NCBI RefSeq assembly: GCF_008727925.1
Contig: NZ_VTWT01000003.1
Location: 248,001-312,000, forward strand
Source of the DNA: Adhaeribacter soli
GTDB lineage: Bacteria; Bacteroidota; Bacteroidia; Cytophagales; Hymenobacteraceae
Reading direction: 5' to 3'
Length of the DNA stretch: 64,000 bases
Shown: positions 1 through 64,000 of the stretch, piece by piece
How the letters are laid out: each line of letters begins with the position of its first letter
Position numbering within the stretch: position 1 is the stretch's first letter
Translations under genes and position numbers: made by a program
The notes under the pieces: model-generated
The model's database searches: none
The model's input: only the letters and a program-made list of their open reading frames with translations
What the model was told of the DNA's origin: nothing

Positions 1-856
1 TTATCCAGATTTGTGAATAACGCTCATTTGCTGGCCTTCCTGCATAAATTGTATAGTTAGAATTAAGGCGGTCTTTTAATTTGTTTAAAACACTTTGCCT
101 AACATGCTCTTTTATTGCTGCACTCACTTTAGCAAAGTTCTCCGCAATATAAGATGACTCCCTGATATGCTTTAGCATCAACTCATTCAGGTTTTGCTGA
201 TGTTTTTTATCCATAGTTGAAGTAAGCTTTTGGATCAAGAGTTTGTATTGCTTTATTGATTCACGTAGTATGGGCTGATCGAAGGCTTCCTTTATACATC
301 TCTCCAACCAATCTTGTATCTGGTCACGATAAGATAATATATAAAAATCTGTACCACTCTGAAGATCACCTTTACTATCTGACGAGGGATCGCCTCCTTT
401 CAAGGTTAGGTAATAAACCTTATTCCTGTCCTTTCTGAAATTGCAGTATCGTTCTACCTGTACATTCTGGTCGCCTGCGTCAATTTTGTTTTCAATAGTA
501 ATACAGCTTCCTTTTTTATCCCAGATATAAATATCTATCCTCCCACCAGTTTTGGCCTTATCGTCTCGCGGTCCGATGTAATGCTCGGCTTTTACCTGAG
601 CAGTTTTGTAATCAATGGTTTTATCCTTCAGCACTTTTAAGAAGTGCCGCAAAAAGATACTTCCTTTAAGATGAGAACCTTTTGGATTTAACAATTCGGC
701 TAGGAAGGCAGAGTGTGATTTATTTTCGCAACGCTCCATGCTTAGCACAGAGAACACATTGAAAGTTTCTCCTCGTGCTTTTTTCAACTCCCACTGATGG
801 TCGATGATTGTTTTGGTATGCCCCAATAAGTAGCCTAGTTTTTCCGCATTAGCCAT
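1..856 (-). CDS. PD-(D/E)XK nuclease family protein, partial at the left window edge
   Basis: The reading frame opens at an ATG complementary to 854-856 and stays open to base 1, so the 3' end is outside the window and about 285 residues are visible. An N-terminal segment around residues 44-60 (SHSAFLAELLNPKGSH) is followed by GGRIDIYIW near 104-112 and TIENKIDAGDQ near 120-130. The order of these blocks matches the PD-(D/E)XK nuclease superfamily group called PDDEXK_4, with D108 and the E122-x-K124 pair as the probable metal/catalytic residues. The start lies 7 bases after the hsdS stop on the same strand, so it is probably co-transcribed with the type I restriction-modification genes. It is not hsdR, which is much larger and has a helicase domain. 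An accessory or stand-alone nuclease role is inferred only. Confidence 0.85.
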   Translation of the reverse strand, partial: MANAEKLGYLLGHTKTIIDHQWELKKARGETFNVFSVLSMERCENKSHSAFLAELLNPKGSHLKGSIFLRHFLKVLKDKTIDYKTAQVKAEHYIGPRDDKAKTGGRIDIYIWDKKGSCITIENKIDAGDQNVQVERYCNFRKDRNKVYYLTLKGGDPSSDSKGDLQSGTDFYILSYRDQIQDWLERCIKEAFDQPILRESIKQYKLLIQKLTSTMDKKHQQNLNELMLKHIRESSYIAENFAKVSAAIKEHVRQSVLNKLKDRLNSNYTIYAGRPANERYSQIWI

Positions 857-863
857 ACCGTTT

Positions 864-2108
864 TTAAACAAACATTTGCTGTAAAAGGCCTTTTTTGTAC
901 CGCTCAGTTTTATCTATCTGGGCTTGGCAATGGTTTATTTTTTTATCAAGCGCAGAAAGGAAATAGGCAATTTTAATAAGCTCTTGTTCAGAACTTGGAA
1001 GAGAAATTTCGGCACCATTTAAAAAATCATTATTCCCAATATTCATAGTGTTTTTTGCGCCTTTCTGAACTAATGGATTAAGGTAATTATATGTGTTTTT
1101 CCAATTAGAAAAATAATAATCCAGAAATAAACCTAAATATTGATTAGTCGGGGAAAATACTCCGTACAAAACTGAAACTATGCCAGTTCTATTAAGTTTG
1201 TTTTGCTTAATAATACCAAAAGGAAAATCACTTGTTGGGCTCTTTGTATAAATTACATCACCTGGATAAACAACTTTGTAGTTGGAAGTATCTTTTGAGG
1301 CATAAGATCTACCCAAATGCTCAATTTGATTTATTACTCCCTTTTCTTTTGCCACTGAAAAAACTTCTTCTATCTTACCCTTTGCATTTCTGGTTTTGTG
1401 CTCCTTTAAAATCTCCGCCAACTGCTTTTCCTCCCACTCCGGAAAATCATTGCCTTGTTCATCTTTCAAGCGAAGTTCCTGGGAAAAGATCTTTTGCATT
1501 ACACCTTTTTTATATTGCTCTAGCAGACTTTTCTTTTTCTTTAAGGCTTGTAGTTTCTTATCTACAGCAATCAAAAAAGATCCTATTTTTTTCTGTTCAA
1601 CCCTAGAGGTAGAAACATACATTTTCAACTCTCGCACATCTTTAAGATTAATTCGTGAGAAGGTTGATCCACCAGACAGTTTCGAAATCAGTGTTTGAAT
1701 TAAATGAGTTTGAATAACAAAATAGATAAAGAAAGGATCTACTTTCTTAGCTTGAATCAATACAGTATCTTGGCCTAAAACAAATTTCTCTTTTTTGTAG
1801 AGTATACTTGCAATACCAATAGATTGATTTCGGCTAAAAACCAAATCTCCAATTTCTGGACTGCAATGATCCATCAGTGATTCATACTCTTCCGGTGCTA
1901 CTCTTTTGTTTGGAGTAATCAAGTCTAATTCCCCCCAATTGATAGAGCCAGGTGAAATTACTGGAATCCCTTCCTCCACATATGGTGGCGTTCTGTGCTT
2001 ACAATCGATTACATTAACTAAATCAGAAAAAACATTCAAAACCCATTCCCCTTCAAACTCTGGAAAACGCAAAGCTGGAATTTTCGCTTTTTGTATAGTT
2101 GGCTTCAT
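864..2108 (-). CDS. hsdS: Type I restriction-modification system specificity subunit HsdS
   Basis: A 414-residue specificity subunit that would choose the DNA target for the HsdM methylase and the HsdR nuclease. The layout is the classical two-half plan: target recognition domain 1 about residues 12-165, a Lys-rich coiled coil about 168-215 (DKKLQALKKKKSLLEQYKKG), target recognition domain 2 about 220-375 after the motif DFPEWEEKQL, and a second coiled coil about 380-414 (LSALDKKINHCQAQIDKTE). Each half contributes one part of a bipartite recognition sequence. The start is 11 bases after the hsdM stop. Base composition is clearly richer in A+T than hsdM, which fits frequent exchange of hsdS genes. 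The recognised sequence cannot be read from the protein. Confidence 0.93.
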   Translation of the reverse strand: MKPTIQKAKIPALRFPEFEGEWVLNVFSDLVNVIDCKHRTPPYVEEGIPVISPGSINWGELDLITPNKRVAPEEYESLMDHCSPEIGDLVFSRNQSIGIASILYKKEKFVLGQDTVLIQAKKVDPFFIYFVIQTHLIQTLISKLSGGSTFSRINLKDVRELKMYVSTSRVEQKKIGSFLIAVDKKLQALKKKKSLLEQYKKGVMQKIFSQELRLKDEQGNDFPEWEEKQLAEILKEHKTRNAKGKIEEVFSVAKEKGVINQIEHLGRSYASKDTSNYKVVYPGDVIYTKSPTSDFPFGIIKQNKLNRTGIVSVLYGVFSPTNQYLGLFLDYYFSNWKNTYNYLNPLVQKGAKNTMNIGNNDFLNGAEISLPSSEQELIKIAYFLSALDKKINHCQAQIDKTERYKKGLLQQMFV

Positions 2109-2119
2109 GGTTTTGGGGA

Positions 2120-3754
2120 TTAAAAGTTAGCGGAAGGCAGCACTTTTTCAGTGGTTTTCCCTACCGTTTCAGCCGCTAAGAAAGGCGGTTCAATGCCCAA
2201 TTCTTCGCAAAATCCGGCTATAGTTTGGTCGGTTTCAGTTATCTGCGATTCTAGACTTTTTAACTCCAAAGATATAGCGTTTAAGTCAACTTGGTCTTCT
2301 GCCTCGAAAGTATCCACGTAGCGCGGAATGTTCAGGTTGTAATCATTGGCGGCAATGTCGGAAAGCAAGGCGCGTATGCTGTATTTCGGTTCTTCGGCCC
2401 GGCGGCGGTAGGTTTCTACAATTTTATTTATGTCTTCGTCCCGCAGTATATTCTGCGTTTTCACCTTCTCAAAATGCTGACTGCCGTCTATAAACAAAAT
2501 ATTGTCGGCATTTTCGCGGCCCTTCTTAAATACCAGAATACAAGTTGGAATACTGGTGCCGTAAAAGATATTGGCCGGCAAACCGATCACGGCATCCAAG
2601 TAGTTGCGGTCATCGATCAGGTACTGGCGGATGTGCCCTTCGGCTCCACCTCTAAACAATACGCCATGCGGCAAAACTACCGCCATAGTTCCGTTATCAG
2701 CTAGGTGATGGATCATGTGCTGCACAAAGGCAAAATCAGCTTTGGAGCTTGGCGCTAATTTGCCGTACTGGCTAAACCGGTCATCGGACATGTGCAACGG
2801 GCTGGCGCTCCACTGTGCCGAGAAAGGCGGATTAGCTACAATAGCTTCAAACCGATGCTCTAAATGTTGAGGATGCTCCAAAGTATCTTCCTGCCGGATA
2901 TTAAACTTCTGAAAATGCACATCGTGCAGAATCATGTTCATCCGGGCCAAGTTGTAGGTAGTGCGGTTAAGTTCCTGCCCGTAAAAGTTAGAAACTTCTT
3001 CTACCTCTTTTGCTACCCGCAGCAACAAAGACCCCGAACCACAGGTTGGGTCGTACACCGATTTCAATTTGGTTTTGCCTGTAGTTACCAGCTTTGCCAG
3101 TACTTTCGATACCTCTTGTGGCGTGTAAAACTCTCCGGCTTTTTTACCGGCCCCGCTGGCAAACTGCCCGATCAGGTATTCGTAGGCATCACCCAGCACA
3201 TCTGCTTCGGTATCTTCCAGCTTAAAATCTATTTTATCGAGGTGACCCAGCACTTTAGCGATCAGGTCGTTTTTTGCAGCTTCGGTACGGCCCAGCTTAG
3301 TAGAGGTCAGGTCCAGGTCTTCGAAGAGCTTGTTAAAGTCGTCTTCGCTTTCTGTACCCATGGTGCTCTGCTCAATATGATTAAGTACTTGGGTTAGCTC
3401 ATCCAGAATAAAGTTACTGATTCCTTCTTCCTGAGCATTGGCATTTCCTTTCCGGGCCATTTCACTGAACAGCTCGGCCGGTTTCAGGAAGTACCCCAGG
3501 CTACCTAGGGCTTCTTCTTTAATTGCCTCAAGGTATTCCTGCCCAACTTCGGTAGCTTCGTTTATGTCCTGGTATTTAAGACCGTCTTCTGCCAAAATTT
3601 TGTTGGCATACAGCTCCATCTTTTCGGAAAGGTATTTGTAAAAGATAAAGCCTAGTATATAATCGCGAAACTCGTCGGCACCCATTTTGCCTCTAAGGGT
3701 ATTGGCAATGTTCCAGAGTTGTTGTTCTAATATTCTTTTGTGGTTTTCGGACAT
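2120..3754 (-). CDS. hsdM: Type I restriction-modification system methyltransferase subunit HsdM
   Basis: A 544-residue N6-adenine DNA methyltransferase of the type I HsdM family. It has the usual N-terminal helical HsdM domain (LWNIANTLRGKMGADEFRDY) and the SAM-binding motif DPTCGSGSLLL in the middle, followed by the catalytic NPPF motif (IVANPPFSAQW). The open frame extends 16 codons further upstream to 3802, but family members begin at the MSENHKRILE motif, so the ATG at 3754 is preferred. With hsdS immediately downstream (11 bases) it forms the modification core. No hsdR is visible in the window, so it must lie beyond the left edge or be absent. G+C content is visibly higher than in hsdS and the Gabija genes, suggesting a mosaic origin. 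Confidence 0.95.
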   Translation of the reverse strand: MSENHKRILEQQLWNIANTLRGKMGADEFRDYILGFIFYKYLSEKMELYANKILAEDGLKYQDINEATEVGQEYLEAIKEEALGSLGYFLKPAELFSEMARKGNANAQEEGISNFILDELTQVLNHIEQSTMGTESEDDFNKLFEDLDLTSTKLGRTEAAKNDLIAKVLGHLDKIDFKLEDTEADVLGDAYEYLIGQFASGAGKKAGEFYTPQEVSKVLAKLVTTGKTKLKSVYDPTCGSGSLLLRVAKEVEEVSNFYGQELNRTTYNLARMNMILHDVHFQKFNIRQEDTLEHPQHLEHRFEAIVANPPFSAQWSASPLHMSDDRFSQYGKLAPSSKADFAFVQHMIHHLADNGTMAVVLPHGVLFRGGAEGHIRQYLIDDRNYLDAVIGLPANIFYGTSIPTCILVFKKGRENADNILFIDGSQHFEKVKTQNILRDEDINKIVETYRRRAEEPKYSIRALLSDIAANDYNLNIPRYVDTFEAEDQVDLNAISLELKSLESQITETDQTIAGFCEELGIEPPFLAAETVGKTTEKVLPSANF

Positions 3755-3922
3755 TTCAGGGGGTAATATAAGGAAAACTGCCAGGCCAGAACTGGTATTC
3801 AAATGTAGGAATTTTAGCTGTATCTGTTGCCGAATTAGGCCTTAAAACTCTTAGCAGTTAATATTGGAGATGTAAATAATTTAGATTGAGAGATAAAGAA
3901 GAATCATCTTATATTGGTGGAT

Positions 3923-5980
3923 TTACTCTATCTCATTAGTAGCCCCCAATACTTCAGCTTCAATAGCAATAGTTGGGTTGCCAGTGCTTTCATTTAGATG
4001 TATGACTTTCCAACCTACTCTTTCTAATTCCTCCACTTTATTTTGGAGTCTATCCAAAGAAGCAGCAAAACACAATAAGTGGGTAGGTCTGGAAAATCCG
4101 ACATACATCATCTTTGCGGCTTGCTTTTGCCGTTTTTTGAAGGGAGTATAATTGCCTAAGATAGCATCTAAACAAAATTCGGTTTCATGCTTATGATAGC
4201 AAGTTTCAAGATATAAAGTAGCTGTATGGGTTTCACCTTTTACTGAGTGTATATTTGTCACTTCAAATTTCAGATCTTCATAGCAAAAAACATTATTTTT
4301 AGCTATCAGCGGTCCATCAATTGTTTCTAGTGTCGAAGTGTCATTTAAGAAGAACATGCTCTGTAACCCTAAAGCTTCTTTTGAAAAAATTTCACAAATT
4401 AGAACAGTTACATTCTCAATAATACCTTGGTGGACTTCCGTTACTTTGCCTTTAATAATGTTAATACACCATTGGTACAAAGATTTACTGAATTCCTCAG
4501 CTTTACTTGGTGAAACCAGAGCGAGATAATTGAGAAATCTCCGCTTAGTAAAATTTCGCCCATCTTCCTTTATGTCTTCTAACCTTATTACTCTCAGAAT
4601 AGCATTAAGAATATTTTTCCTGATCGGATCTAAAGTAAGTGTCCCCTTGTCAAAATATTTCAGATAGCTTAGCAAGTTCGGGTAGTCTATTTTAGGCTTT
4701 TGTTCTTCCTTGTCGTAAGGCTCAAAATAGTCCTTAATTCTGAGCTTATCAGGTTCCGGAAGCTTACCATTCCAGCCAATTACCTTAATTGGATGATCTA
4801 ATACTAAAGGAATTTCATTATTTGCTTGATGCTGCTTGATAAGATTAGCAAAGGCTTCAATTACCCTCCCTTTAGATTGCTGGTCAAATAAAATTATGTG
4901 AGGTTTTACCTCATTGGAGGTATGTAATCCATTAATTTCAATAAAAGATTCCGCGCCAAAATTTTGAACAACTTTGGCTACTCCAGGATTTAATCTGTGA
5001 CTACCAGATAGAGTAAGCTTTGCTTCCCTATCAGTCCAACTGGATGAACTTGTAGATGACCCATCTGTAAAAATTGACTGATTTATATCTCCAATTCTTT
5101 GGAAAACAGTAGTATTTGAAGGGTCATAGAAAATAGTTTCTAATAGCTCAAACTGATGCTTTTCCATATCCTGCATCTCGTCGATGAAAAGATAATTAAA
5201 GCGTCTTTTTAAAAAGGAAAGTATTTGAGGATTACGGCTTAAATAAACGTTGGCAAAAAAATAGGCATCATCATAATGTAATATACCCTTGTTAAACACC
5301 TTTTTCTTTAATGAAATAAGCCATTGTTTGATTCTTGACTTTTCAGCCTCTGAAAAATCTACCCAAGCTTTGCTATTCTTTTTAGGCTTTTCAATTTCAA
5401 CGTTTTTACCATTTATATACTTAACTAATTCAAAATTAGGATTATTAAATTGAATCCTATATCCTCCTAATAATCCCTTTGCATTTATAAACCACTTTGC
5501 ATTCTTGTGCTCTTGGACGCTGAAATCTTTAATTTTGAAATTGAATTCTCTTTCAATAGTCTCCATATAGATCTCATTGTCAATTCTTAAAGGCCGCTTT
5601 TTATATAAATTAGCATAGCACGGTATTGCTAAAAATTTATCAACAAAAGATTGGATAGTACCTACAAAGCTCGGGTAGGAAAATAGTTTTGGGCAGTGCT
5701 TACCAATCTTTTTCTTAATTTCATTTACTGCCGTATTGGTATGAGATAAAACCAATATCCCTCTTCCTGAATCTAAAGGAAGTCGCTTTTCTAATATTAA
5801 AAGCTTGGCTAACAAAACTGTCGTTTTCCCACTGCCAGGTACAGCCTGAAGGTCACAAGTATCTAAATTCTTTAAGAATATTCTTCTTTCCGCATCAAAA
5901 ACATTTATCCGGCCAAAAAGAATTTGCTCTGCACTCTCAATATCTAAATCAGTTACTTCCAGCTGCATATTCAATGGCAT
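3923..5980 (-). CDS. gajB: Gabija-type UvrD/Rep-like helicase (GajB-like)
   Basis: A 685-residue superfamily 1A helicase-like protein. Visible motifs: Walker A AVPGSGKTT at residues 46-54, motif Ia VLSHTNTAVNEI at 77-88, a GTIQSF segment at about 107, Walker B FIDEMQD ending near 271, motif III GDINQSIF near 297-304, a C-terminal helicase motif NIHSVKGETH and motif VI YVGFSRPTHLL. Its start overlaps the end of gajA by 32 bases (an alternative start at 5968 also overlaps), so translation is probably coupled. An OLD nuclease followed by a UvrD-like helicase is the gene pair that defines the Gabija anti-phage system. The protein is longer than the roughly 500 residues of the characterised GajB, so a divergent subtype is possible. 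Anti-phage function is inferred from the pairing. Confidence 0.88.
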   Translation of the reverse strand: MPLNMQLEVTDLDIESAEQILFGRINVFDAERRIFLKNLDTCDLQAVPGSGKTTVLLAKLLILEKRLPLDSGRGILVLSHTNTAVNEIKKKIGKHCPKLFSYPSFVGTIQSFVDKFLAIPCYANLYKKRPLRIDNEIYMETIEREFNFKIKDFSVQEHKNAKWFINAKGLLGGYRIQFNNPNFELVKYINGKNVEIEKPKKNSKAWVDFSEAEKSRIKQWLISLKKKVFNKGILHYDDAYFFANVYLSRNPQILSFLKRRFNYLFIDEMQDMEKHQFELLETIFYDPSNTTVFQRIGDINQSIFTDGSSTSSSSWTDREAKLTLSGSHRLNPGVAKVVQNFGAESFIEINGLHTSNEVKPHIILFDQQSKGRVIEAFANLIKQHQANNEIPLVLDHPIKVIGWNGKLPEPDKLRIKDYFEPYDKEEQKPKIDYPNLLSYLKYFDKGTLTLDPIRKNILNAILRVIRLEDIKEDGRNFTKRRFLNYLALVSPSKAEEFSKSLYQWCINIIKGKVTEVHQGIIENVTVLICEIFSKEALGLQSMFFLNDTSTLETIDGPLIAKNNVFCYEDLKFEVTNIHSVKGETHTATLYLETCYHKHETEFCLDAILGNYTPFKKRQKQAAKMMYVGFSRPTHLLCFAASLDRLQNKVEELERVGWKVIHLNESTGNPTIAIEAEVLGATNEIE

Positions 5981-7838
5981 TTAATAGATAAAGAATACTT
6001 GCTTCTGTTTTAAGATTGTCAGCATTTTCACTCTCCAGGTTCTCAGCAAATCTTTGTGCAATAATCGATTTGGAAATCGCATCCTTAGCAACTCCTAAAT
6101 CATTTGCGCCAGTCAGTATTTGGTCATAAATTTTATATGCAATTACTTCTTTGGAATCAGCCCAGTTATTAAAATGAGTTTCCAAACTTTGTATCGCATT
6201 ATCATATGCTGTAAGTCTTACCACGCCTTCATCTATCTTCTGATCTTTTAAAGCTTCAAGAACAGACTTGAAAAATATCTTTCTAAGCTTTACAGACAAT
6301 GAAATACAGTATTCTAAAGTCCAAAAAGGAGAAATATAGGATTTCACTACTTGGCCATTATATTTACTCTCTTTCGATAAGGTGTTTTGGCTTATGAGAT
6401 CATTTATTTCTAATTGACTTAAAGGTACATTTGTTTTAACTCCACCAGGGCCTTCTATTTCTTTTGTGGGAATCTTTTCAAATGGCACAACATCTACATC
6501 TGTAATTACTGCCACAGGGATTTTCATTTCCGGTTCATCCTGACGCTGGAACACTTTGGCATATCGAAGGAAAGCAGTATTACCTATATTGATAACAGAA
6601 ACTCCTTTTTCGGTAAGATTAATATTTATCTTTTTAGCCAAAGCTGGAATTAATAATTCCTCAGCCCAGCCTTCAACCAATATTACTCCGCGTGAAAAGA
6701 ACAGGTTAGCTTTTGTAACGTCCAAAAATCGTTGAAGAAACTTATAATCTGTCTCCTCTAATTTAGTTTTAGAGGGACCCATTGGATAAGCTTGCCCGCT
6801 TTGACAAATTATTAAATTTTGTAAAGGAATTTTGGACCCAATATTAGGGCTATGCGTTGTAAATATAAGCTGGACTGAGCTTGCTTCTTTCTGCAAGGTT
6901 TCAATTACTTGCATCTGCACTTGAGGGTGTAAGTGTGCTTCAATTTCTTCCACCAACCCTAGCCTTAAAACATGATTGCTATTTTGCAGGTGAAGTAGTT
7001 CCGCTGCTATAAAAAGTAGATTATGGCTTCCAAGTCCTAAATTTTTACAATCATCGAAGAGTAAGCACAGAGCTTCTAATATGCTTTGGAGCTTACTGCC
7101 GGACATTGACAGCTTCGATTTTCTGTTGGAGAAAAGGCCTAAAAGTTTATCAATTGAATCTTTTAACTCCTTTCCTTTTAAATCAGAAAGTGTAATACCA
7201 TTTGGATCCTTCCCATTAAAATATTCTCCAATTTCATGATTTAGCCTTTTGATAAGGTCCACAAAAGAATGATCATTATCTCTCCCTTTAAAAGCATCGT
7301 GGCCAGCTAAGATCTGAGACAGTCGAGAATTCCTTTTCGGGATTAATTCAGAATTCGCATCTCTTAAGGGCCTAAGATATGTTGCTTTTAAAAACTCCCT
7401 GGCCTCTGCAGTAAGCGGATAACCTTCAGTATCCGGACCGGCTTTTACTTCAAAAGGCAACACCCGATTTCCTTTTCGTGAAATGCGGAGAATTAGCTGC
7501 AATAATGGTTTTGCATTTTCGCCAGAGCCACTCCAACTTAGCCACTCTGTAAAGTTTTTTGCTTCATCCTCATTTAAATCTTCAAAAAGGCATTCAATTC
7601 TTAACTCATCCACATCTTCATAAAAATCGTCCAGATCAACCCTAATCCATTCTGCACTATGGGTTTTGAGAACTAATTTTATAGCATCAATTATCGCCGT
7701 TTTTCCAGAGTCGTTTTCTCCAATTAGGATATTAACCCCCTTTTGAAATGGCACATTTAAATTTGGCTTGCTTGGTTCTATCCGACCAGAAGATCCAAAC
7801 TTTCTGAAATTCCATAGCTTTAGGTTTGATAGGTGCAT
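5949..7838 (-). CDS. gajA: Gabija-type OLD family ATPase-nuclease (GajA-like)
   Basis: A 629-residue OLD (overcoming lysogenisation defect) family protein. The ABC-type ATPase half shows Walker A GENDSGKT at residues 40-47, Walker B region VEEIEAHLHP at about 296-305 and the switch motif TTHSPN near 327-332. The C-terminal Toprim nuclease half shows ILVEGWAEE near 386-394 (metal-binding Glu) and VITDVDV near 444-450 (acidic pair). In characterised Gabija systems GajA is a DNA nicking endonuclease controlled by nucleotide level and assembles with GajB. Here it is the first gene of a two-gene unit with gajB overlapping its 3' end. It lies within the mobile element between a replication-type operon and the hsd genes. 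Other OLD-family systems exist, but the UvrD partner makes Gabija the best call. Confidence 0.9.
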   Translation of the reverse strand: MHLSNLKLWNFRKFGSSGRIEPSKPNLNVPFQKGVNILIGENDSGKTAIIDAIKLVLKTHSAEWIRVDLDDFYEDVDELRIECLFEDLNEDEAKNFTEWLSWSGSGENAKPLLQLILRISRKGNRVLPFEVKAGPDTEGYPLTAEAREFLKATYLRPLRDANSELIPKRNSRLSQILAGHDAFKGRDNDHSFVDLIKRLNHEIGEYFNGKDPNGITLSDLKGKELKDSIDKLLGLFSNRKSKLSMSGSKLQSILEALCLLFDDCKNLGLGSHNLLFIAAELLHLQNSNHVLRLGLVEEIEAHLHPQVQMQVIETLQKEASSVQLIFTTHSPNIGSKIPLQNLIICQSGQAYPMGPSKTKLEETDYKFLQRFLDVTKANLFFSRGVILVEGWAEELLIPALAKKININLTEKGVSVINIGNTAFLRYAKVFQRQDEPEMKIPVAVITDVDVVPFEKIPTKEIEGPGGVKTNVPLSQLEINDLISQNTLSKESKYNGQVVKSYISPFWTLEYCISLSVKLRKIFFKSVLEALKDQKIDEGVVRLTAYDNAIQSLETHFNNWADSKEVIAYKIYDQILTGANDLGVAKDAISKSIIAQRFAENLESENADNLKTEASILYLLNAIEYAAGSN

Positions 7839-8077
7839 TTTGAAGAAGGTAAACTTTTAATTAAATAATCTACTGAATACTTGATTATTACAAAGAGAAA
7901 GCTCGCTTCTTTCTTCGTTTCAAGCCAATTATCAATAATATAGGGCAAAAGTTATAAATAATCGGAAACCTATCAAAAGGGTTTTGTTAAATTTCAACAA
8001 CCTCATTGAGAATAAAAGAAAGATTTGTTTGTAGCTATTTCACTTATTTACTATTAAGCAAAAAAATAGGGGCTCGA

Positions 8078-8284
8078 TTAAAGCACCCTATTTGTATTTT
8101 CTGTCTCAAAATCCCTCGTCTGAAGGGACGGCTTTTTAAGGAAGTACCAAAGAAATATCGTAGCCACTACAACTACCATTACCAGCACAAACACTACCAT
8201 TACTCCAGAAGCCTTCTTTGGCTCTTTAATACTACCATCGAATTGTAGATCTGCCGGGTTTATATCAAAAACTACATTATCCAT
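8078..8284 (-). CDS. Small single-pass membrane protein, unknown function
   Basis: A 68-residue frame with one strongly hydrophobic segment at about residues 28-49 (VMVVFVLVMVVVVATIFLWY), a short polar N-terminus and a basic/polar C-terminal tail. The start codon lies only 2 bases after the stop of the preceding ribbon-helix-helix-like gene, which argues for a real, translationally coupled gene at the end of the element's operon. The protein is not recognised. It may be a membrane anchor or a small toxin-like or accessory protein, but nothing in the sequence decides this. Confidence 0.55.
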   Translation of the reverse strand: MDNVVFDINPADLQFDGSIKEPKKASGVMVVFVLVMVVVVATIFLWYFLKKPSLQTRDFETENTNRVL

Positions 8285-8286
8285 TG

Positions 8287-8775
8287 CTATACCTTCTTTA
8301 TAATGCTAACATATTTTTTTGAGGAATCAGTAAAAGCCCAGCCGTGCAATCCAGTAAAATAATAGTAAACTTTGTCGTGGTACTCGCCTTGTAAAAGTAC
8401 ATTGTACTTAAAGCCTCTATCAACCAATTCGGTGCTTGGGACCGGCCTGTTACCATTTGTAACAAATAGTTCTGCTAATATTTTTTCATTTTTCAGAACG
8501 GCTTCCAGCATTCCGGCAAAAGGAGCTTTTTCCCAAACCACTTCTTTTTGTTGATCAGTTCTGGTAATTTGTTGGTCTCCACTTTTAATAGTTTCAAGCA
8601 ACTGTGATTTAATACTTTCCAGGTTCGTTTCATCATCCTCTGCCAGATAAAGCATCAGCGATACATATTGGGCCATACTAACGCCTAGCTCAGCAGCAGC
8701 CAGTTCAAACTTGTGTTTAAGTTCCGGACTGATCCTGCCAGCTACTGGAACAGTAATATCTTTTAACTTTTTCAT
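8287..8775 (-). CDS. Ribbon-helix-helix-like protein of the mobile element
   Basis: A 162-residue protein. The N-terminal approximately 45 residues (ITVPVAGRISPELKHKFELA followed by LGVSMAQYVSLML) have the strand-helix-helix pattern of ribbon-helix-helix or MobC-like DNA-binding proteins. The C-terminal half carries no motif I recognise, but ends in a Tyr- and Trp-rich beta-type segment. It starts 14 bases after the DnaC-like gene stop and is followed at 2 bases by a small membrane protein, so it belongs to the replication-type operon of the element. A role in DNA binding, plasmid-like maintenance or mobilisation is plausible, but the exact function is unknown. Confidence 0.65.
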   Translation of the reverse strand: MKKLKDITVPVAGRISPELKHKFELAAAELGVSMAQYVSLMLYLAEDDETNLESIKSQLLETIKSGDQQITRTDQQKEVVWEKAPFAGMLEAVLKNEKILAELFVTNGNRPVPSTELVDRGFKYNVLLQGEYHDKVYYYFTGLHGWAFTDSSKKYVSIIKKV

Positions 8776-8789
8776 TTCTTTCTTTAATC

Positions 8790-9536
8790 TTAACTCATTG
8801 AATTATGTCTGAATTTTCCGGCCTCAGGAGGGAAAACAACCGGATCGCACATGGCAAGTATTCGCTCAATTGTCCTGTCTCCGTAAATGTCTTTTATAAC
8901 CGCGCTGCGATGGTTCGTAGTGAAATAAGTTTTTATGCCGTGGTTATTCATAACGCTTTCCCGGATCTCAATTATCTCGGGCATCACCAAGGTTTCAGGC
9001 CCGCCGTAATGCCGTGCTGGTCTCTCAGCAAGAATATCATCATAAGCATAATCTATCAACTCACATTTCATATTGCGTTTATTTGAATACCTATCCACCA
9101 CAGTCGCACCATTCTGTTCAAACTCCCGAACAACTTTTTGGGCATTTACTAACCCGAAGGATTCCCCCTGGCTATAATAGCCTATCAACCGCTGAAATAA
9201 TCTTAAAATATGGGTCTTCCCTTGGCTGGGTGCTCCCGAAATGATTAACCCTCTATTGATTCGCATTTTAAACTGCAGTAGTGCTTTTTTATCCTGAGCG
9301 AAGGATGCACATATTTTGAGCAACGGCTCTAAATTATTCTCATCTATAAAAAGGGTTGGAAGCCAGGTTTTAAAGCTTTCCTGTCTGGCAAGATATTCGT
9401 GGAAGCAAATAACTACATTGAGTAATTGCTCTGCTGTGAATCTGGCGAGCGGATTAAAATTCCCGCCCGGTGTAGTTACCGACCGCGAGATAGTTGAAGG
9501 ATTTGTGTTGGTTAGTATTTCTTTGAGTTGTAACAT
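8790..9536 (-). CDS. DnaC/IstB-like P-loop ATPase of the mobile element
   Basis: A 248-residue AAA+ type ATPase. Walker A is GAPSQGKT at residues 101-108, an acidic segment LIDYAYDDIL serves as the likely Walker B, and DRTIERI near the C-terminus resembles the arginine-finger region of helicase loaders. Size and layout fit DnaC/IstB-like ATPases that load a replicative helicase or assist transposition. Its N-terminus overlaps the 3' end of the upstream HTH gene by 83 bases in another frame, so the true start could be internal. The combination of an HTH replication-type protein with a DnaC-like ATPase is typical of plasmid-like integrative elements, which supports a role in element replication (inference). 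Confidence 0.75.
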   Translation of the reverse strand: MLQLKEILTNTNPSTISRSVTTPGGNFNPLARFTAEQLLNVVICFHEYLARQESFKTWLPTLFIDENNLEPLLKICASFAQDKKALLQFKMRINRGLIISGAPSQGKTHILRLFQRLIGYYSQGESFGLVNAQKVVREFEQNGATVVDRYSNKRNMKCELIDYAYDDILAERPARHYGGPETLVMPEIIEIRESVMNNHGIKTYFTTNHRSAVIKDIYGDRTIERILAMCDPVVFPPEAGKFRHNSMS

Positions 9537-10200
9537 TTTTTTTAAAATTTAATGCAGTAAGAAACCATTTTTCAATCGCGGAAGGAAGACAGACCATTTT
9601 TGAACTTCCAATTTTCCAGCCATTACTTTTGTAATACAGATAAAATTTATTTGCCTCAAGATCAAGGTCTAAACCTTTAGTCAAAGTTGATGGCACCTTA
9701 CCCATTATGTTCCTAATGTCATCTTTGGTTGGTAAAAGCCCAGAATCCTTAAAAAACTCAACTTCTTTTTTTAATTTTTGAGCAGGCAGAATACTTTCAC
9801 TTCTGTCATTACTTATGTCATTATTAAATACTATAAGGAGTGAATCAGGCTTTTCTTCCCATAAATGTCCACCCCCTTGGACATTCTTGTCCGTCACTTG
9901 GGTCTCAGATGTCCCGGGTAAAGGCAATAAATGGATCTCTCGCCGGTCTCCCTTTTCAGGGTTACTTTTAACCGTGATCAGCTTTAAGTCAGTTAATTTT
10001 TTGATAGCCCGAGAAATAGTTTTTGTGCTTTTATTAAGAAGTTGAGCCAGGTGGTTATTCTTAGGCCAGCAAAAGGTCTTCTTTCCACATAAAGCTGCGA
10101 TCTCGCCATAAGCCAGAATTTCACCATCATTGAGATCCGGATGGAAGCGTACTTCCGCCGGAAGAATTGCTTTGTTTTTAGGTCTATTGAAAACTTTCAT
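9454..10200 (-). CDS. Helix-turn-helix replication-type protein of the mobile element
   Basis: A 248-residue protein whose N-terminal about 95 residues form a winged helix-turn-helix (motif FCWPKNNHLAQLLNKSTKTI followed by SRAIKKLTDLKLI), the type called HTH_36 that is common in plasmid and phage replication-organiser proteins. The central part is low in complexity and the C-terminal about 90 residues are basic. The start ATG overlaps the stop of the small excisionase-like gene in a TAATG junction, which indicates translational coupling, and its end overlaps the DnaC-like gene by 83 bases. It probably binds the element's own origin or promoter. This is inferred from fold type and neighbours only. 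Confidence 0.7.
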   Translation of the reverse strand: MKVFNRPKNKAILPAEVRFHPDLNDGEILAYGEIAALCGKKTFCWPKNNHLAQLLNKSTKTISRAIKKLTDLKLITVKSNPEKGDRREIHLLPLPGTSETQVTDKNVQGGGHLWEEKPDSLLIVFNNDISNDRSESILPAQKLKKEVEFFKDSGLLPTKDDIRNIMGKVPSTLTKGLDLDLEANKFYLYYKSNGWKIGSSKMVCLPSAIEKWFLTALNFKKNVTTQRNTNQHKSFNYLAVGNYTGREF

Positions 10201-10511
10201 TATTTAGCCCTCCGGTTAAATGATTGTAAAGCAGCAAGTACATCCTGGCGGATAAAGTAAACCCGGCGGCCAATGCGTTTGTAAGGCAGCTTATTTGTCT
10301 TCATCCAGTCGTTAACGGTAGGGCGGGAAATTTTAAGAAGCTTGCAGACATCAGCGATTGTAATGATATCCTCGCCTTCTGTTGGAATTGGGTTTGCAAG
10401 CTGGACATTTTGCCCTTCTCTTTGGATGCGCAGTGCTGCCTGGTAAAAACAATTGGTAAAAAAGCTTTCTGCTTGATCTAGAAAGGATTTTAAATCAAAT
10501 TTCTGGTTCAT
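10200..10511 (-). CDS. Excisionase-family helix-turn-helix protein
   Basis: A 103-residue protein with a MerR-like winged HTH in the C-terminal half: IADVCKLLKISRPTVNDWMK followed by TNKLPYKRIGRRVYF. This is the HTH_17/excisionase family signature (helix-turn-helix, then a wing ending in a conserved basic RIGRRVYF-type strand). Such proteins act as excisionases or as transcriptional regulators of integrative elements in Bacteroidota. The gene is the first clear member of the element operon and is coupled by a TAATG overlap to the next HTH gene. With the integrase upstream on the same strand, a role in excision directionality is reasonable, though regulation alone is equally possible. Confidence 0.82.
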   Translation of the reverse strand: MNQKFDLKSFLDQAESFFTNCFYQAALRIQREGQNVQLANPIPTEGEDIITIADVCKLLKISRPTVNDWMKTNKLPYKRIGRRVYFIRQDVLAALQSFNRRAK

Positions 10512-10517
10512 ATATTT

Positions 10518-10862
10518 TTAATTTAAGCAGGAGTAAAAAGTGTGAAACAAAAGACTTAAGAACCAGGCCTTAGAAAGAATAAGGATCAAACCAGGATTGC
10601 CAATTATGAATCGATGCAGAATAAACACCTTAATCATAAACCGTTGCTTAACTTCTTTTATCTTTGATAAGGCACATTTAAGATTTTTATTAAAGCCATT
10701 AGAAGACAAGGTTCTTGCCAAGGCATTAACCACCTCGTAAGCAGAAGCTTTTTGATAAGTAATTTGTGATTTTTGATAGGATGAAGGCTGATGGTTGTCG
10801 GGGCTGGATAGCCCTTTTTTTGCGATCCTTGTGACTGGATTTTTGATTTTTTTAAAAAACAT
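10518..10862 (-). CDS. Doubtful hypothetical protein upstream of the excisionase-like gene
   Basis: A 114-residue frame ending 6 bases before the excisionase-like start. The first 75 residues are basic and polar (VTRIAKKGLSSPDNHQPSS), and the last 40 include a hydrophobic stretch. A second, overlapping frame (10658-10894) is open as well, so coding status is unclear. The close spacing to the next gene is the only support. I recognise no family, and the region could equally be an untranslated leader of the operon. Confidence 0.28.
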   Translation of the reverse strand: MFFKKIKNPVTRIAKKGLSSPDNHQPSSYQKSQITYQKASAYEVVNALARTLSSNGFNKNLKCALSKIKEVKQRFMIKVFILHRFIIGNPGLILILSKAWFLSLLFHTFYSCLN

Positions 10863-10940
10863 TTTTTATAGTTTTTAGTTATTAACTGTCGCAATATTAA
10901 AGCGTTAGCAGTTTCTTAACAAGGCAGCTTTTTTTTTCAA

Positions 10941-11024
10941 CCCAGTTCTAAAGATCTTATCCCAATTCTTAAAAACTTAACCTGATTTTTGAATTTCGGG
11001 AAACCAAAACTTCGCCCAATTTTA
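10941..11024. repeat. Phased degenerate 10-mers upstream of the element operon
   Basis: Related 10-mers start at 10941 (CCCAGTTCTA), 10961 (CCCAATTCTT) and 10981 (CCTGATTTTT), exactly 20 bases apart, with a further one at 11015 (CCCAATTTTA). They lie upstream of the HTH/DnaC operon, where iterons or operators of a replication or excision regulator would be expected. The match is degenerate and the surrounding DNA is AT-rich, so chance is possible. Confidence 0.35.
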
Positions 11025-11083
11025 CGTCAGATTACTTTCTTAACTATTCTGCCTAGTAGTTAAATGTAAAATCACAAGGCAAA

Positions 11084-11112
11084 AAAAAAGATCGCTAACA
11101 GCGATCTTTTCT
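11084..11112 (-). terminator. Rho-independent terminator of the 353-residue protein gene
   Basis: A perfect stem AAAGATCGCT / AGCGATCTTT with a 4-base loop, located 28 bases after the stop codon of the upstream minus-strand gene, with a run of T on the minus strand after the stem (A run at 11081-11089). It separates the unknown gene at 11141 from the replication-type operon. Confidence 0.8.
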
Positions 11113-11140
11113 TGAAAAATTCTAAATAAACTTTTCTTAT

Positions 11141-12202
11141 TTAAGAGGCAGCCTGCAGGCTTTCTTCCATTTTAATGAACCAATCTAAAGTATCGAGTTC
11201 ATCTACCTTATATTGCCCCGCTGATTTGGAAAGTTGGATAGTGGTAAACCTCTCTCCATTTTTATCTCTAAAAGTTCCTATAAGGCGAGGATAAAGCCAA
11301 TAAGATGAGCTCCTAATAGCCTTTGTACTAAAGTCTTCTAAATTTGGGATTTCGGTGGCTGATTTTAATACATCCCTAGTCAGCAGCCTAAAAAACATTA
11401 CCAACTTCCCTGGGCATTTCAAAAATCTAATCGGAGCAGAAGGGCCTTCTTCTGTGAAAAGAGCACCAATTTCAGAAACAGGAATTGAAGGCTCAATCAT
11501 TTTATTTTCTAATAAATAATTATGGATGGATCTTTTTGTACGTTCAGATGGCTCATTCATCCAAGGAAATCCATGCAACTTTTCCATTGCCGCAACTCTG
11601 GCACTCTTAACCTTCGGTTTAAAGGTTTTACTTTTACCTGCAGGCTCAAATATGGCTACCGATGTAGAATCATCTGAGTTGGCACTATCAAGGTCATGAA
11701 TATCATCATTAGGTAAATCTATTGGTTCTGAATCAGGTTCTATTTTGCCCTGTTCGATCAACCAGCCGTGAAATCCTAAGTTTAGAATTCTGACTAGCTC
11801 ATTCGTTACTAAAAAATGGCTCACACCTACGGCTAAATCAATAACCCTTAGTTCATATTTATCTACTTTCTCAAGCCATTGGAGCACCTCCTCTGGACTG
11901 GAAGTTGAAAGATAGGCGATAGCGAATTTCTCGGCTAGAAGAGAATAACTTAGATCCTCATTCAATAAACTGAATGGGTTATTGAGCGATAGCCTTAAAT
12001 CTGTTTGTGTTTTTAAATGACCTTCTAAAGATTCCCGGAATGTTTCCTCCGTCTTAGCAATAGCAGTTCGGTCAAGGTACGATGGAAGTACCCAATTCGC
12101 AGTATTGCCCCCCATTTGAAAAGCCATTTTGGAAATCCTAAGCAGCTCTTTTTTAATTTCTGGATAATCCTCTTTCCAATAGTTAATTAGTTTTGTGTTC
12201 AT
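11141..12202 (-). CDS. Hypothetical protein between integrase and replication operon
   Basis: A 353-residue soluble-looking protein with no signal peptide or membrane segment. The N-terminal about 165 residues are helical (YWKEDYPEIKKELLRISKMA), followed by an acidic linker at about 170-190 (IDLPNDDIHDLDSANSDDST) and a C-terminal half with a conserved-looking basic segment (KSARVAAMEKLHGFPWMNEP). I do not recognise the family. It is a single-gene unit with its own terminator, lying 154 bases after the integrase on the same strand. Position next to the integrase is typical of element-specific regulators or recombination helpers, but no function can be assigned. Confidence 0.75.
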   Translation of the reverse strand: MNTKLINYWKEDYPEIKKELLRISKMAFQMGGNTANWVLPSYLDRTAIAKTEETFRESLEGHLKTQTDLRLSLNNPFSLLNEDLSYSLLAEKFAIAYLSTSSPEEVLQWLEKVDKYELRVIDLAVGVSHFLVTNELVRILNLGFHGWLIEQGKIEPDSEPIDLPNDDIHDLDSANSDDSTSVAIFEPAGKSKTFKPKVKSARVAAMEKLHGFPWMNEPSERTKRSIHNYLLENKMIEPSIPVSEIGALFTEEGPSAPIRFLKCPGKLVMFFRLLTRDVLKSATEIPNLEDFSTKAIRSSSYWLYPRLIGTFRDKNGERFTTIQLSKSAGQYKVDELDTLDWFIKMEESLQAAS

Positions 12203-12356
12203 TTATAATTTGTATTTAGTTAAAGTGTTTCATTTTAAAACTTGATTCATCTCTGACTTCTTCCATTGGCTGCAACAATGAAAAAAAGATGAATCAAAAT
12301 GTGTGGACACTTTAGCTGCTTACAAAGTTAGAACATTACATGATTACAAATTCGAA

Positions 12357-13730
12357 CTACTTATCCACATTTATTTTTTTCTTTGTTCTAATTTTAGAGG
12401 GCTTTTCTTTAAAGGCATCTTCATTCCAGGCCTGATGCATTTGCTGTTCTTTAAAAGTATCTGCTAGTTTCACATACTTTGCAAAATCCTTTTCAGATTT
12501 ATGGCCGGAGAATTCCCGCACCACCCGCTCAGGCATTCCTAAGATCAGGGAGGTAGTAATAAAGGTCTTTCGAGCTACGTGGAAAGTTAGGACTTCGTGT
12601 TTTGGAACATATTCTTCCGTCGTGCTGCTTCCCTTATGCTTAAGTACTTTCACAGGTTCCTTAAACTCCAGGATTTGGCCTACTTCTTTAAGGTATTTAT
12701 TTGACTTCTGAGAGCTAATTACCGGCAACGGTCTATCTTTTCCCTTGTACCTTTTCAGAATTTCCTGGGCAAAGCTATTTAGGGGAATCATTATAGGTTT
12801 AGAATCGCGATGCCTTGTCTTTACCGGAAGAACTTTTATCTGATCCTTTTTAATTGCCTCCCACCTCAGGTTCTCTACATCGGAAAAGCGAAGACCTGTA
12901 AAACAAGCAAAGCAGAAAACATCCCGAACCTGGGAATGGCGCGTATGTTCGAATTCATATTTATACAGCTTCATCAATTCCTCTTTGGTAAGCGTATAAA
13001 TTTCTTTCTCCTTCTCTGCAAGTGCTTTCCACTTACGAAAATCCTGCAGCTGGTTATAATTCCGCTCATCGGTACAAAAGAATAAAAAGGTTTTAAGGAT
13101 GCGAAGATGTTTGGCTATCGTATTATACCCTAAACTCTCTATCTGGCTTAAATATTCCCCATAGGTATTTGGGAAGCTCGATGTGAAGAGTGCGAAGTCA
13201 TATGGCTTTTGCTTTGCCTTGGCAAATTTCTCCAAGTGGTTTTTAACAGTTACGTAGTTCTTTTTAGTGTTGGCAGCTTTAAGGTGATCTGCCAATCTTA
13301 GAAACTCCTCAAAGGCCTCTTCAAGGCTTACAGGTTTAGGACCTGTTTCTTTTAAGTTAAGTTTATCAATAATTTCTTTGAGCTGCTCCTTGGTAATATG
13401 TGCGCCAGCCAAAAGACTAGCTTCATTTAATTTTTGCGCATCATTAAGAACCTTCTCCAGATAGAGGTTCATCTCTATAGCACCTGCTTTGAAGTAGGTT
13501 GGGTTTACCCGCTGCTTGGCTGCGTCCCATTGCTTTTGGGTAACTTTGCGATTAACAAAGACTTTAATGGTGTTCTTTGGAAACCGTACATACAGAAAGA
13601 TCTGAAGTTGCTTAGTAGCAATTTGCAAATCGGCCGCTTTTCGAGCTTCCGTGTCTGAAGAAGTTTGCAATCGGGTAAGTTCTTTATCGGAAATAGCCCG
13701 GTCTAAGTAAAGGTTAAAAGTGTAGCCCAT
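12357..13730 (-). CDS. Tyrosine recombinase (phage-type integrase)
   Basis: A 457-residue integrase. An N-terminal Arm-DNA-binding domain of the Bacteroidota type (about 1-85, TFNLYLDRAISDKELTRL) is followed by a SAM-like core-binding domain (about 145-245, LEEAFEEFLRLADHLKAANT) and the catalytic domain with TGLRFSDVENL (catalytic Arg), HVARKTF (His-x-x-Arg), FSGHKS (His) and AKYVKLAD (nucleophilic Tyr). All catalytic residues are present, so it should be active. The frame is open to 13772, but the first 14 codons are made of repeats that look like operators, and the ATG at 13730 begins the conserved domain. It is the outermost gene of the minus-strand mobile element and marks its right end. 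Confidence 0.93.
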   Translation of the reverse strand: MGYTFNLYLDRAISDKELTRLQTSSDTEARKAADLQIATKQLQIFLYVRFPKNTIKVFVNRKVTQKQWDAAKQRVNPTYFKAGAIEMNLYLEKVLNDAQKLNEASLLAGAHITKEQLKEIIDKLNLKETGPKPVSLEEAFEEFLRLADHLKAANTKKNYVTVKNHLEKFAKAKQKPYDFALFTSSFPNTYGEYLSQIESLGYNTIAKHLRILKTFLFFCTDERNYNQLQDFRKWKALAEKEKEIYTLTKEELMKLYKYEFEHTRHSQVRDVFCFACFTGLRFSDVENLRWEAIKKDQIKVLPVKTRHRDSKPIMIPLNSFAQEILKRYKGKDRPLPVISSQKSNKYLKEVGQILEFKEPVKVLKHKGSSTTEEYVPKHEVLTFHVARKTFITTSLILGMPERVVREFSGHKSEKDFAKYVKLADTFKEQQMHQAWNEDAFKEKPSKIRTKKKINVDK

Positions 13731-13732
13731 TT

Positions 13733-13772
13733 TTGTACGTGATTTGAATACTGCGTACAAATATGCGTACAA
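13733..13772. promoter_or_regulatory. TGCGTACAA repeats at the integrase start
   Basis: Two direct copies of TGCGTACAA at 13752-13760 and 13764-13772, 12 bases apart, and an inverted near-copy (TTGTACGTG) at 13733-13741, immediately upstream of the preferred integrase ATG. Arrangement and position suggest binding sites for an autoregulator, the integrase arm domain or the excisionase. The repeats also encode the alternative N-terminal codons of the longer integrase frame. Confidence 0.55.
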
Positions 13773-13894
13773 GTTTTCTTTACTTCACTATACTTGCCCT
13801 ATATTTATTTATCCACACTATTGCGCTAAACAATTGATTTACAGCGCTAAATTATAAGTAGTGTAAAATGATAAAAAATGAAATAAAGCAATCA

Positions 13895-13913
13895 GTAGTC
13901 CCCTATGGACTAC
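13895..13913. other. Perfect 7-bp inverted repeat with 5-bp spacer; possible attachment core site
   Basis: GTAGTCC, spacer CCTAT, GGACTAC. Two 7-base arms around a 5-base spacer have the geometry of a tyrosine-recombinase crossover core. It lies 165 bases outside the integrase start, at the transition from the AT-rich element to ordinary chromosomal genes, with a stem-loop terminator just to the right. No second copy is visible because the other end of the element is outside the window, so the assignment as attR is a guess. Confidence 0.3.
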
Positions 13914-13918
13914 AAGCT

Positions 13919-13953
13919 AAAAGCCACTTCAGGATTTCCGGAGTGGCTTTTTT
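13919..13953. terminator. Stem-loop terminator at the element/chromosome junction
   Basis: Stem AAGCCACT / AGTGGCTT, extended by AGG/CCG-type pairs, followed on the plus strand by TTTTTTG and on the minus strand by a shorter TTTT. No plus-strand gene ends here. It may terminate the sulfatase/FGE operon arriving on the minus strand, or be the native terminator of a gene whose 3' end served as the integration target. From the integrase start (13730) to the FGE stop (14083) nothing else was recognised. Confidence 0.6.
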
Positions 13954-14082
13954 GTTTTATTCAGCCTTCAGGACAGATCAACTGGTTAAATAAATACCCT
14001 CGCAGCTCATGGCTAATCAGAAAGGCCTGAGTAACGGAAAAAGGGAAGCCAGGGAGCAGATTTTGAAGAATATCACTTCTGC

Positions 14083-15222
14083 TTACGGGGAAGCAACGCA
14101 CCGGAAACCGGTATTCTCCAGGCCGGTATCGGGAGAAGATTTCATTCGGGCAGATGTCCGGTAGCCTTTGCAGTAGGAGTCGTTACACATAAAAGAGCCG
14201 CCCCGCATTACTTTCTTTGATACAGTTGGCTCGGCCGGGTCATGGCTGCGGTCTGGCCCTTTCGGGTTAGTGGCTACTTGCGCTTTCAGGCTACGGTAGT
14301 AGGCAGCGTCATACCAGTCGGCGCACCACTCCCATACATTGCCTGCCATGTCGTGCAACCCGTAAGCGTTCGGGGCGAACGAACTGACCGGCGCTAAACA
14401 GGTGTACTTGTCCCAGTTGTTGTTCTGATTCGGAAACTGCCCCTGCCAGGTATTGGCTTTCGACTTTCCTTTCTCAGGTGGTTCCGCTCCCCATGGGTAT
14501 GGCTGTTTATCGGCTCCTCCCCTTGCGGCAAACTCCCATTCTGCCTCGGTGGGCAGGCGCTTGCCGGCCCAGGTTGCATAAGCCACTGCATCCTCCCACG
14601 ATACCTGTACCACCGGAAAATTTTCCTTGCCGGCAATGCTGCTGCCCGGTCCTTGCGGGTGCCGCCAGTTAGCCCCTTTTTTCCAGGACCACCATTGCCG
14701 GGAATCCTGCAGCCCTACTGCATAAGCAGGCGGCGTAAAGACCAGGGAGGCGGCAACTAACAAGCTATCGGCGGGTTTTGGGGTGCCAAGCGGTAACTGT
14801 TTCCTGAGTTCCTCCCAATCCGGCGCCCGTTCGGCCGTAGTCACATAACCGGTGGCTGCAACAAAGCCGGCAAATTGGGCATTGGTTACTTCGATGACAT
14901 CCATCCAGAATCCATTCACTTTTACCGGATGTAAAGGATATTCGTCCTGTCTGCCTTCCGAATCGCCGGCACCCATATTGAACGTTCCCCCTTCAATCCA
15001 TACCATTCCTTTATGCGATGCTTTCCCCTTCCTTACATGACCTGAATTGTTTGTTGCGGCAAAGCGGGTAGGCATGGATTGGTGGCAGGAAGGCGGTTCC
15101 CCGGCCGCGGCAATCGCTTTCTCATCCTGTACCTTTTCCTGTTGGCAGGAAGCTGCCAGGCAAAGCGCACCGCATAAAATTAGAGAAGCCGGGGTTGCAG
15201 AGGTCAATAGGTGGTGGTTCAT
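14083..15222 (-). CDS. Formylglycine-generating enzyme (SUMF1 family) lipoprotein
   Basis: A 379-residue FGE-type sulfatase-modifying factor that would oxidise the active-site Cys of type I sulfatases to formylglycine. A lipoprotein signal (CGALCLAASC) points to export and membrane anchoring. Family motifs in order: MVWIEGGTFNMGAGDSEG, VIEVTNAQFAGFV, VSWEDAVAYATWAGKRLP followed by TEAEWEFAARGG, AYGLHDMAGNVWEWCADWY, and the C-terminal active-site segment RGGSFMCNDSYCKGYR. The two Cys of that segment (C346 and C351) correspond to the catalytic, copper-binding Cys pair of SUMF1, so it should be a true FGE rather than a catalytically dead relative. It follows the sulfatase gene by 48 bases on the same strand, and the neighbour is its evident substrate. 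Confidence 0.92.
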   Translation of the reverse strand: MNHHLLTSATPASLILCGALCLAASCQQEKVQDEKAIAAAGEPPSCHQSMPTRFAATNNSGHVRKGKASHKGMVWIEGGTFNMGAGDSEGRQDEYPLHPVKVNGFWMDVIEVTNAQFAGFVAATGYVTTAERAPDWEELRKQLPLGTPKPADSLLVAASLVFTPPAYAVGLQDSRQWWSWKKGANWRHPQGPGSSIAGKENFPVVQVSWEDAVAYATWAGKRLPTEAEWEFAARGGADKQPYPWGAEPPEKGKSKANTWQGQFPNQNNNWDKYTCLAPVSSFAPNAYGLHDMAGNVWEWCADWYDAAYYRSLKAQVATNPKGPDRSHDPAEPTVSKKVMRGGSFMCNDSYCKGYRTSARMKSSPDTGLENTGFRCVASP

Positions 15223-15270
15223 ATTTTAATCAGGCTTTTTTATATTTAACCTGTGCAGATCTTTCCGGTT

Positions 15271-17067
15271 TTAATCTCCGCCTTGTACTACTTCCAGCGC
15301 CGCTTTTCCCAGGAGGGCCCTGTTGGTGGAGTCCAGCTTCGCTTTAAAGAAGTTCTCTGGCCCCAGTGCTTTAAGAGCTCGGCCTCCAAGAAATGAAATA
15401 TAGCCTACGGCTTGGGTATAGGCGATCCAGCCGCTTAGCATTTCGTGGAGCTTATCCGGGTTTTGAGCGGCAAGGTCACGCTGCTCCCGTGGATCTTCCT
15501 TTACATTGAAGAGTTGCCACCTCCTTCCTTCCCCAAAGGGAGGCATCAGGAACCGGATTTTCCAGTCGCCTTTTAGGTAAGCCTTGTTTTCCAGGCTTTC
15601 GATCCCAAAGCCGGCATTCTGATTCCGCACGACAGTTCCTTTATTGCCTAACATTTGGTTAAAAGAAGTTCCGGTCATGGCAGCTAACTTGTGGTTTTTG
15701 TACGTGTTAGGCCGCGTGATGCCGGTAATTTCGAGCAGCGTAGGCATGATATCGGTGCCTAGAATTTTGTTTGTGGCATCTGTTCCTTTCAGGGTAACGC
15801 CTGGTCCGGAGATAATGAAGGGTACCCGGACGCCGCCTTCGCCCGTGGTAGTTTTGAAATAAGAGTAAGGCGTAGCGGTTACCTCTGCCCATGCCCCTTG
15901 CAGCGAAACAAAGGAGTTTCGTTTGCCCATATTCTGCAGGCTGTTGTCGAACGGGGTCATGTCCTTTCCATAGAAAGAAGGGTCTTTGGGGTTGGCGCCG
16001 TTATCGCCGATGAGGATAACGAGCGTATTATCCAGCTTGCCTGCTTTCTGCAGAGTCTCCAGCACCCGGCCAATGTTCAGGTCCAGTATTTCGATCATGG
16101 CGGCATAGAGCTCCATCCGGCGGGCTTCTACCTTTTGCTCCTGCGCGGAGAGCTCATTCCACTTTTTATACAGGCCTGAACCCGGGTTCAGGGGAAGATC
16201 TTTGGCTATCAGGCCAAGCTTTTTCATGTTGTCCATGCGTACCTGGCGGATGTGGTCGTACCCTTTGTCGTATGCGCCCTTGTGCTTATCCAGCCACTTG
16301 TCGGGCACATGCAAGGGGTCGTGGGGAGCCGTGAAAGCCAGGTAACCAAAGAAAGGCTTATCGTCCTTCTGTTCGGTGATGTACCGGATCATTCTGTCGG
16401 CATAATAGTCGGAAGAATAAAAATTATCCGGCAGCTTTTTTACCTGCACGCTGTCGTCGTAGTATACGGTGTGTATCTCTTCATCAGGGCCTAAGGCGAA
16501 GATATTACTGAAGTGGCTCACGCCGCCACCCAGGAAGGAAAAGCTGCGCTCAAAGCCTTCCTCGAACGGCCGCCGGCCTTTTTCGAACCCCAGGTGCCAC
16601 TTGCCGCTCATGTAGGTATGGTAGCCGTTTTCCCGCAACACCTCAGGAAGCGTCATGACCCGGTCGTTCAGATAGCCCTCATAACCAGGCTGCATGTACT
16701 GGCTGACTGCCTGGTAAGGGGACATGGTACCAATGCCGCTGATGTGGTTGTCCATGCCGGACATGAACATGGCCCGGGAAGGAGCGCAGAGTGGCGTGGT
16801 ATAGCAATGCTGCACAAGCAATCCGTTATCGGCCAGGCGCTGAATGTTGGGGGTGCGGATCTCCCCGCCGAACGGCGACACGTCCGAGTAACCCAGGTCG
16901 TCTATCACGATCATGAGAATGTTCGGTCTGTTCTGGTTGGTAGGTTTACCGGTATTTGCTTTGGTTTTGGCTTCGTTGGTGATTTGTTTTTTACGGGTTT
17001 CGCAGGAATAAATGCTGAAGAAAAATCCTATACCAAACAGGTAGAGCAGAAAGGATGCTTTTCTCAT
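15271..17067 (-). CDS. Arylsulfatase-type sulfatase, lipoprotein
   Basis: A 598-residue type I sulfatase with an N-terminal lipobox (SIYSC at residues 18-22). The metal-binding DD pair is at 56-57 (IVIDDLGYSD), and the sulfatase signature C-x-P-S-R is CAPSR at 94-98, where Cys94 is the residue to be converted to formylglycine. Further sulfatase blocks are GKWHLGFEKGRRP, FFGYLAFTAPHDP and VILIGDNGANP. It is probably periplasmic or outer-membrane bound and removes sulfate esters from polysaccharides or small aromatic sulfates. The substrate cannot be read from sequence. It is the first gene of an operon with its maturation enzyme FGE 48 bases downstream. Confidence 0.93.
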   Translation of the reverse strand: MRKASFLLYLFGIGFFFSIYSCETRKKQITNEAKTKANTGKPTNQNRPNILMIVIDDLGYSDVSPFGGEIRTPNIQRLADNGLLVQHCYTTPLCAPSRAMFMSGMDNHISGIGTMSPYQAVSQYMQPGYEGYLNDRVMTLPEVLRENGYHTYMSGKWHLGFEKGRRPFEEGFERSFSFLGGGVSHFSNIFALGPDEEIHTVYYDDSVQVKKLPDNFYSSDYYADRMIRYITEQKDDKPFFGYLAFTAPHDPLHVPDKWLDKHKGAYDKGYDHIRQVRMDNMKKLGLIAKDLPLNPGSGLYKKWNELSAQEQKVEARRMELYAAMIEILDLNIGRVLETLQKAGKLDNTLVILIGDNGANPKDPSFYGKDMTPFDNSLQNMGKRNSFVSLQGAWAEVTATPYSYFKTTTGEGGVRVPFIISGPGVTLKGTDATNKILGTDIMPTLLEITGITRPNTYKNHKLAAMTGTSFNQMLGNKGTVVRNQNAGFGIESLENKAYLKGDWKIRFLMPPFGEGRRWQLFNVKEDPREQRDLAAQNPDKLHEMLSGWIAYTQAVGYISFLGGRALKALGPENFFKAKLDSTNRALLGKAALEVVQGGD

Positions 17068-17567
17068 GTCTTTTGTAATTATAGTATACTTTTAATGCTC
17101 GCCTTACCAACATGACACGAATAAAAATCCATCTGGCGCAGTTAGTATGCTCCATGTTTTTTTACGGGTGCTAATAAGGCAGGTTCTATAATCCGGCTGA
17201 AGCCCTTTACAGCAGTTATACCTAAAAAACACGGGTGTGAAGTGCCGGGTGAAGCCTGTTGAAAAAGAAAGATCAGTTTGTAAGATTGCATCTCCGCGGA
17301 CGGGAAAGTTTTTTCTTACCGCATTAAACTTATTTCCTTATTAAGGTCCGGAGGGTAAGGTGCGGCTTTTTTATTCTAAAAAGCGGGTGTGGTTACCGGC
17401 TAATGTCTTTTATTGGCCGTATGGTAGCAGAAATTTAACAGAACTTTTATCTGAAAAAGGAAATAAACTTCGTCTTCTGTTTTATTTTTACCGGTTAATG
17501 TTCTATCTTCCTTTTTATTAATGTTTTAGTAAAGCGTTTCTCCAACTTTAACCTTCAGTTCATAACC
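17068..17567. other. 500-bp intergenic region between divergent genes
   Basis: Separates the minus-strand sulfatase operon from the plus-strand T9SS protein gene, so both promoters should be here. I found no convincing TTTG/TAnnTTTG promoter pair, small gene or repeat. A TTTTTT run at about 17367 follows a weak GC-rich segment, but a convincing stem was not found. Confidence 0.5.
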
Positions 17568-20500
17568 ATGAGGCAGACTTTTACCCGAAAATGCAGTTTT
17601 TTAAAATGGGCTTTATGGCTTGCGCTATTTCTTCCAGCCATTTCCAGGGCGCAGACCAGTATCACGCCCGGCGGCAATGTGCTGCAGGATTTTAACAGCA
17701 TGAGCATAAACTCCCCTACGGGAAGCGTGCCTGCCGGCTGGTTTGTAAGCAAGACCAATGGCGTCCGGAACGTTACGGCTTTTCCAACTTCCACAGCAAC
17801 CGAGCGCATAGGAGGCAATAATATTTCGAGCTCTGCCAGTAACGGGATCTATAATTTCGGGGACGGTACTACCAACACGGACCGGGCCGTTGGCGGGCTG
17901 GCTTCCGGCTCCGCTTCGCAAACCGTAAACATTTACACGCAACTTCGAAACACAGGCACTGCCCAAATCCCGAACTTTACCATCAGTTACGATGTGGAAC
18001 AATACCGGAATGGTACCAATGCGGCCGGTTTCTGGATAAAGCTGTATTATTCCACCAACGGAACTTCCTGGACCGCCGCCGGTCCTGATTTTGAAACGAT
18101 TGTTGGACCTAATGGAGACAATAATGGTTATACGCCCGCGCCGGGTAACGTTTTCAGTGTAACTGCTAAGCAATTGCCTGTTTCTTTAAATCAGAACAGC
18201 GTACTTTACCTGGCCTGGAGTTATTCCGTTGCGTCCGGTACTACTACTTCAAGCGCACCGGCTCTTGGTTTGGATAATGTGAAAATTGAAGCGGGCGGAA
18301 CAATCAGCACTACGCCTAATCCGGTGCCGGCAATTACGGGCATTTCGCCAAATACAGCAGCGGCCGGCAGTGCGAATGTTGCCTTTACCGTAACCGGAAG
18401 CAATTTTACGGGCAGTTCGGTTATAAATTTCAACGGCGTGGCTAAGGCTACCACTTTTGTGAGCGCCACCCAATTAACGGCTACGTTAACGAGCGCCGAT
18501 CTGGCTACTGCCGGAAATGTACCAGTTACGGTTACCACCCCAACGCCGGGCGGCGGAACCTCCAATACCGAAACTTTTACCATTACGCCAGCCGCTCAAC
18601 CAATTACCTACCTCAGCATTGTGCCGGGCGATAGCGTGCAGGAGAATTTTACGATCGGTACTTCGACTACTGCTTCATTGCCTTTGGGCTGGTACGTAGG
18701 AAAAGATAATGCTGCGGTACGAACCGTTACTTCTTTTTCGGCAGCAGTTTCGGAAACCGAACAACGGGCCGGCAACAACATGTCTTCTTCGGCAACCAGC
18801 GGAATCTATAACTATGCCTCCGGCGATCCAACCACGGTAACTGACCGGGCAGTAGGCGGCCTGTCCTCCGGCAGCGCGGCGAAAAACGTGAACATTTTTG
18901 CGCACCTGAAAAATACCAGCACTTCCAATATTCCGGAGTTTACCATCAGCTACGACGTGGAGAAATACCGTAACGGAACCAATGCTGCCGGCTTCCGGAT
19001 CCAGTTATACTATTCCACCGACGGCACATCCTGGAACAGCGCCGGCACCGCTTTCGAGACTGCCTTCCCGACCGATGCCAATAATAACGGAAGCACCCCG
19101 GCACCGGCACAAACCGTATCGGTGAAGGATGAAAAACTGCAGGTAGCACTTAGCGGCGGAAACGAGCTTTATTTAGCCTGGAATTATTCGGTTGCTTCCG
19201 GTACTACTACCTCCAATGCGCAGGCCTTAGGAATTGACAACATTAAAATAAAAGCCAGCGGTGTGCAGGTGCCCAACCCGGTTCCGGTTATTACAACGCT
19301 TTCGCCTAACAATGCTGCCGCCGGAAGTGCCGGGTTTACGTTAACTATAAACGGTAGCGGTTTTGTGAGTAATTCTGCGGTAAGCTTTAACGGAGCTACG
19401 AAAACTACCACTTTTATAAGTGCCAGCCAGCTTACCGTATCCATTAGTAGCGTGGAACTGGCTACGGCAGGTTCGGTTCCGGTTGTAGTAACGAATCCAA
19501 CTCCGGGCGGCGGAACTTCCAACACGGTAAATTTCACCATCACGCCGGCAACCCAGCCTACCATTTCAACCACCGGCACTTTAACTGCCTTTAGTACTAC
19601 TGTTGGAATGCCGACTGCCGCGCAAACCTACCAGGTTTCCGGTGCCGGGCTTACCAATGATATAACTGTAACCGCTCCGGCCGGCTTCCAAATCTCTTTA
19701 ACTTCCGGTTCTGGTTATGGTAATTCACTTACGCTGAGCCAGACAAACGGCAGCGTGAGCCCTGCCACCATTTATGCGCGGTACAATCCGACCGTTTCGG
19801 GAACGGTTACCGGGAATATTGTGCATGCCAGTGCGGGTGCTGCTTCCAGAAATGTAGCCGTAAGCGGTTCTGCTTTAAGCGCCGAGCCCACTACCCAGGC
19901 AAGCCTGAGCTTCGGTACGGTTACCGCCAGTTCAATTGTGGTAAACCTTTCCGGCGGAAATGGCCAGAAGAATTTGTTGCTGGTGCGGGAAGGCAGTGCG
20001 GTGAACGCGACGCCGGTGGATGGTACTACCTATAATTCGGCTGCTTTCGGCAGTGGCACGCAACTGGGCACCGGTAATTATGTGGTTTATGCCGGCAGCG
20101 GCAATAGCGTTACGGTTACCGGTTTGCAAGGTGGAACTACCTATTACTTCGCAGTTTTTGCTTTCAATGACGATAATAATGCCGGCGGCGAAAATTACCT
20201 GACCACTGCTCCGGGAACCGGTAACCAGGCCACTGGATTAGGCGCGCCGAATACGTACACGTGGAACGTGGCCAGCGGCAACTGGACCACTGCTACCAGC
20301 TGGAGCCCGGCCCGGACTACGCCTGCTGTAAACGATATTCTGGTCTTTAACGGGGCTACGCAACCGACTCCTGCTGTTAACCTCGATTTTAGTTCGGCAG
20401 TAACCATCGGCCAGTTGAAGTTCATAAACAGCGCCAACCCGACCTTTACCGTTGCCGCCAACAGGACTATCAATATCGACAATGCAGTTGCCGGTACAGA

Positions 20501-22979
20501 TTTCCTGGTGGAAGTGAACTCACACCTGATCGTTTCGAACTCGGCTACCAGCGCATTAACCATTCAGCTTGCTTCCGGTGAAACCGGGGTGGTTAACGGG
20601 GGTATTACTTTCAGGGGAGCAAATACGGCCACGCACCGCTTACTGGCAGCCGATAATAATTCCCTGGTTTTTGAAAGCGGCAGCACCTTTGTGACAGGAA
20701 CCAACTTCAGCGGAAATGCTTTCGGAACTACCAGTCTGAATTCAGTTTGGTTTAAAGACGGTGCCACGTACATTCACCGCAACGGCAGCAATCCCTTTGG
20801 CGCCGGTGCCCCGAATGCGGTGGTAACGTTCGCTTCCAATAGTCATTACCTCTTCGATTCCCAATCCGGTTTACCATCTCTATCCGGCAGAGTTTACGGC
20901 AACCTGGAATTTGACAATCCGGCCTTTGTGCAGAACATGACCGGAGGCAGCGCCTTAACCGTGAATAACCTGACCATAACGAACGTAACCACGGCTAATT
21001 TCAACCTGACGAACGGAATTACTATTTTAGGCGATTTGCGGATCGAAACCGGCGATGTAGGCTTTACGCCCACAGGTTCTGCCAGCGCCAATGCTTCGGT
21101 AGAAATAAAAGGCGATATTATTCTGAACGGCGGTACCTTAACTTTCAACCCTGCCCAGGCTAATAATGATTTTCTTTCTTTCACGGGTACGGGCACTCAA
21201 ACAATCCGTGGAACCGGGGCAATAACCATTGGCAATAACGCCACTACTACCATTGCTGCCGGCACTACCATAAGCCTGCAACGCAACCTGGCTATCGGAG
21301 CAAACCTGAACGTAAACGGCGCTTTCAATATGGCCCCAACCGCTACCATTACGTTCAACGGTTCCGCAGTTCGTACTATTGGCGGCAGCGGTACGGTAGC
21401 GTTCAGCAATATGACGGTTGACGGTGCAGGCGTTGGCTTGAACAATGCCCTGCAGGTTGGTCGCTTGCTTACCCTGAACAGTAATCTTGCTACCAATGGC
21501 CGGAGCTTTACCTTGCTTTCGGATGCGACGGGTACGGCCCTGGTGGTAAATAACGGCGGCGCGGTAATCGGAACGGCTACCATGCAGCGTTACATTGAGC
21601 CGGGCTTAAACAGTGGCCTCGGATACCGGCATTACGCTTCTCCGGTAGTAAGTACCACAGTGGCCGATCTGGCTACCTCCGGCTTTGTACCAACCGTAAA
21701 TGCTGCTTATAATACAGCCGTTAAGCCAGCTGCCATCAGGCCTTTCCCCACAGTTTTCGCTTATAACCAAAGCCGGTTGAATGACGACAGTGCCCGCTTC
21801 TCCGAATTTACGCATGGCTGGGAATCGCCGGCTTCTCTGGGTACTGCTTTGGTACCGGGTCGGGGATATACCGTCAATATTGCCGCCTCCGGAACTGTAG
21901 ATTTTACCGGAACCTTAAACAACGGAACTGTAAATGTGGGTATGCTTTCCAGAGGAACAACAGCAGGTTCCGGCTGGCATTTGCTGGGCAACCCGTATCC
22001 AGCGCCAATCGACTGGGACCGGGTAAGCTTGCCGACCGGCGTGGATAATGCACTTTACGTTTTCCGTTCCAATGGGCGTTATACCGGTCAGTATGTAAGT
22101 TATGTAAACGGCATTGGTCCGGCGGGCGCCGACCTGCTCCCGGCCATGCAGGCCTTCTTTGTACGGGTAAACAGCGGTTCGCCAAGTTTCTCGTTCAGCA
22201 ATGCGGCCCGGTTAGCTTCTTACGCCGATCCTGCCTTCCATCGTATCGCTAAACCTGCCGATACCCGGCCGTTATTGCAGCTGAACCTGAAAAATGCAGC
22301 CGGAAGCGCCGATGAACTGTACGTGTACCAGCAGGCCGGAGCAACCCTGAACGATGATGCCGCTTTCGATGCTTATAAAATAGAAGGAAACGGCCCAACG
22401 ATGCCTACTTTATATGCCATGACTCCTAACAATAAAGCGTTATCTATTAGTGGTTTGCCGGTGCTTACCCAGGAGACTATTATTCCATTGGGCGTTTATG
22501 TTGGTACTGCCGGAAATTATACCTTCCAGACTGTGCAGCTGGTGAATTTCCCGACTTCTACAGAAGTGTTTCTGGAAGACCGGCAAACCGGTAGCATTCA
22601 GAACTTAAGAGCAAACCAGGCTTATACCTGTCAGCTTGCCGCCGGAAGCAATACAACCCGCTTTGTTTTGCGTTTCCGTCCGCAAACCCGCGTTTCCGGA
22701 ACGGCAGAGGCTCTGGTAGCTTCGTTGCAGGAAGCCGTGGTTTACCCGAACCCGGCCACGGAGCAGGGCTTTACCCTGCGCGCAGGCGGCCTGAAAGCCG
22801 AAAAGCTTCAGGTGATGCTTTACAACCAGGTTGGCCAGTTAATTGAAAGCAGAACTATTGTTCCGGAAAACGGTACGGTAGAGGCGAAATTCTTAAGCAA
22901 TAAACTGCCTAAAGGAATTTACACGCTGAAGCTGCTCACTTCCGATAGCCAAGTTGCTAAAAAAGTAGTGTTGCAATAA
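17568..22979 (+). CDS. Giant secreted protein with IPT/TIG domains and T9SS type A sorting domain
   Basis: An 1803-residue exported protein. A signal peptide (residues 1-28, ending AISRAQ) is followed by two copies of a roughly 310-residue module: a jelly-roll-like domain (about 30-250 and 345-570; shared motif TISYDVE-YRNGTNAAGF) and an IPT/TIG domain (about 255-340 and 575-660; shared motif TPTPGGGTSN). Then come a beta-sandwich, a fibronectin-III-like domain (about 770-885), a long beta-helix-like region starting YTWNVASGNWTTATSW, and a C-terminal T9SS type A domain over the last about 75 residues (VVYPNPATEQGF to the final KKVVLQ). It should cross the outer membrane through the type IX system and be anchored or released at the surface. 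An adhesive or polysaccharide-binding role is inferred. No catalytic domain was recognised. Confidence 0.9.
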   Translation: MRQTFTRKCSFLKWALWLALFLPAISRAQTSITPGGNVLQDFNSMSINSPTGSVPAGWFVSKTNGVRNVTAFPTSTATERIGGNNISSSASNGIYNFGDGTTNTDRAVGGLASGSASQTVNIYTQLRNTGTAQIPNFTISYDVEQYRNGTNAAGFWIKLYYSTNGTSWTAAGPDFETIVGPNGDNNGYTPAPGNVFSVTAKQLPVSLNQNSVLYLAWSYSVASGTTTSSAPALGLDNVKIEAGGTISTTPNPVPAITGISPNTAAAGSANVAFTVTGSNFTGSSVINFNGVAKATTFVSATQLTATLTSADLATAGNVPVTVTTPTPGGGTSNTETFTITPAAQPITYLSIVPGDSVQENFTIGTSTTASLPLGWYVGKDNAAVRTVTSFSAAVSETEQRAGNNMSSSATSGIYNYASGDPTTVTDRAVGGLSSGSAAKNVNIFAHLKNTSTSNIPEFTISYDVEKYRNGTNAAGFRIQLYYSTDGTSWNSAGTAFETAFPTDANNNGSTPAPAQTVSVKDEKLQVALSGGNELYLAWNYSVASGTTTSNAQALGIDNIKIKASGVQVPNPVPVITTLSPNNAAAGSAGFTLTINGSGFVSNSAVSFNGATKTTTFISASQLTVSISSVELATAGSVPVVVTNPTPGGGTSNTVNFTITPATQPTISTTGTLTAFSTTVGMPTAAQTYQVSGAGLTNDITVTAPAGFQISLTSGSGYGNSLTLSQTNGSVSPATIYARYNPTVSGTVTGNIVHASAGAASRNVAVSGSALSAEPTTQASLSFGTVTASSIVVNLSGGNGQKNLLLVREGSAVNATPVDGTTYNSAAFGSGTQLGTGNYVVYAGSGNSVTVTGLQGGTTYYFAVFAFNDDNNAGGENYLTTAPGTGNQATGLGAPNTYTWNVASGNWTTATSWSPARTTPAVNDILVFNGATQPTPAVNLDFSSAVTIGQLKFINSANPTFTVAANRTINIDNAVAGTDFLVEVNSHLIVSNSATSALTIQLASGETGVVNGGITFRGANTATHRLLAADNNSLVFESGSTFVTGTNFSGNAFGTTSLNSVWFKDGATYIHRNGSNPFGAGAPNAVVTFASNSHYLFDSQSGLPSLSGRVYGNLEFDNPAFVQNMTGGSALTVNNLTITNVTTANFNLTNGITILGDLRIETGDVGFTPTGSASANASVEIKGDIILNGGTLTFNPAQANNDFLSFTGTGTQTIRGTGAITIGNNATTTIAAGTTISLQRNLAIGANLNVNGAFNMAPTATITFNGSAVRTIGGSGTVAFSNMTVDGAGVGLNNALQVGRLLTLNSNLATNGRSFTLLSDATGTALVVNNGGAVIGTATMQRYIEPGLNSGLGYRHYASPVVSTTVADLATSGFVPTVNAAYNTAVKPAAIRPFPTVFAYNQSRLNDDSARFSEFTHGWESPASLGTALVPGRGYTVNIAASGTVDFTGTLNNGTVNVGMLSRGTTAGSGWHLLGNPYPAPIDWDRVSLPTGVDNALYVFRSNGRYTGQYVSYVNGIGPAGADLLPAMQAFFVRVNSGSPSFSFSNAARLASYADPAFHRIAKPADTRPLLQLNLKNAAGSADELYVYQQAGATLNDDAAFDAYKIEGNGPTMPTLYAMTPNNKALSISGLPVLTQETIIPLGVYVGTAGNYTFQTVQLVNFPTSTEVFLEDRQTGSIQNLRANQAYTCQLAAGSNTTRFVLRFRPQTRVSGTAEALVASLQEAVVYPNPATEQGFTLRAGGLKAEKLQVMLYNQVGQLIESRTIVPENGTVEAKFLSNKLPKGIYTLKLLTSDSQVAKKVVLQ

Positions 22980-23014
22980 ACCTGCAGGGCAGGAATCTTT
23001 TAGCTGTATTTAAT

Positions 23015-23048
23015 AAAAACCGGTTCCCTTTTCGGAACCGGTTTTTTT
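23015..23048 (+). terminator. Rho-independent terminator after the 1803-residue protein gene
   Basis: Stem AAACCGGTTCC / GGAACCGGTTT with a 6-base loop and a following T run, 36 bases after the stop codon. The rest of the 302-bp gap up to 23282 shows nothing further. Confidence 0.9.
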
Positions 23049-23281
23049 ATGCTTTTACCTATCGTTTTCCAGGATGGGAATAAAATCGTTTTTCTAATCT
23101 CCGATAAGCCGGCAACTCTCAAAAGGTTATCCGGGAATTCAATGAGATGTATTGTAATTGGCTGTAAGTGAGAAAACTGTATGAATATTACGGGGTAGGC
23201 TTCCGGTGCTTTGTTCCCATAAAACGGAAATCGTATACATAACTATGTGTTATTAATTACGAAAGATAAAGAGGTTGCGCT

Positions 23282-23629
23282 ATGAAAAAGTTAAAAGTGT
23301 TTATAGCAGTTCTTTCCACAGCCTTCCTGGTAGAAACGGCCGTAGTGCCTGCTCAGGCCTTCCGCTTAGCCGATAACGTTAAGCAGGAGCATAAGCAGGA
23401 GCAAAAGCAGGAAAGCAAAAAGAAAAAAGGCTGGAGCCGGAAAGGTAAAGGCGCCGCCATTGGTGCGGGGGCCGGGGCTGCTACCGGAGCCGTGGTTGGC
23501 GGTACAAAAGGCGCTTTAATCGGCGCCGGAGCTGGTGCGGTTGGCGGAGCTATTATTGGTAAGAAACAAGACAAGAAAAAAGACCCGCAACGCCACGAAC
23601 AGTACTCCGATAAAAATAAAAAAGACTAA
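23282..23629 (+). CDS. Secreted glycine-zipper protein
   Basis: A 115-residue protein with a signal peptide (about 1-26, VETAVVPAQA), a highly charged Lys/Gln/Glu spacer (KQEHKQEQKQESKKKKGW) and a glycine-zipper segment of about 40 residues (AAIGAGAGAATGAVVGGTKG and following) with G-x-x-x-G spacing, then a charged hydrophilic tail. Glycine-zipper proteins with this layout usually sit in or at the envelope and often respond to stress. Function here is unknown. It is monocistronic, with its own terminator 13 bases downstream. Confidence 0.8.
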   Translation: MKKLKVFIAVLSTAFLVETAVVPAQAFRLADNVKQEHKQEQKQESKKKKGWSRKGKGAAIGAGAGAATGAVVGGTKGALIGAGAGAVGGAIIGKKQDKKKDPQRHEQYSDKNKKD

Positions 23630-23641
23630 TGCTAAGCGTGT

Positions 23642-23672
23642 AAAAACCCTGTCTCAGAGGGCAGGGTTTTTA
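23642..23672 (+). terminator. Rho-independent terminator after the Gly-zipper gene
   Basis: Perfect stem AAAAACCCTG / CAGGGTTTTT with a 10-base loop, followed by T-rich sequence, 13 bases after the stop codon. Confidence 0.9.
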
Positions 23673-23766
23673 TATGTTTTAAAATGCTAGTCTTTCCGGC
23701 TTAAAAAGCCCTGATCTGCTTTAACCTGAACTTCTGAAATATTAGTGCTGAAAGCCTCTTTCGGTT

Positions 23767-24045
23767 ATGAAAACAAAAATAGAACACGACAAAAAGTATC
23801 AGCAGTTTACCCTGAATCTGGGCGATGACGAAGCGGAACTGGCTTATTCGAAACCGGATGAAAAAACCATTGCTTTTACCCATACCTACGTACCGGAAGC
23901 GGCCCGGGGAAATGGCATGGCAGACCGGTTAATTGAAGCAGGATTGCGCTACGCCGAAGCTCATAATTTAAGGGTGGTGCCCGGTTGCGAGGTGGTAGAA
24001 GTGTTTTTTCAAAGGCATCCGGAATTTGGTCGCTTATTGAAGTAA
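23767..24045 (+). CDS. Small GNAT-family N-acetyltransferase (YjdJ-like)
   Basis: A 92-residue protein of the short GNAT group (called Acetyltransf_CG or YjdJ/YidJ-like), about half the size of ordinary GNAT enzymes. The acetyl-CoA pyrophosphate-binding loop is ARGNGMADRL at about residues 48-57 (R-x-x-G-x-A type), preceded by the strand FTHTYVPE and followed by a C-terminal segment LRVVPGCEVVEVFFQRHPEF that is characteristic of the group. Substrate unknown; cytoplasmic. It stands alone between two secreted small-protein genes on the same strand. Confidence 0.88.
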   Translation: MKTKIEHDKKYQQFTLNLGDDEAELAYSKPDEKTIAFTHTYVPEAARGNGMADRLIEAGLRYAEAHNLRVVPGCEVVEVFFQRHPEFGRLLK

Positions 24046-24225
24046 AAGGATTATTCCGGTCTTGCTGCCTGTTTAAAAATATAGGTCACCCCTTGAACAG
24101 CCTTCGTGGTTTGTTGTTTATACCATTGGCTTACTTCCTGGTGCTGTTTGCTTAAATAATTGAACCACATAAAGTAAGCCTCGTTACAAAATCTAAATGA
24201 GATTATATTTTTAAAGCATACTGTT

Positions 24226-24576
24226 ATGAAAAATCTGAAGATCTTAACTGCCATGTTGCTGGCCTTCGCATTTAATATTTCCGTTATGGTTTCTTCTTCT
24301 GCCGAAATTAACCCTCAGGCAAAGCAGGATACCACCATCAGAAACAAAGAGCGGATCAAAAAAGGTGGTAAAGACGTAGGAACCGGCGCAAAAGATGTTG
24401 GTAAAGGCACCAAAAACGTAGTTGTAGGCGGCGCTAAAGCTACCGCCAAAGGAGCCAAAAAAGTAGGTAAGGGTGTAGGCAAAGGCGCCGAGAAAGTAGG
24501 GAAAGGCGTGGGCAAGGGTGCCAAAAAGGTAGGTAATACGGCCGAAAAAGCTGTAACCAGCGACGATAAAAAGTAA
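24226..24576 (+). CDS. Secreted Lys/Gly repeat protein
   Basis: A 116-residue protein with a signal peptide (about 1-26) and a C-terminal low-complexity region of Lys-Gly-Val/Ala units (KDVGKGTKNVVVGGAKATAK, then VGKGVGKGAEKVGKGVGKG). The repeats suggest an 11-residue amphipathic pattern like that of LEA-type or histone-H1-like proteins. The opposite strand is also open here, a side effect of the repeat. Function unknown; the basic, exported character suggests envelope or stress protection (guess). Confidence 0.75.
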   Translation: MKNLKILTAMLLAFAFNISVMVSSSAEINPQAKQDTTIRNKERIKKGGKDVGTGAKDVGKGTKNVVVGGAKATAKGAKKVGKGVGKGAEKVGKGVGKGAKKVGNTAEKAVTSDDKK

Positions 24577-24630
24577 AAGAATCGTAAAATGGAATTGAAC
24601 GGGGATAATCCCTTTTTTACATAGCGTTTA

Positions 24631-24662
24631 AGGCCCTGCTCAATCGGCGGGGCTTTTATTTT
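24631..24662 (+). terminator. Probable terminator after the Lys/Gly repeat gene
   Basis: Stem GGCCCTGC / GCGGGGCT with two G-T pairs and a 7-base loop, followed by TTTATTTTT, 55 bases after the stop. The remaining 190 bases before the DinB gene hold no recognised feature. Confidence 0.65.
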
Positions 24663-24858
24663 TGTGAGGTTATTCGGGTTATGTTAATAAATTATCCGGC
24701 AAGGTTGCTTTTGGAGATGCTATGCTTTTCGGCTAAAAAAGTCAGGTATAAGAGAGTGAAGGGTTGTTAGAATGTGAAAAAGCAATTGCTTACTTTTTCT
24801 GAAAACTGAAATAACCTTAACTTTCCCGGAGAATTTAAAACTAAAACACTTTACCCGC

Positions 24859-25359
24859 ATGCAATTAGCTAAATCGTTTTTTCTGGAGCTGGAAAGAGAG
24901 AGTAAAAATACCCGCAAGATGCTAACCGCTGTGCCTGAAGACAAATTCAGCTGGCAACCGCACGCCAAAAGCATGAGTTTAATGCGCCTGGCCGCGCACA
25001 TTGCCGAAATTCCGGGCATGTTCGTAACCCACGCGCTGGCCAGCGATTCCCTGGATTTTGCAACTTTTAACTTTCAACCTAAAGAGGTAAAGTCTTCCGG
25101 AGAGTTGCTGGAATTTTACGACGAAACTTTGCAGCCTGCCCTGGAAGCGCTTAAAGCTGCTTCGGAAGATGACCTGATGAAGCATTGGGTGATGCGCCAG
25201 GGCGAGATAGAACTGGTGAATCTGCCGAAGTTTGCCATTATCCGTTCCCTGTGCCTCAACCACATTGTGCACCACCGCGGGCAATTATCGGTTTATCTGC
25301 GCCTGTTAGATGTTCCGGTACCCGGCATGTACGGCCCCTCCGCCGACGAAGCTTTTTAA
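24859..25359 (+). CDS. DinB family protein (metal-dependent four-helix bundle)
   Basis: A 166-residue DinB/YfiT-like protein. The predicted metal triad is visible: H47 in RLAAHIAEIP, and H135 and H139 in NHIVHHRGQLSVYL near the C-terminus (H-x-x-x-H spacing). The length is usual for the family. Members include thiol-dependent transferases and proteins induced by DNA damage, and the exact activity is not predictable. Cytoplasmic, with no signal peptide. It is separated from the next gene by a strong hairpin, so likely monocistronic. Confidence 0.88.
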   Translation: MQLAKSFFLELERESKNTRKMLTAVPEDKFSWQPHAKSMSLMRLAAHIAEIPGMFVTHALASDSLDFATFNFQPKEVKSSGELLEFYDETLQPALEALKAASEDDLMKHWVMRQGEIELVNLPKFAIIRSLCLNHIVHHRGQLSVYLRLLDVPVPGMYGPSADEAF

Positions 25360-25365
25360 TTATCA

Positions 25366-25404
25366 GTTGCTGTACCGGTGTTGAAATCCGACCGGTACAG
25401 CAAC
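25366..25404. other. Perfect 14-bp hairpin after the DinB gene
   Basis: GTTGCTGTACCGGT pairs with ACCGGTACAGCAAC around an 11-base loop, 7 bases after the DinB stop. There is no strong T run (GTCCTTTGG follows), so it may be an RNA-stabilising 3' hairpin or a weak terminator rather than a classical one. The remaining 240 bases before the next gene contain only a GAAAACGCTAT motif at 25441 and a strong ribosome binding site. Confidence 0.7.
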
Positions 25405-25634
25405 GTCCTTTGGGTGCTCCCGGTTAAACCTCATGCGTGCGAAAACGCTATATTTTCTTTCAAAAAAGCCTAAGCCTTATATTTCTTCCTTTCCAATATG
25501 GTTTCCTCCTTTCCAGGTTCCCGGTAGCAGGCATTTTTGGCGTCAACTTTTTCTCCGGAAATAAATTAAAACTTCCGGAAAGCTTCCCTGTTTAATTCCT
25601 GCTTACGCTTCAGAAGTATTTATTCATAAATCAT

Positions 25635-25643
25635 AAAAGGAGG
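25635..25643 (+). promoter_or_regulatory. Strong Shine-Dalgarno site of the DUF2267 gene
   Basis: AAAAGGAGG ends 4 bases before the ATG at 25648. Consensus-strength sites like this are rare in Bacteroidota, whose genes usually lack them, as most genes in this window do. It fixes the start and suggests efficient translation or a different evolutionary origin of this gene. Confidence 0.75.
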
Positions 25644-25647
25644 TATT

Positions 25648-26094
25648 ATGGCATTAAATTTTGAAGATTACGTGAAAGACGCGAAAACCTGGCTTCATCA
25701 CGCGCAACAGGCTTTGGGCATTCAGGATGAACAGCAGGCCGGCCGTATTTTCCGGGCGGTGCTTCACGCCATTCGCGACCGGCTGCCGGCCGAAGAAGCC
25801 ATGCACTTAGGCGCCCAGTTACCCATCATCTGGAAAGGAATTTTTTTCCAGGGCTTTAAATTGCGTCCCGAGCCGGTGGTGATCCGCCACGAAGAGGAGT
25901 GGCTCGATTTTATCCGTTCCAAAGACCAGGCCGCAGCCATCGATTTTCCAACCCTTGATCACGTACGGCTGGCTTTTCAGGACATTATGAGCATGCTGGA
26001 AACGCACCTTTCCGAAGGGCAGTACCTGCAGATCATTCAGGCGCTGCACGCCGAAATTGTGCACGTGCTCGATGAAAATGTAGTGGGCTACTAA
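25648..26094 (+). CDS. DUF2267 domain protein
   Basis: A 148-residue, fully helical, cytoplasmic protein with the DUF2267 layout in two halves: AGRIFRAVLHAIRDRLPAEE near 30-50 followed by LGAQLPIIWKGIFFQGF, and a second, similar half near 110-145 (VRLAFQDIMSMLETHLSEGQ). DUF2267 proteins are small and of unknown biochemical function. They are often linked to stress or general maintenance genes. The start is fixed by a strong ribosome binding site, and the gene ends in a bidirectional terminator. Confidence 0.9.
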   Translation: MALNFEDYVKDAKTWLHHAQQALGIQDEQQAGRIFRAVLHAIRDRLPAEEAMHLGAQLPIIWKGIFFQGFKLRPEPVVIRHEEEWLDFIRSKDQAAAIDFPTLDHVRLAFQDIMSMLETHLSEGQYLQIIQALHAEIVHVLDENVVGY

Positions 26095-26114
26095 AGCCGA
26101 AACGCTATCGTTTT

Positions 26115-26153
26115 ACAGGAAAAAAGCAGCCCTATAGGCTGCTTTTTTCCTGT
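26115..26153. terminator. Bidirectional terminator between convergent genes
   Basis: A perfect 17-bp stem (ACAGGAAAAAAGCAGCC and its complement) with a 5-base loop, and A and T tracts inside the stem, serving both directions. It lies 20 bases after the DUF2267 stop and 160 bases before the end of the convergent reductase gene. Confidence 0.92.
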
Positions 26154-26253
26154 GAAGATTGCTTTATTAAACCCAGAACCTTCACAAGTTCTGGCCGGAG
26201 ATTCACTTGCATACTCTATTTAAATATAGCTGTTTGCCAGTTTTTAGTCAAGA

Positions 26254-26309
26254 TACCAATATCCAGATACTAATATCCATTTACCAATATCCGGATACCA
26301 ATGTCAATC
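26254..26309. repeat. Four 14-bp tandem repeats (eight heptamers)
   Basis: Four consecutive 14-mers TACCAATATCCAGA, TACTAATATCCATT, TACCAATATCCGGA and TACCAATGTCAATC, each made of two 7-mers. The array ends 3 bases before the stop codon of the reductase gene on the opposite strand. It is non-coding and shares a 7-base period with four other arrays in the window. Confidence 0.85.
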
Positions 26310-26312
26310 TAC

Positions 26313-27398
26313 TTATTTAAACCGGGGCTTGGCGCGTTCGTACTGCACGGGCCATTTTTCTTCCTGATGTAGTTCGGTAGCTGCCGTTAAGCCGAAATAC
26401 GGGTTTCGGAGAAATTCGCGGGCAATAAAAACCATATCAGCCTGCCCCGTCCGGATAATGTGGTCCGCCTGGTGGGCATGCGTGATCAGACCAACGGCAC
26501 CGGTTAAGATGCCCGTTTCGCGGCGGATCTCCTGGGCAAAGAAAGTCTGGTAGCCAGGGCCGGGTTTTATCTGCTGCACCGGCACATTTCCTCCCGAAGA
26601 ACAGTCGATCAGGTCCACGCCCATCTTTTTTAATTCTTCAGCCAGGCGGATCGATTCAGAAAGCGTCCAGGAAGCGGGCGCCTCTTCCACCCAGTCCGTA
26701 GCCGAAACCCGCACGAAAAGCGGTAACTCTACGGGCCATACTTCCTTGACCGCGGCCACTATTTCCTCCAAAAGCCTGATCCGGTTTTTAAAGCTGCCGC
26801 CGTAATTGTCGGTGCGGGTATTGGTAAGCGGCGATAAGAACTCATGGATCAGGTAGCCGTGCGCCGCATGAATTTCAATAACCTTAAACCCGGCCCGTAA
26901 GGCTCTGGCAGCAGCTGCTTTAAAATCCTGCACTACTTTCCCGATCTGTTCCGTGGTCAGTTCCAGAGGCGGCGGCGTGTGGTCGTTCAGCGGGATCGGG
27001 CTTGGAGCGTAAACTTCTGCCCAGCCGCCCTGTTCCGGGGTTAAGTGCTCGCTGCCGTTCCAGGGCTCACTCTTGCTGGATTTTCGGCCGGCATGCGCTA
27101 ATTGAATTCCCGGAACGCTATTGTTTGCTTCAATAAAAGTCGCGATCCTTTTCAGGAATTCGATCTGTTCGTCTTTCCACAAGCCCAGGTCTGCCGGTGT
27201 TATCCTGCCCTCCGGCGAAACCGCCGTTGCCTCCGCAATTACAAGTGCTGCACCGCCAACTGCCCGGCTGCCTAAATGCACCAGGTGCCAGTCGTTGGCA
27301 AAACCGTCTTTCGAAGAGTACTGGCACATCGGCGATACAACTATCCGGTTTTTAAACGCAATGCTTTTGATTTTTATGGGGTCGTATAAATGGTTCAT
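26313..27398 (-). CDS. namA: NADH:flavin oxidoreductase, old yellow enzyme family (YqjM/NamA-like)
   Basis: A 361-residue FMN-dependent ene-reductase that reduces activated C=C bonds with NADPH. N-terminal VVSPMCQYSS carries C25 and Y27, the pair typical of the YqjM/NamA subgroup. Further family motifs are LVHLGSRAVGGAALVIAEAT, QLAHAGRKSS, EIHAAHGYLIHEFLSPLTN with the substrate-binding His pair, GGSFKNRIRL, and FIAREFLRNPYFG near the C-terminus. A full-length TIM barrel, cytoplasmic. It may detoxify electrophiles. The gene is monocistronic on the minus strand, convergent with the DUF2267 gene and divergent from the first giant repeat protein. The symbol follows the subgroup, not a proven orthologue. 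Confidence 0.88.
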   Translation of the reverse strand: MNHLYDPIKIKSIAFKNRIVVSPMCQYSSKDGFANDWHLVHLGSRAVGGAALVIAEATAVSPEGRITPADLGLWKDEQIEFLKRIATFIEANNSVPGIQLAHAGRKSSKSEPWNGSEHLTPEQGGWAEVYAPSPIPLNDHTPPPLELTTEQIGKVVQDFKAAAARALRAGFKVIEIHAAHGYLIHEFLSPLTNTRTDNYGGSFKNRIRLLEEIVAAVKEVWPVELPLFVRVSATDWVEEAPASWTLSESIRLAEELKKMGVDLIDCSSGGNVPVQQIKPGPGYQTFFAQEIRRETGILTGAVGLITHAHQADHIIRTGQADMVFIAREFLRNPYFGLTAATELHQEEKWPVQYERAKPRFK

Positions 27399-27761
27399 GC
27401 AATAAATGTAAATCCTTCTGTTGTATTGTAGTTCTTTTACCGGCTAAAGGTTGCTTTCATTTAATTTTCCTCCATATTTCAGTTCCGGTTAAGGAAAGTG
27501 CCTGTTCTTAGGATCGGAACATTATTCTCCTAAGCTTTAGCTGAAACAATGCGTGTTTTGTTGGTTATTTGTTGGTTAAATGCATGCTGAGCTGTATTAA
27601 TTATAATTTTATATATTTTGAAGTTTGTTCTAGTAGCAAGCATTTCTGAAGTTTTGATTTTTTAACAGATTGCCCCTCGTTTTTGCTTTGTTTTTAACGC
27701 TATAAAGCACACAATCAGTAACTTTTCATTTTTCTTGTTTAAAACTTGAATATTTTGTTAA

Positions 27762-27795
27762 AATGCCTGAAACGCGCTCAGGCGTTATTTTTTTT
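27762..27795 (+). terminator. Orphan terminator-like hairpin in the leader of the first giant repeat gene
   Basis: Stem AATGCCTGA / TCAGGCGTT (one G-T pair) with a 7-base loop and a following ATTTTTTTTG run on the plus strand. No plus-strand gene lies upstream; the neighbour is on the minus strand. It may be an attenuator in the long leader of the giant gene or the end of an unannotated small RNA within 27400-27760. The other parts of this 500-bp AT-rich gap show no recognisable feature. Confidence 0.55.
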
Positions 27796-27898
27796 GCGAA
27801 AAAATCAGGATATTTGTTTGATTTGCTATTGTTATACTGCAATTATTGATAATAAAGGTTGTGGTAGCATAATATAAAGATTTGAATGTTGGTTGTGT

Positions 27899-30800
27899 AT
27901 GAATAGAATTGTACTTATTAAATTATTTTTTGTTTTATCCGTTCTCAATGCATTTGCTCAGGTGAAACCAAATTTGGGTACCATGGGTAATTTCACGGTG
28001 CTTGCCGGGAGCAGCATTACCAATACGGGTAACAGTATTATTTACGATAACGTTGGCATCTGGCCAGGCAATACGATCACCGGTTTTCCTCCGGGGTATA
28101 TCAACGGTTCCCAGCACATAAACAATGCTACTTCCCAGAATGCCCATACCGATCTTACCATTGCCTACAACAATGTAGCCGCCCAGGCGCCTACCGTTAA
28201 CCTTACCGGGCAGAACCTGGGAGGGCGCAACCTGACTGCCGGCGTTTACCGGTTCAACGGCAACGCCGATCTTACCGGCACCCTGACCCTGGACGGCAGC
28301 GGCAATGCCAATGCAGTTTTTATTTTCCAGGTGCTGGGAAATTTAACTACCAGCCCGAATGCTATCCTGAATATGCGCCAGGGAGCCCGTTCCCCCAATA
28401 TTTTCTGGCAGGTTACCGGGTCAGTAAACATGGCAGCCGGAACCAATTTCAAAGGCACCGTAATGGCCGACCAAAATATAACCATGGGGAATGGCGCCAT
28501 TTTACAGGGGCGCCTGTTAGCGCGCAACGGCTTTGTTTCCCTGGATAATAACCCGCTCACCATCCCGCCTCCGCGATTCAATTCTGATATTTCCATTGAA
28601 AAAACCGTTAATGCAGGCCCCTATTCCGTGGGCGACCTGATCACGTACAAAGTAGTAGTAAAGAACCTTGGCCCGAGTAACGAAACCAACCTGCTGGTAA
28701 ACGATATCCTGCCGGCAAGCCTTACTTACAAAAGCTTCCAGACGAGTAACAAAACCACTTATAATCCTGCAACGGGATTCTGGTCCATCGATGTGCTCAA
28801 TAACGGCGCTGCCGATACCTTAACCATTACGGCCACCATTATTGCTCCTAATTTTATCACCAACACCGCTACTGTTACCGGCGATGGAATCGATAATAAT
28901 CAGTTGAACAATGCCTCTACGGTTACGATCTGTGCCCGGCCTGCAAAACCGACCGCTATCCTTGGCCCGGATGTGCTTTGTATCGGAGGAATCGGAAACA
29001 CCTATTCAATCCCCGCTGTAGCTGGTGCCACCAGCTATACCTGGAGTGTGCCAAGTGGCTGGACCATCATGTCCGGGCAGAACACTACTTCCATTAATCT
29101 GTTGCCAGGTCCGGATACAGCCTCGGCCATCGTGTCGGTAATTGCTTCCAATGGCTGCGGCGAAAGTCTGCCAAGCATCAAAAAAATATTAGCGTTTCCT
29201 CCCCCGCCTGCAGATCTGCCGGCAATTACAGGTAATGCAGTGCCCTGCCAGTTCACAACCGGCAACGTTTACAGCATCCCCCAGCAATTAGCAGTTTCAA
29301 ATTACACCTGGTCAGTGCCTGCCGGCTGGACCATTACTTCCGGCCAGGGAACGCCCAGCATTACCGTTACCGCTGGGGCAAGTGCCGGGGTAATCTCGGT
29401 AATTGCCTCCAATGATTGCGGAACAAGCAATCCTTCCAATCTGAACGTAGAACCGGCATCTGCCGCACCGGTAGCACCGGGGCAGATCAGTCCGCCATTT
29501 GCCGGAAACCCATGCGTAGGGCAGGTAAGTTTAACCTACTCTGTTCAGCCGGTACCCAAGGCCTCTTCCTATACCTGGACCGTGCCGGCTGGCTGGACCA
29601 TTGTTTCCGGCCAGGGTACTCCCTCTATTGTAGTTACGGTGGGCAGTAATAATGGTACCATTTCTGTATTTGCTTCCAATGGTTGCGGCGACAGCCCGGT
29701 CAGCACCATGACCGTAGTGCCGGCAACCAACCCCCCTTTAACGGCTGGTCCTATTACCGGAGAATTTATTCCTTGTATCGGGCAAACCAACGTTACGTAT
29801 TCCGTTCCGGCACAACCGGGAGTAACCACTTTTAACTGGACCGTGCCACATGACTGGACCATTGTTTCCGGCCAGGGCACTAATAGTATTAATGTTTCAC
29901 TTGGGACGGCAGCCGGTACGGTAGATGTATCGGTTTCGAATGGCTGCGGAACCAGTTCGGCCAGTACGGCAGTGGTAACGCCCTCATCTACCGTGCCGCC
30001 AACTCCGGGCGTTATTGTAGGTAGCGCCGGTGGTGCCCCTTGTGCCGGGCGCGCGAATATGACCTATACGATTCTTCCGGTAAGCGCAGCCTCTACGTAT
30101 ACCTGGACAGTGCCAACCGGCTGGGCTATTACTGCAGGACAGGGTACGCCAACGATCACCGTAACGGCCGGCAATGCAGCCGGTTTAATTTCGGTGGTGG
30201 CGGCAAATGGCTGCGGCTCGAGCACGGCCAGTACGCTGGCGCTTACGCCTACTTCCACGCCGCCGCCGGCTCCGGTTTCTATTGCCGGGAACGCTATCCC
30301 TTGTGCCGGAAGTTTGAATAATGGTTACTCCATTGCTTTTGTAAACGGCGCTACCAGTTACATCTGGGCCGTGCCAACCGGCTGGACAATTACCTCCGGG
30401 CAGGGAACCACTTCTATTCAGGTAATTGCCGGCAATACGAACGGAAACATCAGTGTAATGGCCATGAACGATTGTGGCGTCAGTACGGCAACGCTGCTGC
30501 CGGTTACCGCTGCCAGTGCCGTTCCGGCTATGCCAGGCGCAATAACCGGTGGTTCGGATGTCTGCATTAATCAAAATGGGATTACATTTTCCATTCCGGT
30601 GGTTGCTAATGCTTCCGGTTATACCTGGAGCGTGCCAAGCGGCTGGACCATTATTTCCGGCCAGGGAACCCCTACTATTACTGTAAATACAGGAACGGCC
30701 GGCGGAACAATTTCGGTAGCGGCCACTAATGGTTGCGGCGGCGGCGCTCCCAGAACGTTTACCATTATTCCTAATGTAAACCCGCCGGTTGCACCGGGCG

Positions 30801-32872
30801 CAATTTCCGGGAATATTGTTCCCTGCACCGGTCAAAGCAACGTTACGTATTCCATTGCAGGTTTAACCGGCATATCGAATTATGCCTGGAGCGTGCCCGC
30901 CGGCTGGACGATTACTTCCGGACAAGGCACGACCAGCATTACCGTTACAACCGGCAATAACAGCGGGGCAGTTACTGTGCGCGGGGTAAACAGCTGCGGA
31001 AACGGTGCTATCAGCACGCTTGCCGTTACGCCTTCCAGCGCAGCAGCACCAGCGCCGGGAGCAATTGCCGGAAGCAGTGTGCCATGCATCGGACAAACCG
31101 GGGCAACTTACGCTGTAGCAGCTGTTGCCGGAGCATCTTCTTATAACTGGACCGTTCCAACCGGCTGGACGATTACTGCTGGTCAGGGCACGCCTTCTAT
31201 AAACGTAACGGTTGGCACTACGGCCGGCACCGTTACGGTAACGGCGGCTAATGGCTGCGGTACGGGCGTGGCGAGCACGCTGGCGGCAACACCAACCTTC
31301 AGTAATCCGGCAACTCCCAGAAGCATTATTGGAAACAGCGTGCCTTGTACTTCGGGCGGAAATATCACCTACTCAGTACCGATTCAGGGAAATACGGCTG
31401 CTTTTACCTGGACCGTGCCAGCGGGCTGGCTAATTGTTTCCGGCCAGGGTAGCGGCAGCATAGTAGTAACTCCTGGAACAGCAGCGGGCAATATTGAGGT
31501 AGTTGCTTCCAATGGTTGCGGGGCAAGCGCACCTGCTATTTTGCCGGTTATGGTAACTACCAGCACTCCACCTGCGCCTGGTGCAATTACTGCGCCTTTC
31601 AGTGGCAGCCCGTGCGCCGGTCAGTCGGGCTTAACGTATTCTATTGCTCCCGTAACCGGGGCATCGGCTTATACCTGGACGGTACCGGCCGGCTGGACCA
31701 TCGATTCAGGACAAGGAACTACCAGCATTACAGTTACTACCGGATCGGCAGCCGGAACGGTATCGGTAAGAGCGGAAAACGGCTGCGGCAGCAGCACGGC
31801 CAGTACCCTGTTCAGTACCCCTACTTCTTCTACTCCGATCACTTCAGGCATTATTTCCGGACCGGTGGCCCCTTGCGTGGGGAACACGGCTACCACTTAT
31901 GCAACCGATGTCGTGATTGGTGCTACGGGCTACACCTGGACCGTACCAGCGGGCTGGTCCATTGACGTAGGACAGGGAACAACCAGCATTACTGTTACAC
32001 CTGATGGCACTGCCGGGCAGGTTTCGGTAGTGGCTTCGAACGGTTGCGGCGCAGGAACAGCAACTACGCTAACAGTTACCCCAACCACCACCACGCCGGT
32101 AATTGTTGGCGGGGCTATAAATGGTAATGCCAATGTGTGCTCCAATGAAACAGGATTGGCTTATTTCATAAAACCAGTTGCCGGTGCCGAAAATTATTTC
32201 TGGACCGTGCCGGATGGCTGGCTGATTACTTCCGGGCAGGGCACCGATAGCATTACGGTGGAAGCTGGCAGTACAGATGGATATATTAAGGTAATAGTAG
32301 CCAACCAATGCGGAAACGGAACAGCAGACAGCCTGGCCGTAATCATCCGCTCATCGCTGACATTTACGGGGAAAATTCAAGATGAAAGCTCTCCGTGCAA
32401 AGGCCTGAAATATTCGGTAACGCCGGTGCCGGGAGCCACTTCTTACGATTGGGTGCTGCCTGCCGGCTGGAAGATCACTTCCGGGGTTGGCACGCCGGTT
32501 ATTACCGTGGAGGCCGCTCCGGGAAGAGACACCATTTCGGTAACGGCTAAAAATGCCAGCTGTACAAGCGTTCCGGTAAGCGCCGTAGTCGATGCGAAAG
32601 CTCTGGCGGCTGACCTGGAGATCCCGAACGTGTTCTCGCCTAACGGCAACGACATAAACGAGCAGTGGGAAATCAAGAACCTGGAAAGCTACCCGGATAA
32701 CGAACTGACGGTCATTAACCGGTGGGGTAATGAAGTGTACAAACAGAAAGGCTACCGTAATAGCTGGCAGGGCGGCAGCCTGAGCGGAGGTACTTATTAC
32801 TACATCCTCCGGGTGAAACTGTGCAACAACGAAGAGAAAACCTTTAAAGGGTACGTGATGATCGTGCGCTAA
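27899..32872 (+). CDS. Giant T9SS type B surface protein with ice-binding-like DUF3494 domain and PKD-like repeats
   Basis: A 1657-residue exported protein. The start is the ATG at 27899; an upstream in-frame TTG at 27893 adds only two codons. Signal peptide about 1-22 (VLSVLNAFAQ), then a DUF3494 domain at about 25-225, the fold of bacterial ice-binding proteins (LGTMGNFTVLAGSSITNTGN, LTAGVYRF, GTLTLDGSGNANAVFIFQ, LLARNGFVSLDNN), a DUF11 domain at about 230-345, 14 PKD-like repeats of about 87 residues (core YTWTVPAGWTITSGQGT and ASNGCG), and a C-terminal gliding-motility-type CHU_C domain (IPNVFSPNGNDINEQWEI, FKGYVMIVR). CHU_C domains are T9SS type B signals and need PorP/SprF partners, and one is encoded 49 bases downstream. 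A surface adhesin role, perhaps to ice or other solids, is inferred. Confidence 0.9.
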   Translation: MNRIVLIKLFFVLSVLNAFAQVKPNLGTMGNFTVLAGSSITNTGNSIIYDNVGIWPGNTITGFPPGYINGSQHINNATSQNAHTDLTIAYNNVAAQAPTVNLTGQNLGGRNLTAGVYRFNGNADLTGTLTLDGSGNANAVFIFQVLGNLTTSPNAILNMRQGARSPNIFWQVTGSVNMAAGTNFKGTVMADQNITMGNGAILQGRLLARNGFVSLDNNPLTIPPPRFNSDISIEKTVNAGPYSVGDLITYKVVVKNLGPSNETNLLVNDILPASLTYKSFQTSNKTTYNPATGFWSIDVLNNGAADTLTITATIIAPNFITNTATVTGDGIDNNQLNNASTVTICARPAKPTAILGPDVLCIGGIGNTYSIPAVAGATSYTWSVPSGWTIMSGQNTTSINLLPGPDTASAIVSVIASNGCGESLPSIKKILAFPPPPADLPAITGNAVPCQFTTGNVYSIPQQLAVSNYTWSVPAGWTITSGQGTPSITVTAGASAGVISVIASNDCGTSNPSNLNVEPASAAPVAPGQISPPFAGNPCVGQVSLTYSVQPVPKASSYTWTVPAGWTIVSGQGTPSIVVTVGSNNGTISVFASNGCGDSPVSTMTVVPATNPPLTAGPITGEFIPCIGQTNVTYSVPAQPGVTTFNWTVPHDWTIVSGQGTNSINVSLGTAAGTVDVSVSNGCGTSSASTAVVTPSSTVPPTPGVIVGSAGGAPCAGRANMTYTILPVSAASTYTWTVPTGWAITAGQGTPTITVTAGNAAGLISVVAANGCGSSTASTLALTPTSTPPPAPVSIAGNAIPCAGSLNNGYSIAFVNGATSYIWAVPTGWTITSGQGTTSIQVIAGNTNGNISVMAMNDCGVSTATLLPVTAASAVPAMPGAITGGSDVCINQNGITFSIPVVANASGYTWSVPSGWTIISGQGTPTITVNTGTAGGTISVAATNGCGGGAPRTFTIIPNVNPPVAPGAISGNIVPCTGQSNVTYSIAGLTGISNYAWSVPAGWTITSGQGTTSITVTTGNNSGAVTVRGVNSCGNGAISTLAVTPSSAAAPAPGAIAGSSVPCIGQTGATYAVAAVAGASSYNWTVPTGWTITAGQGTPSINVTVGTTAGTVTVTAANGCGTGVASTLAATPTFSNPATPRSIIGNSVPCTSGGNITYSVPIQGNTAAFTWTVPAGWLIVSGQGSGSIVVTPGTAAGNIEVVASNGCGASAPAILPVMVTTSTPPAPGAITAPFSGSPCAGQSGLTYSIAPVTGASAYTWTVPAGWTIDSGQGTTSITVTTGSAAGTVSVRAENGCGSSTASTLFSTPTSSTPITSGIISGPVAPCVGNTATTYATDVVIGATGYTWTVPAGWSIDVGQGTTSITVTPDGTAGQVSVVASNGCGAGTATTLTVTPTTTTPVIVGGAINGNANVCSNETGLAYFIKPVAGAENYFWTVPDGWLITSGQGTDSITVEAGSTDGYIKVIVANQCGNGTADSLAVIIRSSLTFTGKIQDESSPCKGLKYSVTPVPGATSYDWVLPAGWKITSGVGTPVITVEAAPGRDTISVTAKNASCTSVPVSAVVDAKALAADLEIPNVFSPNGNDINEQWEIKNLESYPDNELTVINRWGNEVYKQKGYRNSWQGGSLSGGTYYYILRVKLCNNEEKTFKGYVMIVR
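28941..32607 (+). repeat. Array of 14 PKD-like repeats in the first giant protein
   Basis: In-frame repeats of about 260 bp. Each repeat has a Cys near its start (PCIGQ-type), the core W-x-VP-x-GW and GQGT motifs, and a second Cys in N-G-C-G, suggesting one disulphide per domain. Individual repeats resemble the same-numbered repeat of the second giant protein more than their own neighbours over repeats 3-9. Confidence 0.9.
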
Positions 32873-32921
32873 TTAGCGGATAATCGGAAAGAAAGATCAG
32901 GAGTGAAATTTTTATAAAAGA

Positions 32922-33866
32922 ATGCGCCGTATAGTTATTTTTTTGGGGATTTGGATGGTGGCCGGAAGTGCGTTTGCGCAGCAAAGTGCCCAGTATACCC
33001 AGTACATTTTTAATGGGTTGGTAATTAACCCGGCATACGCCGGCAGTAAGGAAATGTGGAACCTGAGTGCGATCTACCGCGACCAGTGGGCCGGTCTGGA
33101 AGGAGCGCCAACCACGCAGACCTTCAGCGTTGATGGGACGGTTAAGAAAAACAAGATCGGGCTGGGGCTGCAGGCAATTAACGACCGCTTAGGCGCCCAG
33201 GGGCAGTTAAGCGTATTGGCCAGCGCCGCGATCCGTATGCCTTTAAGCGGAAAAAGTAAACTGAGTTTTGGTCTGGCTGGTGGCGCTACGCAGCATTCGC
33301 TCGATGGCACAGCCCTGAAAGCAACTGCCTCCAACGACCCGGATATCCCGAATTCGAAGATCACCGAAATTGTGCCATCCGTGAAGGCCGGTTTCTATTT
33401 TCATACCGACCGCCTTTACGTCGGCTTATCGGGCGCAGACCTGGTGCCGGTTAAAAATGAATTCGTGCTTACGCCGGAAAGGCATTATTTCCTGACTTCC
33501 GGTTATGTTTTTGACCTGGGGGAACACGTGAAATTCAAGCCCAGTTTTTTACTGAAAGAAGATTTTAACGGCCCTACCAACCTGGATCTGAATGCCTTTG
33601 TGCTGTTTGCCGAGCGGATCTGGATCGGGTCTTCTTACCGCACGGGGGTAAACCTTTTCAAGAAAACCGGAGCTGCTAAAAACGTGGACCTGGCAAACGC
33701 CTGGGCCGGCATTGCCGAAGTTTACCTCACGCCTAAGATCAAGCTCGGATATTCCTACGACGTAACCCTGACCGGTTTGAGCAGCTACCCGAGCCATGAA
33801 TTTTCCCTGGGGTATTACATCCTGAAAAAAGAAGGAACCAGTTTACTTTCACCCCGCTATTTCTAA
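32922..33866 (+). CDS. PorP/SprF family T9SS outer-membrane protein (cassette 1)
   Basis: A 314-residue outer-membrane beta-barrel protein. Signal peptide about 1-19 (AGSAFAQ), followed by the family hallmark QQSAQYTQYIFNGLVINPAY and AGSKEMWNLSAIYRDQWAGL, then alternating amphipathic strands and the end ILKKEGTSLLSPRYF. PorP/SprF proteins associate with the type IX machinery and are needed for secretion and surface attachment of type B (CHU_C) proteins, as shown for SprF with SprB in Flavobacterium. It lies 49 bases after the giant repeat gene and 17 bases before the PorE-like gene, so it is presumably the dedicated partner of the former. Confidence 0.92.
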   Translation: MRRIVIFLGIWMVAGSAFAQQSAQYTQYIFNGLVINPAYAGSKEMWNLSAIYRDQWAGLEGAPTTQTFSVDGTVKKNKIGLGLQAINDRLGAQGQLSVLASAAIRMPLSGKSKLSFGLAGGATQHSLDGTALKATASNDPDIPNSKITEIVPSVKAGFYFHTDRLYVGLSGADLVPVKNEFVLTPERHYFLTSGYVFDLGEHVKFKPSFLLKEDFNGPTNLDLNAFVLFAERIWIGSSYRTGVNLFKKTGAAKNVDLANAWAGIAEVYLTPKIKLGYSYDVTLTGLSSYPSHEFSLGYYILKKEGTSLLSPRYF

Positions 33867-33883
33867 TTACCGAAGCTTTAAAG

Positions 33884-35863
33884 ATGAAACTAAGAGCACT
33901 TTTTTTACCTTCTGCCCTACTGTTTTGTATTGGCTTCGCACAGCCCGTTTTGGGCCAGGCCGATCTGAAAACTGCCAACCGCCTGTACGAGGAAATGGCT
34001 TTTGCCCAGGCAACCGAAGCTTATAAAAAAGTATTGGACAAAGCCGAGCCTACCTTGGAGGTAACCCAGCGTATTGCGCACAGTTACCGGCAAATGAACA
34101 ACAGCAAGGAAGCTGAATTCTGGTATGCCCAAGTGCTGGCTTTCCCGGAGGCTGCCAGCGTAAACCTGTTTTATTATGCCGAAGCTGCCCGCCGCAACGG
34201 GAATTATGCCAAAGCCAAACAACTCTACCTGCAATACGGGGCTCAGGTGCAGGCCGAAGCCGCGCTGGCTCATAAAATGGCAGCTGCCTGCGATGAAGCC
34301 ATGCACTGGCTGAAGAACCCGAAAAGCATCGAACTGAAGAAAGAATCCATTAATTCGGGCAATTCAGATTTTGGTACGGTCTTTTATAAAAATGGCATCG
34401 TCTTTTCTTCCGACCGGGAGAACCCGAAGAAAGGTGCCCAGCAGGAAGTTTATGCCTGGAACGGAAGGCCCTATCTGCAGCTTTATTACGTAGAAAAGGG
34501 CAAAGACAAGAACTGGGGACAGCCGGTGGCCATGCCTGAAGAACTGAATACCACGTATCACAACGCCTCGCCTACTTTTTCGAAGGATGGGAATACGGTT
34601 TTCTTCACGCGGGTAAACAAAGAACAGTTCCGCCAGCGCAAAGCCAACACCGACCCGACCAGCTGGATAGAACACCCGAAGAAAAATGACCTGGTCAGCC
34701 GCCTGGAAATTTACAGCTCCGAGTTTAAGAACGGAAAATGGACCAAACCGAAAGCCTTTGCCTACAACAAAGCCCGGGAATATTCGGTGGGCCATCCGGC
34801 GCTTTCTCCCGACGGACAGGTACTGTACTTTGCTTCCGATATGCCAGGAGGCTTAGGGGAAACCGATCTGTACTATTGCCTGAAAATGCGTGATGGCAGT
34901 TGGGGCAAGCCGGTAAATTGCGGCGCTACGGTAAATACCGCCGGCCGTGAAGCTTTCCCGGCCGTAGCTGCTGACGGTACGCTTTATTTTTCCTCCGATG
35001 GTCACGTAGGAATGGGCGGGTTGGATCTGTTTTCGGCCAAAGGAGAAAAAGAGAACTGGAAAGAAGTGGCAAACCTGCAGGCCCCGCTGAATTCCGGCAA
35101 CGATGATTTCGGAATTATCTTCGAGCCTAACGGCGAGAACGGGTATTTGTCTTCGAACCGCGACAGTGAGAACGGCACCGATAATATTTATTCCTTTAAG
35201 CCTTACCGGATTCCGTGCACGCTGGAAGGTCGCACAGTAGAACAGGCCGTAGCTAAGCATAACCAGGACCCGCCGAAACCGGTAAGCAACGTAAGGTTAA
35301 AACTTTACCATCCGAACGATACGGCTGCTATTGTGGCTTATTCCGATGCTGACGGAAGATTCAGTTTCAATATTGAGCAGGGCATAAAATATACCATAAA
35401 AGGCATTAAGAGTGGTTACCTGACCAAGTCAGCTGAGGTAACCCCGGACTGCAAAAGCGTGCTCGATATGATCAAGCTGAACATGACACTGAACAAGAAC
35501 GTGGTGAACAATTCTTACATCGTAGAGAATATTTATTATGACGTCGACAAGCACGAGATCCGGCCGGATGCGGCCAAAGAACTGGATAAACTGGCGGTAA
35601 TGCTGCGGGATAACCCGGAAGTTAAGATCGAACTGAGTTCGCATACCGATAGCCGGCAAACCAACGGCTATAACCAAATGCTTTCCCAGTTACGGGCCGA
35701 TGCCGCCGTGGAGTACATTATTTCTCAGGGAATTGACAAAAAACGCATTACAGCCAAGGGCTACGGCGAGTCGAAGCTGCTGAACCGCTGTAAGGACGGT
35801 GTGAAATGTTCTGAACAGGAGCATCAGCTGAACCGGAGAACCGAATTCAAATTGATCCGGTAA
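33884..35863 (+). CDS. PorE-like TPR / PD40 beta-propeller / OmpA protein (cassette 1)
   Basis: A 659-residue envelope protein. Signal peptide about 1-25, TPR-type helices about 26-140 (TANRLYEEMAFAQATEAYKK), a PD40 beta-propeller about 150-430 (GHPALSPDGQVLYFASDMPG, TLYFSSDGHVGMGGLDLFSA), a carboxypeptidase-regulatory-like beta-sandwich about 440-535, and a C-terminal OmpA peptidoglycan-binding domain about 545-659 (ELSSHTDSRQTNGYNQMLSQ, GYGESKLLNRC). This domain order is that of PorE, a T9SS component of Porphyromonas that contacts peptidoglycan. It is the third gene of the cassette and would tether the PorP-like partner to the cell wall (inference). Confidence 0.9.
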   Translation: MKLRALFLPSALLFCIGFAQPVLGQADLKTANRLYEEMAFAQATEAYKKVLDKAEPTLEVTQRIAHSYRQMNNSKEAEFWYAQVLAFPEAASVNLFYYAEAARRNGNYAKAKQLYLQYGAQVQAEAALAHKMAAACDEAMHWLKNPKSIELKKESINSGNSDFGTVFYKNGIVFSSDRENPKKGAQQEVYAWNGRPYLQLYYVEKGKDKNWGQPVAMPEELNTTYHNASPTFSKDGNTVFFTRVNKEQFRQRKANTDPTSWIEHPKKNDLVSRLEIYSSEFKNGKWTKPKAFAYNKAREYSVGHPALSPDGQVLYFASDMPGGLGETDLYYCLKMRDGSWGKPVNCGATVNTAGREAFPAVAADGTLYFSSDGHVGMGGLDLFSAKGEKENWKEVANLQAPLNSGNDDFGIIFEPNGENGYLSSNRDSENGTDNIYSFKPYRIPCTLEGRTVEQAVAKHNQDPPKPVSNVRLKLYHPNDTAAIVAYSDADGRFSFNIEQGIKYTIKGIKSGYLTKSAEVTPDCKSVLDMIKLNMTLNKNVVNNSYIVENIYYDVDKHEIRPDAAKELDKLAVMLRDNPEVKIELSSHTDSRQTNGYNQMLSQLRADAAVEYIISQGIDKKRITAKGYGESKLLNRCKDGVKCSEQEHQLNRRTEFKLIR

Positions 35864-35904
35864 AGCATTTTCGCTGGAAAAACTTTTACTTATTTTATTT
35901 GTAG

Positions 35905-35940
35905 TAAGCCTGCGTTTATTTAAGCGCAGGCTTATTTTTT
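35905..35940 (+). terminator. Terminator of cassette 1
   Basis: Stem TAAGCCTGCG / CGCAGGCTTA with a 10-base loop and a following TTTTTT, 42 bases after the stop. The stem sequence GCGCAGGCT recurs in the terminator of cassette 2. The remaining 215 bases up to 36155 are very AT-rich, with no other recognised feature. Confidence 0.92.
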
Positions 35941-36154
35941 CATAATAAATTCATAATTAATGAATATCCTTAATGGAAAATTAGATAAATATTAAAAATA
36001 AATATAGGGTCATTTATATTTATCTTGTCTTTTGTTTAAATACTTTGCAAAATTTGCACATATTTGTGGTGTTAAGTTTTGTGTACTGATACCTGCTTTA
36101 TCTTCTTTTAGTTAGCTGTTTAAAGTTCAATGTTTTTTGATTCATAATTGATTC

Positions 36155-39100
36155 ATGGGTAAGAATATATTCCTGTCTTTGTTCTTTTTGCTGCTTGCCG
36201 GCTATATTCCAGGCGTAGCCATGCCGCTCTTAACCGGCACAGAAAAGGGGGCGCTTTTTCCCGGTAAAAAAAATACTGCCCAAAGGGCTACAGGTTCAGG
36301 GAAGAAAGTTTTATCCGGAAATCAAAAAAAAGGCTCTGTCGGCCCGGACCTACGCATAAAAAAAACGGCAAATAAGTTCTTTTACGATTTTGGCGAAAGC
36401 GTAACTTTTACGATTAAAGTATATAACGAAGGAACAACACTGGAGCGAAACGTTTTTGTGGAAGATGCCCTTCCTACGGGCTTAAGCTATTTAGGTGCCA
36501 GTCCGGGTTATGATAGGGCAGCAGAAAGATGGATAATCAACGCCCTCGCCATTGGTGATTCCGCCACGTTTACAATCTTTGCACGAACTACCAAAGGTGG
36601 TCAGATAACAAACGTGGCTTATGCGAATTTAGACGGGTCTATTGATGCCACGCCTGCTAATAACAGTTCTCCTGCCACGATCTGCGTGCGGCCGCCTGAT
36701 CCAGGCATTATAAAAGGGCCATTGAATCTGTGCATAAAAGATAGTAGTACGTATTCGGTTACCAATGTTCCCGGCGTAGGCTTTACCTGGTTTGTTCCCC
36801 CTACGTGGACGATCATATCCGGACAGGGAAGTAATGCCATTCTGTTAAAACCAGGAAACGATACCTTAACGGCTTATGTGTATGTAAGAGGAAGCACCAC
36901 TTGTGGTACCAGTACTTTAGACTCCTTAAAGGTTATTGCCACCAGAAAGCCGGATAGTTTGTCGGTAATAACCGGCGATACGGTGGTGTGTGAAAATGCG
37001 ATAGGAAAGGTTTATTCGGTAACTGAAAATTCGAACGTTGAAGATTATACCTGGAAAGTGCCGGCCGGGTGGGTAATTACTGCCGGGCAGGGAACGCATG
37101 CTATTACGGTAAATACCAGTGCCACCGGCGGGGTAATTTCGGTGGAAGGCGCGAACATCTGTGGCTTGAGTCCCAAGAGCGAACTTCCTGTAAAGTCGGT
37201 GAAATTGCCGCTTACGCTTGGTAATATTATTCCGCCTTTTGCCGGCGATCCCTGCGTGGGGCAGGATAGCCTGGTTTATACTGTACTTGCCGCAACCGAT
37301 GTGACCCAATACAACTGGACGGTACCAACTGGTTGGACGATAGTTTCCGGGCAGGGTACTGATAGTATTACCGTATTTGCAGGCACAACGGGCGGTTTGA
37401 TTTCGGTGGTGGGCGAGAATAACTGTGGCGAAGGCCCGGTAAGCAGTTTGCAGGTAACGCCAGCCACCAAAGCGCCCGACCAACCGGCTGTAATTTCCGG
37501 CGATATTTTTCCTTGTATTAATCAAACGGGTGTAATCTACAGCGTTGCGGCCCAGGCCGGCGTAAATAAATATAACTGGACGGTCCCGGGTGACTGGACA
37601 ATTGTGGCAGGCCAGAATACGAACCAGATTACGGTAAATGTAGGCAGCCTTGCCGATTCCATAAAGGTTACGGCTGCTAACGGATGCGGAACCAGTATAA
37701 CCAGTGCGCTTGCCGTAACTCCGCAAACAGGCGTGCCGCCTGCTCCGGTTGCAATCATAACCGGTCCGGGCGGTAGTCCGTGCGTTGGCCAAGTGAATTT
37801 TGTGTACTCCGTGGCTGCCGTAGGCGGCGCTTCCGGGTATACCTGGTCACTGCCTAATGGCTGGACCATTGCATCAGGACAGGGAACAAATGCCATTACC
37901 GTTTTGGCTGGTAGTAACGGAGGGCTTGTTTCCGTGACAGCCGATAATGGTTGCGGCTCCAGCCCTGCCGTATCGGTTCCGGTGCTGCCGGTCGCCTCGC
38001 CACCTGCCGCTCCGATAGCCATTTTGGGCGACCCGGTGCCTTGCGTAGGCAATACCAATAATATTTACAGCGTGCCGGTAATTCCCGGCGCCGTTAGCTA
38101 TACCTGGACCGTACCTGCCAGCTGGACCATAAATGCCGGTCAAGGAAAAGACAGTATAGATGTTACTCCGGGTACTACCGGCGGCGTGATTTCTGTAATT
38201 GCGGAAAACAGCTGCGGAAGCAGTACTGCGATAAGCATGGTGGTAAACAGTGCTACGGCCGAACCGGCCAGGCCGGGAGCCATTAACGGAAATGCCAATG
38301 TTTGCCTGAACCAGAACGGCCTTACGTATTCAGTAGCAGCAGTGCCCTTTGCTTCGGCCTATTACTGGACCGTACCGCAGGGCTGGACCATAAACTCCGG
38401 GCAGGGAACCAACTCAATTTCTGTTCGGAATATCACATCGGGAGGCACTATTTCAGTAACTGCCGTAAATGGCTGTGGTTCCAGCCTCGATACTACCTTA
38501 ACGGTTACCATGAGTACCGTTGCCCCTGGCCCGGCCAAACCTATAACCGGAAGCATTAATCCTTGTATCGGGCAGACCTCCGCTGTTTATTCTACCCAGC
38601 CGGTGCAGGGCGCTTCCAGCTATAACTGGACCGTGCCGAACGGCTGGCAGATCATTTCCGGGCGGGGTACCGACAATATAACCGTTACTATAGGAGCTCA
38701 AAGCGGAAACGTTTCGGTAGCGCCGGTAAACGGCTGTGGAAGCGGCGCTTTCAGCACCCTGGTGGTTACGCCATCGAACAGGACCGTGCCGGTGGTAGGG
38801 CCTGTTTCCGGGAGCGGAGTGCCTTGTATCGGTCAAACCAAGGTGAAGTACCAGGTTGCCGCTATTCCGGGTGTCAGCGTTTATAACTGGATCTTACCGC
38901 AGGGTTGGATCATAACCAAAGGTTCTGGCACTAACAGCATTGAAGTTGAGGTAGGCAATACTTCCGGGCAGGTAGAGGTTACCGCGGCTAATAATTGCGG
39001 CACCAGTTTACCAGTGAATATTCCTGTAAATCCTGCATCCAGCGCACCGGATTCTTCGGGCAGGATCTCCGGTCTGGCGGGGCCTTGTCTGGGAAGAACT

Positions 39101-40069
39101 ATTACGTATGTAACCTCTGGCGCAAGCCGAACCGATACCTATACCTGGACCGTGCCGCCGGGCTGGAACATTTTGTCCGGTCAGGGGAATGATACGGTAA
39201 CCGTGAGGGCGGGCAGCGCGGCTGGTAACATTACCGTAATTGCTTCGAACGGTTGCGGAGCGGCCCCCGCTGCCACCTTTGCCGTAACGCCGAATACCAC
39301 GCCGCCGGTGCTAACCGGTTTGATCTCGGGCCGTGACCGGGTTTGTGAAGGCGAGGAAGATTTAACGTATTCCATTGCCAGCGTTTCCGGCGCGAGTTCT
39401 TATAATTGGACGGTGCCTAATAGCTGGCAGATCATCTCCGGGCAGGGCACTACCAGCATTGTGGTAAAGGCCGGCGATACGAACGGGAATATAATGGTAG
39501 ATGCCTTAAATGATTGCGGCCGGAGCGCTACAGTTATTTTTGTGGTGAACGTGAGAACGCTGCCGGTAATTACCGGGAAGATGAAAATTGAAAACCTGAC
39601 CTGTACCTCCCGCAGCTATTCGGTTACGCCGGTTGCAGAAGCTACCAGTTATTTCTGGACCGTACCGAAAGGCTGGGCCATAACCAAAGGACAGGGAACG
39701 CCGGCCATTCAGGTAACGGTTTCAGCCGACACCGGTTCGGTGGCCGTAGCTGTGCAGAACGATGGCTGTTCCGGCAAACCCCTGAAACTGAAAGTAAGCG
39801 GCGATATTACCCTGGATGTACCAAATGCCTTCTCCCCGAATAACGATGGCATAAACGATGTGTGGGAAATTCCGGAACTGGATAACTACCCCGATAATGA
39901 GGTTACGGTAATAAATCGCTGGGGAAATGAAGTTTTCCGTACGAAGAATTACCAGCAGAACTGGAACGGGAAAGACCTGGCGGCCGGCACCTACTATTAT
40001 ATACTGCGGGTGAAGCTTTGTAACGAGGTAGAGAAAACCTTTAAAGGGTTTGTAATGATTGCACGCTAA
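36155..40069 (+). CDS. Giant T9SS type B surface protein with PKD-like repeats (cassette 2)
   Basis: A 1304-residue exported protein, paralogous to the 1657-residue protein of cassette 1 but without the DUF3494 domain. A signal peptide (about 1-22) is followed by a basic linker (TGSGKKVLSGNQKKGSVGPD), one DUF11 domain at about 65-175 (DLRIKKTANKFFYDFGESVT), 12 PKD-like repeats (core YNWTVPTGWTIVSGQGT, AANGCG) and a CHU_C/type B sorting domain at the end (VPNAFSPNNDGINDVWEI, FKGFVMIAR). The last 30 residues match the cassette 1 protein closely. Followed after 13 bases by its own PorP/SprF gene. Likely a surface adhesin or filament involved in attachment or gliding-like behaviour; no enzymatic domain. 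Confidence 0.9.
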   Translation: MGKNIFLSLFFLLLAGYIPGVAMPLLTGTEKGALFPGKKNTAQRATGSGKKVLSGNQKKGSVGPDLRIKKTANKFFYDFGESVTFTIKVYNEGTTLERNVFVEDALPTGLSYLGASPGYDRAAERWIINALAIGDSATFTIFARTTKGGQITNVAYANLDGSIDATPANNSSPATICVRPPDPGIIKGPLNLCIKDSSTYSVTNVPGVGFTWFVPPTWTIISGQGSNAILLKPGNDTLTAYVYVRGSTTCGTSTLDSLKVIATRKPDSLSVITGDTVVCENAIGKVYSVTENSNVEDYTWKVPAGWVITAGQGTHAITVNTSATGGVISVEGANICGLSPKSELPVKSVKLPLTLGNIIPPFAGDPCVGQDSLVYTVLAATDVTQYNWTVPTGWTIVSGQGTDSITVFAGTTGGLISVVGENNCGEGPVSSLQVTPATKAPDQPAVISGDIFPCINQTGVIYSVAAQAGVNKYNWTVPGDWTIVAGQNTNQITVNVGSLADSIKVTAANGCGTSITSALAVTPQTGVPPAPVAIITGPGGSPCVGQVNFVYSVAAVGGASGYTWSLPNGWTIASGQGTNAITVLAGSNGGLVSVTADNGCGSSPAVSVPVLPVASPPAAPIAILGDPVPCVGNTNNIYSVPVIPGAVSYTWTVPASWTINAGQGKDSIDVTPGTTGGVISVIAENSCGSSTAISMVVNSATAEPARPGAINGNANVCLNQNGLTYSVAAVPFASAYYWTVPQGWTINSGQGTNSISVRNITSGGTISVTAVNGCGSSLDTTLTVTMSTVAPGPAKPITGSINPCIGQTSAVYSTQPVQGASSYNWTVPNGWQIISGRGTDNITVTIGAQSGNVSVAPVNGCGSGAFSTLVVTPSNRTVPVVGPVSGSGVPCIGQTKVKYQVAAIPGVSVYNWILPQGWIITKGSGTNSIEVEVGNTSGQVEVTAANNCGTSLPVNIPVNPASSAPDSSGRISGLAGPCLGRTITYVTSGASRTDTYTWTVPPGWNILSGQGNDTVTVRAGSAAGNITVIASNGCGAAPAATFAVTPNTTPPVLTGLISGRDRVCEGEEDLTYSIASVSGASSYNWTVPNSWQIISGQGTTSIVVKAGDTNGNIMVDALNDCGRSATVIFVVNVRTLPVITGKMKIENLTCTSRSYSVTPVAEATSYFWTVPKGWAITKGQGTPAIQVTVSADTGSVAVAVQNDGCSGKPLKLKVSGDITLDVPNAFSPNNDGINDVWEIPELDNYPDNEVTVINRWGNEVFRTKNYQQNWNGKDLAAGTYYYILRVKLCNEVEKTFKGFVMIAR
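36689..39795 (+). repeat. Array of 12 PKD-like repeats in the second giant protein
   Basis: In-frame repeats of about 260 bp with the same Cys, W-x-VP and GQGT landmarks as in cassette 1. Distinguishing marks occur in the same order in both arrays: a PPFAG insert before the first Cys in repeat 3, PCIGQ/PCINQ in repeat 4, a GGSPC/GGAPC insert in repeat 5, N-x-VC-x-NQNG in repeat 7, and a C-terminal short repeat lacking N-G-C-G. Confidence 0.88.
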
Positions 40070-40082
40070 ACTTTAAAGGAAG

Positions 40083-41042
40083 ATGAATTTACGAGGAATG
40101 CGACAGATATTGCTTATTTTTTGCCTCTGGCTGGCTGCCGGTGCGGTCTATGCCCAACAAAGTGCCCAGTACACCCAGTACATTTTCAACGGGTTGATTA
40201 TTAATCCGGCTTATGCGGGTACCAAAGAGATCTTAAATGCCAATGCCATGTACCGGAGCCAGTGGGCCGGCCTGGAAGGTGCGCCTACCACCCAGACCTT
40301 TGCGGCAGACGGGGCGCTTAAAAACAACCGGCTTGGCGTGGGGCTTCAGGTTGTGAACGATAAAGTAGGCGCTCAGGGAAGGTTGAATATTCTGGCCAGC
40401 GGGTCGGTGCATTTGCCGGTAAGTTATGAAGGCCGGCTAAGTTTCGGCCTGGCCGGCGGCGTAAGCCAGTATTCCATAGACGGCAGCATGCTGAAAACGG
40501 TAAACCCCAACGATCCGGCCATTCCGAATTCGAAGTTCTCCTCCCTCTTGCCCGATGCCCAGGCAGGAGTTTATTTCCATACCGAACAGTTTTATGCCGG
40601 TTTTTCCGGAGCGAATTTAATTGGCGCTAAAAGCGATTACGTGCTTACGCCGGAACGGCATTATTTTTTAACTTCCGGCTATGTTTTTAACCTGGGAAGC
40701 ATGGTGAAGTTTAAACCGAGCTTTTTGCTGAAAAGTGATTTTAAAGCGCCTACCAACCTGGATCTGAATACCTTTGTGCTGTTTGCCGAACGCCTTTGGC
40801 TCGGAGCCTCGTACCGCACGGGCGTACACCTGCTGCCGGAAGCCTCTCTGGACAAAGACCTGGGAATGAAGAATGCCGTGGCGGGTATCGTGGAGCTTTA
40901 CCTTACGAAGAAGATCAAGATCGGGTATGCGCATGATTTTACCCTGACCGGCCTGAGCGAATATGCCAGCCACGAATTTTCCCTGGGATATTATTTCCTT
41001 AAAAAAGATGATAGCCGGATGCTTACACCCCGCTACTTCTAA
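40083..41042 (+). CDS. PorP/SprF family T9SS outer-membrane protein (cassette 2)
   Basis: A 319-residue paralogue of the 314-residue protein of cassette 1. Signal peptide ending AAGAVYAQ, then the same family hallmark QQSAQYTQYIFNGLIINPAY and the barrel end YFLKKDDSRMLTPRYF. An internal ATG at 40098 aligns with the start of the paralogue and could be the true start. It lies 13 bases after the giant gene and 30 bases before the PorE-like gene. The expected job is outer-membrane export and anchoring of the preceding type B protein. Specific pairing with its own neighbour rather than with the paralogous one is plausible but unproven. Confidence 0.92.
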   Translation: MNLRGMRQILLIFCLWLAAGAVYAQQSAQYTQYIFNGLIINPAYAGTKEILNANAMYRSQWAGLEGAPTTQTFAADGALKNNRLGVGLQVVNDKVGAQGRLNILASGSVHLPVSYEGRLSFGLAGGVSQYSIDGSMLKTVNPNDPAIPNSKFSSLLPDAQAGVYFHTEQFYAGFSGANLIGAKSDYVLTPERHYFLTSGYVFNLGSMVKFKPSFLLKSDFKAPTNLDLNTFVLFAERLWLGASYRTGVHLLPEASLDKDLGMKNAVAGIVELYLTKKIKIGYAHDFTLTGLSEYASHEFSLGYYFLKKDDSRMLTPRYF

Positions 41043-41072
41043 CCTGATCGCTTTTTCTGCCTGCATCTTCCC

Positions 41073-43043
41073 ATGAAACTGAAACCGCTTTTTTTATTTT
41101 TTACCCTACTGTTTTGCCTGCTCGGCAGCCAGCCTGGCCGGGCGCAGCTTCCGCTGAAAGCAGCCAACCGCCTGTACGAGGAAATGAAATATCCCCAGGC
41201 AATTGCCGCCTATAAAAAGCTGCTCGACGAAAAGGAGCCTTCTCTGGAAGTGCTGGAAGGTTTAGGGAACAGCTACCGGCAAATGAACAACAACAAGGAA
41301 GCCGAGTTCTGGTATGCCCAGACCATGAATTTCCCGAAGGTGAGCGTCGAAACCCAGTACAATTACGCCGAGGCGTTGCGACGGAACGAAAAATACGAAC
41401 GCGCCAAAGAAGTATTTCAGCAGGTACTGGATAAAGATAAAACCAAAGCCGAACAGGTAAACCAGCTGATTACGGCTTGTGACCAGGCTTTGGCGTGGCA
41501 GGCCAATCCCAAAAGAATAGACATCAAAAAGGAGCATTTCAATTCCGAGAATTCCGATTTTAGCCCGGTTTTCTATAAAAAAGGCCTGGTGTTTTCCTCT
41601 GACCGCGACCGGAAAACCAAAATGGGCATGTATAGCTGGACGGGAAAACCTTACCTGCAACTCTACACCATTCAGCAGGATTCTACCGGAAACTGGAGCG
41701 CACCGGCGGCTTTGCCAAACCGGATAAACTCATCCTTTCATAATGCGGCAGCCACATTTTCGGCCTCCGGCGATACCATTTTCTTTACCCGTACCAACAA
41801 AGAGCCGGTGCGCCGCCGCAACGGCAACTCCGACCCTACGAGCTGGCAACCCGTTCCGGCCAAAGACCAGTTCCTGAACCGGCTGGAGATCTTCACTTCT
41901 GAATTTAAAGGCGATGCCTGGACTGCCGCCAAACCGTTTGCATATAATAACCACAAAGAATATTCGGTGGGGCACCCGGCGCTTTCTCCGGATGGCAAGC
42001 TGCTTTATTTTGTTTCGGATATGCCGGGCGGAAAAGGCCAGACCGATCTGTATTTCTGTGAACGGCAGGCCAATGGTTCCTGGAGCAAACCGGTTAATTG
42101 CGGGCCAACCGTAAATACTCCGGGTAAAGAAACATTTCCGGTAGTAGCAGCCGATGGCACTTTATACTTTTCTTCCGACGGACATGTAGGAATGGGCGGT
42201 TTGGATTTGTTTTCGGTGCAGGGTTCCCGCGACCAGTGGAATGAAGTAAAAAATATGGAGCCGCCATTTAATTCCGGAGCCGATGATTTCGGGATCGTTT
42301 TTGAACCGGGTACTGAAAAAGGATATTTCTCTTCGAACCGCAACAGCGAAACCGGGGTAGATAATATTTACAGCTTTAAGCCGGAACAACTGCCCTGTAA
42401 GCTCGATGGCCGGGTTATGGAGCAGCCGGTGGCGCAGCAATTGCAGGCCAAACCCAAACCTATTGCCGGAGTAATGCTTCGCCTTTATAAACCCGGCGAT
42501 TCCATTCCTCAAACCACCTATTCCGACGCCGATGGTAACTTTACCTTCCCGATTACCGCTGGCATTGAATATACCATTAAGGGTGTGAAGTCGGGTTATT
42601 TAACCAAATCCTCTACCATTACGCCGGATTGCAAATCGGTGGTGGATATGATCAAAATCGATATGGCCATGAACAAGAATAAGATGAATTACTCTTACGT
42701 GGTGGAGAACATTTACTACGACCTGGACAAATTCGACATCCGGCCGGACGCAGCCAAAGAACTGGATAAAATGGTAGTGATGCTGAAAGACAACCCGAAC
42801 ATTAAGATAGAACTGAGTTCGCATACCGACAGCCGCCAGACGCAAGGGTATAATAAATTGCTGTCGCAGTTGCGCGCCGAGGCCGCCGTGAAATACATGA
42901 TCCTGCAGGGGATCGATGCCCGCAGATTGAAAGCAAAAGGCTACGGCGAAACCAAACTCCGGAATCGTTGCAAAGACAACGTACAATGCTCGGAAGAAGA
43001 ACACCAGCTTAACCGGAGAACCGAATTTAAGCTGATCCGGTAG
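41073..43043 (+). CDS. PorE-like TPR / PD40 beta-propeller / OmpA protein (cassette 2)
   Basis: A 656-residue paralogue of the cassette 1 PorE-like protein, with the same order: signal peptide, TPR helices (AANRLYEEMKYPQAIAAYKK), PD40 propeller (GHPALSPDGKLLYFVSDMPG, TLYFSSDGHVGMGGLDLFSV), regulatory beta-sandwich (TIKGVKSGYLTKSSTITPDC) and OmpA domain (ELSSHTDSRQTQGYNKLLSQ, NRRTEFKLIR at the end). The OmpA part is the most conserved between the two copies. The N-terminal TPR part has diverged more, which would suit contact with different partners. Third gene of cassette 2, ending in a terminator related to that of cassette 1. Confidence 0.9.
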   Translation: MKLKPLFLFFTLLFCLLGSQPGRAQLPLKAANRLYEEMKYPQAIAAYKKLLDEKEPSLEVLEGLGNSYRQMNNNKEAEFWYAQTMNFPKVSVETQYNYAEALRRNEKYERAKEVFQQVLDKDKTKAEQVNQLITACDQALAWQANPKRIDIKKEHFNSENSDFSPVFYKKGLVFSSDRDRKTKMGMYSWTGKPYLQLYTIQQDSTGNWSAPAALPNRINSSFHNAAATFSASGDTIFFTRTNKEPVRRRNGNSDPTSWQPVPAKDQFLNRLEIFTSEFKGDAWTAAKPFAYNNHKEYSVGHPALSPDGKLLYFVSDMPGGKGQTDLYFCERQANGSWSKPVNCGPTVNTPGKETFPVVAADGTLYFSSDGHVGMGGLDLFSVQGSRDQWNEVKNMEPPFNSGADDFGIVFEPGTEKGYFSSNRNSETGVDNIYSFKPEQLPCKLDGRVMEQPVAQQLQAKPKPIAGVMLRLYKPGDSIPQTTYSDADGNFTFPITAGIEYTIKGVKSGYLTKSSTITPDCKSVVDMIKIDMAMNKNKMNYSYVVENIYYDLDKFDIRPDAAKELDKMVVMLKDNPNIKIELSSHTDSRQTQGYNKLLSQLRAEAAVKYMILQGIDARRLKAKGYGETKLRNRCKDNVQCSEEEHQLNRRTEFKLIR

Positions 43044-43099
43044 CGGGTTTTTCAACCGAAAAGGCTACAGTTTTAGACAGAAAAAGTGCCCTAGATTAT

Positions 43100-43132
43100 G
43101 AGCCTGTGCTGAAAGGCGCAGGCTCTTCTTGT
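43100..43132 (+). terminator. Terminator of cassette 2
   Basis: Stem GAGCCTGTGC / GCGCAGGCTC (one T-G pair) with a 6-base loop, then TTCTTGTT, 57 bases after the stop. Shares the GCGCAGGCT core with the terminator of cassette 1. Confidence 0.8.
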
Positions 43133-43203
43133 TCCATTTCATTTCTGATTTATCATAGCCTGTTATCAACCTAGGGCATATCCACCTCTTTAATAACCAA
43201 CAT

Positions 43204-43393
43204 CACCTCGGTCTGTGCCCCCACAGACCGAAGCAGAGGCCTGAAAAATTAGCAATGGTTTTGTTATCTAAACTATGAAAGAGGCAAGAAATTCCGCCAT
43301 TTCCGGGCAAAGCGTTTATTATGCATTAATGAGCAGGTAGCTTTTTAACTTTTAACTGCAGTGCTTCGGTCTGTGAGGGCGCAGACCGAGGTG
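43204..43393. repeat. Inverted pair of 32-bp REP-like hairpins
   Basis: Arms 43204-43235 and 43362-43393 are reverse complements with 2 mismatches in 32 bases. Each arm is itself a hairpin (TCGGTCTGTG / CACAGACCGA around CCCC in the first). The 126 bases between carry no gene. The nested inverted arrangement resembles paired REP elements or a small non-autonomous mobile element. Confidence 0.8.
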
Positions 43394-43520
43394 AAAGGAC
43401 AGCAACTAATCATAGCAGGTTTTTTCAACACTGCTAAGTCGGAATTTCTTCTTCAAATTCATCACGTTACCCATAGTTACCATCAGATTTTAACCAACTC
43501 TATAAAGCTTGCTTTATGGG

Positions 43521-43669
43521 AATTCATTGCCGTCTGCTTTAGCTGACGGAAAGCAGGATGTTTCATTAGAAGGCTTTAGCCAAACGATTCATTTGCAGAA
43601 AACATTTAGACTAAAGCCATGAATAAAGTTTGCCTGAAGTCCGTCAGCTAAAGCAGACGGCAATGAATT
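43521..43669. repeat. Inverted repeat with perfect 30-bp arms
   Basis: Arms 43521-43550 and 43640-43669 are perfect reverse complements. Within each arm CCGTCTGCTTTAGCTGACGG is nearly palindromic, and a further inner pair GGCTTTAG / CTAAAGCC lies at 43572 and 43611. A foldback/MITE-like structure in the gap after cassette 2; no coding content. Confidence 0.85.
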
Positions 43670-43747
43670 TCTAAGTTAAAGGCAGGCTTTGATGGAAGAA
43701 AAAAAACACGCTCTATCCATTCAATAAAATAAGAAGAACCCAGGGCC

Positions 43748-44746
43748 TTACTCCCGGAAATTTATCTCCGTATTATCCCCGATGTTCAGGCTATGGCTTA
43801 AACCTTTCAGGCTGGAATCGTTACCGATGATGGAATCGTGCATGACCGTATCGTGCAGTTCGCTGTATTCGCCGATAATGGAATCGCGAAGAATGGTATA
43901 GTCGATTACCGTATGCTGACCAATGGCTACGTTCGGGCCGATCACGGAATTGGAAATGCTGCAGTTCTTTCCGATGCTTACCGGCGGAATGATGATGGTA
44001 TTGGGGAATTCGGGATAATGGGAGTTTTGAAATTCCGGGCGGTTCAGCAACACGGCGTTGGTGTGCAACAAGGTTTCTTTGCGGCCGCAATCGTACCAAT
44101 GGTCCACCTCGCAGGTCGTGATTTTTTCGCCGTTCCGGATCAGGTCCATTAACGCATCAGTCAGGTGGTACTCGTTCTGGGTTTTAATGCCTTCCTGCAC
44201 AAGGTACTCCAGGCTTTGGGCCAGCTTTTCCGGGTGCATCAGTTTATACAAGCCTACCAGCGCAAAGTTCGATTTCGGGATGCGCGGCTTTTCAATAACC
44301 TTGGTAATAAAGGAATCTTCGCCTATTTCAGTTACGCCGAAAAGGCTTGGCTGATCCACTTTTTTTACGCACAGCACCGAATGGGGCGAAGCCAGGATCT
44401 TTTCCAGGTCTACGTCCACAATGGCGTCGCCGAGCATGATCATGATGCTGTCTTCGTGGCGGAAATTCTCGCGGGCTACCCATAGGGCATGACCAAGGCC
44501 TTCGCGCGGTTCCTGAATCACGAATTCGGCGTGCAGTTGCGGGTAATTCTTCTTTACGTAGGCTTCAATTTTATTTCCCAGGTACCCGATAATAAAGACA
44601 AAATCCTGGATGCCGGCGTGTAAAAGCTTTTCGATGATGTGGCCCAGAATGGTATTCCCCGCCACCGGAATCAGCGACTTGGGTTGGGTGTGGGTGTGCG
44701 GGCGCAGCTTGGTGCCAATGCCGGCAACCGGAATTACAGCCTTCAT
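43748..44746 (-). CDS. NDP-sugar pyrophosphorylase-type nucleotidyltransferase
   Basis: A 332-residue enzyme of the RmlA-like sugar-1-phosphate nucleotidyltransferase family, which joins a sugar 1-phosphate with an NTP to give NDP-sugar and pyrophosphate. The N-terminal signature is VIPVAGIGTKLRPHTHTQPK at residues 4-23, followed by the metal-binding MLGDAIVDVD, VIEKPRIPKSN and WYDCGRKETLLHTN. The last about 90 residues form a left-handed beta-helix of hexapeptide repeats (ISNSVIGPNVAIGQHTVIDY), as in long bifunctional-looking members. The sugar and nucleotide are not certain: glucose 1-phosphate with dTTP or UTP is most usual. It likely feeds cell-surface polysaccharide synthesis. Single gene on the minus strand. 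Confidence 0.9.
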   Translation of the reverse strand: MKAVIPVAGIGTKLRPHTHTQPKSLIPVAGNTILGHIIEKLLHAGIQDFVFIIGYLGNKIEAYVKKNYPQLHAEFVIQEPREGLGHALWVARENFRHEDSIMIMLGDAIVDVDLEKILASPHSVLCVKKVDQPSLFGVTEIGEDSFITKVIEKPRIPKSNFALVGLYKLMHPEKLAQSLEYLVQEGIKTQNEYHLTDALMDLIRNGEKITTCEVDHWYDCGRKETLLHTNAVLLNRPEFQNSHYPEFPNTIIIPPVSIGKNCSISNSVIGPNVAIGQHTVIDYTILRDSIIGEYSELHDTVMHDSIIGNDSSLKGLSHSLNIGDNTEINFRE

Positions 44747-44861
44747 ACGTGCAGCATTTTAAGGCAAGGTAAGCATTTTAAGCATTCGGTAACCGGAAGC
44801 CGGCAGGTTTTACACATTCTTTACATTGCCTTGAGTTGTAGAAGCTTGTGCGGGTATTGGC

Positions 44862-44890
44862 TTTGCATTTCCGGCCAGAAAGTATACTTG
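44862..44890 (+). promoter_or_regulatory. Candidate Bacteroidota-type promoter
   Basis: TTTG at 44862-44865 and TATACTTG at 44883-44890, spaced 17 bases, resemble the -33 TTTG and -7 TAnnTTTG elements of the Bacteroidota primary sigma factor. It would read toward lemA, 157 bases downstream. One mismatch in the -7 element and a slightly short spacing keep confidence low. Confidence 0.35.
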
Positions 44891-44967
44891 CAAAGCATTG
44901 TTTTGGTTTTGCCGGAAAACTGTAAGCAAATTAATGCGTAGCTATGCGAGGCAGAAACCCGTTGGCC

Positions 44968-44984
44968 GAAACGCTATATTTTTG
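44968..44984 (+). promoter_or_regulatory. GAAACGCTATATTTTTG motif upstream of lemA
   Basis: Contains TATTTTTG (fits TAnnTTTG), located 64 bases before the lemA ATG. The same GAAACGCTAT word occurs in three other intergenic places (25441, 26099, 46306), one of them directly before the second TPM gene, so it may be a recurrent promoter -7 context. Confidence 0.45.
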
Positions 44985-45047
44985 CCTTAAAAACCCCGGG
45001 TTTCTTTATATTGCCGGTTCTTACAATTTACATCACTTACAAACACT

Positions 45048-45626
45048 ATGAAAAAATTATTGCTTTACTTTTTTGGTCTGGTAGTGCTGCTTTCGCAGAC
45101 TTCCTGTGGTTACAACGAAATGGTGGCAAAGGATGAAAATGTGGCTGCTAAATGGGCGCAGGTACAAAACGCTTACCAGCGCCGCGCCGACCTGGTGCCG
45201 AACCTGGTGAATACCGTAAAAGGGGCCGCCAATTTCGAAAAAGAAACCCTGACTCAGGTAATCGAAGCGCGTTCCAAAGCCACCAGCATTCAGTTAAGCC
45301 CCGACCAGCTTACGCCGGAAAATATGCAGAAATTCCAGGAAGCCCAGGGACAGTTAAGCGGCGCCTTGTCGCGGTTAATGGTTACGGTGGAAAGATACCC
45401 GGAACTGAAAGCAAACCAGAACTTCCTGGAATTGCAGGCCCAGCTGGAAGGTACCGAAAACCGCATTTCCGTGGAACGCATGAAATACAACGAAGCCGTA
45501 CAGGACTACAACACCTACGTGCGTTCGTTCCCGCGCAACATCATTGCCGGCTGGTTCGATTTCGAGCGTAAAACCCCATTCGCCGCCGATCCAAACGCCC
45601 AGCGCGCCCCAAGCGTACAATTTTAA
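45048..45626 (+). CDS. lemA: LemA family lipoprotein
   Basis: A 192-residue LemA-type coiled helical protein with an N-terminal lipobox (LLSQTSC), so probably membrane-anchored with a long helical extracytoplasmic part. Family blocks: WAQVQNAYQRRADLVPNLVN, VKGAANFEKETLTQVIEARS, LKANQNFLELQAQLEGTENR and YNTYVRSFPRNIIAGWFDF. LemA function is not known in detail; in many bacteria lemA lies beside a TPM/YgcG gene, exactly as here, where two TPM genes follow on the same strand. A role in envelope assembly or stress is commonly suspected. Confidence 0.93.
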   Translation: MKKLLLYFFGLVVLLSQTSCGYNEMVAKDENVAAKWAQVQNAYQRRADLVPNLVNTVKGAANFEKETLTQVIEARSKATSIQLSPDQLTPENMQKFQEAQGQLSGALSRLMVTVERYPELKANQNFLELQAQLEGTENRISVERMKYNEAVQDYNTYVRSFPRNIIAGWFDFERKTPFAADPNAQRAPSVQF

Positions 45627-45633
45627 ATTGAAT

Positions 45634-45661
45634 GATTAATGATTAATGATTAATGATTAAT
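45634..45661. repeat. Heptamer tandem array (GATTAAT x4)
   Basis: Four identical 7-mers GATTAAT in tandem, starting 7 bases after the lemA stop. A related reverse-complement array lies at 45747-45781 in the same gap. Confidence 0.9.
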
Positions 45662-45746
45662 AACTCTGTCAAAAGAATGTTAACTGCTAGGAACCCTATA
45701 ATCTTTGATCTGAAAAGCCTTGTTGGGATTTCGGTTAAAACGAATT

Positions 45747-45781
45747 ATTAATCATTATTCATTAAACATTAATCATTAGAA
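45747..45781. repeat. Heptamer tandem array (ATTAATC-type x5)
   Basis: Five consecutive 7-mers ATTAATC, ATTATTC, ATTAAAC, ATTAATC, ATTAGAA. ATTAATC is the reverse complement of the GATTAAT unit at 45634, so the transcribed gap could fold into a long AU hairpin. The array ends 7 bases before the TPM start. Confidence 0.88.
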
Positions 45782-45788
45782 GAAAAAC

Positions 45789-46235
45789 ATGCGCGACATC
45801 ATTACCGAAGACCAGGAAAAGGAGATAATTGAAGCCATTGAGCAGGCCGAAGCCAATACGTCCGGCGAGATCCGCGTGCACATCGAGAACAAGTGCCAGA
45901 TAGACCCGCTGGACCGGGCTGTGGAGGTTTTTGCGGCCCTGCACATGCACCAGACCAAATTGCGGAACGGCGTGCTGTTTTACGTAGCCCTGAAAAGCCA
46001 CAAGTTTGCCGTGATCGGCGATGCGGGCATAAACGCGGTGGTGCCTCCTAATTTCTGGGACGATATAAAAACCAACGTGCTGGCGGCTTTCAAGAATGGC
46101 GATTACGGGAAAGGCCTTTCGAAAGGAATTTTAATGGCCGGGGAGCATTTGCGCACTTTCTTCCCCTTCGATGCCCAGACGGATACGAACGAACTGAAGA
46201 ACGATATTTCCTTCGGCAAAGACGAAGACCATTAA
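45789..46235 (+). CDS. Cytoplasmic TPM domain protein
   Basis: A 148-residue protein consisting of little more than one TPM domain (TLP18.3/Psb32/MOLO-1 family): EIIEAIEQAEANTSGEIRVH, LRNGVLFYVALKSHKFAVIG, DAGINAVVPPNFWDDI and YGKGLSKGILMAGEHLRTFF. No signal peptide is present, unlike the next gene, so it is predicted to be cytoplasmic or peripheral. TPM domains are linked to photosystem repair in plants and to YgcG proteins in bacteria; the bacterial role is unknown. Middle gene of the lemA-TPM-TPM cluster. Confidence 0.88.
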   Translation: MRDIITEDQEKEIIEAIEQAEANTSGEIRVHIENKCQIDPLDRAVEVFAALHMHQTKLRNGVLFYVALKSHKFAVIGDAGINAVVPPNFWDDIKTNVLAAFKNGDYGKGLSKGILMAGEHLRTFFPFDAQTDTNELKNDISFGKDEDH

Positions 46236-46324
46236 CCGGTTTGCTGGTTTAAACGCCCGGCTCTGCCTTTTTAATTGCTGCTTTGCCTGCCGGTCTCCGG
46301 CGGCGGAAACGCTATAATTTCTTT

Positions 46325-47107
46325 ATGAAAAAGTACTTTCTTTTAATCTGTTTCAGTTTCCTGACCTTTCTGGCTTTCGCCCAGGAGGCTTCGGATATTC
46401 CGCCGCGCCCCAATCCGCCGCGGCTGGTAAACGACCTGGCCGATATGTTGCGCCCGGAAGAAGAACAGGCCCTGGAACAGAAACTGGTAAACTACAACGA
46501 TACTACTTCTACCCAGATCGCTATTGTAACCATTACTTCTTTGGGGCCTTATGAAATTGCTTCCTATGCTTACCGGATCGGCGAAACCTGGGGCATTGGC
46601 GGCAAAGGTAAGAACAACGGCATTCTGATACTGGTATCGAAAAACGAGCGGAAAGTAAACATTTCTACCGGTTATGGCCTGGAGCACGTAGTGCCCGATG
46701 CCTATGCCAAACGCATCATCGAGCAGATCATTAAACCAGCTTTCCGGCAAAACGATTTTTACGGCGGCCTCAACAGCGCTACCGATCAGCTCATACTCCT
46801 GGCCAGTGGCGAGTACCAGGCCGAACCTAAAAATTACCAGGACGGCGGCGATTCGCCTTTACTTTTCTGGCTCATTATTGGTTTGCTGGCCCTGTTTATT
46901 ATCTCCCGTATTTTCCGGGGCGGTGGTGGCCGGAGGGGCGGCGGCATGCGCACGCTCATGAACCCATACGGTGGCTTTGGTACCTTCGGCGATTTTTCGG
47001 GCGGTCGTGGCCCGTTTGGTGGAGGCGGCTTTGGTGGTGGTGGTGGAGGTTTCGGCGGTTTTGGCGGCGGCAGCTTCGGCGGCGGCGGCGCCAGCGGCGA
47101 CTGGTAA
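46325..47107 (+). CDS. Exported TPM domain protein, YgcG-like, with glycine-rich tail
   Basis: A 260-residue protein. The open frame reaches back to 46283, but the ATG at 46325 begins a normal signal peptide (MKKYFLLICFSFLTFLAFAQ). The TPM domain spans about 35-165 (LVNDLADMLRPEEEQALEQK, KNNGILILVSKNERKVNIST, GYGLEHVVPDAYAKRII). A transmembrane helix at about 180-200 (LLFWLIIGLLALFIISRIF) is followed by a tail made almost entirely of Gly, Phe and Ser (GGFGGGGGGFGGFGGGSFGG). This is the YgcG family plan, with the TPM domain outside the cytoplasmic membrane. LemA and YgcG genes are neighbours in many genomes. Confidence 0.92.
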   Translation: MKKYFLLICFSFLTFLAFAQEASDIPPRPNPPRLVNDLADMLRPEEEQALEQKLVNYNDTTSTQIAIVTITSLGPYEIASYAYRIGETWGIGGKGKNNGILILVSKNERKVNISTGYGLEHVVPDAYAKRIIEQIIKPAFRQNDFYGGLNSATDQLILLASGEYQAEPKNYQDGGDSPLLFWLIIGLLALFIISRIFRGGGGRRGGGMRTLMNPYGGFGTFGDFSGGRGPFGGGGFGGGGGGFGGFGGGSFGGGGASGDW

Positions 47108-47140
47108 CCCTATACCCGTAAGCCTGATCAAGCATTCTTT

Positions 47141-47173
47141 AAAAACACCTGTCAGACCAGCAGGTGTTTTTTT
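47141..47173 (+). terminator. Rho-independent terminator of the lemA/TPM cluster
   Basis: Stem AAAAACACCTG / CAGGTGTTTTT with a 9-base loop and following T run, 33 bases after the TPM stop. The 200 bases up to the cytochrome gene hold no recognised feature. Confidence 0.92.
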
Positions 47174-47372
47174 ATGCCCGGCAGTTATGCCGGAATCCAG
47201 GAATCAGCGGCTTTGGTTTACTTATGCTGAAAAAGCGGAAGAGCTTAAAACTTCTTTGCCCTGCTGTGGTTATCAGTTTATGTTTTTAACCGGTGAGCCT
47301 GGCAATGTAAAGGAACGAACCCTGGAGCAGCTTGCCGGAACTTTCAGCTTGTATTAATGTAAATCTTCGCCT

Positions 47373-48014
47373 ATGAAAAAGCACCATTTTTCAGTTCTTT
47401 TTGCGCTTGGTATAATCTTATTGCTGCTGGCATATTCCTGCTCCGATTCCAAAGGACCAAATAAAGACTACGGCCAAACAAGCGCTACCGAAGAAAATAA
47501 ACCACAATTAGCCGGAGAGGAAGCCACAACCTTAAGTCCGGAAGAGCTCAGAACCAAAGGCGAGCATTTAGTAGCCTCGGTAGGTTGCGACGACTGCCAT
47601 TCTCCCAAGAAGCTGGGCGGCCCCATACCCGAAGTGGACAAAGATTTGCGCCTTTCCGGCCACCCGGCCAATATGAAACTTGCTCCCTATAATCAGGAAG
47701 CCCTGAAAAACGGCTATGTACTGGCTAACCCGCATTTTACCGCCTGGATCGGCCCCTGGGGCATTTCCTACGCCTCTAATTTAACCCCCGACAAAGAAAC
47801 CGGCATCGGGAACTGGCAGGAAGAACAATTTACACGCGCTCTTAAAGAAGGGAAATACCACGGCCTGGAAAATTCCCGCACGCTGCTGCCGCCCATGCCT
47901 TGGCCTAATTATAAGAACTTTACCGACGAAGAACTCCGCGCCATTTTTACCTACCTGAAATCCATAAAGCCGGTTAAGAATGTGGTGCCAGCTTCCGAAC
48001 CAAAGGGGGCTTGA
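47373..48014 (+). CDS. Mono-heme c-type cytochrome lipoprotein
   Basis: A 213-residue lipoprotein (lipobox LLAYSC near residue 23) with one c-type heme site CDDCH (SVGCDDCHSPKKLGG) near residues 72-76 and a probable axial Met in LLPPMPWPNYKNFTDEELRA near the C-terminus, followed by the typical last cytochrome c helix (IFTYLKSIKPVKN). Membrane-anchored, extracytoplasmic electron carrier. The partner enzyme is not encoded nearby, so its chain is unknown. Single-gene unit, followed by a long repeat-rich gap. Confidence 0.92.
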   Translation: MKKHHFSVLFALGIILLLLAYSCSDSKGPNKDYGQTSATEENKPQLAGEEATTLSPEELRTKGEHLVASVGCDDCHSPKKLGGPIPEVDKDLRLSGHPANMKLAPYNQEALKNGYVLANPHFTAWIGPWGISYASNLTPDKETGIGNWQEEQFTRALKEGKYHGLENSRTLLPPMPWPNYKNFTDEELRAIFTYLKSIKPVKNVVPASEPKGA

Positions 48015-48040
48015 GGGTTTGGGGACAGACCTCACCCCAG

Positions 48041-48072
48041 CCCTCTCCTAAAAACAGGAGAGGGAGCTTTTT
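48041..48072. terminator. Palindromic hairpin after the cytochrome gene
   Basis: Stem CCCTCTCCT / AGGAGAGGG around a 6-base loop, followed by AGCTTTTT, 27 bases after the stop. It works as a terminator by form, but the wording CCTCACCCCAGCCCTCTCC is also that of a palindromic repeat class that resembles the foldback element at the right window edge. Confidence 0.65.
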
Positions 48073-48137
48073 GTCTGAATCAGGATTTTCAGGATTATAG
48101 AATTTTCAGGACAATTGTCTGAAATCAGAATTTGCAG

Positions 48138-48199
48138 AATTATGAAATTAGCAGAATTTCCCTTTAAAGCTGATTTTACACATATCGCCAGCGCAGCGT
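48138..48199. repeat. Dispersed intergenic repeat, copy 1
   Basis: About 62 bases (ATTATGAAATTAGCAGAATT to CCAGCGCAGCG) that recur with changes at 63618-63680. Both copies are preceded by TCTGAATCAG-type words and lie in long gene-free gaps. A 72-codon frame across this copy is not considered a gene. Confidence 0.7.
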
Positions 48200-48387
48200 C
48201 GCGCGAGCCTACAATATCTGATTTTACATCTGAAGAGAAGAGTCAGATCGGAGGAATGCTGATCCCAGTTTTTGTGAGAGCGGCCTCCTATTCATACGGT
48301 GCCGGAGGCAGGCCGCTAGGCCAGTTTGAATAGAAGACGCGAACGCAAAAACGAAGCCACCCGGCTTGAGGGAGAAAGCTAATTAGG

Positions 48388-48415
48388 AGTTAAAAGTTAA
48401 AAGTTTAGAGTTGAA
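48388..48415. repeat. Heptamer tandem array (AGTTAAA-type x4)
   Basis: Four 7-mers AGTTAAA, AGTTAAA, AGTTTAG, AGTTGAA in the gene-free gap between the cytochrome gene and polA. Confidence 0.75.
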
Positions 48416-48685
48416 TCTAATAGAAAGCAATATTGTCAGAACAAGATTTTAAAGATTAAAAGGATATTCAGGATTTAATTTCTAAAAAAACTGAAGTCGA
48501 GTTTTGTAATTTTTCCTACACAACTGCCTTAAATTACAGGCTAAACCAATTCCAGAAGTATCTTAATCGCAACAAGCCAACAAGGCTTTTCATTACCAAC
48601 AGGAATGAAAAAGAAAAAGACTCAAAGAATATCCAACTAAAGCTTCAGGTACTTTTTCACCTCAAAACCTACCCTTTCCAGTGCC

Positions 48686-48720
48686 AATTTCTAATTCGTA
48701 ATTTCTAATTTCTAATTAGA
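48686..48720. repeat. Heptamer tandem array (AATTTCT-type x5)
   Basis: Five 7-mers AATTTCT, AATTCGT, AATTTCT, AATTTCT, AATTAGA ending 16 bases before the polA ATG. It therefore lies in the polA leader or promoter region. Confidence 0.85.
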
Positions 48721-48736
48721 AGAATTACCTTTGGAA

Positions 48737-51571
48737 ATGGCACGTAAAAAACTCTTCCTGCTGGATGCCATGGCCCTGATTTACCGGGCCCATTTCGCAT
48801 TCAGCAAAAATCCGCGCATCAATTCCAAGGGCATGAACACGGGCGCCGCGCTCGGTTTTACCAACACCCTGGTAGACGTTCTGAACCGCGAAAAGCCCGA
48901 CCACATTGCCGTAGCCTTCGATGGTCCGGAGAAAACTTTCCGCCACGACAATTTTGTGGAATATAAAGCCAACCGCCAGGCCATGCCTGAAGATATTTCG
49001 GTGGCCATTCCGTACGTAAAAAAACTGGTGGAGGCCTTCAATATTCCCATGCTCATCATGCCCGGTTTCGAAGCTGACGACATCATTGGAACGCTAAGCT
49101 GCAAGGCCGAAAAAGCCGGCTACGACGTGTACATGATGACGCCGGATAAAGATTACTACCAGCTCGTGACCGAACACGTTTTCGTTTACAAACCCGCTTT
49201 CCTGGGCAATGCCATCGATATTATAGACGTGCCCAAGGTGCTGGAAAAATGGGAAATTTCGGATGTAAAACAGGTAATCGATATTCTGGGTTTACAGGGC
49301 GATGCGGTCGATAATATTCCCGGCATTCCTGGTATCGGTGAGAAAACGGCCAAGACCTTAATTCAGAAATATGGCTCCGTAGAAAACCTGATCGCGCACG
49401 CGCACGAGCTCAAAGGCAAGCAGCAGGAAAACGTGATGAAGTACGCCGAGCAAGGCCTGATGTCGAAAGAGCTGGCTACCATTCATTTAGATGTTCCCAT
49501 TCATTTCGACGAAGAAAAGTTTGAATACAATGGCCCGGACGAAGAAAAATTGAAAGCCCTTTTCGATGAACTGGAATTCCGAACGCTTGCGCAACGCATT
49601 TTCGGAAACGCTACGGTTGCCACGCCAAAAGCCCCGAAAGCTGCGCCTCCGACCATGGTCAAGGGCAAAAAATCCGATCAGCAAACTTCGCTTTTCGACG
49701 ACCTCGATGACCTGGCCAATGTACCGGATTCCGGCGAATCCCTGGCAGGTTTCCGCCGCAACATTACCAATTCACCGCACGATTACCATTTAATAAATAC
49801 CCCGGAATTACGCCAAAGCCTGATCCAATATTTAAAACAGCAAACCGAAATTTCCTGGGATACCGAAACCGACAGCATCGATCCGATCACGGCGCTTCTG
49901 GTAGGTATGTCGTTCAGTTATATTCCCGGCGAAGCGTATTACGTAGCCATTCCGGAAGATGAAAGAGAGGCCCAAAAAGTAGTGGAGGAATTCCGGGAAA
50001 TTCTGGAAAGCGAAACAATCTTAAAGATCGGGCAGAACATTAAGTACGACATCCTGGTACTGAAACAGTACGGAATTTCGGTGAAAAAGCCGATCTTCGA
50101 TACCATGATCGCGCACTACCTGCTCGAGCCGGATATGCGTCACAACATGGATCTGCTTTCGGAAACCTACCTGAACTACACCCCTATTTCCATCACCGAA
50201 CTTATCGGCAAGAAAGGCAAAAAGCAGGTAACCATGGCCGATCTTGCGCCAGAAGAAATTTCGGATTATGCCTGTGAAGACGCCGACGTAACCCTAAAGC
50301 TGAAACAATACTTCGAGCCGCTGCTGGTAAAGAATAACCTGAAAAAACTCTTCGACGAAGTGGAAATGCCGCTCATAACGGTATTAGCCGAAGTCGAAAA
50401 AGAGGGCATCGCCATCGATTCCAAAGCCATGGCCGAAAGCTCGAAAGAACTGCAGGGCTACATCGAAGAAATTGAAAAGCGCATTTATGCATTGGCCGGT
50501 CAGGAATTCAACATCGGCTCCCCGAAACAGTTAGGCGAGATCCTGTTCGATAAAATGGGGCTGGGCGGCGCAAAATTGAAGAAAACCAAAACCGGTCAGC
50601 ACGCCACCGGCGAAGAAGTGCTTTCGAAGCTCGCTGCCGAACACGAAATTGCGCAGCTTATTTTAGATTACCGCCAGCTTTCCAAGCTGAAATCCACGTA
50701 CATCGATGCGCTGCCACAACTGGTTTGCAAACGCGATGGCCGGGTGCATACTTCTTTCAACCAGGCCGTGGCGGCCACCGGGCGTTTAAGCTCCACCAAC
50801 CCGAACCTGCAGAACATCCCGATCCGGACCGATAAAGGCAAAGAGATCCGTAAAGCGTTCGTGCCGCGCGACAAAGACCACGTGCTGCTTTCCGCGGATT
50901 ATTCCCAGATCGAGCTCCGCATCATTGCGCATTTCTCCGGCGATGCTACCATGAAAGAAGCCTTCCGCACAGGTATGGACATTCACACCAGTACGGCTGC
51001 CAAAGTGTACCACGTGAAACCTGCGGAAGTAGATTCGGAAATGCGCCGCAAAGCCAAAACCATCAACTTCGGCATCATCTATGGTATTTCCGCTTTCGGT
51101 CTGGCTGAACGCCTGAAGATTTCGCGCCGCGAAGCCGCCGACATCATTGAAGCCTATTTCCAGGAATTCCCTGCCATTAAGGAATACATGGATGAAGTGA
51201 TAAACCAGGCCCGCGAACAGGAATACGTGGAAACCGTTTTAGGCCGCAGAAGATACTTGCGCGACATCAATTCCCGGAACCAGACCGTGCGCGGGTACGC
51301 CGAACGCAACGCCATTAACGCGCCAATTCAGGGAACCGCCGCCGATATTATTAAAATTGCCATGATCAACATCCAGGACTGGCTCGACAAAGAAAAGCTG
51401 CAAACCCGCATGATCCTGCAGGTGCACGACGAATTGGTGTTCGACGTACCGCTGAACGAAGTGGAAATAGTAGCGCCCAAAGTGGAAGAGCTCATGAAAA
51501 ACGCCCTGCCGCTGAGCGTACCTATGGAGATCGGCATCGGTACCGGCTCCAACTGGCTCGAAGCCCATTAA
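48737..51571 (+). CDS. polA: DNA polymerase I
   Basis: A 944-residue DNA polymerase I. The ATG at 48737 is preferred; an in-frame TTG 6 bases earlier is a tracking artefact. The 5'-3' exonuclease domain covers about 1-300 (LFLLDAMALIYRAHFAFSKN, GFEADDIIGTLS, NIPGIPGIGEKTAKTLI), the 3'-5' proofreading domain about 340-540 (ISWDTETDSIDPITALLVGM with the metal-binding Asp-x-Glu intact, and DYACEDADVTL), and the polymerase domain about 560-944 (SADYSQIELRIIAHFSGD, RRKAKTINFGIIYGIS, ILQVHDELVFDVP). All three activities are expected. It fills gaps in repair and removes Okazaki primers. A heptamer array sits just before the start, and a MITE-like repeat begins 8 bases after the stop. Confidence 0.97.
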   Translation: MARKKLFLLDAMALIYRAHFAFSKNPRINSKGMNTGAALGFTNTLVDVLNREKPDHIAVAFDGPEKTFRHDNFVEYKANRQAMPEDISVAIPYVKKLVEAFNIPMLIMPGFEADDIIGTLSCKAEKAGYDVYMMTPDKDYYQLVTEHVFVYKPAFLGNAIDIIDVPKVLEKWEISDVKQVIDILGLQGDAVDNIPGIPGIGEKTAKTLIQKYGSVENLIAHAHELKGKQQENVMKYAEQGLMSKELATIHLDVPIHFDEEKFEYNGPDEEKLKALFDELEFRTLAQRIFGNATVATPKAPKAAPPTMVKGKKSDQQTSLFDDLDDLANVPDSGESLAGFRRNITNSPHDYHLINTPELRQSLIQYLKQQTEISWDTETDSIDPITALLVGMSFSYIPGEAYYVAIPEDEREAQKVVEEFREILESETILKIGQNIKYDILVLKQYGISVKKPIFDTMIAHYLLEPDMRHNMDLLSETYLNYTPISITELIGKKGKKQVTMADLAPEEISDYACEDADVTLKLKQYFEPLLVKNNLKKLFDEVEMPLITVLAEVEKEGIAIDSKAMAESSKELQGYIEEIEKRIYALAGQEFNIGSPKQLGEILFDKMGLGGAKLKKTKTGQHATGEEVLSKLAAEHEIAQLILDYRQLSKLKSTYIDALPQLVCKRDGRVHTSFNQAVAATGRLSSTNPNLQNIPIRTDKGKEIRKAFVPRDKDHVLLSADYSQIELRIIAHFSGDATMKEAFRTGMDIHTSTAAKVYHVKPAEVDSEMRRKAKTINFGIIYGISAFGLAERLKISRREAADIIEAYFQEFPAIKEYMDEVINQAREQEYVETVLGRRRYLRDINSRNQTVRGYAERNAINAPIQGTAADIIKIAMINIQDWLDKEKLQTRMILQVHDELVFDVPLNEVEIVAPKVEELMKNALPLSVPMEIGIGTGSNWLEAH

Positions 51572-51579
51572 AAAAGTAG

Positions 51580-51804
51580 GGACAGGTCGCGACCCAATGC
51601 TGTCAACTTAAGAAAAGTAACGTCATTTCGAGCGAAGCCGAGAAAACTTATGGGAATTACAATGGGCTGGCGAGCGTAGCAAGACAGGCCTTACAATAAA
51701 ATCTATCTGGAATGGCCCCATAAGCTCCCTCAACTTCGTTCGGGATGACGCAATATTTCAATTCATTTTTTCTTAAGTTGACGGCATTGGGTCGCGACCT
51801 GTCC
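51580..51804. mobile_element. MITE-like element inserted in a palindrome downstream of polA
   Basis: The 37-base arms 51580-51616 and 51768-51804 are reverse complements with one mismatch. The outer 15 bases of each arm are the two halves of the palindrome GGACAGGTCGCGACCTGTCC, which occurs uninterrupted at 63520-63539. The inner part begins CAATGCTGTCAACTTAAG and ends with its near-complement, so it behaves like terminal inverted repeats, flanked by a duplicated GGTCGCGACC. Inside is a third inverted pair (CGTCATTTCGAGCGAAG and a relative of its complement). No transposase is encoded, so it is non-autonomous. Confidence 0.75.
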
Positions 51805-51880
51805 GCAAACGCCGTGACCCGATGCAAAACGCCCTGAGCAGCCCGTAAAACAGTAGGTTTTATGCTGAAAAAGTAAACGT

Positions 51881-52426
51881 ATGAATTTTAAACACGTCTT
51901 TAAGATTTCCCTGTTGCTATTGCTGGGCTTTATGTATCTGGGTTTTAAACCGGCTGCTAGGGAGAAAGCTAAAACCGACGAACAGGTTTTGATCGAGCTT
52001 ATCCTGCACCGGGGCTTGGTGGAGCGGGATAAAGTAGCAGATTACCGTTTATTCAAAAACAAAAAGAAGTTCTATATCAGCCGCCGCGTTTATGAATCCG
52101 TTTTTAGTGAGCTGGATGCTGACTTTGTGTTTGCGGATTATGCAGCGGAACGTTTCCCTAAGAGAGTTGGTAAAATAAAAATAGCAGCCCTCACAGAAGA
52201 AGAGTTGCAGAAAAAAGCTGATAAAAAAGGCGATTTCCTGTATCTGAGTATCAGCGATATTAAAATTGAAGGCGATCGTGCCCAGATCGGATTATCTTTA
52301 AACTGGAAGGTTTCTAAAAATACCAAAGGTATTATCCATATGAGTGGTGGAGGCTATATCCTGGAATATGTAAAGGAAAACGGCCAATGGAAGTTTAACC
52401 GGGAACTCCGGAACTGGATTTCCTGA
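51881..52426 (+). CDS. Hypothetical exported protein
   Basis: A 181-residue protein with an N-terminal hydrophobic signal (FKISLLLLLGFMYLGF) and a basic, mixed alpha/beta mature part (LIELILHRGLVERDKVADYR, FLYLSISDIKIEGDRAQIGL, GGYILEYVKENGQWKFNREL). The end, a strand-turn-strand with W-x-F, is like many small periplasmic proteins of the NTF2/cystatin-like kind, but I cannot assign a family. Possibly a periplasmic or membrane-anchored protein. Monocistronic, with a strong terminator. Confidence 0.82.
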   Translation: MNFKHVFKISLLLLLGFMYLGFKPAAREKAKTDEQVLIELILHRGLVERDKVADYRLFKNKKKFYISRRVYESVFSELDADFVFADYAAERFPKRVGKIKIAALTEEELQKKADKKGDFLYLSISDIKIEGDRAQIGLSLNWKVSKNTKGIIHMSGGGYILEYVKENGQWKFNRELRNWIS

Positions 52427-52485
52427 AGTTATATCAACGATTTACAATTAAGAAAACAGTACGGGTTTGATCAGGAAAACCGCAC

Positions 52486-52518
52486 AAAAAAGCGAAGGCT
52501 AAAACCTTCGCTTTTTTT
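52486..52518 (+). terminator. Rho-independent terminator after the 181-residue protein gene
   Basis: Perfect 13-bp stem AAAAAAGCGAAGG / CCTTCGCTTTTTT with a 6-base loop, 59 bases after the stop. Confidence 0.93.
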
Positions 52519-52766
52519 ATAGGAAGCAAACGGATGATTATGGCTGAGGCGTAAAGATGTAATCTCAATTACAGAAACAGGGAAACCATTAATGGTATCT
52601 TTCTCGGCCATGGAAAGAACCAACCTGGTGCTTCATAACTCAGCAAGTTTGAAATCACGATGCTCCCCATCTGCCATTAATCAAATCATCGATTCATTGT
52701 TTTGAAAGTTTTAAGCTTGTTTCTGCGGCAGCCCAAATCCCCTGCAGCGGGCGAATGCCTCCGGCC
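52519..52766. other. Gene-free stretch
   Basis: About 250 bases between the terminator and the convergent lipoprotein gene. No reading frame, hairpin or repeat was recognised. Confidence 0.5.
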
Positions 52767-53249
52767 TTACTGCGCACTAAAAGTAGCTACGAACTTGTTA
52801 GTGCTGGTGCCGGCGGTTTGAGTACGGCTCAGCACCATGGTAGTAGCGCTTAAAGATTCAACATCGAAGTCGCCGGAGATCAGAGAAAGCGTAGGAGTAG
52901 GAATTACCAGGTTTATCTTAGTCTCGTTCTCTTTAAATTCCCAGGTTCCCTGCGAGGCGCCGGGTTGCGAACAAGTCATGGGGCCTTCTTCTACCGTAAC
53001 CGTACTATCAGCATTGAATTTGTAAAGATCGTCTTTATTGCAGGCCGGAAACAAAGGGTTGCTCAGAAAGTCGTTTCCATTATTGGTTAACGAAGCTAGT
53101 TTCCATTTTTTACCCGTCAGCATTTGGGTTTTGGCCGATGGCTCCGGCGCGGTTGGCTGGGGCTTATTATTATCATCATCGTCGTCTTTGCTGCACGAAG
53201 TAAAGCCCAGGCAGGTACCCAGCACCAGCAGCAGTAAATATCTTTTCAT
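52767..53249 (-). CDS. Lipocalin-like lipoprotein
   Basis: A 160-residue lipoprotein with lipobox GFTSC (about residues 16-20), directly followed by SKDDDDDNNK, the acidic kind of segment that serves as a surface-export signal for lipoproteins in several Bacteroidota. The mature part resembles the lipocalin-like family of the phylum: MLTGKKWKLASLTNNG, a Cys pair (FPACNKDDLYKFNADSTVTV and GPMTCSQPGASQGTWEFKEN), and short beta strands. A small surface or periplasmic binding protein; ligand unknown. Confidence 0.82.
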   Translation of the reverse strand: MKRYLLLLVLGTCLGFTSCSKDDDDDNNKPQPTAPEPSAKTQMLTGKKWKLASLTNNGNDFLSNPLFPACNKDDLYKFNADSTVTVEEGPMTCSQPGASQGTWEFKENETKINLVIPTPTLSLISGDFDVESLSATTMVLSRTQTAGTSTNKFVATFSAQ

Positions 53250-53355
53250 AAAGGATTTCTTTTAGTTTTTGCCTAAATATACAAAATTTCAAAGGCTTTG
53301 TTAAAAACTTTGCGAAGCTTGTTGCGGAGCCAAAAGAAAATTTGCAGGTCAATAA

Positions 53356-53383
53356 AAAAAGCTACCCCTAAAGGTAGCTTTTT
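53356..53383 (-). terminator. Terminator of the FadL/GDSL operon
   Basis: Stem AAAAAGCTACC / GGTAGCTTTTT with a 6-base loop, 24 bases after the stop of the GDSL hydrolase gene on the minus strand; symmetrical A and T tracts allow both directions. Confidence 0.88.
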
Positions 53384-53406
53384 CTGAGGTTTATAAAGGT
53401 CAAAGC

Positions 53407-54783
53407 CTACGGGAATAGAACAGTGTTGTAATTTGTTTCATTAACCGTTGGAATGCTGGACTTATATTTCTCGTTTATCGCTTTAATGAATTCATTTGCT
53501 ACGATAGCATTTCCACGAGGTGAGAAATGGAGGCCATCAAGGCTGAAAATGTTTCCGGTTACCAGTGCCGTGTTGTAAGTAACCTGATTTCTGCTGATTC
53601 CGCCAGCTATCTCGTTAAGGATAGAATAAGCATCCACGAAGGCCAGGCTATTCGGTTTTGCAGCATTTGCATTATCAACCAGCCTTTTAAGTGCTTCATT
53701 GTAATCCGCAACTGCATTTCTAATGGCATCAATCTCAGGTTTGGAGAGCACCAGGTTATCCGGGATTGGAGTTCTGGAGCCAAGTCCCTGACATTTAATA
53801 GCTGACGAAGCTGGTAAAAGAATTAACTCTTCCGAGGTTATTGGTCTTACCGTTCCATCTTCCACAACCATAAATGGATTTTGGCCAACTTTAAAGTTAA
53901 CAGCACCGCGGTAAGCTGCTTTAAGCGAATCGGCTTGGCCTTGGCGCTTCAGCACTAAGCCATTATAAGGAACTGTTGTGAAAAAGGGAGCTTTAGTCAG
54001 GTCCGGAATATTAGCAATTACACCTTTAACATTTTTTAATGCCATGGCATTAATTATCTGATTAATTGCAAATTCGAAATTGGCTTTTGGAGTAATAATC
54101 TCATCACCGTCTCCCCCTTGAGTAGCATACCCGAGCACATCATTATTCCCGATCCATAGTGAAAGGAAAGTAGGGTTTTGTGCCATTGCCTGTTCTAGAA
54201 TTGTTACTGAGGGCGATGCAGCGAATCGAACAAAGAATGGGTTAGCTGTACGAGGATTTGCAAATATCCCCATAGGGTCACCATAATTCGGAGCAATCAG
54301 GTGAAAAGATTTAGCTCCCGGAACACCCAAATTATTATATGGGCCTTGATTAGTTGGGGCAAATTTTACAAATAACTCTTGGGCGGTATAGGTAGTTGAC
54401 CCGGAAACCACCGGGCTTAAAGAAGTACCCATGCAGTCGGTTACAGAGGCTAATTTAAGTCGGTGGTCAAGTATGATGTTGCTCCCGTTAATTTTGGGAG
54501 AACTGGCTTCTACAGCCTCTGCCAGTAATGGCTGCCGGAATTCCCCGCCCCCGACCAGTTTAAATTGTTGCGCTAAGATGTTTGGATAGGAAACCTCCTG
54601 GCCTCCCCGGTACAATGCACCATCGGCAAAGCCTGCTGTCAAAGAGTTACCTAAAGAGACGTAACGCTCAAAATTTGCTTCCCCGGCACTTGCTTTCGGC
54701 GCATCTATTTCGGGTTTGCAGCTGCTTAAGAAAGCGGCCAAAGCCAGTGCCGCCAGTCCTGATTTGTATAAAAACTTATTCAT
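53407..54783 (-). CDS. SGNH/GDSL hydrolase family lipoprotein
   Basis: A 458-residue lipoprotein (lipobox AFLSSC near residue 22) of the SGNH/GDSL esterase-lipase superfamily. Block I is YVSLGNSLTAGF (GNSL replacing the usual GDSL, with the nucleophilic Ser kept), block III is LWIGNNDVLGY (Asn of the oxyanion hole), and block V is SLDGLHFSPRGNAIVANEF (catalytic Asp and His). Long insertions separate the blocks, as is common in this phylum. It probably hydrolyses esters, such as lipids, at the cell surface or in the periplasm. It follows the FadL-type porin gene by 14 bases, suggesting that released fatty acids enter through the porin. Confidence 0.9.
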   Translation of the reverse strand: MNKFLYKSGLAALALAAFLSSCKPEIDAPKASAGEANFERYVSLGNSLTAGFADGALYRGGQEVSYPNILAQQFKLVGGGEFRQPLLAEAVEASSPKINGSNIILDHRLKLASVTDCMGTSLSPVVSGSTTYTAQELFVKFAPTNQGPYNNLGVPGAKSFHLIAPNYGDPMGIFANPRTANPFFVRFAASPSVTILEQAMAQNPTFLSLWIGNNDVLGYATQGGDGDEIITPKANFEFAINQIINAMALKNVKGVIANIPDLTKAPFFTTVPYNGLVLKRQGQADSLKAAYRGAVNFKVGQNPFMVVEDGTVRPITSEELILLPASSAIKCQGLGSRTPIPDNLVLSKPEIDAIRNAVADYNEALKRLVDNANAAKPNSLAFVDAYSILNEIAGGISRNQVTYNTALVTGNIFSLDGLHFSPRGNAIVANEFIKAINEKYKSSIPTVNETNYNTVLFP

Positions 54784-54797
54784 GGTCTTTTCTGGAA

Positions 54798-56030
54798 TTA
54801 AAATTTATAACTAAGCGCTAAACCCGGAATGTAAACATTGGTTTTGTAAGTGCCCGCAATGCCGCCGGATTTATCGGCCTCATCGAAACGTTCTTCCTTG
54901 GTAATGTACAGGAACGAAGCATCTACCTGGAACTTGTCGCTGAACTTGTAGCCCAGGCCGCCGGAAATTCCGATCGCATTTGCATCCGGCGTTTCCGGGG
55001 TCAGGTAGCCGGCCTGCACCGGGGTATTGTCGTAGTAACCACCGGCCCGCAAAGCAAAAGCATCGGTAACCTGGTATTGTGCGCCTAAGCGGTAAATGTA
55101 AACGTCTTCGTAATTCCGGGCGCTTTCGGTAAAATTATTGCCGCCCACGGCTTCCTTAAAATCAAAGCGTAACTTTTCGTAAGCGCTCCAGTTTACCCGC
55201 TGCACATCGGCGGCAAGGGTAAGTTTTTCGGTCGGCTTAAATCCTAGTCCTAAAGTAATGTTGCTGGGCAGTGGTAAGGTGGCGTCAAATTCCGTATTCG
55301 GGAACCGGTTTGCCAAACTCGGAGCCACTTTGTTGGTTACATCGCCGCCCTCTACCTCCATTTCTACTTTAGAACGGTAAGTAACGCCCACCGAAAGCTT
55401 CTCGGTTGGCTGAAAGAAGATACCGGCATTAAAACCGAAGCCGCTGGCCCGGCCGTCCAGCTCTATGCTGCCTTCTTCGCCTTGCCCGTTCTGCACCGGC
55501 AGGTTTCGCTTCAGGTTTACCATGCCGGTAGAGTACACAAAGCCGGCGCCAATACCAACTTTATCGCCGATCTTATAACTTACCGTCGGCTGAATAAAGA
55601 TGGCCTGCAACGTAAGCTCATTCAAGCCAAACCGGCCGATCCATTGGTTGCCCCATTTTACGCTGCTGCCGAAAGGCGTATAAACCCCCAGTCCGAATTT
55701 CAGCGGGCTTTCGTCTTTTCCATAAACGCCGTAGCCGGCAAAGGGCGTCCCCAGCGGGTTGTCGCTCTCGGCGGTGGCATTTCCGGGGGCTTTCTCGAGG
55801 TAGGCAATTTTAGAAATAATGCCGCTTACCCCAATCTGGAAGCCATTTTCCCGAAGGTGGCTCATGGCGCCGGGGTTAAAGAAAACGCTTGCTTCATCCA
55901 GGGCCAGGCCTGTGCCGGTGTGCCCCATTCCGATTTGCTTCTGCCCCTGCAGGTTCACCTGGAAACCGCCGGCCTGCGCTGCTCCGGAAAGCAATACGCT
56001 ACCCAGCACAGCCATTAATTTACGTTTCAT
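54798..56030 (-). CDS. OmpP1/FadL family outer-membrane transporter
   Basis: A 410-residue outer-membrane beta barrel of the OmpP1/FadL/TodX family, transporting long-chain fatty acids or other hydrophobic compounds. Signal peptide about 1-20 (LLSGAAQA), then the family N-terminal hatch region GGFQVNLQGQKQIGMGHTGT with ALDEASVFFNPGAMSHL, barrel strands throughout (FGLGVYTPFGSSVKWGNQWI, NAGIFFQPTEKLSVGVTYRS), and a C-terminal aromatic residue (GLALSYKF), as expected for outer-membrane insertion. First gene of a two-gene operon with a GDSL hydrolase 14 bases downstream. Confidence 0.93.
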   Translation of the reverse strand: MKRKLMAVLGSVLLSGAAQAGGFQVNLQGQKQIGMGHTGTGLALDEASVFFNPGAMSHLRENGFQIGVSGIISKIAYLEKAPGNATAESDNPLGTPFAGYGVYGKDESPLKFGLGVYTPFGSSVKWGNQWIGRFGLNELTLQAIFIQPTVSYKIGDKVGIGAGFVYSTGMVNLKRNLPVQNGQGEEGSIELDGRASGFGFNAGIFFQPTEKLSVGVTYRSKVEMEVEGGDVTNKVAPSLANRFPNTEFDATLPLPSNITLGLGFKPTEKLTLAADVQRVNWSAYEKLRFDFKEAVGGNNFTESARNYEDVYIYRLGAQYQVTDAFALRAGGYYDNTPVQAGYLTPETPDANAIGISGGLGYKFSDKFQVDASFLYITKEERFDEADKSGGIAGTYKTNVYIPGLALSYKF

Positions 56031-56489
56031 AGTTTTAGAAAAAGTTATATGCTCACCGGCTAAAGTAAAAAATAATTTCAGATAAAACAGAGTTTCCGCC
56101 TTTAATTAATTCGGTATGCCTAACAAATAAGGTATTGTTCATAAAATCTGAAGCCGCGGCTAAGTTTTTTTTAAAAATTTATAAATAGGATTATTTTATC
56201 CGGTATTTGATTATCCGGATTCCTTGCCTCGCTTTCAGGATGGCAGGCATTGTTGAAGAAGAGTGAAAATGATAGTCTTTTTATAGGGTAAATTATATAT
56301 AGAAGGGTTGGTTTATATACTGGAGAACGGATAAGGAGTGTTGTCAATATTGTATATTATAAAGGCCTTGAGGAATTTTGTAGCCGTTAGTATTCTGATT
56401 GTCAGGTTAAAGTGAATCGTGAGACTTGTTTTGATGTCAACGGATGCTTACATTTAAACACTTATCAGTCACCCTGTATTACCTAACCT
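56031..56489. other. 459-bp AT-rich intergenic region between divergent genes
   Basis: Between the FadL operon (minus) and the 2304-residue protein gene (plus), so both promoters should be here. The middle part is very AT-rich. No convincing promoter pair, small gene or repeat was recognised. Confidence 0.5.
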
Positions 56490-59400
56490 ATGAAAAAACG
56501 CATACGAAAACTTCTGGCTTTATGCGGCCTGCTGGCCTGCAGCCATTTGGGCTTTGCCCAGTACAACCCCAACCTGCAGTTCAATGCCGGCAACCCCCGC
56601 AACCTCAACACCACCGCCGATACGGCTACGGTGGGGTGGCTGGCAATTACGGCCGGCGGCGAAGCTACCAACAGCTGGAGCGCTGTGCAGGCGCTGCCCT
56701 TCAATTTTGCTTTCTATGGCAACCCGGTTACCAATTTTAAAGTGAGCCGCAACGGTTTACTTACCTTTAACACGGCCACGGCCTTGCTGCCCAACAACAA
56801 CGCCGACCTGCCTACCAACCTGCTGCCCGACAAAACCATTGCCAGCTTCTGGGATTCGTTTTCGGCAGCAGCGCCTTTGCCGGCCAATTCAAAGATCTAT
56901 ACCCGCGTATTCGGCCCGGCCGGCTCGCGGCAGCTTTGGGTAAAGTGGATCAATTACGAGATCGGGAATCCGGTTTGCGCCTTTGCCAACTTTGCCTGCG
57001 TGCTCGAAGAAGGCACCAATAAAGTGTACATGATCGACATGAACTACAGCAGCGCGGCCAACGTAACGGCTACCATCGGTTTGCAGAATACCAGCAGCCA
57101 TGCCATTCAGTTCGGTTCCAGCACTTTCGGCTTTTTCAGTACCAATTCCGGGCCTGCCGCCGCCGATAACGATTATTACGAGTTCACGCCGCAGGTTACT
57201 TCCGATGCCGGCGTGCTCTCCATCGATGCGCCTACCGTGCCTTTTGGTTCTGGTATTTCCAACGTGGTGGTAACGCTTAAAAACTTCAGCCAGTCCACGC
57301 TCAGCAACGTAACCGTAAAGTGGAAAGTAAACAATGTGCAGCAGCCCGATTTTGTGTATAACGGCAGCATTGCCCCGAACACTACTTTAAGCAACGTAAA
57401 CATCGGCTCCTTTAACTTTGCCGATGGCGCTACCTATAGCATCGAGGCCGAAACGTTCAGTCCGAACAGTTCTTCCGACATTAATCCGGCAAACGATAAA
57501 GCCACCAAATCGGTGTGCCCGATGCTGCTCGGGAATTACGTGATCGGGGGCGTAACCGGCCGGTTCAATACCATTACCGAAGCGGTGAACATGCTGCACT
57601 GTGCGGGCGTGGAAACAGCCGTGAAATTTACTCTTGCTCCAGGAACCGGTCCTTTTAACGAAAGCGTTTCCATTAATCCTATTTACGGCGCTTCCGGCAA
57701 AAACACCATCACCTTCGACGGCGGCACTACCACGGAGAAAGTTACCAGCACCGGATTATATACTTTCCGCTTAAACGGCGCCGACCACATTGTTCTTCAG
57801 AACCTGACCATTGAGAACCTGAACCCCACTACGTCCAGCAACATTCTGCTGGTTAGTCAGGCCGACAGCAACATCATCCGCAACAATGTCATTCAGGTTA
57901 AAACTGGTGGAACCGGTACCAACGTATTCGCCGGTATTACCTTAGGTACTACCAATTTTACCGGAACGCCAAACAACGGTAGCTTTAACCGGATCGAAAA
58001 CAACGAAATCGAGAACGGTACTTACGGCATAATAATGCGGGCTGTTGCCGGCGGTCTTGATTCCAGAAACCGCCTTGTGGGCAATACTATTACCGGTGCC
58101 GGAACAGCAGCTATTCTCAGCGCATACCAGCAAATGCCCTATATTCAGAAGAATATTATTCAGCTCGTAACTGGCGCTACGAATGCTACCGGTATTCAAT
58201 CCGATAATAACGATAACTTCGAAATTTCTTTTAATACAGTCAGAAATTTCAGCGGCAGAGGTATTGCAGTTAGCAATGGTAATACAATTAGCGGAGGAGT
58301 AAACAGCCGGGCAAAGATTGTAAATAACATGCTGAGCTCCGCGCCAGGTTCGTTTGGCGACGGAATAGGCTTTAATTCGGCTTCTTCATTTATCGATATC
58401 CTGCACAACAGTATTAGTATAAATGGGGGCAATGGCGACGGAATTTTTATCAATAGCGGAACTTCTATTACCGTAAAAAATAACTCTATTGCCCTCTTCA
58501 ATCCTACCGGCACTTTCAGCCGGGCCCTCTGGGGGGGCGCCAGCGTTTCTTTTGCGGCCTTCGATCATAATAATTTCTTTGTTACCGGTGGTGGCAATAT
58601 AATCCGGCTGAATAATACGGATCTGACTCCTTCAACCTACAAGGGTTTTGCCGGGTTTAATGCTAATTCGCAAGATGGTAACCCGGGCTACCTCGATCCG
58701 GTTAACGACCTGCATGCCATTACCCCGCAACTGAATAATAAAGGCGACAATACTGTAGCCGTTACTACCGACATCGACGGCGAGGCCCGTCCGGCTACGG
58801 TTGGCGGCCAGGTAGATATCGGGGCCGATGAGTTTACCGTATTTCCGAACGATGTGGCCGTTACCGCCCTGGTGGCACCAGGCCTGAACGGCCGCCAGTT
58901 TACTTCCAAAAGCCTTACCGCAGCTCAGGACGTAACCATAAAAGTAGTGAATACCGGCGGTACGGCGCTCAGCAACATTCCGGTGTATTACAGCCTGAAC
59001 GGCGTAGTTTCGGCCGTTGAAACCATTCCGGGGCCGCTGAGCCCGGGCACCAGCACCAACTATACCTTTACGGCTAAAGCCAATATGGCTGCCGTAGGAA
59101 CCTACAACATAAACGCCTTTGCTGCCTTAACCAACGATGATGACCGGAGTAACGATACTTTGGGCATATTACAGGTGAAGCAGCTGGAGAATGCACCGGT
59201 GCTGGTTTTTCCGGTAGCCGAAGATTTTGAAGCTGTGCCAACGCTTGTGCTGAAAGACAATCAGGTTGGCGTACCCGGCGCCGAGCGTTTCGATTATGAG
59301 AATAATTCGGCCGATGGTCGCTTCCGGAGTTTTGCCGGAACCGGCTTTGCCAAAAGCGGTACCCGTGCTGTCACTTTCGATAGGGTCGGTTTTACAGGGG

Positions 59401-62400
59401 GAACAACTCCGGTAAATTACCTGCTCCTTACCCTGAACCTTTCCAATTATACCACTACCGATGTACTGATGCTGGATTTTGCTTATGCTTACCATACCAC
59501 TTCTACTATCGATAACCCTCAGAGCCGGGTTTGGGTAAGAGGCAACGATACCGCTCCGTGGGTGGAAGTGTATAATTTGTTTGCCAATAAGATCGGGGCC
59601 GGTAATTATAAGCCGGTAACCAACGTGAATATGTCGGCTGCCCTGGCTGCCGCCGGACAAACCTATAGCGCCAGCACGCAGATCCGGTTCGGGCAATCCG
59701 GTACCGGTTCTGCCACCAGCACTACCTGTTGCAACGGTACCAGCTTCGACGATATTGCAGTGCGGAAGCTGTTGCAGACCGACCTGAGTGTTACTGCTTT
59801 GTTGAAGCCGGTAGCCAATGCCTGTGGCGACAGCACCCAAACGGTATCGGTTACGGTTAAAAACCTGGGAGTTGCTTCCAAATCGAATATTCCGGTTACC
59901 GTTAATGTAACCGGACCGGTAACCGCTACCCTGAACGCCACCATTCCTGGTCCGCTTACTACCGACCAGGCCATTACCATTCCTCTAGGCACTCTGAATA
60001 CCTATGCCGGCGGCAGCTACCGGTTCAAAGCGTACACCAGCATGGCCAACGACGAAGACCTGCGCAACGATACCCTGACCACTACCTTGTTCCTGAACGC
60101 CATCCCAACCATGCCGGTGGCTACAAACGCTACTACCTGCGAAGGCGAAAGTGCGGTGCTTCAGGTTAGCGGTACGGCCGATAGCTATAATTTCTATGCG
60201 GCTAAAACCGGCGGCGCTGTATTAGTGAATTCGGCAGCGGGTACGTTTACAACGCCACCCCTAACGGCAACTACTACCTATTACGCATCCTCGGTTAATT
60301 CTACAGTTGCGGAAGTAGGTCCGAAAGACATGAACATAGGCGTAGGCGGAAGCGTTACACAGTTCGATGCCGGGCTGGAATTTAATGTACTCCGGGAGCT
60401 GATCCTGGATTCGGTTTTTGTCTATCCGGCTTCGGCAGGAAACGTGAAAATAAACCTGCTTAATGCCTCCAACGTGGTAATTGCCACCCAAACGGTAGCT
60501 GTAACCACACCAAATCTTAAAACGCCTATTCCGCTGAACTTCCGCATTCCGGCCGGCAACGGGTATAAACTGAATGCGCAGGGAAGTACAGTTACAGCCT
60601 TGTTCCGGAACACCAACGGTGCTATATATCCTTACCAGATCCCGCAGGCGCTTTCCATTACCGGCGGTACCTTTGGCGTAGGCCCGTTCTACTACTTCTT
60701 CTACGATTGGCAGGTAACCGTGCTGGAGTGTGAAAGCAAGCGCGTAGCCGTTACTGCAACGGTAACTCCTCGTCCGGTAGTAAACCTGGGTGCCGATATC
60801 CGCGATTGCAGCGGCGGTCCGGTTACACTGGATGCCGGAAACGCTGGTTTAGGATATGCATTCCAATGGTCCCAGGGCGGCACGGCACAGACTTTTTCAG
60901 CTACCACTTCCGGTCAGTATTGGGTTAAAGTGACCAACCCGATAACCGGCTGCTTCAAAACCGATACCATCAATGTATTCATCGGAACTTCGCCGGTAGT
61001 GGATCTGGGAGCCGACATTACTTCATGCGGAGTAGTTATGCTGGATGCCAGTAATGCCGGAACCGGTTTCGACTACAGCTGGTCGAACGGCCTGGCTACG
61101 CAAACCATTGGCGTAACTACTTCCGGAACGTACTCGGTAACGGTAACCAACCCGGCTACCGGTTGCAGCACCACCGATCAGATACAGGTAACCATTAACC
61201 AGAGACCAACGGTAAGCTTAGGCGCCGATAAAGTGCAGTGCGGCGGCACCGTAACTCTCGATGCAGGGAATGCCGGTTCCGGTTTTTCTTACCTCTGGTC
61301 TACAGGCGGCACCACGCAAACGGTAGGGGCAGCAACTTCCGGCCAGTACTGGGTGCGCGTAACGAACCCGGCTACCGGTTGCTTTAGTACCGATACTGTA
61401 AACGTAACGATCAATGCTGCTCCGGTAGTGGATCTGGGTGCGGACGTAATCCAGTGCGGCGGCACGGCTACCTTAGATGCAGGCAATCCGGGCTTTACCT
61501 ATCTTTGGTCGAATGGCGCTACTACCCAAACCATTAATGCAACTGCTTCCGGAACGTATTCGGTAACGGTAACCAATCCGGCAACCAACTGCAGCAGTAC
61601 CGACCAGGTGCAGGTAACCATTAATGCCTTGCCGGTAGTAAACCTTGGCGCCGATATAAACCAATGCGGCGGAACGGCTGCTTTAAATGCCGGCAATGCA
61701 GGCATGACGTATCTGTGGTCTACCGGCGCTACCACGCAATCGGTTTCTGCAGCCACTACCGGCCAGTTTTGGGTAAAAGTTACGAATCCAACAACCGGCT
61801 GCTTCAGTTCCGATACCATTAACGTAACCATCAACAACAAACCAGTGGTGAACTTAGGCCCGGCTATTTCCCAGTGCGGCGGCACGGCCACGCTCGATGC
61901 CGGTAATGCCGGTTCCGGTTTCACATATTTATGGTCTACAGGGGCAACTTCCCAAACCGTTAATGTGAGCACCAGTGGCACCTATTCGGTAACGGTAACC
62001 AACCCGGCAACCAACTGCAGCGAAACCGCTCAGGTACAGGTAAGCATCAATTCTGTGCCGGTAGTAAACCTGGGCCCTGATGTAACGCAGTGCGGCGGTT
62101 CGGTAACCCTGAATGCCGGCAATACCGGTTCAGGCTTTAACTTCCTGTGGAATACCGGCGCTACTACCAATACCATTTCGGCTGCAGCAACCGGTAAATA
62201 CTGGGTGCAGGTAACCAACCCAACGGGTAATTGCGTGGCTACCGATACCGTTAATGTGCTTATTAATCCACTTCCGGTGGTTGCCGTTTCTACCAGCAAA
62301 GCGCCAACCATCTGCCAGGGAGACAGCGTGCTGCTCACCGCCAGTGGCGCCGGTCCTTTCCTGTGGTCGAATGGGGCAACTACGCAGGCCATTAAAGTGA

Positions 62401-63404
62401 AAACTTCCGGAACCTACTCGGTAACGGTGACCGATGGTTTGAACTGTTCGGCAACTTCCACTCCGGTAACAGTAACGGTAACCCCGCTGCCGGTAGTCAG
62501 CATCGCCGACCAGACCATTTGTGCCGGTGGTTCTGCCACTTTAACCGTAACCGCACAGACAGGGGTGACTTATACCTGGTCTAACGGCCAGACCGGCAGC
62601 TCCATTACGGTTTCGCCTGCGGCTAATACCACTTATACCGTTACCGCCACAACCGCCGGCGGCTGTACTTCCTCCGATCAGGCTACGGTTACAGTTAATG
62701 CCCTGCCGGTAATAAATGCAGGCATGGATGTATCGGTTTGTCCGGGAGCCAGTACTACTTTAACCGCTACCGGCGGAACGACCTATACCTGGACTGATGG
62801 CACAAATACCTTTACCGGCAGCAGCATTACGGTTACGCCTGTGGCAACTACCACCTATACCGTAACTTCCGGACCAAATGCCAATAATTGCTCCGGCACC
62901 GACCAGGTAACGGTTACCGTATTGCCAGCTCCGGCAGCACCGGTTATTACGTATACCGGCGGCGTACTGGCTTCCAGCGCTACTACCGGAAACCAGTGGT
63001 ACCTGAACGGCACGGCCATTCCGGGCGCTACCGGCCAGACCCATACGCCTACTGCCAGCGGGAACTATACTGTAACGGTAACTTCAGGAACCTGTCAGAC
63101 TACTTCGGTAGTGTTCGTATACAACCCGACCGGCCTTGCCGACTCTATGTTTGCTAACCAGTTGCAGGTGTATCCGAACCCTACCACCAGCAGCTTCCAG
63201 GTAAAACTTACCGGCTTTGCCAAACCAGCTACCCTCATGCTTTACAACTTAACCGGCCAGCTGGTAGATAAAGCCGAAGTAAAGCCGGACCAGAACAAGG
63301 TACTGAACCATAGCTTCGACCTAAGCCACAAAGCTTCCGGCGTGTATCTGCTTCGCCTGGAAACCGAAGGGAAAGTAACCTACCGGAAAGTGGTGAAAGA
63401 ATAG
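56490..63404 (+). CDS. Giant multidomain T9SS type A surface protein
   Basis: A 2304-residue exported protein. Signal peptide about 1-24 (ACSHLGFAQ), an N-terminal beta domain about 25-245 (LPFNFAFYGNPVTNFKVSRN), CARDB-like domains about 247-335, 785-900 and 1105-1210 (NVVVTLKNFSQSTLSNVTVK, VTVKNLGVASKSNIPVTVNV), a right-handed parallel beta-helix about 340-780 (NGADHIVLQNLTIENLNPTT, SDNNDNFEISFNTVRNFSGR), a jelly-roll-like domain about 910-1100, then 11 Ig/PKD-like repeats about 1428-2215, and a T9SS type A sorting domain over the last 80 residues (LQVYPNPTTSSFQVKLTGFA). Beta-helix modules often bind or cleave polysaccharide, but no catalytic residues were recognised. Probably a surface adhesin or carbohydrate-binding protein. 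Confidence 0.9.
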   Translation: MKKRIRKLLALCGLLACSHLGFAQYNPNLQFNAGNPRNLNTTADTATVGWLAITAGGEATNSWSAVQALPFNFAFYGNPVTNFKVSRNGLLTFNTATALLPNNNADLPTNLLPDKTIASFWDSFSAAAPLPANSKIYTRVFGPAGSRQLWVKWINYEIGNPVCAFANFACVLEEGTNKVYMIDMNYSSAANVTATIGLQNTSSHAIQFGSSTFGFFSTNSGPAAADNDYYEFTPQVTSDAGVLSIDAPTVPFGSGISNVVVTLKNFSQSTLSNVTVKWKVNNVQQPDFVYNGSIAPNTTLSNVNIGSFNFADGATYSIEAETFSPNSSSDINPANDKATKSVCPMLLGNYVIGGVTGRFNTITEAVNMLHCAGVETAVKFTLAPGTGPFNESVSINPIYGASGKNTITFDGGTTTEKVTSTGLYTFRLNGADHIVLQNLTIENLNPTTSSNILLVSQADSNIIRNNVIQVKTGGTGTNVFAGITLGTTNFTGTPNNGSFNRIENNEIENGTYGIIMRAVAGGLDSRNRLVGNTITGAGTAAILSAYQQMPYIQKNIIQLVTGATNATGIQSDNNDNFEISFNTVRNFSGRGIAVSNGNTISGGVNSRAKIVNNMLSSAPGSFGDGIGFNSASSFIDILHNSISINGGNGDGIFINSGTSITVKNNSIALFNPTGTFSRALWGGASVSFAAFDHNNFFVTGGGNIIRLNNTDLTPSTYKGFAGFNANSQDGNPGYLDPVNDLHAITPQLNNKGDNTVAVTTDIDGEARPATVGGQVDIGADEFTVFPNDVAVTALVAPGLNGRQFTSKSLTAAQDVTIKVVNTGGTALSNIPVYYSLNGVVSAVETIPGPLSPGTSTNYTFTAKANMAAVGTYNINAFAALTNDDDRSNDTLGILQVKQLENAPVLVFPVAEDFEAVPTLVLKDNQVGVPGAERFDYENNSADGRFRSFAGTGFAKSGTRAVTFDRVGFTGGTTPVNYLLLTLNLSNYTTTDVLMLDFAYAYHTTSTIDNPQSRVWVRGNDTAPWVEVYNLFANKIGAGNYKPVTNVNMSAALAAAGQTYSASTQIRFGQSGTGSATSTTCCNGTSFDDIAVRKLLQTDLSVTALLKPVANACGDSTQTVSVTVKNLGVASKSNIPVTVNVTGPVTATLNATIPGPLTTDQAITIPLGTLNTYAGGSYRFKAYTSMANDEDLRNDTLTTTLFLNAIPTMPVATNATTCEGESAVLQVSGTADSYNFYAAKTGGAVLVNSAAGTFTTPPLTATTTYYASSVNSTVAEVGPKDMNIGVGGSVTQFDAGLEFNVLRELILDSVFVYPASAGNVKINLLNASNVVIATQTVAVTTPNLKTPIPLNFRIPAGNGYKLNAQGSTVTALFRNTNGAIYPYQIPQALSITGGTFGVGPFYYFFYDWQVTVLECESKRVAVTATVTPRPVVNLGADIRDCSGGPVTLDAGNAGLGYAFQWSQGGTAQTFSATTSGQYWVKVTNPITGCFKTDTINVFIGTSPVVDLGADITSCGVVMLDASNAGTGFDYSWSNGLATQTIGVTTSGTYSVTVTNPATGCSTTDQIQVTINQRPTVSLGADKVQCGGTVTLDAGNAGSGFSYLWSTGGTTQTVGAATSGQYWVRVTNPATGCFSTDTVNVTINAAPVVDLGADVIQCGGTATLDAGNPGFTYLWSNGATTQTINATASGTYSVTVTNPATNCSSTDQVQVTINALPVVNLGADINQCGGTAALNAGNAGMTYLWSTGATTQSVSAATTGQFWVKVTNPTTGCFSSDTINVTINNKPVVNLGPAISQCGGTATLDAGNAGSGFTYLWSTGATSQTVNVSTSGTYSVTVTNPATNCSETAQVQVSINSVPVVNLGPDVTQCGGSVTLNAGNTGSGFNFLWNTGATTNTISAAATGKYWVQVTNPTGNCVATDTVNVLINPLPVVAVSTSKAPTICQGDSVLLTASGAGPFLWSNGATTQAIKVKTSGTYSVTVTDGLNCSATSTPVTVTVTPLPVVSIADQTICAGGSATLTVTAQTGVTYTWSNGQTGSSITVSPAANTTYTVTATTAGGCTSSDQATVTVNALPVINAGMDVSVCPGASTTLTATGGTTYTWTDGTNTFTGSSITVTPVATTTYTVTSGPNANNCSGTDQVTVTVLPAPAAPVITYTGGVLASSATTGNQWYLNGTAIPGATGQTHTPTASGNYTVTVTSGTCQTTSVVFVYNPTGLADSMFANQLQVYPNPTTSSFQVKLTGFAKPATLMLYNLTGQLVDKAEVKPDQNKVLNHSFDLSHKASGVYLLRLETEGKVTYRKVVKE
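60777..62280 (+). repeat. Seven alternating A/B Ig-like repeats with a 428-bp higher-order unit
   Basis: Repeats start at 60777, 60995, 61207, 61425, 61635, 61845 and 62061. Odd repeats end in SGQYWVKVTNP-x-TGCF-x-TDT, even ones in SGTYSVTVTNPAT-x-CS-x-TDQ. Odd repeats resemble each other, and even ones each other, more than direct neighbours, so the array grew by duplication of a two-domain unit (426-430 bp). Confidence 0.85.
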
Positions 63405-63426
63405 TAGCGTTTCCGAAGGAAAAAGT

Positions 63427-63458
63427 AAAAGCCCCGGCCAGCAGGTCGGGGCTTTTTG
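63427..63458 (+). terminator. Rho-independent terminator after the 2304-residue protein gene
   Basis: Stem AAAAGCCCCG / CGGGGCTTTT with a 10-base loop and following TTGTTTG, 23 bases after the stop codon. Confidence 0.92.
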
Positions 63459-63519
63459 TTTGTCTGAATCAGAATCAGGATTTTATGATTTTTATGATTT
63501 CCGTGACGAATGTTTGTAG

Positions 63520-63539
63520 GGACAGGTCGCGACCTGTCC
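63520..63539. repeat. Uninterrupted 20-bp palindrome GGACAGGTCGCGACCTGTCC
   Basis: A perfect palindrome, flanked by GTAG on the left and GCA on the right, identical to the flanks of the split palindrome at 51580-51804. It therefore represents the empty site of the MITE-like insertion near polA. Confidence 0.9.
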
Positions 63540-63617
63540 GCACGATATCTGATCAATTCGGTATTTGATTGGGATGGTCTGAATCAGAATTTTCAGAAAC
63601 GAAGTTCGGCGTAGCCA

Positions 63618-63680
63618 ATTATAAAATTAGCAGAATTCTCCTTGCTTTATCTTTTCACGCATATCTCCAGCGCAGCCCCC
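63618..63680. repeat. Dispersed intergenic repeat, copy 2
   Basis: ATTATAAAATTAGCAGAATT to CCAGCGCAGC, related to 48138-48199 and preceded, as there, by TCTGAATCAGAATT wording. Non-coding. Confidence 0.7.
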
Positions 63681-63776
63681 CGAAATCACGTTTGCGGATA
63701 AAAATTAAAGCCTACGGCGATGGTAAAATAAGCTGGTAATAACTGAGATGGAGTGTCGCATAGTAGGGAATCCTTT

Positions 63777-64000
63777 TGCAAATACAACCACCCCCGAACT
63801 CCTTCCCTCCTTTGTCGGGACAGGCTCTTGAAAAGGAGGGGAGCTGCAGTCTGCTGAATTTTAGCTTTTCTGCAAGCTCACATACACTGGAGAATTCAGA
63901 ATTTAAGATAATAAGCCTGATTAAGTGAAATGAAAAGCTCCCCCCCTTTTCAAGAGCCTGTCCCGACAAAGGAGGGAAGGGGTTGGGGGTGGTTATTGCA
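63777..64000. mobile_element. Foldback (inverted-repeat) element at the right window edge
   Basis: Arms 63777-63845 and 63936-64000 are near-complete reverse complements, including an identical 36-base core (CCTTCCCTCCTTTGTCGGGA and on to CTTGAAAAGG), around about 90 bases of AT-rich centre. The outermost bases TGCA meet at the window edge, so the element may extend further. No transposase is present; non-autonomous or purely structural. Confidence 0.75.

Follow-up and report, generated by a model that had tools for sequence, protein, structure and literature searches.

The window, by which we mean the whole 64,000-nucleotide stretch that was analysed, contains a putative polA gene, so named in a first reading of the sequence, and a GTAG tag that starts 4 bases past its stop codon. 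The tag adjoins a REP palindrome, GGACAGGTCGCGACCTGTCC, that is split at its symmetry axis by a 195-bp insert, with the 10-bp sequence GGTCGCGACC directly on either side (Table 1). By sequence inspection the insert has ends of the IS4-subgroup type and no transposase gene; no frame of 150 aa or more was found inside it. A sequence-only reading had interpreted positions 51580-51804 as the insertion of a MITE, with target duplication, into a REP-like palindrome, and this interpretation holds, given the ends, the duplication and the empty paralogous sites. As that reading described, the intact palindrome farther along the window is preceded by GTAG and followed by GCA, the two separated halves lie between these same outer flanks, GGTCGCGACC stands on both sides of the insert, and the terminal inverted repeats are near perfect (22 nt, one mismatch).

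Table 1. Features of the interrupted palindrome and its surroundings, in window coordinates.
Feature	Position	Strand	Basis
polA (putative; name from first sequence reading), upstream of the MITE	48731-51571	+	open reading frame
GTAG tag of the interrupted REP	51576-51579	+	sequence; tag on one side in 15/15 intact copies
REP palindrome, left part, ending in target duplication copy 1, GGTCGCGACC (51585-51594)	51580-51594	+	sequence
195-bp MITE	51595-51789	+	sequence, end matches, genome copies
Left terminal inverted repeat	51595-51616	+	inverted-repeat comparison
Right terminal inverted repeat, one mismatch versus left	51768-51789	-	inverted-repeat comparison
Inner module, dispersed inverted repeat GTCATTTCGAGCGAAGCC ... 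TTCGTTCGGGATGAC, REPIN-like; borders approximate	51622-51755	+	genome matches
Target duplication copy 2, GGTCGCGACC (51790-51799), and REP palindrome, right part	51790-51804	+	sequence
Empty intact copy of the target REP palindrome, GGACAGGTCGCGACCTGTCC	63520-63539		sequence

All features that define a MITE (short length, terminal inverted repeats, target duplication and no transposase) are present in the window element. With the palindrome halves included, its inverted arms extend to 37 nt at 97% identity, and the stretch 51577-51808, folded as single-stranded DNA, gave z = -11.4 versus 200 shuffles. At up to three mismatches the palindrome matched once in the window and never in 100 shuffles, and the MITE end matched twice versus 0.03 expected, counts that exclude chance for both motifs. 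No Rfam match was found within the 64-kb window.

Both the palindrome and the ends recur across the window's genome (G000; 4.97 Mb in 16 contigs, with the window in contig C10), as a genome-wide collection suggested in the sequence-only reading confirmed. The palindrome is present in 24 copies at up to one mismatch, and its half, GTAGCGTAGGGTTTAAACC, has 80 matches per strand at up to three mismatches, a count that takes in halves beside inserts; most of the places listed are intact palindromes. For the end pattern we counted 33 matches at up to two mismatches, versus 4 for a reversed control. Some of these matches look like chance, for example L029 in a coding-like stretch. Defining a paired-end element by at most four mismatches per end and five in all, we counted 15 elements; single-ended and indel-bearing copies are also present and fall outside this count. 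Ten of the 15 lie at the axis of two palindromes or their close variants, namely the window palindrome (L001, L010 and the window element itself, L005) and GTAGCGTAGGGTTTAAACCCTACGCTAC (L002, L004, L007, L008, L009, L026 and L062), one lies in a third, G-rich repeat (L003), and four lie elsewhere (L015, L017, L021 and L030). The duplication is a perfect 10 bp in seven elements and has one mismatch in 10 bp in L009, L017 and L026, one in 11 bp in L003, one in 8 bp in L021, three in 10 bp in L015 and four in 10 bp in both L010 and L030.

Pairwise comparison of 16 elements showed that sequence similarity crosses target types. Two copies in a different palindrome share 88-90% identity with the window element, and the group that the window element forms with L062 and L300, the last with a decayed duplication, spans two different palindromes at 82-90% identity. 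L001, in the REP1 palindrome, is 94% identical to L003, in another repeat. A further group (L002, L008, L009 and L017; 86-95%) combines the second palindrome with a non-palindromic site, where the duplication is GGTTTAGGT(A/G). Since one element is found in several targets, each with its own duplication, we conclude that transposition occurred repeatedly, rather than the spread of one composite repeat, although type-B copies that share the second palindrome may, case by case, have been copied as a unit.

The length of the duplication was compared over 73 pairings of ends, in which element L239 is counted with two left ends and L192 is included. A clear duplication was seen in 37 pairings, predominantly of 10 bp (24 pairings, with eight of 11 bp and five of 9 bp), and the same test on mispaired flanks was passed by 271 of 19835. 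The other 36 pairings lacked a clear duplication, and some of these may be wrong pairings or decayed sites. To score target symmetry, the 37 clear cases were collapsed into 17 target groups and the first member of each was used. With the axis allowed to lie up to one base from the duplication centre, the best score was at least 8 complementary pairs of 12 in five of the 17 groups, versus 3.5% of control axes (binomial P about 0.0002), and in three of 15 when the two G000 palindromes were removed (P about 0.014); these P values are rough because control axes overlap. At the exact axis the figures were four of 17 groups versus 0.8% of control axes. Palindromic targets are thus favoured, not required, and we rejected a strict palindrome requirement since only five of 17 target groups score high.

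Relatives of the window's genome carry the palindrome and the ends in different combinations. Among 39 genomes searched, the window's own included, the ends (up to one mismatch) occur in five and the palindrome in eight. Palindromes without ends occur in G006, G007, G011 and G017, the last with 108 palindrome matches per strand and no end match at up to one mismatch, and ends without the palindrome occur in G012; the two are therefore separable. An element in the closest relative (L091 in G001, of the same genus) has the length and flanks of the L184 element in Adhaeribacter terrigena. The polA 3' region of G001 has neither the REP nor the insert, and for this reason the pre-insertion state of the exact polA site was not seen.

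A scan of public genomes for the ends returned at least 117 stretches, and its counts are lower bounds. We estimate that an 18-base pattern would give some ten or more single exact matches by chance in the 257 billion bases scanned, so only paired ends carry weight. Among the matches listed, paired ends with a clear duplication were found beyond Bacteroidetes in a Chlamydiae MAG (L161) and two Clostridia MAGs (L188, L213), and also in a Bacilli MAG (L202) and a Melioribacteraceae MAG (L190); Methanobrevibacter curvatus (L211) had perfect paired ends with no clear duplication. We note that miniature elements with the same ends are seen in Chlamydiae (L158, L161) and Methanobrevibacter (L211), and that Cytophagales miniatures L199 and L214 sit in a GTAG-tagged palindrome, GTAGGGGCGTATCGCATACGCC, with L247 and L254 at the same target.

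Full-length insertion sequences with the same ends, which the sequence-only reading had proposed to look for, were found in other genomes only and belong to the IS4 family. The ends of L202 (1415 bp) are perfect, as is its 10-bp duplication (CGGTGGTGTG), and its 451-aa frame matches the IS4-family transposase model NF033592 (164.6 bits, cut-off 115). L210, whose left end is a contig end, and L232 are also full length (1439 and 1431 bp) and encode IS4-family transposases; no duplication was seen at either. All three full frames score above the NF033592 cut-off, and the YREK spacing of the DDE transposase, Y(2)R(3)E(6)K, was present in all four stretches checked. We aligned the three transposases as a profile and searched 200 genomes of the window's family, of which two matched at E <= 1e-15 (G128 and G102). 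G128, from another genus of the family, has pieces of such a transposase at two contig ends, each beside the window's palindrome. One is bounded by GGGCAGGTCGCGACC|CAATGCCGTCAACTTAAG, with GGGCAGGTCGCGACC one base off the REP core, and the other by CTTAAGTTGACGGCATTG|GGTCGCGACCTGTCC, with the palindrome cut at the same point. The two pieces share a 130-bp overlap with one mismatch and may derive from one copy or two; joined across the two contig ends they imply a length of 1396 bp, where the subgroup size is 1400-1650 bp, and the partial frame scores 102.3 bits with NF033592, below the cut-off. G102 contains a frame-broken 1101-bp copy in CCCCTAACCCC with an 11-bp duplication, and the ends of three further matches there (L294-L296) are related but not the same, for example CAATGTCATTCAGTTAAG. 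From these sequences, the likely parent is an insertion sequence of the IS4 family that has the same ends and resides in another genus of the same family.

No match to the transposase profile was found in G000 at E <= 1e-15, and the copies therefore look orphaned. An autonomous partner in the same genome, a further feature expected of a MITE, was thus not found in the 16 contigs of G000, and the partner is found in another genus. Paired ends of this type were not found within about 1.5 kb of any of the six DDE_Tnp_1 matches in G000, nor at 30 DDE_Tnp_1 loci from G001, G002 and G012, and G022 gave no DDE_Tnp_1 match. Three candidates were rejected: L047 in G000, a single end match with four mismatches, is by eye part of another hairpin repeat; L192, of suitable length for a full insertion sequence, has frames that look, by eye, like a transporter gene; and L181 has only a 153-aa frame.

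The inner part of the window element appears to have a distribution of its own. The sequence-only reading had noted a nested inverted pair inside the insert; the pair is present (51612-51654 and 51717-51759, 72% identity) and we favour reading it as a dispersed repeat in its own right, carried by the element. Element positions 28-161 have at least 50 matches in G000 (40 of 96 candidates scored), of which three, the query included, span the whole element. Flanking inverted arms were identified at nine of 22 inner-module loci, and in six of the nine (L074, L075, L076, L078, L080 and L081) these arms are other ends, CATAGCCGTCAGGCTAAG, bounding elements of 187-188 bp. Five of the six have the 10-bp target GTGTTTTCAC, or nearly so, in a third palindrome, GTTGTTG(N)GTGTTTTCAC(N)CAACAAC, of which 14 empty exact copies exist; the target of L075 is GAGTTTTGGC. 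Since the six share the inner module and mostly a palindrome target, a second MITE family behaves likewise.

The target palindrome resembles the GTAG REPs described, together with RAYTs, in the available part of PMC3733652, in that the tag stands on one side of all 15 intact copies read, the palindrome is present in multiple copies and RAYT genes occur in the genome. Five RAYT-like frames of 182-191 aa were observed (C2:52804, C2:40346, C12:56474, C12:58371 and C5:92437; L054-L058), several beside clusters of hairpin repeats; L057 is also listed with the second MITE family, whose CATAGCCGTCAGGCTAAG ends lie mostly at the third-palindrome axis. Of these, L056 and L058 were tested, and both pass the REP-associated tyrosine transposase model. 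At C5:92437 the RAYT has on its flanks not the exact target but a sister palindrome, GGACAGGGCTTGACCTGTCC, which differs from the target at 3 positions.

The presence of RAYT-like genes allows for a different origin, in which the REP and insert belong to a single composite repeat, copied whole by, for example, RAYT activity, and empty palindromes arise by precise excision. Such a history would fit the sharing of the second palindrome among several type-B copies. However, a single element subtype is found in more than one palindrome and also, with local duplications, at sites other than REPs, and REP-rich genomes lack the ends at up to one mismatch. Inserts confined to the palindrome, or palindromes always filled in relatives, would imply a single composite element; in this genome four of 15 elements sit elsewhere, and the palindrome is mostly empty. 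The mixing of subtypes and targets largely refutes the composite repeat, which we consider very improbable. Even less credible is that a RAYT (Y1) transposase, rather than an IS4-family enzyme, moved the insert. The inner hairpins of type-B elements do resemble, by eye, the repeats adjoining RAYT genes L056 and L057, but the outer ends match those of IS4-family elements with their own DDE transposase. To our knowledge, 10-bp target duplications are not expected of Y1 transposases, which also counts against this mover.

The position just past the polA stop codon and the very strong fold could instead mean that the structure is retained because it functions as a terminator or as a hairpin at the 3' end of the polA mRNA, its mobility being old and irrelevant. 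Against this, related elements occupy many unrelated loci, and nine polA 3' regions of relatives (L268-L276, of 23 with a match) appear by eye to have neither palindrome nor ends, some carrying other hairpins. We regard this account as having very little chance of being correct, although a structure of mobile origin could also have a function.

Taken with the ends, the duplications, the empty paralogous sites, the same element in different targets and the transposase pieces in the same palindrome elsewhere, we are highly confident that the insert is a non-autonomous IS4-type MITE, probably moved in trans by an IS4-family transposase, and inserted at the REP axis through a 10-bp stagger. An IS4-family transposase recognising CAATGCYGTCAACTTAAG ends would mobilise the element in trans, probably by cut-and-paste, and would cut the two strands 10 bp apart, symmetrically about the axis of the GTAG-tagged REP palindrome, so that the 10-bp core GGTCGCGACC would be duplicated. 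This transposase may recognise the palindrome as such, by shape or sequence. The parent would then have been lost from the window's genome, and the inner module captured as a REP-like unit.

Comparison with described systems places the element in subgroup IS4 of the IS4 family. In the available part of PMC2266710, this subgroup has ends of the form -AATR--------WTW and direct repeats of 10-13 bp. The MITE end CAATGCTGTCAACTTAAG fits, with AATG at 2-5 and TTA at 14-16, as do the 10-bp window duplication and the YREK motif of the autonomous relatives (PMC2266710). The nearest named annotation to the partial G128 transposase is ISPa1635 of the IS4 family (35% identity), whose ends in one copy (L318), CAATGTCATCAACTTTGG and CAATGTCATCAACCTAAG, resemble those of the window MITE; ISPa1635 differs in coming from Pseudomonas, and no duplication was seen in the L318 copy. 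Insertion of an IS4-family element at a REP axis has a precedent in ISRm22 of Sinorhizobium meliloti, copies of which lie in REPs with the insertion point at the axis of palindromy (PMC1525189). ISRm22, however, is a full insertion sequence of subgroup IS4Sa (PMC2266710), with another host and REP, and a MITE is not mentioned in the available part of PMC1525189. The same part of that source lists IS1397, ISKpn1 and ISPsy8 (IS3 family) and IS621 (IS110 family) as inserting in REP palindromes; these belong to other families, and ISPsy8 makes a 3-bp repeat.

The event is thus a mobile-element insertion of a known kind in an unusual setting, nested and repeatedly used, and with it the targeting of REP axes by IS4-family elements now includes miniature elements in Bacteroidota. 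New are the miniature form, the use of several unrelated palindromes, the exchangeable REP-like inner module, which suggests how such modules could travel inside another element, and the rare inverted target duplications. A literature search of partial coverage, and hence weak evidence of novelty, found no description of a REP-targeting IS4-type MITE carrying REP-like modules, and the string TGTCAACTTAAG was absent from the literature searched. With filled and many empty sites for three palindromes in one genome and a candidate transposase named from another genus, target choice by sequence or hairpin shape becomes testable.

A more speculative picture, which we consider less likely than not, is that REP palindromes serve a guild of IS4-type MITEs as safe landing sites, that these MITEs in turn carry REP/REPIN modules exchanged between unrelated MITE ends, that REPs thereby spread on IS4-family transposases, and that template switching between arms 'perfects' the nested palindrome and leaves inverted target duplications. 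If REPs do act as landing pads, insertion at the axis would keep and lengthen the hairpin. In L010, L254, L078 and L080 we observed that the two copies of the target duplication are inverted relative to each other and the arms are more perfect, as though one arm were a rewritten copy of the other; for L078, empty sites give the ancestral orientation of the core. Template switching between the arms is a possible source of these inverted duplications.
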